From the NCBI GenBank assembly GCA_012267435.1, contig JAAXGM010000039.1, positions 1 through 40,276 on the forward strand: a stretch of 40,276 nucleotides of DNA, in the 5' to 3' direction. The translations under genes were made by a program, and so were the position numbers. The stretch comes from Gemmatimonadota bacterium (GTDB lineage Bacteria > Gemmatimonadota > Gemmatimonadetes > Longimicrobiales > Gaopeijiaceae). Below, in pieces: positions 1-40,276 of this stretch. The notes below the pieces were generated by a model. It saw only the letters and a list, made by a program, of their open reading frames with translations. It was not told where the DNA came from and did not search any database. How positions within the stretch are numbered: position 1 is the stretch's first letter; every line of letters starts with the position of its first letter.

Positions 1-695
1 CGATTCTGGAGCTTCGGGCTCAAGTCCGAGAATCTCTTGCCTTCCAACTCCCGTTGATCGGACAGCCGCAGCACGAGCTCGTCCTTGAGAAACCTGCTGA
101 ACGTGGACAGTCGCTGGAGCCCGTCCACCACCACCACTCTACCGTCTTCGTTTTCGGCGAGATAGAATACCGGAAGCGGGATCCGCATTATCACCGACTC
201 GATCAACTTGCTCTGCCGGGCTTCTCCCCAGACGATATCGCGCTGGAAGTCGGGAATCATGACATAGAAGCCCTTGTTGATTCGCCGAACCACTTCGTAC
301 ACCGTTCGGGTCTCCTGCCTGATCAGTAGATCGTCGATCGGATAGTCACCCCACGACCCGCTCTCCTCCAGACCCTCGATCTCCTTCTCGTTAGTCGGAT
401 CCGGAGGCGTTCTTACGTTCGAATCACTCCCGCCACTGCCCGGTTGCGCCTTCGGGCGATGAGCATCCGCCGTCAGCGACAGGAAATCATCCAACACCAC
501 CGTGTCGCGGTCGTCGAATTGGGGTTCGGTCCGCAGTCCACTCTCCTTAAGGGCCTCTCTGATCTTCTGGTCCACGATCTCCCCTCGTCGCTGGTGACCA
601 AACCACCCCAACAAGGTCCGCGCCTTTCTGCGGACGGGCTGGCCGGTGCGCTCGACTTCCTCCGCGACCTGTCTCAATTGCTCGGGCACTCGCAT
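1..695 (-). CDS. DUF262 (GmrSD/ParB-like) domain protein, C-terminus outside window
   Basis: This ORF is missing from the supplied track because it runs off the window edge; I translated the reverse strand by hand. It starts at ATG 695, preceded by GAAGG about 8 nt upstream. There is no other start codon before the in-frame stop at 738-740. Residues 1-75 form a charged helical region (LLGWFGHQRRGEIVDQKI) that resembles a small winged-helix domain seen ahead of DUF262. A Ser/Gly/Pro/Glu-rich linker follows. DUF262 then begins with a PDFQRDIVW motif, followed by KLIESVIMRIPLPVFYL and the signature DGLQRLSTFSRF (the family form is DGQQRLTT). DUF262 is a ParB/sulfiredoxin-like NTPase fold found in GmrSD-type modification-dependent restriction enzymes and in many uncharacterised proteins. 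At least 231 residues are visible and the C-terminal part is not, so a nuclease (DUF1524) half cannot be judged. A defence role is possible but not shown. Confidence 0.85.
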   Translation of the reverse strand, partial: MRVPEQLRQVAEEVERTGQPVRRKARTLLGWFGHQRRGEIVDQKIREALKESGLRTEPQFDDRDTVVLDDFLSLTADAHRPKAQPGSGGSDSNVRTPPDPTNEKEIEGLEESGSWGDYPIDDLLIRQETRTVYEVVRRINKGFYVMIPDFQRDIVWGEARQSKLIESVIMRIPLPVFYLAENEDGRVVVVDGLQRLSTFSRFLKDELVLRLSDQRELEGKRFSDLSPKLQN

Positions 696-1207
696 GGGCT
701 CTACCTTCGCCGGAAGCCAACCTTCCTCGCGGGCGATTCACCAGCCGCGGGTTCCGGCTTCTTTCGACCCAGACTGGCATGGAGAATCTAACCGGGGTTC
801 GGCTTCTCCTCCACCGGGAGGGTACCCGCCGAGCCGCGACAGCGTGACATGGGATCGGTTGGCGAGGGGCGTTACGGTTCGGAGCAATCAGTGCCGTAGG
901 GACCATCTGTTTCCGAGCGCCGCAGCTTTCATCTTCATGGTCGCCCGCATCACGCTGGCGAAGCATGCCGCCGAGCGTGACACATCGGTGGCCGAGGCGC
1001 GGACTGGACTTCCCCCCGGGGGTGCGGAATACTACTTGTGGCGGCATCGCCCGTATCCGTGCGCGGATAGCGGCGTGGAGCCGCGGTCATCAAGGATACC
1101 ATGACCACCGACCGGACGTTGCGAGCCGGCCTTCGAACCCCGGACGACCGCAGCTCGCGAGCCGCCATCCCCAATTGCCGCGTTCCCGAACGACACCGCC
1201 CGAGATC
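696..1207. other. Sparse intergenic region between DUF262 gene and mazG
   Basis: About 500 bp lie between the divergent DUF262 and mazG genes. The track ORFs here (547-1047 minus, 646-1104 plus, 950-1867 minus) are rich in Arg/Pro/Ser with no recognisable domain, and I treat them as shadows. I see no tRNA, strong terminator or convincing sigma-70 promoter. The only structured item is the short upstream ORF at 1101-1211, listed separately. Confidence 0.5.
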
Positions 1208-1211
1208 GTGA
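1101..1211 (+). CDS. Possible 36-codon upstream ORF coupled to mazG
   Basis: ATG 1101 has a good Shine-Dalgarno (AAGGA, about 6 nt upstream) and opens a 36-residue ORF (MTTDRTLRAGLRTPDD...). Its TGA (1209-1211) overlaps a GTG at 1208 as GTGA. That GTG is the best in-frame start I can find for mazG, which has only a weak SD of its own. The arrangement would allow translational coupling of mazG to this leader ORF. Alternatively, ATG 1101 is the true mazG start and a frameshift or sequencing error separates it from the body, because the two frames differ. No homology is recognised for the peptide itself. Confidence 0.3.
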   Translation: MTTDRTLRAGLRTPDDRSSRAAIPNCRVPERHRPRS

Positions 1212-2066
1212 CCGCAGGCGAACAAGGCATCGCGCCCTCGTCCGAAGCCACGGCACCGGACGGAATCGCGCCTTCGGAGGGCGCACTCGACCACGCGCTC
1301 GCCATCGTGGAGTTCCTGCGCGCCAACTGTCCCTGGGACCGGGCTCAGACCGCCGAGTCGCTCGTCCCCCACCTCATCGAGGAAAGCCGGGAAGTGGTGG
1401 ATGCGATTCGCTCCGGGGACGCCGGAGAACTGGAGGGGGAACTCGGCGATCTGCTTCTCAACGTGGCCTTTCAGATCGTGCTGGCCGAGGAGGCGGGCGC
1501 CTTCGACCGGGATTCGGTGGTGGATCGGCTGGAGACGAAGATGAAGCGGCGCCATCCACACCTCTTCGGCGAGGGCGAGCGGGAGGACTGGGAGGCGCTC
1601 AAGGCAAGGGAACTGTCGGGCGACGAGAGCGTGCTTTCCGGGCTTCCGGCCGGGCTGGAACCCCTGCTGCGCGCGCATCGCATTCAGGAGAAGCTGAGCG
1701 GCGTCGGCTTCGACTGGGACGATGCCGAGGGAGCTCGCCTCAAGGTGGCCGAGGAGCTCGAGGAGATACGGGCGGCGCTCGAGCGGGGAGATCCCCGGGA
1801 AGTAATGGATGAGGCCGGCGATCTCCTCTTCACGGCGGTCAACCTCGCGCGACTCGCCGGCGTGCATGCGACCAACGCGCTGGCGCGCACCAACCGCAAG
1901 GTGGAGGCCCGCTTCCGGCGCGTGGAGGAACTCGCCCGCGACGGCGGCAGGCGGGTGGCGGAGATGTCGCTGGAGGAACTGGACGCGCTCTGGGACGCGG
2001 TGAAGGCGGAGGCGCGGGACGCGGAAGCGAAACCGGCGGACGGACGCGGGAAGGCGAAACCTGCGG

Positions 2067-3365
<1,299 letters not shown>

Positions 3366-3439
3366 TGATTGCGGTCTCCTGAAGTGGAATCTGCTCGAGA
3401 CTGACGGTCCCCGGGCGCGGGTCGCCGGTAGCCCGCGGA

Positions 3440-3468
3440 CTGCTAGTCTGTCACGGGCGGGGCGTCAA
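3440..3468 (-). promoter_or_regulatory. Possible sigma-70-type promoter for asnS
   Basis: On the minus strand, TTGACG (3463-3468) is followed after 17 nt by TAGCAG (3440-3445), inside the 122-bp recG-asnS gap. The -35 is good and the -10 is poor (it keeps TA and little else). The gap also holds a CGCGGG/CCCGCG hairpin (about 10-nt loop) with no U-tract, so it is not an obvious terminator. asnS may be transcribed both by readthrough from recG and from here. Confidence 0.3.
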
Positions 3469-3487
3469 GTCCAACCTCGTGCCGGCG

Positions 3488-5590
3488 CTAACCCACCGAG
3501 CGGAGCTGCAGGCGGTCGCCGAACCGACCGGTGAGCAGCTGACGCCGCATCGCGTTCTCCGGGGCGAGCAGGTCGGGGTCGCGGTCGATGGTCGCGCGGG
3601 CGCGTTCGCGGGCGGCGCGCATGAGGTCCTGGTCGAGGGTGAGGTCGGCGAAACGCAGGACGGGCCGCCCATGCTGCCTAGAGCCGAAGAAGTCCCCTTC
3701 CCCGCGCATGGCCAGATCGGCCCGCGCGATCGCAAACCCGTCGTGCGTGCTCCGGAAGACCCTCAGCCGTTCGCCGGCGGCGTCCTCCGCGTCGGCGATG
3801 GCGACGCAGTAGCTGCGGTCGGCCCCGCGCCCGACCCGGCCGCGGAGCTGGTGCAGCTGGGAGAGGCCGAAGCGCTCGGCGTTCTCGATGAGCATCACCG
3901 TGGCGTTGGACACGTCGATGCCCACCTCCACGACCGAGGTGGCCACCAGCACGTCCAGGTCGCCGGCCAGGAAGGCGCGCATCACGGCATCCCTCTCCTC
4001 GCCGGGGAGCTGGCCGTGCAGGAGGCCGACCCGGAAATCCGGAAACTCCTCCGCGCGCAGGCGTTCCCATTCTTCGGTGGCCGAACGCAACCGTAGCTTG
4101 TCGGACTCACCCACCAGGGGGTAGACGACGTAGACTTGGCGCCCGCGCGCCAACTCGTCCCGGACCAGCCGGTACGCCTCGGCGCGGCGGGACGGCCGCA
4201 GCCAGCGCGTTTCCACCGGCTTGCGTCCAGGGGGAAGCTCGTCCAGCACGCTTAGGTCGAGGTCGCCGTAGAGAGCGAGCGCCAGAGAGCGCGGGATCGG
4301 AGTCGCCGACATGATCAGGGTGTCGGGGGTAGGGTCGCGCTGGCTCAGGACCATCCGCTGACGCACCCCGAAACGGTGTTGTTCGTCCACCACCACCAGC
4401 CCCAGGCGGGCAAACTCCACCGTCTCCTGGATGAGCGCGTGGGTGCCGGTCACCACGAGGCCGCTGCCGTCGGCCAGGGCGGCGAGCACGCGGGCGCGCT
4501 CGCGGGCGTCGGTGCGCCCGGTGAGCAGCAGGGTCTCGACCCCGAGCGGGCCGAGCAGGCGCTGCAGGCTGCGGGCGTGCTGCTCCGCGAGCAGCTCGGT
4601 GGGGGCCATGAGGACGGCTTGGCGCCCGCCCTCCATCGCGAGCATCATGGCGAAGACGGCGACGATGGTCTTCCCCGCCCCCACATCGCCCTGGAGCATG
4701 CGGTTCATGCGGCGGTCCGCGGTCATGTCCGCGTAGATCTCGCGCAGCACCCGAGCCTGGGCATCGGTCAGGCGAAACCCGAGCGACTCGTGCAGGGGAC
4801 GGATCAACCGGTTGGTGCGGCCGAACCGGATGCCGTTGACGGCGGTGGTGCTCCGGTGGCGAGCGTGGGCGTGCATGAGCTGCAGGAAGTGGAGTTCGTC
4901 CCAGGCGAGACGTCTTCGGCCCCGCTCGGCGTCCTCCAGGCTTTTCGGGGCATGCAGGCTGGAGAGCGCCTCGGCCAGGCCCGGCACGCCGATCTCGCGG
5001 CGCTCTCCGGGGGAAAGGTACTCCTCCTCCTCCACCTGCCGCAGGAGCGTGGTCAGGTTGCGCTCCAGCAGCTGGCGCAGCACCCACTGGGGCACGGCCT
5101 CGGACGCAGGATAGACGACGAAGATGGCGCCGCGGGTCCCGGCATCGTCGCCTTCCGAGGCGCCGCCGCGGGCACGGCCTGATTCGAGGATGGCGAACTC
5201 GCGGGGCTGGATCTGGCGGCCGTGAAAGAAGCGCACGGTTCCGGCGGCGAGCAGGAGGTCGCCCTTGCGGATCCTGCGGTCGAGCCAGGGCTGTCCCGGC
5301 CAGGCGCAGGTGATGTGGCCGGTCTCGTCCTCGATCACGGCCTGGAAGATGCGCAGGCCCTTGCGCGTGGGGATGACCCCGGAGCTGCGCACGCGCCCGA
5401 CGACGACCGCGGAGTCCCCCACCTCGAGCCCGGCCACCGGCTGAACGGTGGAGGCGTCCTCGTAGCGCCGGGGCACGTGGTAGAGCAGGTCGCGCGCCTT
5501 GCGGATGTCCATTCCGGCAAGGTGCTCCGCGCGGCGGGGACCGACGCCCTTGAGATACTGGACCGGGAAGTCGAGCCTCGAGAAGCTCAT
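3488..5590 (-). CDS. recG: ATP-dependent DNA helicase RecG
   Basis: RecG is a superfamily 2 branch-migration helicase that remodels stalled forks and Holliday junctions. The 700 aa match family length. An N-terminal helix-hairpin-like segment (YLKGVGPRRAEHLA) leads into the wedge OB fold (about residues 50-135, GRVRSSGVIPTRKGL). The helicase lobes follow: Walker A GDVGAGKT (301-308), DEQH box (402-405), SATPIPRSLAL, LLHGQLPGEERD, and motifs V/VI (VATSVVEVGIDV, QLRGRVGRG). The ATG overlaps the ftsY stop as ATGA, so translation is probably coupled to ftsY. Confidence 0.98.
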   Translation of the reverse strand: MSFSRLDFPVQYLKGVGPRRAEHLAGMDIRKARDLLYHVPRRYEDASTVQPVAGLEVGDSAVVVGRVRSSGVIPTRKGLRIFQAVIEDETGHITCAWPGQPWLDRRIRKGDLLLAAGTVRFFHGRQIQPREFAILESGRARGGASEGDDAGTRGAIFVVYPASEAVPQWVLRQLLERNLTTLLRQVEEEEYLSPGERREIGVPGLAEALSSLHAPKSLEDAERGRRRLAWDELHFLQLMHAHARHRSTTAVNGIRFGRTNRLIRPLHESLGFRLTDAQARVLREIYADMTADRRMNRMLQGDVGAGKTIVAVFAMMLAMEGGRQAVLMAPTELLAEQHARSLQRLLGPLGVETLLLTGRTDARERARVLAALADGSGLVVTGTHALIQETVEFARLGLVVVDEQHRFGVRQRMVLSQRDPTPDTLIMSATPIPRSLALALYGDLDLSVLDELPPGRKPVETRWLRPSRRAEAYRLVRDELARGRQVYVVYPLVGESDKLRLRSATEEWERLRAEEFPDFRVGLLHGQLPGEERDAVMRAFLAGDLDVLVATSVVEVGIDVSNATVMLIENAERFGLSQLHQLRGRVGRGADRSYCVAIADAEDAAGERLRVFRSTHDGFAIARADLAMRGEGDFFGSRQHGRPVLRFADLTLDQDLMRAARERARATIDRDPDLLAPENAMRRQLLTGRFGDRLQLRSVG

Positions 5591-6564
5591 GCCGGGGATC
5601 CGAAGACGCCCTCCAGAAACGCGTTCGCGTCGAAGGGCTCGAGATCTCCGGGGCCTTCGCCCACCCCGACCAGCTTGACCGGCAGCCCGAACTCCTGCCG
5701 GAGGGCCACGACGATGCCGCCGCGCGCGCTGGAATCCATCTTGGCGAGGAGAATCCCGCTCGGATTCACCGCGTCCCGGAAGGCCCGTACCTGGGCGAGC
5801 GCGTTCTGGCCCACGGTGGCGTCGAGCACGATCAGGGTCTCGTGCGGAGCCCCCGAAAGCCTGCGGGCGATGACCCGCCGCACCTTGGCGAGTTCCTCCA
5901 TCAACCCGGTTCGGGTGTGGAGGCGTCCGGCGGTGTCGACGATCGCGACATCCACGCCGCGCGCGCGGGCCGCGTCGATGGCGTCGAAGGCGACCGCGGC
6001 CGGGTCTCCGCCGGGCTGTCCGGCCACGAAATCGGCGCCCGTGCGGTCCGCCCAGATGCGCAGCTGCGAGACCGCGCCCGCCCGGTAGGTGTCCGCGGCG
6101 GCGAGCAGAACCTTTTTCCCCCGGGCAGCCAGGACATGGGCCAGCTTTCCGGCGGAGGTGGTCTTCCCGACCCCGTTGACCCCCACCATGAGGTGGACGG
6201 CGATCCCTTGCGCGGGTTCGTGGAGGGCGAAGGCGGTTTCCGTTGCCGAAGCCGCCGGAGCCCCTTCGGCCGATGCCCCGGGAACCAGGATCTTCGCCAC
6301 TTCCTCGCGCAGGGCGATGCGCAGAGCCTCCGGGCCGCGGATCCGTCCGCGCCGTTCGCGTGCTCCGACGCGGTCCACGAGACGCAGCGCGGCCTCCACC
6401 CCGAAGTCGGCGGCCAGCAGGCGGTCCTCGAGGTCCTCGAGCGTCTCGGCGTCAAGGCCGCGCGCGGACGGCCGGAGATCCGGGAGGGCGAAGCCCACGA
6501 CCCGCCGCCAGAGCGACCCGCGCGTACCGCTTCCCTTGCGGGTCAGTCGGCCCAACGGCGTCAC
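5587..6564 (-). CDS. ftsY: Signal recognition particle receptor FtsY
   Basis: FtsY is the SRP receptor GTPase that docks ribosome-nascent chain-SRP complexes at the inner membrane. The short N domain (GLDAETLEDLEDRLLAADFGV) and G domain are intact: G1 GVNGVGKTT, DTYRAGAVSQL, G3 DTAGRLHT, closing loop GVGEGPGDLEPF. The usual G4 TKxD reads AKMD here (LLAKMDSSARGG). The acidic A domain is essentially absent, and a short basic leader (GRLTRKGSGTRGSLWRR) may serve for membrane contact. The track start at 6612 would overlap the upstream gene by 43 bp and add a Pro/Arg leader. GTG 6564 gives 325 aa and lies 5 nt after the preceding stop, so I prefer it, although no strong SD is visible. Next gene: recG, by ATGA overlap. 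Confidence 0.95.
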   Translation of the reverse strand: MTPLGRLTRKGSGTRGSLWRRVVGFALPDLRPSARGLDAETLEDLEDRLLAADFGVEAALRLVDRVGARERRGRIRGPEALRIALREEVAKILVPGASAEGAPAASATETAFALHEPAQGIAVHLMVGVNGVGKTTSAGKLAHVLAARGKKVLLAAADTYRAGAVSQLRIWADRTGADFVAGQPGGDPAAVAFDAIDAARARGVDVAIVDTAGRLHTRTGLMEELAKVRRVIARRLSGAPHETLIVLDATVGQNALAQVRAFRDAVNPSGILLAKMDSSARGGIVVALRQEFGLPVKLVGVGEGPGDLEPFDANAFLEGVFGSPA

Positions 6565-6569
6565 AAACG

Positions 6570-8525
6570 CTACCGGAGGCCCCGGCGGCGGCGGCCGATC
6601 CACTCGCCGCACAGCACCGCCAGGACGAGGATGAAGGGTGCCGGGTGGGTGCGCAGTGGACGGCCGGCGGCGGCGCGCGCGCCGCCTTCGGCCGCGCTCC
6701 CGCTTACGGCGTCGACGACGGGCGGCAACCGTAGTTCGCCGGTGTAGCGCTCGACGTCGAAACGTCCGCTCGTCTCTTCGCCGCCGGCCCCCGGAGAAAG
6801 CACGAAGTCGTAGGCGCCCGGGTCCAGGGGCGCGGTGGTGAAGGTCTCGGTGGAATCCACCGCCACCGTGGACTCGAAGACCGCTTCACCAGCGCGGACG
6901 AGGCGAAGGCCGAGCTCCTGGCCGGCCATTCCGGGCGCCTGCCAGCGCACGGAGCTCCCGCGTGCGATCACCGGCTCGGCGGGGCCGGGCGGACCGGCCG
7001 TTGCAAGCCGCTCGCCGGCGAAAAGCCAGTTCGCCACTCCGGCCCACAGGGACCGGTAGGCGCGGCGCGGCGTCCCATCGCGGGCGGCCCAGCGCCAGTA
7101 GCCCTCGGCCAGACCGACGCCCACGCGCCTGCCTTCCCCGGCGATCAGGACGAGGACGGCCTCTCCGGTGCCGCGTCCGCCGAGGTGCGCTTGCAGCGCT
7201 GCCGCCCCCGAGGGAGCCGTTGCGGGGTGGAGGGCGGTGAGGGGCGGAAGGGCCCCCAGGTCGAGGCCGATGAACTGTCCCGCCAGCGGCGAGGCGGGGA
7301 GCTCGGCGGCCACGTACCATTCCCCCTCGACCTGGCCCGCCACCGCCACCCCGCCCAGCGACGCACCCGCCCGGTCGGCCGGGAAGATGAGCAGACGGGG
7401 GGCGCCGCGGGCGGCGTCGCGCACCCACGCCGGAGCGGCCGCGCCGACGCCGTGCAGCACCACGATGTCGGCGCCGCCGAGCATCGCGCGCAGTTCGCCC
7501 TCGGTGACTTCGTCCGCGACCTCGTCGCCGCGGCCGAGCGGCAGATACCGCGATCCGGTGACGCGCAGGTAGCCGCGCGCCGGCAGCCCGGTCACGTCCT
7601 CCAGCACCGGCAGCAGGTGACGGGGCTCCCAGTCCGGGCGCAGGGAGAGGAGGACCAACCCGGCCCGCGGGGGCGCCACGCGCACATGGCGCACGCGCCG
7701 GTCGTCGTCGGCAAAGCCGTCCTCTTCCAGAACGACGGTGGCCGCGTAGCGCACCAGCCCCTCGGCCGCGGGGGCGGGGAGGTCCACCGGCGTGCGCGCG
7801 ACCTGGCCGGGCGGGGGAATCTCCACCGGCACCGAGGCGACCAGGCGGTCCTCCTCCCGCACCTCGATGCGGGCGGCGGGGGCGGGGGCGGCCTCGCCGA
7901 AAACGGTGACCTCGACGACGAAGGGGGTCCCTCGCTCGGCACGCGCGGGTGCGGCGAAGTCGGCGATCCCCGCATTCGCCACCGCCGCACCCACCACATG
8001 AAGACGGGCCCGCAGCCCGGGCACCACCGGAAGGCTGCCGAAATCGGCATCGGTCAGGCGCCCGTCGCTCACCACCGTGACCGCGCGCGCGCCCGACTCG
8101 GCCGCCGCTCGCAGAGCCGGGAGGAGGCGGGAGGAGGTGGCCGTGGGTGCGCTCCCCTCCAGCTGGTCGGCGGCGCTCGCCGCCACGGCGCTCCCGAAGA
8201 CCAGGATCCGGCCTCCAGCGCCCGCGAGGCGCCGCGCTTCCCGAACCGCGCCCGACCATGCCGTCTCCCCGCCGGGAGGACCGGCCGCCATGCTCAGGGA
8301 GCCGTCCAGCAGCACGAGGGCGCCCTGGCCGATGCCGTCACCCCCGCCGGCAGGCAGGCGAGGATTCCAGATGAGCAGCAGCACGAGGCAGATCGCCAGC
8401 GCCCTTGCAAGGGCCAGCCAGCGCCGGCCAGCCACCGGCAGTTCCCGGCGATGGTAGACCCAGAGGGAGAAGGCGCACGCGGCCGCCAGCAGGAGGGGCG
8501 GGGCAATCCAGGAAAACAGGCTCAC
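6570..8525 (-). CDS. VWA-like membrane-anchored protein of unknown function
   Basis: The protein has 651 aa from GTG 8525; the longer track start at 8672 adds a Pro/Arg leader overlapping the M23 gene. Two N-terminal membrane segments (residues about 5-24 and 36-54) precede a von Willebrand factor A-like region with a MIDAS-type LVLLDGSLSM (DxSxS, D74-S78). Beta-rich Ig-like segments follow (TPFVVEVTVFGEA, EDRLVASVPVEIPP), then a Rossmann-like stretch (GGADIVVLHGVGAA) that recalls GATase1-like domains in BatA-type proteins. A last TM (APFILVLAVLCGEWI) and a basic tail close it. The bulk should be periplasmic between the TM segments. It lies 31 bp after the M23 gene and 5 bp before ftsY, in the division operon. 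The family resembles BatA/YfbK-neighbourhood proteins; no specific function is assigned. Confidence 0.75.
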   Translation of the reverse strand: MSLFSWIAPPLLLAAACAFSLWVYHRRELPVAGRRWLALARALAICLVLLLIWNPRLPAGGGDGIGQGALVLLDGSLSMAAGPPGGETAWSGAVREARRLAGAGGRILVFGSAVAASAADQLEGSAPTATSSRLLPALRAAAESGARAVTVVSDGRLTDADFGSLPVVPGLRARLHVVGAAVANAGIADFAAPARAERGTPFVVEVTVFGEAAPAPAARIEVREEDRLVASVPVEIPPPGQVARTPVDLPAPAAEGLVRYAATVVLEEDGFADDDRRVRHVRVAPPRAGLVLLSLRPDWEPRHLLPVLEDVTGLPARGYLRVTGSRYLPLGRGDEVADEVTEGELRAMLGGADIVVLHGVGAAAPAWVRDAARGAPRLLIFPADRAGASLGGVAVAGQVEGEWYVAAELPASPLAGQFIGLDLGALPPLTALHPATAPSGAAALQAHLGGRGTGEAVLVLIAGEGRRVGVGLAEGYWRWAARDGTPRRAYRSLWAGVANWLFAGERLATAGPPGPAEPVIARGSSVRWQAPGMAGQELGLRLVRAGEAVFESTVAVDSTETFTTAPLDPGAYDFVLSPGAGGEETSGRFDVERYTGELRLPPVVDAVSGSAAEGGARAAAGRPLRTHPAPFILVLAVLCGEWIGRRRRGLR

Positions 8526-8556
8526 TCTTCCGACCCGGCACAGGCGCCGGACGGGG

Positions 8557-9888
8557 TCACTGTTCGTCCTGGGGCTCTGCCCCGCCCTCGGCTCCTTCGG
8601 CGACCACGGCGGCGCCCGGCGAGACCCGCGGCACGAATGCCGGACTGGCGAGAAGCGCGCGCCCTTCGGCAAGCTGCTCCTCCCACAGGGGCCACATCGC
8701 GTCCGGAATGGGATCGCCCGGAGGGGTGCGGATGTCCAACGGATCCTCGACCCGGCCGTTCCGGCGCAGCTCGTAGTGCAGATGCGGTCCGGTCGCCAGC
8801 CCCGTCATGCCCACGTACCCGATCGTCTGGCCCTGTCTCACCCGCGCTCCCGCCGCCACGCCGGCGCCGAAGCCGCTCAGGTGCGCGTAGCGCGTCACGA
8901 AGCCGTTGCTGTGCCGGATCTCCACTAGGTTGCCGTAGCCGCCGCTCCAGCCTCGGTGGGTGACGACCCCGCCGGCGGTCGCCATGACCGGAACGCCGAC
9001 GTCGGCGGCGTAGTCAACGCCGTTGTGGGCGCGCCAAGTCCGCAGCACGGGGTGGAAGCGGGCGCTCCGCACGCGCGAAGAGATGCGGCGGTACTCCAGC
9101 GGCTTGAGAAGAAACTGCCGCTGCACCGACCTGCCCTCGGGATCGTAGTAGGCCCCCTCGCCATCCCCGGAGGCATCGAACCAGAATGCCCGAAAAGGCG
9201 TTTCCCGGTTGACGAACTCCGCGGCCACGATGCGTCCGTTGCCTCTCATGGATCCGTCGGGGCGGACGGCGCGCTCCAGGACGACGCGGTAGGAATCACC
9301 CGGCTGAACCTGCCGGTGGAAGTCCACCTCCCACTGGAATATCCTGTCGAGACCGTCCAGGAGCTTGGCCCGGTCGCCGGACGGCATGAACTGAAGCGAC
9401 GGGCTTCCCATCACGGCCATCCAGAGACTCAAGCGGATGCTTCCCTCGAAGAAGACCGTGTCGGTCACGACCGGGGTTCGCATCATGCGCGAGGTCCAGC
9501 CCTCCGCAGCCCGGTCCAGGTACACGACCGAATCCGGGCTGAGCCCCACTTCCACTGCCGTCAACACACCGTCGCGGCGGTCTCTCCAGTAGGTTACCGG
9601 GGTGCCCGCAACGAGCCGGCGAGGATTGGCCCGCTCCCCGAAGGCCGACAGCAGGTCGACCCGTTCATCGGTCGAGAGGGAGGCGGCGAGGAAGAGCGAG
9701 CCCAGCGTCTGGCCGCGCCGCAGGCTGACCTGCTCGGCCACTTCCGGGGGCGCGGCCGCGACGGACGGCAAGGTACCGGCGTCGTAGGACCTCCCGGAGG
9801 CGAGCCATGCGGTCGCCCCCAACCCCAGGATGCCCGAGACGATGGCCGCCGCCACGGCGACCCTGCGATCCCCCGCCACGCGCATCAT
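8557..9888 (-). CDS. M23 (LytM/MepM-like) peptidoglycan endopeptidase
   Basis: This is a zinc metallopeptidase predicted to cleave peptidoglycan cross-links in the periplasm. ATG 9888 (or the adjacent ATG 9885) follows AGGAG at 4 or 7 nt; the track start at 9981 adds a non-conserved leader. Residues about 10-31 form an N-terminal signal anchor. A LysM/OapA-like segment (VSLRRGQTLGSLFLAA) and an SH3-like M23 N-terminal domain (FQWEVDFHRQVQPGDSYRVV) follow, and then the LytM core. The core shows HNGVDYAAD (HxxxD zinc ligands), RYAHLSGF, and GPHLHYELRRNG (HxH). The 443 aa and domain order resemble E. coli MepM. All ligands are present, so it should be an active enzyme rather than an EnvC-type activator. 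Its position right after ftsZ suggests a septation role. Confidence 0.9.
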   Translation of the reverse strand: MMRVAGDRRVAVAAAIVSGILGLGATAWLASGRSYDAGTLPSVAAAPPEVAEQVSLRRGQTLGSLFLAASLSTDERVDLLSAFGERANPRRLVAGTPVTYWRDRRDGVLTAVEVGLSPDSVVYLDRAAEGWTSRMMRTPVVTDTVFFEGSIRLSLWMAVMGSPSLQFMPSGDRAKLLDGLDRIFQWEVDFHRQVQPGDSYRVVLERAVRPDGSMRGNGRIVAAEFVNRETPFRAFWFDASGDGEGAYYDPEGRSVQRQFLLKPLEYRRISSRVRSARFHPVLRTWRAHNGVDYAADVGVPVMATAGGVVTHRGWSGGYGNLVEIRHSNGFVTRYAHLSGFGAGVAAGARVRQGQTIGYVGMTGLATGPHLHYELRRNGRVEDPLDIRTPPGDPIPDAMWPLWEEQLAEGRALLASPAFVPRVSPGAAVVAEGAEGGAEPQDEQ

Positions 9889-9912
9889 CCCGCTCCTGCC
9901 TCCACCACGCCC

Positions 9913-9934
9913 GGCGCCATGCCCGTCCGGCGCC
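9913..9934. other. GGCGCC-loop-GGCGCC hairpin between ftsZ and M23 gene
   Basis: Two copies of the self-complementary GGCGCC (9913-9918 and 9929-9934) are separated by 10 nt in the 82-bp gap downstream of ftsZ. They can fold into a 6-bp GC stem on the transcript. No U-tract follows, so it is more likely an mRNA processing or stability element than a terminator, or it is incidental in GC-rich DNA. Confidence 0.2.
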
Positions 9935-9970
9935 TGCCTGGATCTGTCCCGATCCCCTCCTTCCACAACC

Positions 9971-11233
9971 TCACCGGGCAAGCGTCACGAAGGTCGGCAG
10001 GTCGAGGACATCGACCGGGCCGCGAACGATGACGCGTTGCCGCTGCCGGGGCTGAACCGGCCGGGGGGTACCGGGAGTCTTGTTCATGATCACCGAGCTT
10101 CTGCCTGTGACTGCCGCGGCCCGCGGTGGGGCCACCTTCGTCGTGCGCGGGGACGGGAGTGGCGGCGACCTCCCGTCCAATACGGATCGAGAACCGTTGC
10201 CCGTCACTTCCGACCGCACGACACGGGGTGTTTCGGATCCGTTGCCGAACCCCGTGGCTATGACCGTGACCCTCACGCTCTCCTTCAGCTTGGGATCGTG
10301 GACCGCGCCGAAGATGATCTCGGCCTCGTCGCCAGCCTCCTCCTGAATGATACTAGAGATCCTGGTCACGTCGTCAATGGCGAGGTCCATTCCGCCCGTG
10401 ATGTTGATCAGGACTCCGTGGGCGCCCTTGAGGGACACGTCGCCCAGAAGCGGAGAGGAGATGGCCTTGCGGGCGGCTTCCTCGGCCCTGTGTTCCCCGT
10501 CCCCGAAGCCGGAACCCATGAGGGCTCCGCCGCCGCAGGCCATCACCGTGCGCACATCGGCGAAGTCGACGTTGACTTCGCCCGCGACCCGGATGAGATC
10601 GCTGATGCCCTGGGTGGCGTGCAGGAGAATCTCGTCGGCCTTCTTCAGGGCGTCCTGGAAGCTGGTTCCCTTGCCGACCACGGTCATGATGCGGTCGTTG
10701 GGAACGACGATCACCGTGTCCACCACCTTGCGCAGCTCCTCGAGGCCCTGTTCGGCCTGCCGGAGGCGCTTCCTGCCCTCGAACGAGAAGGGCCGGGTGA
10801 CGATGCCGATGGTGAGCGCGCCCATCTCCTTGGCGAAGCGGCCGATGATCGGGGCGGCTCCCGTCCCCGTCCCGCCGCCCATGCCGGCGGTGATGAAGAC
10901 CAGGTCGGCCCCTTGAATCGCCTTGGCCACCTCGTCGGCGTTCTCGTGGATGGCCTGGCGCCCGATCTCGGGGCGGGCGCCCGCACCCAGGCCGCGCGTC
11001 AGCTTCCTCCCGATCTGGATGCAGATCGACGCCCTGGACTGACGCAGCGCCTGGGCATCCGTGTTCGCCGCGATGAGCTCCACGCCCTGGAGGTTCTCGT
11101 CGACCATCCGGTTGACCGCGTTGCCGCCGGCGCCACCGCAACCAACCACCTTCATGCAGGCGCTGGGAGTCTCGCTTTCGTCGAAGACGAACGTCGGCCC
11201 CGTCTTCTTCTGGTCGTAGTCGATGATCGTCAT
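9971..11233 (-). CDS. ftsZ: Cell division protein FtsZ
   Basis: FtsZ is the tubulin-like GTPase that polymerises into the Z-ring. ATG 11233 has the strongest SD in the cluster (AAGGAAGG, about 5 nt upstream) and begins [10 protein letters not shown]; the 11410 track start is upstream read-through. The protein has 420 aa. The GTP-binding domain carries [15 protein letters not shown] and the tubulin signature GGGTGTG (residues 119-125), with a conserved T7-type region [10 protein letters not shown] linker of about 70 residues rich in Pro/Arg/Thr follows. The C-terminal peptide [13 protein letters not shown] corresponds to the LDIPxFLR-type tail that binds FtsA. It follows ftsA after a 94-bp gap, which is large for this operon and may allow separate expression. 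Confidence 0.98.
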
Positions 11234-11282
11234 TGTTTCCTTCCTTGCTTGGATGGATGTCTCCCCATTCCCGTGCTTGCGC

Positions 11283-11305
11283 CGGGCGCGGGACTCAGGC
11301 GCCCG
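11283..11305. other. GC-rich hairpin in the ftsA-ftsZ gap
   Basis: CGGGCGC (11283-11289) pairs with GCGCCCG (11299-11305) over a 9-nt loop, within the 94-bp ftsA-ftsZ spacer and about 50 nt upstream of the ftsZ start codon. No U-tract follows. It could shape transcript processing and thus the FtsA:FtsZ ratio; this is inference from position. Confidence 0.3.
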
Positions 11306-11327
11306 CCGCCCGGTAACCGCTGTGCGC

Positions 11328-12563
11328 TCAGAAGAACTCCTTGAGCCAGGCTCCAACCCTTCCGACCACTCCCGGGGTGTGGGCGAGCGCCCCCTGTCCC
11401 GTCTTGGCAAAGCGGTCGGCTCCGTATTGCGTCACGCCGACGACCGTGGAGAGGCGAGAGCGGTTCATCGAGTCGGCCAACCCGCTTACGCCCGCGCCGG
11501 GGGCGCCGACGCGAACCGGCGTGCCCAGCATCCTCTGCACCAGCTCGCCGATCCCGTCGAGGGCGGCGACGCCGCCGGTCAGAACGACTCCCGTCCCCAG
11601 CGGAGCGATCAACTCCCGCGCATTCAGTTCCCGCTGATACCAGGCGACGATCGCCGTCAGCCGGTTCTCAAGCGCGTCCGCGACCGTGGCCCGGCCGATG
11701 CGCCGAGGCCTCGATGGCGTGGGCCCGGGGATTTCGATCATGTCCCTGGACCCCACGAGCTCGGCCAAGGCGCAACCGTGGTTCTCCAGCACCCGGCGCG
11801 CCTCTTCGTGCTGTATGTGAAGATGCTGGACCAGATCCCAGGTCAACGCGACGCCCCCGGTCGGCAGCATGTCCGTGTAGTACGGCCTGCCGTCGACGAA
11901 AATCGCCATCTGGCTCGTGGCCCCGCCCAGATCCAGGACCGCGACCCCGATCTCCCTCTCGTCCTCCCGCAGCACGGCGCGGGCGGCGGCCAAGGGCTCC
12001 AGGATGAGCTTTTCCACCCGGTGGCCCGCCCGGGAGACGGCGCTGCGGATGTTGTTCGCGATCGCCGAGGCTCCCGTGACCAGGTAGACCTCCGACTCCA
12101 GGCGCGTGCCCGGCATGCCGACCGGGTGCAGGATCCCGGAGTTGTTGTCGACCGTGTAGTTCTGCGGCACCGTGTGCAGCAGCTCGCGGTCGTGGGGCAG
12201 TGCAACGGCGCGCGCCACCACATGCAGGCGCGCCATGTCGTCGGCCGACACCTCGCTCGAGGAGATGGCGACGACGCCGTGCGACGGAAAGGTCTGAACC
12301 TGGTCGCCGCTGATGCCGACATAGATGTTGGAGACGGTGCAGCCCGCCATGAGCTCGGCCTCGCGCACCGCCTTGGCGACGCGCTCGGTCATCTCCTCGA
12401 CATCCTGCACGACGTCCCGGTGCACGCCGTTGGTGTGCACCTGCCCGAGACCCAGGACCTGGATCCAGTGCGCCGGATACTGGCCTCTCACCTCCGCGAT
12501 GACGGCGGTGGTGCGCGTCGCGCCGATATCCAGCCCCGCAATCAGATGAGACGCCATCTTCAT
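11328..12563 (-). CDS. ftsA: Cell division protein FtsA
   Basis: FtsA is the actin-like ATPase that tethers FtsZ to the membrane and recruits later divisome proteins. ATG 12563 overlaps the ftsQ stop as ATGA; a second in-frame ATG at 12557 sits 8 nt from GGGAGG and could also be used. The longer track ORF is an out-of-frame read of ftsQ. The 411 aa show phosphate 1 ([15 protein letters not shown]), a 1C-type insertion ([14 protein letters not shown]), phosphate 2 ([16 protein letters not shown]) and the adenosine motif ([11 protein letters not shown]). The C-terminus [11 protein letters not shown] is the typical amphipathic membrane-targeting helix. Confidence 0.97.
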
Positions 12564-13315
12564 CGCCTCCCGGTGGCAGGCCCACCCGGAGACGCGTGCC
12601 TCACGACCACCTGATCGCGGAAGCGGAGGTCGGCCACGGTCACCGTCCGTTCCGGGGCTCGCGGGACGGCGTCGGCCAGAGCCGCAAGCCCTTCGCGCAG
12701 ACGGCGCACGCTCAGCGGAGGTTCGAAATGCAGTACGGCCTCGGTCTCCGAGAAACGGGCCGTCACGGTGCCCTGCGGGGTCCAGGCGATTTCGGAGACG
12801 GAACGCGCGAAGTCGGGATGGAGCTCGCCCAGGCGATGCACATCCGCGGCCATGGCCTGGATCTGCTGGTGTTCGGTGACCGTCAGCGTGCCGCCCCGGG
12901 GCTCCAGGGGACGAAGGATGGGCAGGTCGAGTCGGTGCAGGGCGGGGTCGATGGGAAGGTACTCCCCGGCGGGATCGACGGGATTCAGCGCCGGGGTCGC
13001 CACCAGGGCCACCGGCTGGCGCTCCCGGATGACGATCTCCGCGGTGTCGCCGGGCAGAGACCTGACTGTGGCCTCTTCGATCAGCCGGTGCGTGCGCAGG
13101 CGTCCCTCCAGAGACCGCGCCCCCCCCCGCTCGTCCTCGTAGACCGGAATCCACCGGCGGATTTCCTCGGAGTCGAGATAACGGGTGCCCCGCACTTCCA
13201 CGGCGGAGACGTGGAATCTCGCAAAGTGCGCGAGAATGTCCGGGCGATCACCCAAGGCTGCCAGCGTGGCGGCCGCGACCATGAGGGGAACCGTCAACGC
13301 GAGCAGCCTACGCAT
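12560..13315 (-). CDS. ftsQ: Cell division protein FtsQ (DivIB family)
   Basis: FtsQ is a bitopic division protein that bridges the cytoplasmic ring to periplasmic FtsL/FtsB partners. ATG 13315, with GGGAGG about 5 nt upstream, gives 251 aa; the 13375 track start lies inside murC. A short N-terminus precedes one TM (residues about 3-20). A POTRA domain follows (HVSAVEVRGTRYLDSEEIRRWI ... TVRSLPGDTAEIVIRERQPVALV), then the FtsQ beta domain (GTVTARFSETEAVLHFE). Its start overlaps the murC stop by 8 bp. murB and ddl, often found just upstream of ftsQ, are not here. Confidence 0.93.
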   Translation of the reverse strand: MRRLLALTVPLMVAAATLAALGDRPDILAHFARFHVSAVEVRGTRYLDSEEIRRWIPVYEDERGGARSLEGRLRTHRLIEEATVRSLPGDTAEIVIRERQPVALVATPALNPVDPAGEYLPIDPALHRLDLPILRPLEPRGGTLTVTEHQQIQAMAADVHRLGELHPDFARSVSEIAWTPQGTVTARFSETEAVLHFEPPLSVRRLREGLAALADAVPRAPERTVTVADLRFRDQVVVRHASPGGPATGRR

Positions 13316-14711
13316 CGTGTCCTCCCAGGCGGCGAAGGAGCGCGGGACCGGTGGACTCGATCGATCCGGCCCCAAGGGTCAGGCATACGTCCCCGGCGCG
13401 AAGAGTGTCGGCCAGGACGGCGGGAAGCGTGGTCAGTTCCGGGTGGTAGCGCGCGTCCCGCGCCCCCGCCGCGGTCACCGCCTCGCACACCAGTTCGCCG
13501 GTGATGCCGGGGATGGGCGCCTCGCGCGCCGGATACACGTCGGCGACCCAGATCCGGTCCGCCGCGGCAAGGGCCGTACCGAGCTGGCCGGCGAAGTCCC
13601 GCGTACGCGAAAACAGGTGAGGCTGGAAGACCGCCACCAGGCGGGCTCCGGGGAAGCTGTCGCGCGCGGCCGCGAGCGCCGCCGCGATCTCGGTGGGATG
13701 GTGTGCGTAGTCGTCCACCACGGTCACCCCGCGCTCGCGGCCGAGCCGTTCGAAGCGGCGGCGCACCCCGCGGAACCCCGCCAGCGACCGGCGGATGTCG
13801 CTCCACTCGACGCCCATCCGGCGCGCGGCCGCTGCCGCGCCCAGGGCGTTGAGCAGGTTGTGCGCGCCGGGAAGACGGATCGACAGCTCGCCCCGGTCCC
13901 GTCCATCCTCGAAGATGCGCGCCCGGGCTCCGGCGGAACCGGTGCGCACCCGCGTCGCCCGCAGCTGGGCGCCCGCACCGAAGCCATAGGTGCAGGTGCG
14001 GGCGCCGAGGCCGGCAAGCAGCCGGGAGGCTCCCGGGTCGTCGGCGCAGACACACACCGTGCCGTCCGCGGGCACCGCCCCAACGAAGGTGCGGAACGCT
14101 TCGCGCAGACGTGCCAGGTCGCCGTACGTGTCGAGGTGATCGGCCTCCAGGTTGGTGACCAGGGCCGTGCGGGGCGCGATGTGGTGGAAGGAGCGGTCGT
14201 ACTCGTCGGCTTCGACCACGTACAGGTCGCCGCGTCCGTGGCGCAGGTTGCCCTCCCACCCCGCGACCCTTCCCCCGACCAGCCCGGTGGGGTCCCGGCC
14301 GGCCGCCGCCAGGATCTCGGTGGCGAGGGCGGTGGTGGTGGTCTTGCCGTGGGTCCCGGCCACCGCCACGACCGTGCCCGGATTGACCCACTGGCCGAGC
14401 GCCTCCGCCCGCTTGACCACCGGGATGCCCCGTGCGCGCGCCGCGCGCACCTCCGGATTGGACGGGCTGATGGCGGAGGAGACCACGACCGCGGAGACGC
14501 CGTCCAGGTGATCGGCGGAGTGGCCGGCGGCGACGGGAATGCCCAGCGCCTCGAGCGACCGCGCGCTCAGGTCGCGCCGCAGGTCGCAGCCGGTCACCCG
14601 GTGGCCGGAGCGGTGGAAGAGCTCGGCCAGCGCGCACATGCCCGCGCCGCCGATGCCCATGAAGTGCACGGCGCCCTCACGCGCCCGATCGCGCAGGCCC
14701 CGGGCGCTCAC
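13308..14711 (-). CDS. murC: UDP-N-acetylmuramate--L-alanine ligase
   Basis: MurC adds L-Ala to UDP-MurNAc using ATP, the first step of stem-peptide synthesis in the cytosol. The 467 aa match the family. The N-terminal Rossmann-like domain has HFMGIGGAGMCALAEL, the ATP loop is VAGTHGKTTTTALA, and further Mur ligase motifs are EADEYDRSF, NLEADHLDTYGD, HNLLNALGA and VVDDYAHHPTEI. The start is GTG 14711, whose GTGA overlaps the murG stop. Confidence 0.98.
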   Translation of the reverse strand: MSARGLRDRAREGAVHFMGIGGAGMCALAELFHRSGHRVTGCDLRRDLSARSLEALGIPVAAGHSADHLDGVSAVVVSSAISPSNPEVRAARARGIPVVKRAEALGQWVNPGTVVAVAGTHGKTTTTALATEILAAAGRDPTGLVGGRVAGWEGNLRHGRGDLYVVEADEYDRSFHHIAPRTALVTNLEADHLDTYGDLARLREAFRTFVGAVPADGTVCVCADDPGASRLLAGLGARTCTYGFGAGAQLRATRVRTGSAGARARIFEDGRDRGELSIRLPGAHNLLNALGAAAAARRMGVEWSDIRRSLAGFRGVRRRFERLGRERGVTVVDDYAHHPTEIAAALAAARDSFPGARLVAVFQPHLFSRTRDFAGQLGTALAAADRIWVADVYPAREAPIPGITGELVCEAVTAAGARDARYHPELTTLPAVLADTLRAGDVCLTLGAGSIESTGPALLRRLGGHDA

Positions 14712-15868
14712 GCCGCCTCCCCCGAAACGGTCAGCGACCGCGGCCCGCGCGGGAGCAGCTCGGCGAGGGCGGCGGCGATGTTGGCGGCGGCGTCCGGCCG
14801 GGCGCGCTCGCGGGCCGCCCGGGCCATGGACTTCACGCGGTGGTCGTCGCCCGCGAGGTCGGTCATGGCGGCCCAGAGGGCGCGCGGGTCCGTTTCGGCC
14901 TCGGGGAGGTGCAGCGCCACGCCCGCTTCGGCGAGCGCGCGGGCGTTGCGGGTCTGGTGATCCTCGGCTGCGGTGGGAAGCGGAAGCAGGATCGCGGGCA
15001 ACCCGTGGACGAGGAACTCCGAGGTGGCCATCGCCCCCGCCCGGCTCACCGCCAGGTCCGCCGCGGCGAGCGCGCCCGGCATGTCGTCGATGTACGGCGC
15101 CAGCCGCACCCAGTCGGGGGAGCCGGCCCGGGCGAGTTCCCGCGACATCCGAGAGAAGTGCGCCGGGCCGCTGGCCCAGAGAAGCTGAAAGTCCTCCGGG
15201 CGCTCCGGCGCGCCGAGCACGGCTTCCAGGATCCGCCGGTTCAGCACGGCCGAGCCCTGGCTGCCTCCCACCACCAGGGCGACCCGCCCCTTCGCCGCCA
15301 GCCCGAAGCGACGGCGCGCCTCACCGCGCCCGATCTCCTCCGGGGGGCGCACCGGATTCCCGCTCACCACCGCCCGGTCGCGCGCACGGCGCGGAATCGC
15401 CCGCCGCGCCTCGGGCCAGGCGAGATGGATCTGGGCCGCGTGACGGCTGAGCAGCCGCGTGGTGACGCCCGGCAGACTGTTCTGCTCCTGGAGCGCCAGC
15501 GGAATGCCCATGCAGGCGGCCACCAGCCCCGACGGCGCGCACGCGTATCCGCCGGTGACCACCACCAGCTCTGGCCGCAACCGCCGGAAGATGTCGAAGA
15601 CTTCGAGGACGCTCCCGAGGAGCGACTGCATCACCAGGGCGTTGTTCCAGATCTGCCGGCGGTCCAGCCCCTTCACCTCCACCAGCGCGTAATCGAGGCC
15701 GCACTCCGGGAGCACGCGCGCCTCCACGCCGCGGCGCGAACCGACGAAGAACGGACGGATATCGGGCCTCAGCGCGGCGAGCGCGCGGGCGAGCGCGAGC
15801 GCGGGGTAGAAATGCCCCCCGGTGCCGCCGCCGGAGAAGACGACCACGCTCGGCTCTCGCCTAATCAT
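14708..15868 (-). CDS. murG: Lipid II synthase MurG (UDP-GlcNAc transferase)
   Basis: This peripheral inner-membrane glycosyltransferase adds GlcNAc to lipid I to make lipid II. The GT-B fold shows the N-terminal GGGTGGHFYPALALARAL glycine-rich loop, VVVTGGYACAPSG, ALQEQNSLPG, VVGGSQGSAVLN and the nucleotide-binding SRAGAMATSEFLVHGLPAILLPLP. I place the start at ATG 15868 (386 aa), just before the conserved N-terminus and overlapping the ftsW stop by 8 bp. The track start at 15898 is a GTG that adds ten unconserved residues. Confidence 0.97.
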   Translation of the reverse strand: MIRREPSVVVFSGGGTGGHFYPALALARALAALRPDIRPFFVGSRRGVEARVLPECGLDYALVEVKGLDRRQIWNNALVMQSLLGSVLEVFDIFRRLRPELVVVTGGYACAPSGLVAACMGIPLALQEQNSLPGVTTRLLSRHAAQIHLAWPEARRAIPRRARDRAVVSGNPVRPPEEIGRGEARRRFGLAAKGRVALVVGGSQGSAVLNRRILEAVLGAPERPEDFQLLWASGPAHFSRMSRELARAGSPDWVRLAPYIDDMPGALAAADLAVSRAGAMATSEFLVHGLPAILLPLPTAAEDHQTRNARALAEAGVALHLPEAETDPRALWAAMTDLAGDDHRVKSMARAARERARPDAAANIAAALAELLPRGPRSLTVSGEAA

Positions 15869-17054
15869 GACTCGGTCTCGGATTGTGGGGGACGCCACGG
15901 GCCACGGACAGCAGGATGCCGATCGCGGCCAGGGTGACCACCAGGTTGGAGCGCCCGTCCGAAATCAGAGGCAGCGGGAGCCCGGTCGCGGGCAGCAAGC
16001 TGAGATTGACGCCCATGTGGAGGAACGCATGCAGGGCGATGAGGCTGGTGCAGCCGACCGCCAGCAGTTCCCCCAGCAGATCGGCCGCGCGGCGGCCGAT
16101 GCGGAAGCCGATCACGATCAGGGCGACGTAGGCGCAGACCAGAAGAGCCACGCCGATCAGTCCCCATTCCTCTCCGATCAGGGCGAAGATGAAGTCGTTG
16201 TGCGCCTCGGGAAGGAATCCGAACTTCTGCTGCCCCTCCCCGAACCCCACCCCGCCGATCCCTCCCGAACCGATCGCGATCAGCGACTGATTCACCTGAT
16301 AGCTCGCCCCGGAGGTGTGCGCTTCCGGATCCAGGAACGCGACGAGGCGCCTGAGACGGAAGTCTGCGGCGAACTGGTACAGGATTGCCGGCGTGGCGAG
16401 CAGCCCCAGGAAGACGAAATGGCTCACGCGCGCGCCCGCCGCGAACACGATGATGCAGCCGAGCATCGCGATCAGGGCCGCCGTGGAGAAGTCCGGCTCG
16501 AGCAGGACGGGCACCACCATGGCGGCCCAGACCAGGAGGAAGGGGCCGAGTCCGCGCGTGAGGCTCCGGAATAGATCCTGCTTCTTCACCGCCAGGGCGG
16601 CCGTCCACACCAGGATCGCCAGCTTGGCCGCCTCCGACGGCTGAAAGCCCGCCGGGCCCACCTGCAGCCAGCGGCGCGCCCCGTTCCGCTCCGGGGCGAA
16701 GGACTCGGTGCCCGGGAGGACGATGAAGACCAGCAGCAGCCAGGCCGCCAGCATCATGGGCCACGCCAGCGATTGCCACCTGTTGTAGGGAATCCGTGAG
16801 AAGACGAGCAGGAACACCAGCCCCACGCCCGCGCCGACGGCTTGGCGAACGACGAAGTAGTAGTCGGGAAGCCCCTGCCGCTGCGCCAGAAAGGAGCTTG
16901 CGCTGTAGAGGGTCACCAGCCCGAACGAGAGCAGGAGCAGCGTCAGCGTCATGACGGCCGCGCCTTCCCACCCGCCGCTGAAACGCGCGACCGCGAGCGG
17001 CCGGGCGTCCTGCGCGCCGGGGGCGGGAAGGGCGGGGGCGGCCGTGGCGGGCAT
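15861..17054 (-). CDS. ftsW: SEDS-family peptidoglycan glycosyltransferase FtsW
   Basis: FtsW polymerises lipid II at the septum with its partner transpeptidase FtsI. The 397 aa contain about ten TM segments. Family signatures include NGARRWLQVGP, QPSEAAKLAILVW, LLEPDFSTAALI, QSLIAIGSGGIGGVGFGEGQQKFGFLPEAHNDFIFA (the HND Asp region is catalytic in SEDS proteins) and GLPLPLISDGRSNLVV. It is FtsW rather than RodA mainly by its place between murD and murG. The ATG directly abuts the murD stop (TGAATG). Confidence 0.96.
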   Translation of the reverse strand: MPATAAPALPAPGAQDARPLAVARFSGGWEGAAVMTLTLLLLSFGLVTLYSASSFLAQRQGLPDYYFVVRQAVGAGVGLVFLLVFSRIPYNRWQSLAWPMMLAAWLLLVFIVLPGTESFAPERNGARRWLQVGPAGFQPSEAAKLAILVWTAALAVKKQDLFRSLTRGLGPFLLVWAAMVVPVLLEPDFSTAALIAMLGCIIVFAAGARVSHFVFLGLLATPAILYQFAADFRLRRLVAFLDPEAHTSGASYQVNQSLIAIGSGGIGGVGFGEGQQKFGFLPEAHNDFIFALIGEEWGLIGVALLVCAYVALIVIGFRIGRRAADLLGELLAVGCTSLIALHAFLHMGVNLSLLPATGLPLPLISDGRSNLVVTLAAIGILLSVARGVPHNPRPSHD

Positions 17055-18449
17055 TCATGCCTCCCCTCGCGCGAGCGCCGCGAACCGGCGGCCCCTCGCT
17101 TCGTAGTCGGAAAACTGGTCGAAGCTCGCGCAGGCGGGAGAGAGGAGCAGGATGTCGCCGCGCCGGGCCCATCGCGCGGCCGTCCGCACCGCCGCGTCGA
17201 AGTCCGTGTCCACGCGAACCAGGGACGCGGTCCCCGCCAGCGCCTCCTCGAGGCGGAAGCGGGCATCGCCGTACACGATCGCGCGGCGGACCCGGCCGCG
17301 GATGGCGGCCGCGAGCGGTGCGAGATCCTCTCCCTTGTCCTGGCCGCCGGTCAGCAGCACGATCGGCCGGTCGAAGCTGCGGACGGCGCCCGACGCGGCG
17401 GCCACGTTGGTCGCCTTCGAGTCGTTCACCCAGAGGACGCCGTCGCGCTCGACCACCCGCTCCAGCCGATGGGGCAGCGGCTGGAAGTCCCGCGCCGCCC
17501 GGACGATCGCCTCCGTCCCGGCGCCCGCCAGACGGACCGCCAGCCCGGCCGCCATGGTGTTTGCGAGCCCCGCCCGACCGGCCAGGGCCACCTCGGCGAC
17601 CGGCATCACCCGCTCCTCTCCGCCGTTCGACGCGAACGTCAGCCAGCCGTCTCGCGCGTACGCGGCCAGCTCGCCATCCGGGCCGCCGGGCCGCTTCCCG
17701 GCGGACTCGTCCACGTCGAAGAGGTAGCGCGCACCCGGCACGTCATCGTCCAGGGGCAGAGCCGCCGGCACATCGCTCCCGAGCACCCAGCGGCTGTGCG
17801 CGCGCGCGTTGGCGAAAAGCCGGGCCTTGTCGGCGTAGTACGCGGCCCGGCTCGGATAGCGGTCGAGATGGTCGGGCGCCAGGTTGGTGACCACGCCGAT
17901 GTGCGGGCGGAAACGGGAGATGGCGCCCAGCTGATACGAGCTCATCTCGACCACCAGCCATTCGGGCGCCGGATCGCGCAGCGCCAGCTCCGACGCGGGT
18001 GGACCCAAGCCGCCGCCGATGTTGCCCCCCAGGCCGACCGACACTCCCGCCGCCTCAAGCATGCGGGCCGCCAGCGCCGAGGTGGTGGTCTTGCCGTTGG
18101 TGCCGGTCACGGCGATGAGCGAGCTGCGGAAGAAGCGGAACGCGAACTCGGGCTCGGAAATCCAGCGCTTCCCCGCCGCCCCGAGGGAGGACAGCACCGG
18201 CGCTCCGGGCGGGATGCCCGGGCTGGCCACGACCAGCTGGGACGCCGCGATGCGCACCCGATCGTGGCCGCCGAGCCGAACGGGCGCGCCCATGGCCTCC
18301 AGTTCCCTTGCGTACGCGCGCAGCGAGGGCGTGTCGGCGTCGTCCGAGACATGCACCTCCCCGCCGTGCCGGAGCGCAAGCCGGGCGGCGGCCCGGCCGC
18401 TCGCTCCGAGGCCGACGATCGCGATGCGCTGCCCGCTCAGTGCCGCCAT
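17055..18449 (-). CDS. murD: UDP-N-acetylmuramoylalanine--D-glutamate ligase
   Basis: MurD adds D-Glu to UDP-MurNAc-L-Ala. ATG 18449 gives 464 aa and begins MAALSGQRIAIVGLGASGRA, the usual N-terminus. The track start at 18515 is a TTG that reads through a 9-bp tandem repeat (RILRILRI) and is unlikely. Motifs: SPGIPP, TGTNGKTTTSAL (ATP loop), NIGGGLG, VVEMSSYQL, NLAPDHLDRY, VNDSKATNVAA and LLSPACASFDQF. The SD is weak. It lies 67 bp downstream of mraY and abuts ftsW. Confidence 0.97.
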   Translation of the reverse strand: MAALSGQRIAIVGLGASGRAAARLALRHGGEVHVSDDADTPSLRAYARELEAMGAPVRLGGHDRVRIAASQLVVASPGIPPGAPVLSSLGAAGKRWISEPEFAFRFFRSSLIAVTGTNGKTTTSALAARMLEAAGVSVGLGGNIGGGLGPPASELALRDPAPEWLVVEMSSYQLGAISRFRPHIGVVTNLAPDHLDRYPSRAAYYADKARLFANARAHSRWVLGSDVPAALPLDDDVPGARYLFDVDESAGKRPGGPDGELAAYARDGWLTFASNGGEERVMPVAEVALAGRAGLANTMAAGLAVRLAGAGTEAIVRAARDFQPLPHRLERVVERDGVLWVNDSKATNVAAASGAVRSFDRPIVLLTGGQDKGEDLAPLAAAIRGRVRRAIVYGDARFRLEEALAGTASLVRVDTDFDAAVRTAARWARRGDILLLSPACASFDQFSDYEARGRRFAALARGEA

Positions 18450-18470
18450 GAGATCCCGCCGTGCCGGAAT

Positions 18471-18497
18471 GCGTAAAATGCGTAAAATACGTAATCT
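18471..18497. repeat. 9-bp tandem repeat between mraY and murD
   Basis: GCGTAAAAT occurs twice in tandem (18471-18479, 18480-18488), followed by a decayed third copy ACGTAATCT (18489-18497). It sits inside the 67-bp mraY-murD spacer, the only sizeable gap among murE to ftsA, and is AT-rich against a GC-rich background. It lies about 20 nt upstream of the murD ATG. Confidence 0.7.
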
Positions 18498-18516
18498 GCT
18501 TGGAATCCATGGCAAT

Positions 18517-19623
18517 CTATCGGATCTTGAGGGTGCTCAGGGCGACCATCGCGCAGAGCACGCCGACGATCCAGAAGCGCGTTACGACCTTGCTTTCCGG
18601 CCATCCGAGCTTCTCGAAGTGGTGGTGAATGGGGGCCATGAGAAAGATCCTACGCCCCTCGCCGCAACGCCGTGCCGTGAACTTGAAGTACCCCACCTGC
18701 GCGATGACCGAGAGCGCCTCGGCGACGAACACGCCCCCCACGATCACCAGCAGGAACTCGGACTTGAGGAGAATGGCCATGACGCCGATGGCTCCTCCCA
18801 GCGACAGGGAACCGGTGTCTCCCATGATCACCTGCGCGGGATGCGCGTTGAACCAGAGGAATCCGATCGCCGCTCCGGCCAGGGCGCCCGCGAACACCGT
18901 CAGCTCCCCCACCCCGGGCAGGTAGAGAACGCCTAGGTAGGCGGAGGTGTCCACACGCCCGATCAGGTAGGCGAAGATGCCGAAGGTGGCGGCCGCGATC
19001 CCCGACAGCCCCGCGGCTAGGCCGTCGAGCCCGTCCGTCAGGTTGACCGCGTTCGAGGTGCCGGAAACCACCGTGGCCACGAACAGCACGTAGACCGGCG
19101 GGAGGAAGTCCGCCACCACCTCGGCGAGGAACGGGACGCCCGTCCAAGTCGCCGGGACGGGCCACACCGGGTAGAGCAGAAGGAACACCCCCAGGGCCAG
19201 CCCCAGAACCCATTGCCCGATCATCTTGTAGCGCCCCGCGAGCCCCGCGCTCGTCTTCTTGACCACCTTCAGATAGTCGTCGAGGAACCCGATGGCGCCG
19301 GTCCAGAGGAAGGTCGCGAGGACGACCAGGATCGCGACGTTGGTGAGCTCGGCCCAGAGCAGCGTTGAGACGGTCGCGGCGGTGATGATCAGCGTCCCGC
19401 CCATGGTCGGCGTGCCGGCCTTCTTCAGATGCGTCTCCGGACCGGTTTCGCGCACGACCTGTCCAAAGCGCAGCCGGGTCAGCCAGCGGATCACGCCCGG
19501 TCCCAGCAGGAAGGTGAGCACCAGTGCCGTCACCACCGCCCCGGCGGTGCGGAAGGTGATGTACGTGAACAGATTGAACACGATGTGCGCGTCGGTGAAC
19601 CGGGGCAGGAGATGATACAGCAT
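18517..19623 (-). CDS. mraY: Phospho-N-acetylmuramoyl-pentapeptide-transferase
   Basis: MraY transfers phospho-MurNAc-pentapeptide to undecaprenyl phosphate, forming lipid I in the inner membrane. The 368 aa contain about ten TM segments. Active-site features are all visible: KKAGTPTMGG, the aspartate pair in GFLDDYLKV, NAVNLTDGLDGLA, NAHPAQVIMGDTGSL and the IHHHFEKLGW histidine motif. It starts at ATG 19623, 3 bp after the murF stop. Confidence 0.98.
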   Translation of the reverse strand: MLYHLLPRFTDAHIVFNLFTYITFRTAGAVVTALVLTFLLGPGVIRWLTRLRFGQVVRETGPETHLKKAGTPTMGGTLIITAATVSTLLWAELTNVAILVVLATFLWTGAIGFLDDYLKVVKKTSAGLAGRYKMIGQWVLGLALGVFLLLYPVWPVPATWTGVPFLAEVVADFLPPVYVLFVATVVSGTSNAVNLTDGLDGLAAGLSGIAAATFGIFAYLIGRVDTSAYLGVLYLPGVGELTVFAGALAGAAIGFLWFNAHPAQVIMGDTGSLSLGGAIGVMAILLKSEFLLVIVGGVFVAEALSVIAQVGYFKFTARRCGEGRRIFLMAPIHHHFEKLGWPESKVVTRFWIVGVLCAMVALSTLKIR

Positions 19624-19626
19624 TGT

Positions 19627-21036
19627 TCACCTCGTCCCGTTCCGAACCGCCGGCCCGAAGTCGGCTTCGATGAGCGGGACCAGACGCTCCAGCGCAACGC
19701 CGCGGGATCCCTTGAGCAGGATCAGCTCGTTGCCCTCCAGGTATCCGCGGAGCCGCGCGTATCCCTCCGCCGCGTCCGCGCTGGCGAGAAGCGCCGGTTC
19801 TCCGCCCCGCCGTCCCGCCATGCGCAGGCGTTCGGCGGCCGCGGCGAATTCGCCCAGCGCCAGCACCACGTCCACCGCCCGGGACAGGGCTTCGCCCAGG
19901 AGTTCGTCGTGGAGCGCCGCGCTCCGGTCGCCCAGCTCGAGCATGCTCCCCAGCACCGCCACCCTGCGGCCCGCGGAGGGAATCAGCCCGAGCAGGTCGA
20001 GGGCGGCGCGGACGCTTTGCGGGTTCGCGTTGTAGCAGTCGAGCAGAAGGATGAGATCTCCCGCCTGCAGCCGCTCGCCCCGCATGCCCCGCGGTCTGTA
20101 CCGCTCGAGCCCGCGCACCGCCGGCCCATGGGGGGTCTGCAGGAGGTCGGAGATGGCGAGCGCGATGAGGGCGTCGTAGACCGCGTGCCGTCCCGGCACC
20201 TGGAGGTGGACGCGCTGGTTGCGCCAGTCGAAGAAGTGGCGCCCTTGGGAATCCGGATGCGTATTCTGGGGCCTCAGGTTGGCGTCGGCGGCGTCGGACC
20301 AGCCGGCGACCCGCACGTTGGGATGAAGCTCGCGAGCCCGTGCGGGGAGAGCCGGCGGCTGGTCGCCCACCACCACTCCGCCGCGTCCGTTCAACCCCGC
20401 GACCAGTGCCAGCTTCTCCCGAAACACCCCCTCCAGCGAGCCCAGTTTTTCCAGATGCGCGTCCGAGACGGTGGTAACCGCCGCGATGTCCGGCTCCGCG
20501 ACCCGGGTCAGGGCCGCGATTTCGCCCGGCTCGTTGGTGCCCATCTCGAGCACCAGCACCTCGGCCGCGTCCGGGGCGTCCAGAATCGTCAGGGGCAGCC
20601 CGATCCGGTTGTTGAGGTTGCCGGGATTGGCGTGCACCCGGTAGCTGCGCTGCAGGGCTCCCCGGAGGAATTCCTTGGTCGTCGTCTTGCCCGAGGATCC
20701 GGTGATGGCCACGACCTGGGCCGTGTGGCGGCGGCGGCGATAGCGGGCCAGTTGTCCGAGCGCGGCCAGGGTGTCGGGCACGCGGTACACCGGCACGGAA
20801 GCATCGAGGGTGACCGCGCGCGAGACGACCACTCCCGCCGCCCCCGAGGCAACCGCATCGGACACGAAGTCGTGTCCATCGAAGTTCTCGCCCGCGATGG
20901 CCACGAAGAGTTCGCCTCCGGCCAGGGTGCGCGTGTCGGTGGAGACGCCGGCGAAGGTGGTTCCGGCAAACGCGGGGGTGTCCCGCGGGGAAAGCGCCGC
21001 CCGCACGCGCTGGTGCGTCCAGCCAAACGCGGTCAT
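19627..21036 (-). CDS. murF: UDP-MurNAc-tripeptide--D-alanyl-D-alanine ligase
   Basis: MurF adds the D-Ala-D-Ala dipeptide, completing UDP-MurNAc-pentapeptide. ATG 21036 overlaps the murE stop as ATGA and gives 469 aa; the 21474 track ORF reads murE out of frame. Motifs: GVSTDTRTLAGGELFVAI (N-terminal UDP-binding domain), ITGSSGKTTTKEF (ATP loop), NPGNLNNRIGLPLT, LEMGTNEPGEI and DCYNANPQSV. Ddl, which supplies its substrate, must be encoded elsewhere. Confidence 0.97.
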   Translation of the reverse strand: MTAFGWTHQRVRAALSPRDTPAFAGTTFAGVSTDTRTLAGGELFVAIAGENFDGHDFVSDAVASGAAGVVVSRAVTLDASVPVYRVPDTLAALGQLARYRRRRHTAQVVAITGSSGKTTTKEFLRGALQRSYRVHANPGNLNNRIGLPLTILDAPDAAEVLVLEMGTNEPGEIAALTRVAEPDIAAVTTVSDAHLEKLGSLEGVFREKLALVAGLNGRGGVVVGDQPPALPARARELHPNVRVAGWSDAADANLRPQNTHPDSQGRHFFDWRNQRVHLQVPGRHAVYDALIALAISDLLQTPHGPAVRGLERYRPRGMRGERLQAGDLILLLDCYNANPQSVRAALDLLGLIPSAGRRVAVLGSMLELGDRSAALHDELLGEALSRAVDVVLALGEFAAAAERLRMAGRRGGEPALLASADAAEGYARLRGYLEGNELILLKGSRGVALERLVPLIEADFGPAVRNGTR

Positions 21037-22523
21037 GCCCCCGTCGCTCCGCCGGCGAGGTGGGCGAGCACGATCTTGCGCTCGTCGAAGGGCAGCGTCT
21101 CGCCGCCGATGACCTGGCGGGTCTCGTGCCCCTTGCCCGCGAGGACCACCAGATCTCCGGGCGCGGCCAGGTCGAGCGCCCGTCCGATCGCGGCGCGGCG
21201 GTCGGAAACCCGTTCGTGCCCGGCCCCACCCATCCCCGCGACGATCTGGTCGATGATCGCCTCGGGATCCTCGGTGCGCGGGTTGTCCGAGGTGACGATG
21301 GCCACGTCGGCCCGCTCCGCCACCGCGATGCCCATCAGGGGACGCTTGGCGGCATCGCGATCCCCCCCGGCCCCGAAGAGAACGATCAGCCGGCCGTTGG
21401 TGAGGCGCCGCAGGGTGTCGAGGAGGCGGACCAGCGCGTCCGGGGTGTGCGCGTAGTCGATGACGACCGGGCACGGGCGGCTGGCGACGAGTTCCATGCG
21501 TCCCGGGACCGCGGGCGCGCTCCCGAGTCCGTCCACGACCTCGTCCACGGGGCGGCCGGCCGCCAGCGCGATGCCCGCCGCGGCCAAGGCGTTCTCCACG
21601 TTGAAACGCCCCAGCAAGGGCATCGACACCGGCACGGAGCTCCCCTCATGGGACAGTTCGAAGCGGGTCCCCGCGGGCCCAAGTTCGAGAGAGGTGGCGG
21701 TCAACGCGGCATCCGAGTCCACGCCGTAGGAGAGACGGCGTCGCGATCCGCTGTCCAGTCGAACCCAGGCGGGCTCGTCCGCGTTCACCACCACGGTGCC
21801 CTCCGGAACCACCAGCCCGACCGCGCGCGCCTTGGCGGCCCGGTAGCCATCCATGTCGTGGTGGTAGTCGAGGTGGTCGCGAGACAGGTTGGTGTACGCG
21901 ACGGCGTCGAGTTGAACTCCGTCGAGGCGATGCTGGTCGAGCGCGTGGGACGACGCCTCCAGCCCCACGTGGCGAACGCCCGAGTCCGCGAGCGACCGCA
22001 TCCACGCCGAGAGCCGCACCGGTCCCGGCGTAGTCAGACCCGCCGTGCGCGGGCGCACTTCCCCGTCGGCGTCCACGAGCCCCAGCGTGCCGATCGCGGC
22101 GGACGGCCCGCCGACCCTCAGCAGGTGGCGCGCCAGCAGCGTGGTCGTGGTCTTGCCGTTGGTGCCGGTGACCGCGTAGACGAAGACCTCCCGGCATGGA
22201 TTGCCGAAGAAGTCGTCGGCCGCGAGCGCGCCCGCCAAGCGGCCGTCGCGCACCACCACCTGCGGAACGGGCAGGTCGGACAGGGGCGTCTCCACCAGCG
22301 CCGCCACCGCCCCCCGCCTCACCGCCTCACCGACGAAGTCGTGACCGTCGTGCTCGGCGCCCCGCCACGCGACGAACAGGTCCCCCTCGTCGACCTTCCG
22401 TGAGTCGTGGCTCACCCCGCGCACCCCGACTTCCCCCGGGACATCCGCCCCGGGAGCGAGCGCGCCGGCGGCCGCCAGCCGCTCGACCACGCGCGCGAGC
22501 GAGAGGCTACGGGCTCTGTCCAC
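21033..22523 (-). CDS. murE: UDP-MurNAc-tripeptide synthetase, meso-DAP type
   Basis: MurE adds the third stem-peptide residue. The motif SDNPRTEDP is the form associated with meso-diaminopimelate selection, so the wall is probably DAP-type. Other motifs: GVSHDSRKVDEGDLFVA, VTGTNGKTTTT, LEASSHALDQHRL, NLSRDHLDYH, VIDYAHTPDAL and GKGHETRQV. Translation starts at GTG 22523, 6 nt after GGGAGAG, overlapping the ftsI end by 17 bp. The 496 aa are normal for the family. Confidence 0.97.
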   Translation of the reverse strand: MDRARSLSLARVVERLAAAGALAPGADVPGEVGVRGVSHDSRKVDEGDLFVAWRGAEHDGHDFVGEAVRRGAVAALVETPLSDLPVPQVVVRDGRLAGALAADDFFGNPCREVFVYAVTGTNGKTTTTLLARHLLRVGGPSAAIGTLGLVDADGEVRPRTAGLTTPGPVRLSAWMRSLADSGVRHVGLEASSHALDQHRLDGVQLDAVAYTNLSRDHLDYHHDMDGYRAAKARAVGLVVPEGTVVVNADEPAWVRLDSGSRRRLSYGVDSDAALTATSLELGPAGTRFELSHEGSSVPVSMPLLGRFNVENALAAAGIALAAGRPVDEVVDGLGSAPAVPGRMELVASRPCPVVIDYAHTPDALVRLLDTLRRLTNGRLIVLFGAGGDRDAAKRPLMGIAVAERADVAIVTSDNPRTEDPEAIIDQIVAGMGGAGHERVSDRRAAIGRALDLAAPGDLVVLAGKGHETRQVIGGETLPFDERKIVLAHLAGGATGA

Positions 22524-24474
22524 GTTCGACTCTCCCGACGTCGATCGAGACGGTGTCGCCCTGCGCGAGCAATGTGCCCGCGGCGGGCCAAGTGCCGAAC
22601 ACGGGCCCGGAAGCCTCCCAGATCACGCGCAGTCCGGCGGTGTGCAGCCGGCGAACCGCGGAGCGAGCCGAGAGACCACGGACGTCCGGCACCACCACCT
22701 CCCTCCCCTCCCCGCTCGCCCAGGACGCGGGCTCGGAGCGCGGGTCTTCCGCGCCCGCGAAGCGAATCACGGGATTCCGCGGAGCGGGGCGGCGCGCCGC
22801 GTGGGCGAGCACCCGCCGGTCCACGGGCGGCTGCTGGGCGGCCAGGATGCCCTCCATGGTGGCGCGGATGACCGGGGCGGCCGCCGCTCCGCCGTAGTAG
22901 ACGCCCTCGGGGCCGTTCAGCTTCACATACGCCAGCAATTGCGGATCCTCGGCCGGGAAGAAGCCGACGAAGGTGGCGAAATACTCACCCTCGGCGTAGC
23001 CGCCGTCCGCGCGGTACGCGCGGCTGGTGCCGCTCTTGCCCGCCACCGCGAAGGAGGTCAGGCGCGCGCGCGTTCCGGTGCCCGACTCGGTCACCTCGAC
23101 CAGCACCCGGCTGATGTCGCGGGCCACCCGACCGTCGATCACCTGCCGGATCAGGCGCGGTTCGGGACGCTCGATCAGCGATCCGTCGGCGGCCCGCACT
23201 TCGCGGATGATCCTGGGCGCCATCAGGCGTCCGCCGTTGGCCAGCGCGCCATACGCCATCGCGAGCTGCAGCGGGCTCACGGAGATTTCATATCCGATGG
23301 CCAGGGAGGCGGGCGACTGCCCGGACCAGCTCTCCGGCTTGCGCAGGACGCCCGAGGTCTCGCCGGGGATCGGCAGGCCGGTGGGCATGCCGAACCCGAA
23401 GTCGCGCAGCATCTCGTACTGTTGGCGACGGGACAGGCGGTCGGCCATCTTGGCGACGCCCACGTTGGACGACACCCGCAGCGCGTCCGCCAGCGTAAGC
23501 GTGCTGGCCTTGGGGCGCACGTCGTTCAGGGTGCGCCCGGCCACACGCCAGGTGCCGTTGCCGATGTCGACGAGATCCTTGAGCGTTCCCGCTTCGTGGG
23601 ACAGAATCGCCGCGACCGTGAAGGGTTTGAGCGTCGAGCCGGGCTCGTTGGCGGTATTGATGGCCGCGAGACCGGCCGCGTCGCCGTCCCGGATCGAGAC
23701 CGCCGCGAGGATCTCGCCGGTGGCCGGATCCGTCAACAGGATGTCCCCGCCCCCGGACCCCGTCGTTTCGATGGCCTCCTGGAGCTCCTCGCGGGCGATT
23801 TCCTGCAGATCCACGTCGATGGTGAGCGAAACGCTTCCGCCCGGCACGGGCGGCCTTACCGGCACCGCGCGTCCCGGGAGCTCGACGCCGTGCGCGTCCC
23901 GAAGCGTCATCTCCTCACCCGGACGTCCGGTAAGGACCCGGTCGTAGGACTCCTCCACGCCCCCCGCGCCGCTTCCGTCCAGGATGGTGCCCAGTACGCC
24001 CGCCACCAAGTCTCCGTGCGGCCGAAAGCGCTCGTAGTCGCGCACCAGGTGTACGCCCCGGATGTCCTCCAGTCCGGCGCGCACGGTGGTTGGATAGCGA
24101 CCCGGAATGACGACCCAGGCGTCATCGGAGCTCGTGCGCCGCCGCGCCTCCGAAGGCGACAGGCCTAGGACGGCCTGGAGCGCGGAGCTCGCCTCGGCCG
24201 CGAAGCCGTTCCCGTCGCGCCTCAGCTCGCGCGGCGCCAGGCCCACTTCCACCACCTCCCGGCTCTGGGCCAGCAGGACGCCGTCCCGGTCCAGGATGGA
24301 ACCGCGGGTCGACGGAACCGGGCGTGACATCCGGTGCTGTTCGGCCGACCGCTGCCGCCATTCGGCGTTCTCCACCTGCAGCATGGCGGCCCGCCCGACG
24401 ACGGTTCCGGCCGATGCCAGCCAGGCGATGAGGATCAGCCGGCGGGGCCATTGCGATCTTTGCGGAGGCCTCAT
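22507..24474 (-). CDS. ftsI: Septal peptidoglycan transpeptidase FtsI (class B PBP) with PASTA domain
   Basis: This DD-transpeptidase cross-links septal peptidoglycan with FtsW. The 655 aa have a single N-terminal TM (residues about 12-30) and a dimerisation/pedestal domain (STRGSILDRDGVLLAQS). The transpeptidase domain carries all three catalytic motifs: STLK (S280-K283), SSN (336-338) and KSGT (in FAVAGKSGTSRAY). The last ~65 residues form a PASTA domain (VVVPDVRGLSARSAVRRL), a feature more typical of SpoVD/PBP2x-like proteins than of E. coli FtsI. The ATG overlaps the ftsL stop as ATGA. Confidence 0.96.
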   Translation of the reverse strand: MRPPQRSQWPRRLILIAWLASAGTVVGRAAMLQVENAEWRQRSAEQHRMSRPVPSTRGSILDRDGVLLAQSREVVEVGLAPRELRRDGNGFAAEASSALQAVLGLSPSEARRRTSSDDAWVVIPGRYPTTVRAGLEDIRGVHLVRDYERFRPHGDLVAGVLGTILDGSGAGGVEESYDRVLTGRPGEEMTLRDAHGVELPGRAVPVRPPVPGGSVSLTIDVDLQEIAREELQEAIETTGSGGGDILLTDPATGEILAAVSIRDGDAAGLAAINTANEPGSTLKPFTVAAILSHEAGTLKDLVDIGNGTWRVAGRTLNDVRPKASTLTLADALRVSSNVGVAKMADRLSRRQQYEMLRDFGFGMPTGLPIPGETSGVLRKPESWSGQSPASLAIGYEISVSPLQLAMAYGALANGGRLMAPRIIREVRAADGSLIERPEPRLIRQVIDGRVARDISRVLVEVTESGTGTRARLTSFAVAGKSGTSRAYRADGGYAEGEYFATFVGFFPAEDPQLLAYVKLNGPEGVYYGGAAAAPVIRATMEGILAAQQPPVDRRVLAHAARRPAPRNPVIRFAGAEDPRSEPASWASGEGREVVVPDVRGLSARSAVRRLHTAGLRVIWEASGPVFGTWPAAGTLLAQGDTVSIDVGRVERGQSP

Positions 24475-24755
24475 GGGTTCACTCCCGACAGGTAGACGAT
24501 TTCGTGGGCGGCCGGATTGTGCATGCCCAGACGCTCACGCGCCTCAGGGACCACGCGGCCCCGGCTCTCCAAGTACTGGATCTCCCCGAGCAGGTCCTTT
24601 CGGACCGCCGACACCGCCTCGATCTCCTGACCCAGATCGTGCAGCTCCTCCAGCGCCTCCAAGGCCCGCATCTGGCGCCATGTGACCACGCTGAGAGAGA
24701 CCAGCAGGGCGGCCAGCGCGACCGCCACCCGCTTCGAGTCGCCCATCCTTCTCAC
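24471..24755 (-). CDS. ftsL: Cell division protein FtsL-like
   Basis: This is a small bitopic protein of 94 aa with the topology and location of FtsL. A short basic cytoplasmic N-terminus (MRRMGDSKR) leads to one TM (AVALAALLVSLSVVTW) and a coiled coil (ALEALEELHDLGQEIEAVSAVR). The C-terminal motif has the form ESRGRVVPEARERLGM. FtsL activates FtsW/FtsI with FtsQ and FtsB. GTG 24755 overlaps the rsmH stop as GTGA and has GGAGGAAGG just upstream, so I prefer it over ATG 24746. The 149-aa track version adds an out-of-frame rsmH tail. Confidence 0.88.
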   Translation of the reverse strand: MRRMGDSKRVAVALAALLVSLSVVTWRQMRALEALEELHDLGQEIEAVSAVRKDLLGEIQYLESRGRVVPEARERLGMHNPAAHEIVYLSGVNP

Positions 24756-25711
24756 GATGCCTTCCTCCACGCGCGCAGGCGCGCGCTCCGGGCGCGGGGA
24801 TTCGCCGCGGTCTCCTTGGGGGCGGGCCGCACGGGACGGCGCACGAGCGTCTCTCCCGCGGCCCGGCCGGCGCAGACGCATGCCGGGAGCGCGGGGGGAC
24901 AGGTGCAGTCGCGGCTCCAATCCCGGAACCGGTTCTTGACTTCGCGATCCTCCAGCGAGTGATAGGAGATCACCGCCATCCTTCCGCCCGCGGCCAAGGT
25001 GCCGCGCAGGGTGTCGAGCCCCTCCCGCAGCGCTCCCAGCTCGTCGTTCACCTCCATGCGCAGCGCCTGGAAGACACGGGCCTTGTCGCGAGGCGCCGGC
25101 GACCGTCCCATCGTGGCGTGGAGGGTTCCCACCAGGTCGTCGCTGACGGCAAACGGCCGCGTCCTCCGCCGGCGCACGATCCGGCGCGCCAGCCCGTGCG
25201 CCCCGCGGTGTTCGCCCAGCTCCCGAAAGACCCGCGCCAGCCGTCCTTCGTCGTAGGTGTTGAGCACGTCGGCCGCGCTCGGGGTGGGCGCATCGCTTCC
25301 GTCCATGCGCATGTCCAGCGGCACCCCGCGGCGGAATGCGAACCCCCGCCGGTCGCGATCCAGCTGGCGCGAGCTCACGCCCAGGTCGAGCAGCACCCCG
25401 CTCACGGAACCCTCCTCGAGTGCAGGGGCGCGCGCGGCGTTGCGGAAGTCGGAGAGAAGGAAGCGTACGCGGTCACCGAACGCCGCGAGGGTCCGTTCGG
25501 CCTGTGCGAGCGCGCCGGGATCGCGGTCCACCGCGACCAGGCGGAGCCCGGGAGCCCGCTCCAGGATCGCGCGCGCGTGCCCTCCGCCTCCCACCGTGCC
25601 GTCGACGAACAGCCCGCCACGCTCGGGCTCGAGAAGCGCGAGCACCTCCCGCACCAGCACCGGCGTGTGATAGTCCCGGTCGCCGGCGTCATCGTCCGCT
25701 CGCCTCCGCAC
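24752..25711 (-). CDS. rsmH: 16S rRNA (cytosine(1402)-N(4))-methyltransferase RsmH
   Basis: RsmH (MraW) N4-methylates C1402 in the ribosomal P site using SAM. The 319 aa show YHTPVLVREVL, the SAM loop DGTVGGGGHARAIL, VAVDRDPGAL, LLDLGVSSRQLDRDRRGFAF, PLDMRMD, QALRMEVNDEL and ISYHSLEDREVKNRFR. The start is GTG 25711, 7 bp after the mraZ stop. This is its standard place, second in the dcw cluster. Confidence 0.98.
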   Translation of the reverse strand: MRRRADDDAGDRDYHTPVLVREVLALLEPERGGLFVDGTVGGGGHARAILERAPGLRLVAVDRDPGALAQAERTLAAFGDRVRFLLSDFRNAARAPALEEGSVSGVLLDLGVSSRQLDRDRRGFAFRRGVPLDMRMDGSDAPTPSAADVLNTYDEGRLARVFRELGEHRGAHGLARRIVRRRRTRPFAVSDDLVGTLHATMGRSPAPRDKARVFQALRMEVNDELGALREGLDTLRGTLAAGGRMAVISYHSLEDREVKNRFRDWSRDCTCPPALPACVCAGRAAGETLVRRPVRPAPKETAANPRARSARLRAWRKAS

Positions 25712-25718
25712 GCGCCGC

Positions 25719-26150
25719 TCATCCGAAAATCTTGTGCATGAACGCGGAGACGTCCGGCGGATCGTCCGCCAAGTGCGCGTGGAAGAGTCCGGGGTTCCAG
25801 ATCTCGATCCGGTCCAGCGAACCCACGACCAGCACCTCGCCTTCCAGGGAAGCCGTCTTCTGCATCCATTCGGGAATTCGAAACCGACCGAGCTTGTCGG
25901 GCGTGACCGGGACCGCGGACGAGGTTATGCGGAGAACGTACAGGTCCGCGCTGCCATCCGAGCGCCGGAAGTCCTTGAGGCGGTCCTCGATCTTCCCCCA
26001 CGCCGTCCCGGGAAACAGCGTCAACGCGGGAACCTGATACTGGAGCAGCACGAGAGGTCCGTCCCCTGCGGCACGCCGCAACGGAATCGGTAGGCTCAGA
26101 CGACCCTTGTCGTCGAGACGTTTCTCGTAGCGCCCCAGAAAACCGTTCAC
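25719..26150 (-). CDS. mraZ: Transcriptional regulator MraZ
   Basis: MraZ is an AbrB-fold (SpoVT/MraZ double domain) DNA-binding protein that represses its own dcw operon in E. coli. GTG 26150 gives 143 aa and places the conserved FLGRYEKRLDDKGRLSLPIPLR at the N-terminus as in other MraZ. The 26294 track start adds a leader unlike the family. The second half has the repeat motif PDKLGRFRIPEWMQK and EVLVVGSLDRIEIW. There is no SD; the space upstream is occupied by the proposed MraZ box, so translation may use a short leader or be repressed when the box is occupied. Confidence 0.95.
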   Translation of the reverse strand: MNGFLGRYEKRLDDKGRLSLPIPLRRAAGDGPLVLLQYQVPALTLFPGTAWGKIEDRLKDFRRSDGSADLYVLRITSSAVPVTPDKLGRFRIPEWMQKTASLEGEVLVVGSLDRIEIWNPGLFHAHLADDPPDVSAFMHKIFG

Positions 26151-26152
26151 GG

Positions 26153-26197
26153 TGGTAAAATTTGGGGAAAAAAGGATAGTAGTGGAGATTGGTGGGA
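26153..26197 (-). promoter_or_regulatory. Probable MraZ-binding box (five 10-bp-spaced TGG repeats)
   Basis: On the plus strand, TGGTA (26153), TGGGG (26163), AGGAT (26173), TGGAG (26183) and TGGGA (26193) occur at an exact 10-bp period, immediately upstream of the mraZ GTG (26150). E. coli MraZ binds TGGGN direct repeats separated by 5-nt spacers, which is the same 10-bp period. Here the motifs read on the strand opposite to transcription. The match in period and place makes an autoregulatory operator likely; binding is inferred. Confidence 0.7.
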
Positions 26198-26227
26198 AAG
26201 ATATCCACGGCAATGGGGAACGCGCAA
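26198..26227 (-). promoter_or_regulatory. Candidate promoter for the dcw operon (Pmra)
   Basis: On the minus strand, TTGCGC (26222-26227) and TATCTT (26198-26203) are separated by 18 nt. A start a few bases downstream would give a leader of about 40 nt that contains the TGG-repeat box. Both hexamers are imperfect, so this is a positional candidate only. Confidence 0.35.
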
Positions 26228-26345
26228 GGGTTGGGGGAGGATGAAACCGGACGGCGGCAAACGCGGGCCGCGGAGCGTGCCTCGCCGCCCGCAAGGAGCG
26301 ACCCGTCTCGCGCGCAGGGAGACGCCGTCCTGAATTCAGGGCAAG

Positions 26346-26377
26346 AAAAAGCGCCGCGGACGAATCCGCGGCGCTTT
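26346..26377 (-). terminator. Intrinsic terminator after the TPR gene
   Basis: This is a perfect 13-bp inverted repeat, AAAGCGCCGCGGA (26348-26360) and TCCGCGGCGCTTT (26365-26377), with a 4-nt CGAA loop on the plus strand. On the minus strand the stem runs into CTTTTTC. It ends transcription of the TPR gene, whose stop is at 26403, and separates that unit from the mraZ promoter. Confidence 0.9.
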
Positions 26378-26402
26378 CGGCTACGAGCGGGGCGTGGTGG
26401 CG

Positions 26403-28139
26403 CTACTCGCCTCCCCCGCGCCTGATGATGGCCTCCTGGATCTCGATATAGGTCTGGGTCGCGCTGAGGATCTGAGCGAGGTTGATCGATTCGACGGTCG
26501 CGGCGTAGGCCCGGCCGAGCTCGAATAGCGGGAGGGCCCCCTGGAAGATCGGGAGGGATTGGCGCGCGGAATCGATGGTGTTGGGCTCCTGGATCGCGAG
26601 GCCGTGGTTGTAGAGCGACCACCCGTGCCAGAAGTCCAACTGCGAACTCATGGTCTCCGAGACTTCGAACTCGTTCTTGGTCCTCTCCAGAAGCGAAATG
26701 GCGTAGGTCCAGTTGGTCGCCTGAACACCGTCGTTGTACGCCTTGCCGAACACCAGGCCGGCCATAATGTCGGCGGACTGTTCGCCGCGCTCCACGGCCT
26801 CCTTCAGGAACCCGATGGCCTCGTCGACCTCATCGGCCTCGAGGAGCCAGCTTCCCTGGCGGGCCGAGAGATTCGGGAAATCGGGATCGACGCCCTTCGC
26901 GCTCTCGATCGCTGCAATCGCTTCCTGGGTACGACCGTTGCGCTGCAGGGCTTCGGCCAGCTGCGACCAGAGCGAAGCTTCCTGGGGATGCACCTGCACC
27001 GCGCGCTGCGCGAAGTTGATGGCGGCCGGATCGTCGAGCTGCAGGTAGGCCCTGATGACGTTGACCAACTGGACGGGGGCAGTCTCCGCACCACGGGTGT
27101 CCAAAACGTGCGTATATGCTTCGATGGCCCTCCGGTACAATCGCTCGACTTCCGGCGTCAGCTCGCTCTGGCCCTCCATGGCCTGTCCGGCCGCGGTGAA
27201 CGCGAACCCTCCAAGCTGCTCCCAGAGGTCGTCGTTGGTATCGTCCATCGCGACGCCTTCCTCGATCAGGACCATCGCGCCCTCAGCGTTTCCGGCGGTC
27301 GCGAGATCATACGCAACCCGCATGCGCACGGCGGCGCTTCCCGGGTTGAGTTCGAGGTAGGCGGTGTAGTGTCTCAGGGATTCCTCGTTCATGTCGAATT
27401 CGGCCGAGAGCATCCCGGCGAACTGGAGCGCGTTCTCGTTGAACGGGTTGAGGTCGAGAACCCGCAGCATTTCGTCGAGGCCCTCCCGACGATCACCCAG
27501 CTCCATCACCGCCCGGGCCCGGGCGTAGCGCGAACCTTCCGAATTGGGGTTGCCCTCAATCGCCCGGTCGCAGTTCTGGAGAGCGTTGGCCCACTGCTGA
27601 CTGCCGAAGTACTCCTGGCAGATGGCCGCATAGCGCAACTGCTCCACGTACCCGTCGAAAACGCCGAAGATGTGTTGCGCCGCGAGTTCGTCGCCGTCGT
27701 CATCCGGAACGGTGAAGTCGTCCACCGTGAAGGTCTCACCCGACGCGACGCTCACGAACTGGATGGCGGTCAGAGTCCAGTCGTCCTGTCCCTCCGTGTA
27801 GTTCGCGCACATGACCAGCTCGGCGTTGATCTGGGTCGCGAGCTGGCGCGCCCGAATGCAGTTCAGGTCGTCGCGGTCGATGTCGAACTGACGCATGGCG
27901 TCGCGGATTTCGTTGCGCTCGACCGGCTCGTGGGTGGGCAGCTGGTTGATGAGGTCGCGAAGCTCTTCGGCCACGTCCTCTCCGAAGCCCCGGCCGGTGT
28001 CCTCCCCCGGGAAGAGGTCGGGGATCATGACCCTGAAGCGTCCCTGCACCTCCTGTTGCGCCGACGCAGGCGCCGGCAGAAACAGGAACGCCGCAAGCAA
28101 CGCGACTCCCAGCCGGGGGAATGCCAACCTGAAGAACAT
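26403..28139 (-). CDS. Exported tetratricopeptide-repeat protein
   Basis: The protein has 578 aa from ATG 28139 (AGGAG just upstream; the 28190 track start precedes the signal peptide). The signal peptide (MFFRLAFPRLGVALLAAFLFLPAPASAQ) predicts export. Residues about 27-150 (FRVMIPDLFPGEDTGRGFGEDVAEELRDL and following) resemble the TolB-N-like domain seen in some TPR proteins, with two Cys (NCIRAR, VMCANY) that could pair. From about residue 155 onward there are many TPR-like helical hairpins (QQWANALQNCDRAIEGNPNSEG, AEALQRNGRTQEAIAAIESA). The function is unknown; it could be an envelope scaffold. It forms its own transcription unit with a good promoter and a strong terminator. Confidence 0.85.
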   Translation of the reverse strand: MFFRLAFPRLGVALLAAFLFLPAPASAQQEVQGRFRVMIPDLFPGEDTGRGFGEDVAEELRDLINQLPTHEPVERNEIRDAMRQFDIDRDDLNCIRARQLATQINAELVMCANYTEGQDDWTLTAIQFVSVASGETFTVDDFTVPDDDGDELAAQHIFGVFDGYVEQLRYAAICQEYFGSQQWANALQNCDRAIEGNPNSEGSRYARARAVMELGDRREGLDEMLRVLDLNPFNENALQFAGMLSAEFDMNEESLRHYTAYLELNPGSAAVRMRVAYDLATAGNAEGAMVLIEEGVAMDDTNDDLWEQLGGFAFTAAGQAMEGQSELTPEVERLYRRAIEAYTHVLDTRGAETAPVQLVNVIRAYLQLDDPAAINFAQRAVQVHPQEASLWSQLAEALQRNGRTQEAIAAIESAKGVDPDFPNLSARQGSWLLEADEVDEAIGFLKEAVERGEQSADIMAGLVFGKAYNDGVQATNWTYAISLLERTKNEFEVSETMSSQLDFWHGWSLYNHGLAIQEPNTIDSARQSLPIFQGALPLFELGRAYAATVESINLAQILSATQTYIEIQEAIIRRGGGE

Positions 28140-28179
28140 CGCTCCTAACTCCGCCAAGGTTACCGGGAAAGCTATGCAA

Positions 28180-28207
28180 ACTATAGCCACGCGCGGGATA
28201 CGGTCAA
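28180..28207 (-). promoter_or_regulatory. Sigma-70-type promoter of the TPR gene
   Basis: On the minus strand, TTGACC (28202-28207) is followed after 16 nt by TATAGT (28180-28185), each a 5/6 match to consensus. This predicts a start near 28172 and a leader of about 33 nt to ATG 28139. GCTAT/ATAGC (28171-28175, 28183-28187) forms a small inverted repeat over the -10 region. It is the best promoter I find in the window. Confidence 0.65.
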
Positions 28208-28232
28208 CCGACCCCGAAACACAATGGGGGCG

Positions 28233-28251
28233 TTGACGCGCAACGCGTCAA
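28233..28251. promoter_or_regulatory. Perfect palindrome upstream of the TPR promoter
   Basis: TTGACGCG (28233-28240), CAA, CGCGTCAA (28244-28251) is an exact 8-bp inverted repeat centred about 35 bp upstream of the TPR -35 box. No U-tract follows on either strand, so a regulator-binding site fits better than a terminator. It could alternatively be the stem that ends the thioesterase transcript. Confidence 0.5.
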
Positions 28252-28323
28252 GAGCGAACCGAATTGGCCATCGGAGCGGCGGCGGCGCGGCGTCCGGTTT
28301 TTCCTGTAACCCGGGCGAGCGCG

Positions 28324-28746
28324 TCAGGATCCCCGGCGCGCGGGAAGCGGACCTTCATGAGCGCGGATGCGTTCCGCGAGTTCGGGTGAAATCCGCTGGC
28401 TCGCCCCGGCGGCATAGTCGTACATCACCTGCGTGGTGCTGCCCGTAACCAGCCGCCGGCCCTCGCCCGATCGCACTTCGTATTCCATGACGAAGTGCTT
28501 CTTGCCGAGAACGGATATTCGCGCGCCCACGGTGAGGCGGTCGGGGTAGAGCACCCGCGCGTGATAGCGGATGCTGGCCTCGGCCAGGATGTAGTCCACC
28601 TCTTCGGGCGAGCGGCGCCCCGCAACCTTCCGCCAGTAGGCGGCGCGCGCCTCCTCGAAGTAGGAGAGCGCCCTGGAGTGATGGGCGTGGCCGCCCACGT
28701 CGATGTCCTGGAACCGGACCCGCACCGGGTGCTGGAAGCGAAACAC
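28324..28746 (-). CDS. Acyl-CoA thioesterase, 4HBT (hotdog) family
   Basis: The 140 aa form a single hotdog domain. The N-terminal catalytic motif is of the 4-hydroxybenzoyl-CoA thioesterase/YbgC type (VRFQDIDVGGHAHHSRALSYFEEARAAYW, with the conserved Asp at residue 14 or 16). The central strands are SIRYHARVLYPDRLTVGARI and the end is TGSTTQVMYD. Such enzymes hydrolyse acyl-CoA or related thioesters in the cytosol; the substrate cannot be told. The start is GTG 28746 with no clear SD. It lies 82 bp downstream of the DUF4097 gene on the same strand. Confidence 0.88.
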   Translation of the reverse strand: MFRFQHPVRVRFQDIDVGGHAHHSRALSYFEEARAAYWRKVAGRRSPEEVDYILAEASIRYHARVLYPDRLTVGARISVLGKKHFVMEYEVRSGEGRRLVTGSTTQVMYDYAAGASQRISPELAERIRAHEGPLPARRGS

Positions 28747-28784
28747 CCGGCGTCAGCGGCTCCGAAGGACCGAGCACGCGAACA

Positions 28785-28815
28785 TCCCCGGCCCGGCGAC
28801 CTTCCGGTCCGGGGA
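28785..28815. other. 11-bp hairpin between DUF4097 and thioesterase genes
   Basis: TCCCCGG (28785-28791) pairs with CCGGGGA (28809-28815). Inside it, after one C/T mismatch, CCGG (28793-28796) pairs with CCGG (28804-28807) over a 7-nt loop. It is a strong GC hairpin in the 82-bp spacer, but no U-tract follows on the minus strand. It could be a U-poor terminator, common in GC-rich genomes, or an mRNA stabiliser. Confidence 0.35.
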
Positions 28816-28828
28816 CGTCGGCTCGATG

Positions 28829-29920
28829 TCAGCGACCGAGAACGCGGATGGACCCCGAACCCGTGTCGACCACGATGCTGCCCCGGCCGTCACCGATGGT
28901 GCCGCGCAGGTGGGAGCGCCGCCGCGTGCTCTCATCGATCGGAACCTCCACGTCGATCCTGCCACTGCCCGTGTCCACCTCCATCCGGGCGCCTAGGTCG
29001 CCCGGGACGCGCAGGGTCACGCCGCCCGACCCGGTGTCCACCTCCAGCCGCTCGACGTCGGCGACCAGGTCCACTTCCACGCTGCCGCTGCCGGTGTCCA
29101 CCATGATGTCCGGCGCCTCCACGGCCAGCAAGGTAATGCGACCCGACCCGGTGTCCACCTCCACCGATTCCGAACGAATGTCCGCGCCGTGCACGCTTCC
29201 CGAGCCAGTGTCGACGAGTACGCGCTCGCCGGCCACGCCATCCAGCGTGACCGCTCCCGACCCGGTATCGACTTCCAGATCCCCGTTCGCGGCCGCCACC
29301 CGCACCGATCCCGACCCGGTGTCGATGCTCAGGCTTCCGGTGGTGCCCGCGGACTCGACCGAACCCGACTGGGTATCGAGTTCCAGATCTCCCTCGACAT
29401 CGCGCACATCCGTCGCGCCCGCGCCCAGGTGGAGCGAGAAGCGCTGGCCGGTGGGCACCGCGATGGTCAGGTCGGCCCAGGCCTCGAGCCCGCCGCCCGA
29501 ACTGCGAATGTCCACCCGCTCGCCGCGCGAGAATCCGCCGCGGCCGAAGGTGCCGTCGTTCCGGACCCGGACCTGGGTTCGAGAGTTGCCGCCCATGTCG
29601 CGGTAGACGACGCGGTCGGAGGGATAGCGGACACGCAGGGTCTGCGCGCCCCGAATCTCGCCGGACTCGACGGTCAGGGTCTCCGCGTCCGCGCCCCGCG
29701 GATGCACGGTCACGACCACGTCGCTGCCGGTTGCCGGGACGACGCTCACCGCCCCCGCCAGGTTGTACACCGCGACATGGTTGCCTGCGATGCGGTACTC
29801 CTGCGGCGACGCCTGGACCGCGGTTCCGTCCATCGCCGACAGGGCGACGGCAACCGCGGCCACCGCCCCTCCGGCCCAAACGAGCTTCATGTTCCTGGTG
29901 TGTCCGGCCGTTTCCGTCAT
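28829..29920 (-). CDS. DUF4097 exported protein with nine DTGSG repeats
   Basis: The protein has 363 aa from ATG 29920 (GGAGG 7 nt upstream). The 976-aa track ORF ending here is a long out-of-frame read across the SulP gene. A signal peptide or anchor (residues about 11-36, MKLVWAGGAVAAVAVALSAM) precedes a beta-rich N-terminal part. From residue 180 a D-T-x-S-G motif recurs at 182, 200, 218, 237, 256, 275, 295, 316 and 352: a period of 18-21 residues with one double-length step. DUF4097 (putative adhesin) proteins fold as beta-solenoids of about this pitch. Predicted location: periplasm or surface. The function is unknown. Confidence 0.85.
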   Translation of the reverse strand: MTETAGHTRNMKLVWAGGAVAAVAVALSAMDGTAVQASPQEYRIAGNHVAVYNLAGAVSVVPATGSDVVVTVHPRGADAETLTVESGEIRGAQTLRVRYPSDRVVYRDMGGNSRTQVRVRNDGTFGRGGFSRGERVDIRSSGGGLEAWADLTIAVPTGQRFSLHLGAGATDVRDVEGDLELDTQSGSVESAGTTGSLSIDTGSGSVRVAAANGDLEVDTGSGAVTLDGVAGERVLVDTGSGSVHGADIRSESVEVDTGSGRITLLAVEAPDIMVDTGSGSVEVDLVADVERLEVDTGSGGVTLRVPGDLGARMEVDTGSGRIDVEVPIDESTRRRSHLRGTIGDGRGSIVVDTGSGSIRVLGR

Positions 29921-30087
29921 CGATGTCCTCCGTGGGTCCGGGCGCCGTCGGGCCGCGAGACCTCCGGCGCGTGCATGGGGCGTCCGTCGGCGTGGATGGC
30001 ACCCATATACGGGACGAGCGGGAACGAAGTGTCGCGGCGGAGATCCGGCGGGGCGGCGGGACGAGCCGGCGAAACGCGCGTTGCGAC
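29921..30087. other. Intergenic gap between SulP and DUF4097 genes
   Basis: There are 167 bp on the minus strand between the sulP stop and the DUF4097 start. I see no hairpin with a U-tract. A TATATG hexamer (minus strand, near 30004-30010) could be a -10 for the DUF4097 gene, but no convincing -35 stands at the right distance. Confidence 0.35.
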
Positions 30088-31674
30088 TCAGTCGTCCGCG
30101 AGCGTCAGCGACCCCGACTGCGGAGGGGTCCAGGCGAACACGCGCCGCATGAGCTTCTCCGCGTGGGGCGGGATCCCGTCGAAGCGCGTGTCCACGCCCG
30201 CGTCGCGCGCCTGCTGGATGATGCGCTCGATGAGGAGGGCGCCGGTAAAGTCCAGACGGCCCACCCCGTTCAGGTGGAAGACGATTTCGCGCAGGTCCCC
30301 CACCTCGACAAAGGCGCGGGCGACCGCTTTCTCCAGCATGGGGGCCGATCCGAACCACAGCACGCCCCGGGGCGCCAAGTGCAGCGCGCCGTCCGCGGTC
30401 CACAGGGACAGCCTCATCTTGCGCTCGCGCCAGAGGTGCACCGCCAACGAGAGCACCACACCCACCAGCACCGCCTCCTCGACCCGCGGGACCAGGAGCA
30501 GAGTGAGGACGAAGGTCGCCCACCCCACCATCGCCTGAAGGCGCGAGAACCTCCAGATCCGCACCAGATCCCCGACGCGAACCAGCGTCGCCACCGCGGT
30601 GATGACGATGGCGGCCAGCACCGCCCGGGGAAGCGGCGCCAGCACCGAGACGAAGGGCAGGAAGGCCAGTACCGCGACCCCGCTCACCGCCCCGCTCCAG
30701 CGCGTTCGCGCGCCCGCGGACCGGTTGAGGCTGGAGCGGCTGAAGGACCCCTCCACGGGAAACCCGCCGGAGAGTCCCGAGATGACGTTGGCGACCCCCT
30801 GGCTCACGAATTCCCGGTTCGGGTCCCACGGCGTCCGGTCCTGGGCCGCGAACGTCTGGCTGATGGAGGTGGTCTCCGCGAAACCCACGACGGCGATGAC
30901 CAGCCCGGGGGTGAGCAGGGAGGGCAGCTGTAGCCAGGGCAGTCCCTGCGCGCCGGGGATGCCCCGGTTCGGGATCTCTCCCAGCACGGCCCCCTGGTAC
31001 TGGGCGGCCGTCGAGATGATCAGCGCCAGCGCGGTCGCGAAGAGCACGCCCGGCAGGCTGGGGTTGATCCGGCGCGCGCCCATGATGATCACCACGGCCA
31101 TCGCCGCGAAGCCGATGCTCGACGGCTGCCACAGGCCGGGCTGGATCACCGCCCGGAGCGCCTGGCCCACCACCCCCTCCCCCGTCCCGACCACGCCGAG
31201 GGCGGTCGGCACCTGGGAGAGGACGATGAGGATCGCCGCCGCCGAGGTGAATCCCTGGATGACCGGCTGGGACATCAGGTAGGCGACGCCGCCCGCGCGC
31301 AGCAACCCGATAAGGAGACGGGCCGCCCCCACCACCAGGGCCAGCAGCGCGGCGAGCCCCACGTACTCGGCGCTTCCGCGCTCGGCCATGGGGATGAGGG
31401 CGCCGAAGGTGAGCAGCGCGCTCAGCGCGACCGGACCGGTATGCAGGTACGGAGAGGAGGCGAAGAGCGCGGCGCCGATGGGCGGAAGGGCCGCGGCGTA
31501 GAGCCCGTAGTGGGCGGGGAGCCCGGCCAGCTCCGCGTACGCCATGGACTGGGGGATCAGGATGAGCGCGACGCTGGTCCCCGCGATCAGGTCGCGCCGC
31601 AGCACCTGGGCGCGCGTCCCCCCGGTCTCGCGCCTCGTCTGCGTCCGAGGCTTCACCGGCGGCGGGTGGCTCAC
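30088..31674 (-). CDS. SulP-family inorganic anion transporter with STAS domain
   Basis: This is an inner-membrane SLC26/SulP carrier for sulfate, bicarbonate or similar anions. The 528 aa contain 10-14 TM segments with the SulP signature GTSVALILIPQSMAYAELAGLPAHYGLYAA, then SPYLHTGPVALSALL and GFPVEGSFSRSSLNRSAGARTRWSG. A C-terminal STAS domain follows (residues about 430-520, EIVFHLNGVGRLDFTGALLIERII). The start is GTG 31674, whose GTGA overlaps the stop of the TorD-like gene, so the transporter is translationally coupled to the oxidoreductase operon. Sulfate or sulfite would suit a sulfur-active enzyme, but the substrate is not shown by sequence. Confidence 0.9.
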   Translation of the reverse strand: MSHPPPVKPRTQTRRETGGTRAQVLRRDLIAGTSVALILIPQSMAYAELAGLPAHYGLYAAALPPIGAALFASSPYLHTGPVALSALLTFGALIPMAERGSAEYVGLAALLALVVGAARLLIGLLRAGGVAYLMSQPVIQGFTSAAAILIVLSQVPTALGVVGTGEGVVGQALRAVIQPGLWQPSSIGFAAMAVVIIMGARRINPSLPGVLFATALALIISTAAQYQGAVLGEIPNRGIPGAQGLPWLQLPSLLTPGLVIAVVGFAETTSISQTFAAQDRTPWDPNREFVSQGVANVISGLSGGFPVEGSFSRSSLNRSAGARTRWSGAVSGVAVLAFLPFVSVLAPLPRAVLAAIVITAVATLVRVGDLVRIWRFSRLQAMVGWATFVLTLLLVPRVEEAVLVGVVLSLAVHLWRERKMRLSLWTADGALHLAPRGVLWFGSAPMLEKAVARAFVEVGDLREIVFHLNGVGRLDFTGALLIERIIQQARDAGVDTRFDGIPPHAEKLMRRVFAWTPPQSGSLTLADD

Positions 31675-32600
31675 CCGGATCTCGCCTTCGCGGGGCGGGC
31701 GGGCGCGGACGTGCCGGACGTGGGCGCGGATGCGGGCCCGCCGCCGTCCGCGGCTTCACGCGACAGCTCGACCAGGAGACGGTGGGCGGCGTCCGCCCGG
31801 GACATCCAGAAGCGCGAGACGATTTCCGCTTCCGCGCGGTAGCCCCGGTGCGCGGCCCGCCAGCGGACGGCTTCCCCGGCCAGCCATCCCAACGCGGCCT
31901 CGGGACTCGAGGACAGGAGGGCTTTCAGGACGAAGCGGCGCTCCCCCGCGCGTCGGCCGAGCCCCAAGTCGTCGGCGCAGCGCGCCAGGTCCGCGCGCGT
32001 GAGGAGCATGCCGGTGCGCACGGGGGCGGTCAGCTGGCTCAGGAAGGCCTCTCCTCCGCCGACGCGCGGATCCGCCAGAAGAGGCGCCTCGCGCAGGTGC
32101 AGGGGCAGCCGGTCCGGCGCTCCCAGCGCAGCGGCCTCGGAGAGAAGCGCGGCCCGCAGAAGCTCGGCCCATCTCCGGTAGAAGGGGTGGCCGATTTCGC
32201 ATACCGCCTGCAGATAGGGTGGCAGCCAGCAAAGCAGATGCTCCCACAGGAGAGCCTTGCGGCTTTCGCGGCGCAGCACCCGACCCGGTCCGGCCGGCTC
32301 CCGGGCCTCGGCGTCCGAGAGCTCCGCGTACAGGCCCAGCAGCGCGGTCAGGTGATCCGGTTCGCCGGGAACCTCCCAGCCCAGCGCGCGCCAGAAGCCC
32401 GCCGCCCGGTCGGCGGCCTCACCACCCAACATCCCGTCCGCGCCGACGTGGAAGGACGCGAACGGATACAGCTGGAAGAGGAAGAGCTCCGTGTGGTCGG
32501 CCGGCCGCGGGAGCTCCGGCAGGTCGAGGGCGCGGGCGATGGGTGCGTGCGCGGGGTGCGGAGGCTCGGCCAGCGTCGCCAGCGCGCGGATGACCTCCAC
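31671..32600 (-). CDS. TorD/NarJ-like molybdoenzyme chaperone
   Basis: The 309-aa all-helical protein has a TorD/DmsD-like core (HTELFLFQLYPFASFHVGADGMLGG, EPDHLTALLGLYAEL, LLWEHLLCWLPPYLQAV, GHPFYRRWAELL). The C-terminal ~130 residues are an extension not typical of TorD, ending in a Pro/Ala/Ser-rich tail. Such chaperones help insert the molybdenum cofactor into the catalytic subunit. It follows the catalytic gene by 6 bp and overlaps sulP. The start GTG 32600 has a poor SD. The assignment rests on fold-like motifs and operon position. Confidence 0.8.
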   Translation of the reverse strand: MEVIRALATLAEPPHPAHAPIARALDLPELPRPADHTELFLFQLYPFASFHVGADGMLGGEAADRAAGFWRALGWEVPGEPDHLTALLGLYAELSDAEAREPAGPGRVLRRESRKALLWEHLLCWLPPYLQAVCEIGHPFYRRWAELLRAALLSEAAALGAPDRLPLHLREAPLLADPRVGGGEAFLSQLTAPVRTGMLLTRADLARCADDLGLGRRAGERRFVLKALLSSSPEAALGWLAGEAVRWRAAHRGYRAEAEIVSRFWMSRADAAHRLLVELSREAADGGGPASAPTSGTSAPARPAKARSG

Positions 32601-32606
32601 GAGGCG

Positions 32607-35537
32607 CTAACCTCCCGCAGGATCGTCCGCGGGCAGCTGGTACGCCTCGCGCGTGGGGCGCACCGGCCTGAGCAGCCAGTAGGGGCGGCGGGTGCCGTCG
32701 GGAGAGACCCCGCCGGCCGGGCGCGTGTAGCCGAGCCACTTGCGGAACACCTGGCCGGAGCGATCGGCGTGCACGGAGATGTCGCCGTAGGCGTCCCCTT
32801 GGCGGGCCGCGCTCACGCGCACCGCCTGGTGCCAGCAGTGCGACCCGGAAATCGGGTCGGGATGCACGGGGAAGGTCAGGTTCTGGTGCACGCCCACGTC
32901 CGTCCACCAGATGCGGCTGGTGTCGGCATCCGCCGATTCGTAGGGTCCCCCCCCCTTGCGCCGCCTGAGCGACCAGCCGTCCTTGCCGCGTTCCAGGTCC
33001 ACGGTGGCCATGGCCTGGTTCTGGCCGTGGTCGGCGACCTTCCAGCGGCCCATGTGGTGGCTGCACGCGACCACCCCGGGGCGAATCCCCTCGGTGACCC
33101 AGGCGCGCACCACGAAATGACCGATCTCGGTCTCGACCCGCGCCAAGTCGCCGGTGCGGACGCCGATGCCGCGCGCGTCGCGCGGGTGGATCCAGAGCGG
33201 GTTGGTGTGCGCGATCTCGTCGAGCCACTTGGCGTTGGCGCTGCGGGTGTGGATCTGGATCGGAACCCGGAAAGTGGAGATGAGCACCATCTGGCCGGCG
33301 TCCAGGTTCTCGCGGTGGATGTGGCTGCGCGTGTATCCGGGGACGGCGAGTTCCGGCCACCCCCATTCCGCGAGGGTGCCCGACCAGAACTCCAGCCGTC
33401 CCGAGGGCGTGGGGAAGCCCCGGACGATGCGGCCATCCACCTCGACCCCGGCCCGCCTGCGCCCGTCCGCGTCGCCGTCGAGCACGGGGAGCGGGACCAC
33501 GTTGGGGGAGTCGGGTTTGGGGGCGCGGGTGAAGGCGCGCCCGTCCGCGTCGACCCGGACATCCTCGAGCTCGGCGTCGGGAACCGGCTCCTCGTGCAGC
33601 GCACCCGTCCTGGAGGCCACCTCGAAGGCCCCGTACCGGCGCATGTACTCGAGGGGCGTGACGCCCTCGCGGGCGGCGGCGGCGGGCAGTCCCGGAACCG
33701 AGTTCTCGAACATCCATCCGTAGTATTCGTCGATGCCGAGCTTCGTCCCGGGGCGCGCGCGCGATTCAAAGAACGAGCGAATGCCGAGGTCACCGTCGGG
33801 ATCGATGCGCCAAGTGAGATCGATCCAGAACTCGTTCTCCTCCCACACCTCGCCCGGATTGGCCTCGCGGGTATCGGAGACGCTCTCGCCCAGGCGCTCG
33901 CGCGCCGCGCGCAGCACGGGCTGGCGGAAGCCCACCCACTGACCCGCGTACTGCTCGTAGGAGTGTACGTCGTGGCGTTCGGAGCCGAGCCCCATGGGCA
34001 GCACGTAGTCGGCGAAATGGGCGGTCTCGTTCCAGGTCGGCGTAAGGGCGACGTGCAGCCCGACCCGCTCGGGATCGGTGAGCATCTCGATCCACGAGAA
34101 GCCGTCCGGGTTGGTCCAGACCGGATTGTACACGCGCGTGAAGTAGACATCGAGGAAGTCGCCGCTCCTCTTCAGGAGATGCGGCAGGAGGAAGGACATC
34201 TCCATCAGCGCGAGCGGATACTCGGCGGGCCAGGTGAGCTCGTTCCAGTGCTCGGGATGGCGCGGGAGATGGATGGGACGCGGCACGAACTTGTTCCAGG
34301 AGTTGGGATGGGTGCCCCCCTCGGTCGCCACCGCTCCCAGCAGCGCATTGAGCAGGAAGAGGGTGCGGGCCACCTGCCAGCCGCCCAGATTGCCCGCGGC
34401 GGCGCTGCGCCAGTTGTGCGTCGAGAGCCGGGTGCCGGCCCCGGCCACGAGGCGGGCCACGGCTTCGATCGTGCCCGCGTCGACGCCTGACTCGCGCTCC
34501 GCGTACTCGAAGGTGTACTCCGCGTACATCTCCTCGAGCTTCTCCTCGAAGCGCTCGAAGTCGCGCGGAAGATCGGGGTGCGCCTCGGCCATGAACTCCC
34601 GCCAGTTCCACCAGCGGCGCACGAAGTCGCGGTTGTGTAGCCGGTTCGCGACCAGCCAGCGGGCGATGGACAGGAAGATGGCCGCCTCCGACCCCGGATA
34701 GGGGGACAGCCAGTGGTCGGCGTGGGTGGCGGTGTTGGAGAGGCGGGTGTCGAGGACGACGAGCTTCGCCCCGCCCGCCTTGGCGTCGATGATGCGCTGG
34801 GCGTGGGGGTTGAAGTAGTGCCCGGTCTCCAGGTGACTCGACACGAGGAGGATGACGCGCGCGTGGGCGTGGTCCGGGCTCGGGCGGTCCATCCCCATCC
34901 AGAGGTGGTAGCCGGCCCTCGCGCCCGACGAGCAGATGTTGGTGTGCGAGTTGTGGCCGTCCACGCCCCAGGCCGCCAGCATGCGCTCGGTGAAGCCGTC
35001 CTCTCCGGGGCGGCCCACATGGTACATGATCTCCTTCTGCCGCCCCTCCTCGAGCGCCCGGCGAATGCGCCCGGCGATGTCGTCCAGGGCCTCGTCCCAG
35101 TCGACGCGGGTCCACTGCCCGGAGCCGCGCTCGCCGGCGCGCTTCAGGGGGTGGAGGATGCGGTCGGGGTCGGTGACCTGGTTTGCGGTCGCCGGCCCCT
35201 TGGCGCAGTTGCGGCCCCTCGACCCAGGATGCTCGGGATTGCCCTCGAACTTGCGCACCTCGAGCGTGTCGCGGTCCACGTAGGCCAGCAGCCCGCACGC
35301 GGACTCGCAGTTGAAGCAGGTGGTGGGCACCAGCATGTAGCGCTTCTCGACACGCCGGGGCCACGCGCGCGAGTCCAGTTCCACCCAGTCGTCCCAGCGC
35401 TCCTTCGGCGGAAACGAGGCCAGGTGCACCCGGCTGGGCCCCGGGTAGAAGCTCTCGCCCCGGCCCTCCGCCTCCCTGCGGGCGGCGGACACCCGCTCGT
35501 TGAGGCGCTTCAGATCCACGCGGCCGTCGCTCTTCAT
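32607..35537 (-). CDS. Molybdopterin oxidoreductase, catalytic subunit (no Tat signal)
   Basis: This is a 976-aa member of the DMSO-reductase/CISM superfamily. The N-terminal [4Fe-4S] motif is C-x2-C-x3-C-x29-C (C74, C77, C81, C111; TCFNCESACG ... RGRNCAKGPAT). The MopB domain follows, with the likely Mo ligand Cys202 in NICSSGARAGYHLW. The molydop-binding C-terminal domain runs from roughly residue 760 (AHTNPLWIHPRDARGIGVRTGDLARVET). The N-terminus (MKSDGRVDLKRLNERV) has no twin-arginine or Sec signal, so the enzyme should face the cytoplasm, as in SoeABC-type sulfite dehydrogenases rather than PsrABC. The substrate is not identifiable; a sulfur oxyanion is an inference from the SulP neighbour. 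The gene lies 39 bp downstream of the FeS/NrfD subunit. Confidence 0.9.
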   Translation of the reverse strand: MKSDGRVDLKRLNERVSAARREAEGRGESFYPGPSRVHLASFPPKERWDDWVELDSRAWPRRVEKRYMLVPTTCFNCESACGLLAYVDRDTLEVRKFEGNPEHPGSRGRNCAKGPATANQVTDPDRILHPLKRAGERGSGQWTRVDWDEALDDIAGRIRRALEEGRQKEIMYHVGRPGEDGFTERMLAAWGVDGHNSHTNICSSGARAGYHLWMGMDRPSPDHAHARVILLVSSHLETGHYFNPHAQRIIDAKAGGAKLVVLDTRLSNTATHADHWLSPYPGSEAAIFLSIARWLVANRLHNRDFVRRWWNWREFMAEAHPDLPRDFERFEEKLEEMYAEYTFEYAERESGVDAGTIEAVARLVAGAGTRLSTHNWRSAAAGNLGGWQVARTLFLLNALLGAVATEGGTHPNSWNKFVPRPIHLPRHPEHWNELTWPAEYPLALMEMSFLLPHLLKRSGDFLDVYFTRVYNPVWTNPDGFSWIEMLTDPERVGLHVALTPTWNETAHFADYVLPMGLGSERHDVHSYEQYAGQWVGFRQPVLRAARERLGESVSDTREANPGEVWEENEFWIDLTWRIDPDGDLGIRSFFESRARPGTKLGIDEYYGWMFENSVPGLPAAAAREGVTPLEYMRRYGAFEVASRTGALHEEPVPDAELEDVRVDADGRAFTRAPKPDSPNVVPLPVLDGDADGRRRAGVEVDGRIVRGFPTPSGRLEFWSGTLAEWGWPELAVPGYTRSHIHRENLDAGQMVLISTFRVPIQIHTRSANAKWLDEIAHTNPLWIHPRDARGIGVRTGDLARVETEIGHFVVRAWVTEGIRPGVVACSHHMGRWKVADHGQNQAMATVDLERGKDGWSLRRRKGGGPYESADADTSRIWWTDVGVHQNLTFPVHPDPISGSHCWHQAVRVSAARQGDAYGDISVHADRSGQVFRKWLGYTRPAGGVSPDGTRRPYWLLRPVRPTREAYQLPADDPAGG

Positions 35538-35576
35538 GGCGCGATCCCGTGGCCGCCGCGCCTCATCGCCCGATCC

Positions 35577-37142
35577 TCACGACAGCGGGACCGACTGCCC
35601 GGCCTGCACGTAGGCGTGCTCGTAGGCCAGCAGTCCCAGAAGCCCGGCGAGGAGGCCTGGAAGCCCGACCCAGGGGGCGGCGAGCCCGACGGCGCTGAGG
35701 AGAATGCCCGTCCGGAACCACGCGGCGAAGCGCCCCCGGGTCAGCTCACGGACGGCCAGGTGCGCGTGGGCGGTACCGTGCGTGATGGTGATCTCGCCCA
35801 GGACAAGAAGCAGATGGGCGGCGGTGAGGGCCGCGAAGCCGCCCGCCAGTAGCGGACGCACCCCGGGGGCCGCCAGCGGATGGACGGCGGCCGCCCCCGC
35901 GAGCAGCGCCTGAACCAGGAAGTGGGGCGGCAGCAGGGGATTCTGCCACAGGTCGCGGGCCCTCGCCTGGGCGAACAGGTAGGCCGTGTACACGGCCGTC
36001 ATCGCGGCCAGCGGGACACCGGCCAGCGCGAGCGCGCGGGCGACATCGGAGGCCCCCGCCCAGGCCGCTCCCAGATGAGCCGCCAGAACCGCCCCGAAGC
36101 CCGCGAGCACGAATCCTCCGCGCACCAGCCAACTTCGCCACTGCGGACGCAGGAGGATGTAGTGGAAGCGTCCGGGATGCTCCAGATCCCAGATCAGAAG
36201 GCCCGTGGTCACCACCAGAAAGGCCAGCGCCAACAGCGGCGCGCCGAACAGCCAGAGCGGGTCCGTCCACGAGAGCGCCCCGAAGAGGATGAGCAGCAGC
36301 GGCGCCAGGTACGCTCCGGCCGCGATCGACTTCGTCCAGGTGTAGAGGCTGACGCGGGCGTCCCAGGGAGCGCTGTGGGGCACGTCGTAGCTCAGGATCG
36401 CGCCCGCGGAGGAGTTTCCCCAACCCGGGTGTCCGGAAGTCACCTGGTCGGCGCCGCTCCCCTGCTCGCTCCACATGAAGAGTCCCCCTTCCGGCCGCGC
36501 CGCCGCCAGGGGGTCCAGGGTCGCCTGGCGCGCTCCCTTGTAGAAGAGCTTCGGGCGGGTCTCCTTCTCCGGGCGCCGGACCGTGAGGGCGTCCTCGTGC
36601 ACCATCTCGGTCACCTTCGCCAGCGGGTCGTTGAGGTCTCCGACCAGGATCGCTTCCGTGGGACACACCACCACGCACGCCGGCTCGAGACCCAGGTCCA
36701 GACGGTGCGCGCAGAAGTTGCACTTCTCCGCGGAATGGTCCTCCGGGTTGATGAAGATGGCGTCGTAGGGGCAGGCGGCGATGCACGCCTTGCAGCCGAT
36801 GCAGGCGGCCTTGTCGAAGTCCACGATCCCGTCCGACCGGCGGAACATCGCCGAGGTGGGGCAGGCGGTCACGCACGGCGCGTCCTCGCACTGGTTGCAC
36901 CGGGTTACCTGGAACGCGCGGCGGGTGCGCGGGAAGTGGCCCGCATCGACGTACTTGACGTACGTGCGGGTGACCCCCAGCGGGACTTCGTTTTCGGATT
37001 TGCAGGCGGTGGTGCAGGCGTGACAGCCGATGCACCGGGAATGGTCGATGACCTTGGCCCAGCGGGAGGCCCCGCTCGCGGTCGGCTCGGTGGCGCGCGA
37101 ATCGCCCGCGGACTCGACCGGCGAGGGGGCGGAGGGATTCAT
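35577..37142 (-). CDS. Fused [4Fe-4S] electron-transfer and NrfD-like membrane subunit
   Basis: One 521-aa polypeptide joins two subunits that are usually separate. Residues 30-165 hold four ferredoxin-type Cys clusters: C37/40/43/47, C82/85/90/94, C114/117/120/124 and C141/144/156/160. The pattern matches DmsB/PsrB/NrfC. From about residue 265, around eight TM segments form an NrfD/PsrC-like quinone-reactive anchor with the typical DLEHPGRFHYILLRPQWRSWL. There is no Tat signal, consistent with clusters on the cytoplasmic side. The protein should pass electrons between the catalytic subunit and the quinone pool. ATG 37142 has a weak SD and lies only 15 bp after the HU gene. Confidence 0.92.
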   Translation of the reverse strand: MNPSAPSPVESAGDSRATEPTASGASRWAKVIDHSRCIGCHACTTACKSENEVPLGVTRTYVKYVDAGHFPRTRRAFQVTRCNQCEDAPCVTACPTSAMFRRSDGIVDFDKAACIGCKACIAACPYDAIFINPEDHSAEKCNFCAHRLDLGLEPACVVVCPTEAILVGDLNDPLAKVTEMVHEDALTVRRPEKETRPKLFYKGARQATLDPLAAARPEGGLFMWSEQGSGADQVTSGHPGWGNSSAGAILSYDVPHSAPWDARVSLYTWTKSIAAGAYLAPLLLILFGALSWTDPLWLFGAPLLALAFLVVTTGLLIWDLEHPGRFHYILLRPQWRSWLVRGGFVLAGFGAVLAAHLGAAWAGASDVARALALAGVPLAAMTAVYTAYLFAQARARDLWQNPLLPPHFLVQALLAGAAAVHPLAAPGVRPLLAGGFAALTAAHLLLVLGEITITHGTAHAHLAVRELTRGRFAAWFRTGILLSAVGLAAPWVGLPGLLAGLLGLLAYEHAYVQAGQSVPLS

Positions 37143-37157
37143 GCTTCGGTCGACGAT

Positions 37158-37454
37158 CTATCCCCCTGCGATGCGGTCCCGCAACGGCTTGCCGGGCTTG
37201 AAATACGCGTACCTCTTCGCCGCGATGGAGATCTTTTCGCCGGTCGCCGGGTTTCTGCCGGTGCGCGCGGCGCGCGACTTGACGCCGAAGCTGCCGAATC
37301 CGGGGACCGTCACCTTGCCTCCCGCGTCGAGTTCGCCGGCGATGATGCCCGATCCGGCGCTTGTGTCGAAGATGCAGTTGAGCACGTCCGCCGCCTTGGC
37401 CTGGGGGAGGTTGGCCCGCTGCGCGAGAGCGGCCGCCATTTCCTTCTTGTTCAT
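37158..37454 (-). CDS. HU-family nucleoid-associated DNA-binding protein
   Basis: The 98-aa protein starts at ATG 37454 (AGGAG about 6 nt upstream); the 281-aa track ORF adds an out-of-frame leader. The HU/IHF fold is clear: MNKKEMAAALAQRANLP (helix-turn-helix dimer core), the conserved VTVPGFGSFGVKSRAARTGRNPATGEKI with the beta-arm GRNP tip, and YAYFKPGKPLRD. It bends and compacts DNA as a dimer. It lies 15 bp upstream of the FeS/NrfD gene with no terminator between them, so it may be the promoter-proximal gene of that operon. Confidence 0.93.
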   Translation of the reverse strand: MNKKEMAAALAQRANLPQAKAADVLNCIFDTSAGSGIIAGELDAGGKVTVPGFGSFGVKSRAARTGRNPATGEKISIAAKRYAYFKPGKPLRDRIAGG

Positions 37455-37715
37455 TACATCTCCTGCGTTGTGGGTGCACCCGACACCGCCGGATGCCCTA
37501 TCCGACGGAACGACAGGGACAGGATACATGGAACGGAGCGATTGCGGAACCTTGAGGAAGCAAACCTCCGTGACGCGATGTCGGCGCGCAAGCGGCGCGG
37601 AGAAGAGGGCGCGGGTTGGGTTGACCCCATCTGGATCCCAGGTTTCCCTTTGACGTACGGGGACCCGCTCGAGGCGGGCAATCCGCATACCGAGACGAAA
37701 AAGAGCGAGGTAGCG
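37455..37715. other. Divergent intergenic region between HU and coiled-coil gene
   Basis: These 261 bp should hold promoters for both flanking genes. Minus-strand TATCCT near 37523-37528, with TTCCGC 17 nt upstream, is a weak HU candidate. Plus-strand TTGACC (37621) and TTGACG (37650) lack a good -10 at the right spacing. CCCGC-TCGAG-GCGGG (37664-37678) is a palindromic hairpin 38-52 nt upstream of the plus-strand gene and could be an operator. Confidence 0.35.
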
Positions 37716-38063
37716 ATGAAGGACAGTTTCGCGATTCAGGAACTTGGCGTCGCGCTGGCCAAGCTCGAACGTCGTGTTGTCACCGGGTTCGATCAACTGA
37801 ACGGACGGATCTCCGCATTGGAATCGAAGCTCGCCACGCGGATCGACGACGTGGAGGCACACGCGGACAAACGGAGCGTCGAGTTCGTGAGCAGGGTCGA
37901 CACGGTGTCGGCCAAGTTCAAGCAGGTTCGATACTCGCTCGACGGGCTGGAGGAGCGCCTTAGCCAAAGGGTCGAGGGATTGGACACCGAAGTCCGGAAA
38001 CAACTCGGCGTTCTACAAGCCGCGGTCGACGCGATCGGCGCGCACTTCGCCGGTTCGAAGTAG
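37716..38063 (+). CDS. Small coiled-coil protein of unknown function
   Basis: ATG 37716, with GAGG 6 nt upstream, gives 115 aa. The supplied 727-aa ORF ending here is a chance extension across the minus-strand genes; only its tail looks like a real protein. The sequence is almost wholly helical and heptad-rich (LAKLERRVVTGFDQLNGRISALESKLATRIDDVEAH, LDGLEERLSQRVEGLDTEV), with no TM and no signal. It would form a rod-like oligomer. Coiled-coil proteins of this kind occur near mobile-element genes, but no family is recognised. Confidence 0.65.
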   Translation: MKDSFAIQELGVALAKLERRVVTGFDQLNGRISALESKLATRIDDVEAHADKRSVEFVSRVDTVSAKFKQVRYSLDGLEERLSQRVEGLDTEVRKQLGVLQAAVDAIGAHFAGSK

Positions 38064-38138
38064 CCAAGGCTTCCTCTCCCGCCCCCTCCATGCCTGGTGT
38101 TGGGCGCGTCGGTCCCGAATGGTGCAAATCCCAAGACA

Positions 38139-38145
38139 TGATAAC
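38139..38145. repeat. TGATAAC copy, left of integrase
   Basis: TGATAAC at 38139-38145 is repeated at 39344-39350, so the two copies flank the integrase gene. At 7 bp this could be chance. It is noted because both copies lie in non-coding DNA next to the recombinase. Confidence 0.2.
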
Positions 38146-38160
38146 GGACAGGATACCAGG

Positions 38161-39312
38161 ATGGAACGACCGAGGAAGCTCAACGCGAGTTTCGTCAAAA
38201 CCGTCCGGCGGCCGGGCCGATACGGGGACGGACGGGGAGGCTACGGACTGTCGCTGCTGGTCAAGCCCACATCGACCGGACGGACGAGCAGGACGTGGGC
38301 GCAGCGCCTGTACATCAACGGCAGGGCCGTGAACCTGGGTCTGGGGGCGTATCCGTTGGTGACGTTGAGGGAGGCGAGGGCCAAGGCGCTTGAGAATCGG
38401 CGAACGCTGGCGCGGGGAATGGACCCCAGGAGCGGCGGCATACCGACGTTCGCGCGAGCCGCCGAGAAAGTGATTGCGATCCACAGGGCGAACTGGAAAC
38501 CGGGTGGCGACACCGAACAGCAGTGGAGGAGCAGCCTGCGCGACTACGTCTACCCGAAAATCGGGCACAAGACGGTGAACAAGATCACGACGACGGACGT
38601 GATGGCCGTCCTGCTGCCGATCTGGAACGAGAAGCGGGTGACGGCGACGCGGGTGCGCAACAGGATTTCGGCGGTGATGAGGTGGGCCGTCGCGAAGGAG
38701 TACCGGGAGGGGAATCCGGCCGGCGACACCATCGCGGCCGCGCTGCCCAGGAACGGGGTTCGAAGGGTCCACCATCGCGCACTGCCTCACGCCCGGGTTG
38801 CGCGGGCGCTGGCCAGAGTGCGCGCGAGCACGTCGCGACCCGTGACGAAACTGGCCTTCGAGTTTCTCGTTCTGACCGCGTCCAGGTCAGGCGAGGTTCG
38901 GAGTGCGAAGTGGGCCGACATCGATGCCGGCGACGCCACATGGACCGTGCCCGGCAAACGCATGAAGATGGGACGCGAGCATCGGGTTCCGTTGTCTTCA
39001 CGTGCTCTCGAAGTGCTCGTCCAGGCGCGCCGTCAATGCAACGGATCCGATCTGGCCTTCCCCTCCCCGTCTGGCCGCAAGCTGACCGGCAACACACTCT
39101 CCCTGCTCTGTCGACGCCTTGAAATCGCAGCCGTTCCGCACGGCTTCCGTTCCTCGTTCCGCGATTGGTGCGCCGAGCGCGGCGTACCCCGCGAGGTCGC
39201 CGAATCCGCGCTCGCGCATGCGGTCAAGGGCGTCGAGGGCGCATACCTGCGGTCCGACCTCTTCGAGCGGCGGCGAAACGTAATGGAAGCATGGGCGGAC
39301 TACGTGCGGTGA
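38161..39312 (+). CDS. Tyrosine recombinase/integrase with DUF4102 arm-binding domain
   Basis: ATG 38161 (AGGA 7 nt upstream) gives 383 aa; ATG 38119 has no SD. The N-terminal ~90 residues match the DUF4102 arm-site DNA-binding domain (KLNASFVKTVRRPGRYGDG, INGRAVNLGLGAYPLVTLREARAKALENR). A SAM-like core-binding domain follows (residues about 95-200). The catalytic domain has R242 (TASRSGEVRSAKW), a probable K in GKRMKMG, H327/R330 (HGFRSSFRDWC), H353 (ALAHAV) and nucleophile Y362 (GAYLRSD), so it appears intact. Members integrate P4-like islands or act as orphan recombinases. No other mobile gene is certain nearby. Confidence 0.93.
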   Translation: MERPRKLNASFVKTVRRPGRYGDGRGGYGLSLLVKPTSTGRTSRTWAQRLYINGRAVNLGLGAYPLVTLREARAKALENRRTLARGMDPRSGGIPTFARAAEKVIAIHRANWKPGGDTEQQWRSSLRDYVYPKIGHKTVNKITTTDVMAVLLPIWNEKRVTATRVRNRISAVMRWAVAKEYREGNPAGDTIAAALPRNGVRRVHHRALPHARVARALARVRASTSRPVTKLAFEFLVLTASRSGEVRSAKWADIDAGDATWTVPGKRMKMGREHRVPLSSRALEVLVQARRQCNGSDLAFPSPSGRKLTGNTLSLLCRRLEIAAVPHGFRSSFRDWCAERGVPREVAESALAHAVKGVEGAYLRSDLFERRRNVMEAWADYVR

Positions 39313-39412
39313 CGAGGGAGGGGTGTCGTGCGCATAACCATAGTGATAACAGCACCGGTTGTGTACTTGTATCATATTGTGATCTTGTGAGTTACGAATA
39401 GTCGGAGCCGGT
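39313..39412. other. AT-rich junction between integrase and repeat-protein gene
   Basis: About 100 bp. The stretch 39331-39400 is about 60% A+T by my count against roughly one third in the surroundings. It contains TGATAAC (39344-39350) and a small imperfect inverted repeat ATCA-TATTG-TGAT. The composition shift right at the integrase 3' end marks a likely recombination junction, or a promoter region. I see no terminator. Confidence 0.45.
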
Positions 39413-40276
39413 GAGTATATCCGCTCCTCGGCGGTGGTCGGCAACGTGGTCGCGGCCGACGCGATGATGAGCGGGGGCGACAGCCAGCCCGAGACGCTGG
39501 TCGGCGTGACGGTCACGCTCGACGGCGAGCACGCCATGGGCGAGACCATGGAGACCGCGGAGGACGGCGGCTTCGCGTTCACGGGGCTGCGGGCCGGCAC
39601 CTACACGGTGACGATCTCCGACTTCCCGGAGGACGTTTCCTTCGAGACGTTGAGCGTCGAGGTCGAGGTCGAGGTGGGCGAGGTCGGCAGCGCCGACTTC
39701 ACGGGCCACTTCATCCGCACCTCGGCGGTCGAGGGCCGGGTGGTGATCGAGGGCGAGGGGCTCGCCGGGGTGACGGTGACCCTGGCCGGCGGACCGGCCG
39801 ACGAGAGCCACACGACGATGACCGACGCCGGCGGCATGTACCGGTTCGAGGAGCTGCGCCCCGGCGACTACACGGTCTCGATTTCGGACTTCGACACCCG
39901 CGACTACGAGTTCGCGGCCACGTCGCAGGACGTGAGCGTGGACCTGGACGAGACCGGAACGGTGTCGTTCACGGGCGTGCTGCTCCGCACCTCCGGCATC
40001 GCCGGCCGGGTGAGCGTGGAGGGCATGGGCCTCGGCGGCGTCGAGGTCACGCTGGCGGGCGGCGACGAGAGCCGCGCGGCGGCGACCGACGCGGGCGGCC
40101 AGTACTCCTTCGCGGGCCTGGCGGCGGGCGACTACACGGTCTCGATCGCGGTCGAGGGCGACGCGTACGTGTTCGAGTCGACGAGCGCGGACGTGACGGT
40201 CGGCGACGACGAGTCGGCGATCGTGAACTTCGAGGGCGCGCATGCGCGCACCGCGAGCGTGTCGGGGATGGCGTTC
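39383..40276 (+). pseudogene. 5'-truncated tandem-repeat (CarboxypepD_reg/SdrD B-like) surface protein, runs off the window
   Basis: The frame opens after a TGA at 39380-39382, has no plausible start codon, and enters a beta-sandwich repeat in mid-unit (GEYIRSSAVVG). Repeats begin near 39419, 39713 (90 aa), 39983 (87 aa) and about 40244. The shared pattern is RTSxxxGRV, GLxGVxVTL, TDAGGxYxF, GDYTVSI and VxFTG. Such prealbumin-like/carboxypeptidase-regulatory repeats occur in large secreted or cell-surface proteins. There is no signal peptide. The ORF is open to the window end, so the total length is unknown. It may be a decayed gene, a silent cassette, or a gene cut by the adjacent recombination event. 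I call it a pseudogene for lack of a start; the right-hand part reads cleanly. Confidence 0.7.

Follow-up and report, generated by a model that had tools for sequence, protein, structure and literature searches.

A probable shufflon-like system, linked to a recombinase, for exchanging the C-terminal part of a large surface lipoprotein in sponge-associated Gemmatimonadota

Programmed DNA rearrangement that varies surface proteins has been described chiefly in pathogens, in gut bacteria and on conjugative plasmids. The G segment of phage Mu encodes a constant N-terminus and two alternative C-termini that face each other in one invertible segment, and its recombinase, Gin, is a serine recombinase that works with an enhancer. 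Campylobacter fetus has one expressed 5' end and several promoterless silent homologues, and inversion puts a new one under the promoter; we know of no dedicated P4-type recombinase beside each silent copy in that species. Xer1 of Mycoplasma agalactiae is Xer-like, and Vpma switching picks which gene of the cluster is expressed.

The locus described here resembles the shufflon of R64/IncI, in which a constant 5' end (pilV) is joined to inverted alternative C-terminal parts and a tyrosine recombinase, Rci, lies at the edge. The sfx site of Rci is short and asymmetric with a 7-bp core (PMC11852207), and Rci is a recombinase of the IntP2 group without an arm-binding domain (PMC8138268). Lipoprotein phase variation by a tyrosine recombinase has been described for Vpma/Xer1 (PMC5634654, PMC2268961), and surface-layer protein variation by inversion in C. 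fetus is named in PMC11852207. Among open full texts, which leave most subscription papers uncovered, no paper on shufflons in sponge symbionts was found.

The window, that is the whole stretch of 40,276 nucleotides analysed here, is the entire contig C121 of a MAG (G000; 236 contigs, 68% complete) and holds no tRNA gene. A sequence-only reading of this DNA had noticed a repeat-protein frame lacking its start just behind an intact tyrosine recombinase, across an AT-rich junction in a GC-rich background. Both observations were confirmed, and the features concerned are:

37151..37552, minus strand: HU gene, with its upstream region the left chromosomal flank
37716..38063, plus strand: small coiled-coil ORF, apolipoprotein-like (Pfam, sub-threshold)
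38119..39312, plus strand: tyrosine recombinase, P4/CP4-like, 383 aa from the ATG at 38161, frame open
38119/38161-39312, plus strand: domains of the recombinase, Arm-DNA-bind_3, Phage_int_M and Phage_integrase (Pfam)
39313..39406, plus strand: AT-rich arm, from the recombinase stop to the core, with conserved GCATAACCATAGTGATAAC ... TGTGATATNGTGAGTTA in an alignment of 13 loci; putative arm-type binding region
39407..39430, plus strand: 24-nt core GCCGGTGAGTATATCCGCTCCTCG, an identical copy of which ends contig C210 in frame with the head; proposed crossover site
39407..40276, plus strand: headless tail, the 5' part (290 codons) of the variable region of a repeat lipoprotein (Pfam repeats; DNA identity to relatives)

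The recombinase carries the three parts of a P4-type integrase (Arm-DNA-bind_3, Phage_int_M and the catalytic domain). PF13356, Arm-DNA-bind_3, covers residues 9-90 with an E of 7e-12, CP4-like integrase domains are matched in PDB, and the match to NCBIfam PRK09692 is sub-threshold. The catalytic set R-K-HxxR-H-Y is complete, and R242, K269, H327, R330, H353 and Y362 are invariant in 11 aligned recombinase sequences. With its arm domain this P4-like enzyme is unlike Rci; it would work like a shufflon recombinase but falls outside the Rci family. Its named relatives come from sponge-associated Gemmatimonadota (BD2-11 clade). The small coiled-coil ORF precedes the recombinase in the window and at several other recombinase loci and may encode an accessory factor; in other species, e.g. 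G001, the recombinase locus is collinear with the whole of 37617-40276.

About 12-13 recombinases of this superfamily were scored in each genome of the same genus, an unusually large set. Solitary stretches of the arm-binding domain, in open frames of about 205 aa, were also seen (G002:C305, G002:C284 and G004:C58); they match the N-terminal 94-99 residues of the recombinase at 90-94% identity.

GC content is 41% in 39331-39406 compared with 70% for the window, and only one of 4,020 sampled 76-nt windows was as low. The headless ORF starts 95 nt after the recombinase. An in-frame TGA ends at 39382, the frame is then open to the contig end, where the tail runs off, and its first ATG, GTG or TTG is a GTG at 39434, already within the repeat. 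The ORF has three CarboxypepD_reg / SdrD_B / SpaA-like beta-sandwich matches (Pfam); its DNA is as much as 92% identical to tails that relatives carry in full length, and its dN/dS against intact and headless relatives is 0.18-0.29. The core sits in the inter-repeat protein motif AGEYIRSS. Its form in relatives is an imperfect inverted repeat (CCGGA / 7 bp / TCCGG, best seen in G007) which resembles a tyrosine-recombinase site, and the 7-bp centre is shared with sfx.

A search of the genome, which the sequence-only reading had recommended, located the missing 5' end on a second contig of this MAG, C210. The end of this contig reads ATG - MNRFTKFTVAALVAVLTFTAC - first repeat - core GCCGGTGAGTATATCCGCTCCTCG, where MNRFTKFTVAALVAVLTFTAC is a signal peptide with a lipobox-like FTAC, and a Shine-Dalgarno-like GAGGGAG lies upstream of the ATG. 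The last 24 nt of C210 are identical to 39407-39430, and they set the head in the reading frame of the window ORF. Just 5' of the core the two sequences diverge, the shared homology beginning exactly at 39407 and not at 39313. No further core copy was found in the G000 genome beyond those of C121 and C210 when up to 3 mismatches were allowed. As in a shufflon, a constant and expressible 5' part thus ends in the proposed crossover site.

The arrangement recurs across the genus. We took as a clade the window recombinase and those 83-92% identical to it, all of the same genus. In all 12 full-length members the order is recombinase, AT-rich arm, core and headless tail, with core and tail about 93-150 nt past the recombinase stop, so that the site-specific recombinase expected beside a shufflon adjoins every one of these tails. 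At a 13th locus (G005:C27) a decayed recombinase lies beside a headless tail, and recurrence of the junction at 13 loci is more than chance would give. Four loci (G002:C165, G004:C37, G008:C116 and G010:C51) have the junction one repeat unit further on, at the corresponding site. Downstream of recombinases 50-66% identical, from the same and other phyla, no headless repeat gene was found. In several genomes the head and recombinase versions of the core overlap are not the same (in G009, for example, GAGTATA versus GAGTACA). The genus is represented by MAGs throughout, which their contig names mark as mostly short-read, and loci of this type are the ones that such assemblies resolve least well.

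The geometry in G000 was approached through its neighbours. The HU gene is directly followed by tRNA-Val in four relatives (G002, G004, G007 and G010). In G000 HU adjoins the recombinase module (37617 onward), and tRNA-Val lies beside the head on C210, a contig that also bears the gene found beyond tRNA-Val in relatives. This split suggests, as the simplest explanation, that the head copy of the core faces the recombinase copy.

A further contig, C166 (14,872 bp), bears the C-terminal 985 aa of one tail at its start and the inverted C-terminal 1,015 aa of another at its end, and the stretch between them holds an FN3-protein gene and Rpn/YhgA-like genes. The two C-termini are 75% identical overall. 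Both contig ends begin at the same homologous base, where 196 of 200 nt are identical, which looks like the sign of a collapsed inverted repeat whose shared N-parts were merged by the assembler. The bin lacks the roughly 390 nt (query residues 442 to 571) that separate the end of the window from those of C166; the N-parts of these convergent tails and their joins to C121 and C210 lie outside the assembly, and this picture comes from one genome. We infer that C121, C166 and C210 are adjacent, in which case C166 and two N-parts of ~1.27 kb each would make an invertible segment of about 17 kb. In the other genomes searched no inverted tail pair was found on one contig. Contigs of SPAdes-named bins end at core +55, +61 and +67, a hint of graph branches at core +0, +6 and +12 if k is assumed to be 55.

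Some other observations concern the same region. The Rpn/YhgA-like (Transposase_31) genes within the proposed segment occur in both orientations (L233 3339-4373, 9040-10143 and 10647-11453). The tRNA-Val beside HU is split after the anticodon loop in G001, G003, G005, G006, G008 and G009, and the HU/tRNA-Val site (window 37552-37617; L069, L070, L200, L201, L202, L205) is a hot spot of other integrative elements. An SDR gene at this site shows 98-100% identity between species that share ~93% identity at their HU loci. Attachment of the recombinase module to tRNA-Val was considered and rejected, since the G000 tRNA on C210 is complete; no duplicate of the tRNA-Val 3' end was seen at 37560-37617.

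We are inclined to conclude that the locus is probably a shufflon-like, recombinase-linked system for C-terminal exchange of a large surface lipoprotein. The layout of such a system is well supported; it suggests that switching takes place in living populations and that this recombinase catalyses the exchange. The order in G000 would be HU - coiled-coil ORF - recombinase - arm - core - tail A ... tail B (inverted) - core - head - tRNA-Val. An expressible head, complete with Shine-Dalgarno, ATG, signal peptide with lipobox and the first repeat, would be provided by the C210 locus alone, and the recombinase locus would carry an alternative tail, headless but intact. The recombinase would bind the arm and the two cores, with strand exchange in the 7-bp centre. 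Recombination of the inverted cores would flip about 17 kb, and the head would gain the other tail and its downstream genes, so that the ~1,450-residue variable part of the surface lipoprotein would be swapped. Since the arm would stay beside the recombinase and on that side only, both sites would keep their type after exchange and the reaction would be reversible.

This arrangement would differ from R64 in its ~17 kb segment, its ~1,450-aa tails with partner genes, its chromosomal location and the arm on the recombinase side only. Several points count against this reading. P4-type integrases normally mobilise elements and do not invert segments; the convergent tails were seen in G000 only, whose MAG is 68% complete, and no contig spans head to recombinase. 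The differing core overlaps noted above weigh on the same side, as do the unchanged tails of G004 and G010 and the long continuations of the G003 and G009 head loci described below. The earlier suggestion of a silent cassette that can be joined to an expressed 5' end agrees in its layout with an expressible head, an identical 24-nt core, intact copies in relatives and convergent tails in G000 that fit an invertible segment, and the switching it called for is a deduction from that layout.

Head-bearing intact copies are present in most genomes, elsewhere than at the recombinase loci, and behind them lie genes for an FN3-domain protein (F1), an LRR-domain protein (F6) or both. The headless tails are open for 1,261 to more than 1,700 codons in the copies readable far in, and dN/dS is 0.47-0.54 for headless pairs versus 0.40-0.49 for intact pairs; by this measure headless tails appear constrained like intact ones and not simply broken genes. 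The first ~400 tail residues are ~90% identical and the C-terminal halves are hypervariable (30-40% identity). A tail tree built on the first 830 nt is weakly resolved, and the only groupings it shows are the pairing of tails within G005 and pairs of orthologues in G003/G009. The recombinase-linked tail of C27 and the head-linked tail of C133 in G005 are mutual closest relatives over these 830 nt (support 99/95), as expected from exchange or conversion.

The recombinase locus with the flank F10-F9-F8 is orthologous in seven genomes and differs on its right side, with a unit-1 tail and FN3 partner in G001 and a unit-2 tail and LRR partner in G004 and G010; the change of tail falls at the core. 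The near-identical strains G004 and G010 have the same tails at the loci compared. The intact head loci of G003 and G009 continue into 44-120 kb of other DNA, and exchange there would require very large inversions or is historical. Apart from this, G004:C55 (L095 16836-18157) shows a 3'-truncated LRR partner gene F6 with a further recombinase of the superfamily (51% identical) directly behind it.

One pair of contigs was considered as direct proof of tail exchange and rejected. G135:C25 (L108) and G004:C10 (L087) have 100% identical upstream DNA and different tails; the switch falls 32-114 nt upstream of the core and not at it, and misassembly is possible. G135:C25 lies in a bin of another family and is a probable case of contamination plus recombination or misassembly.

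The strongest competitor, which we hold to be unlikely, is that the headless tails are a silent archive and that exchange proceeds mainly by homologous recombination or gene conversion through the near-identical N-parts of the tails, the recombinase being just a neighbour. The 196 of 200 identical nt at the C166 breaks would suffice for homologous recombination, and the switch upstream of the core in the G135 pair, if not a misassembly, is of the kind it would leave. For the exchange itself, homologous recombination via the same inverted repeats is a real alternative. It leaves unexplained, however, why the same arm and core stand at the boundary in 12/12 clade recombinases and why the boundary of four loci lies at the homologous site of the next repeat unit.

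Insertion of an element was judged improbable. The headless copies would then be unused relics of a recombinase-bearing element that inserted site-specifically into the lipoprotein gene, the head being later lost or carried away, much as the sequence-only reading had proposed when it supposed that an integration event cut the 5' end. The core is at a fixed position in the gene, as an attachment site would be, and the decayed recombinase of G005:C27 beside its headless tail is what a relic might look like. However, an integrated element should be flanked by the halves of its target as direct repeats, and no head running into element or other DNA was found in 11 genomes; insertion into the gene was rejected on this ground. 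Every head found in G003, G004, G009 and G010, the genomes where each can be read into its tail, continues into a tail despite five recombinase-tail junctions. As these four have no orphan head, simple gene disruption is unlikely. The constraint on the open headless tails speaks against relics as well, and the left flank in G000 is core chromosome (dcw cluster, HU) and not element. A mobile island spanning the window was also rejected, because the 37 kb upstream are core chromosome (dcw cluster, recG, HU).

A chimeric contig joining a recombinase to a headless gene by faulty assembly or binning would suit a set made entirely of MAGs, in which multicopy genes break assemblies and contigs stop near the core in several bins, and is nonetheless very hard to credit given that junction and conserved 90-nt arm recur across the genus in differently named assemblies (NODE, k141) and that several contigs extend several kb past the junction.

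Returning to recombinase-linked exchange, a wider version of it can be put forward tentatively, with somewhat less confidence than an even chance. A domesticated P4-type integrase would serve several heads and tails per genome in sponge-associated Gemmatimonadota, with crossover at the inter-repeat motif (unit 1/2), altering variant, repeat number and FN3/LRR partner. The layout of constant N-terminus and alternative C-termini is also that of the Mu G segment and Gin, from which the locus differs in its tyrosine recombinase and lipoprotein. Like Vpma/Xer1 it links a site-specific recombinase to a variable surface lipoprotein family, unlike Vpma the break lies inside the coding sequence and most of the protein would be swapped. 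With C. fetus it would share one expressed 5' end and silent homologues joined by inversion.

Short-read assemblies break at loci of this kind, so comparable systems may go unnoticed in MAGs. If the proposal is true, a P4-type integrase has been turned from element mobility to gene shuffling, and uncultured sponge symbionts use programmed DNA rearrangement to vary a large surface lipoprotein. The lipoprotein may act in host or phage interaction, and the system would then offer a testable link of symbiont surface variation to life inside an animal or to phage attack.
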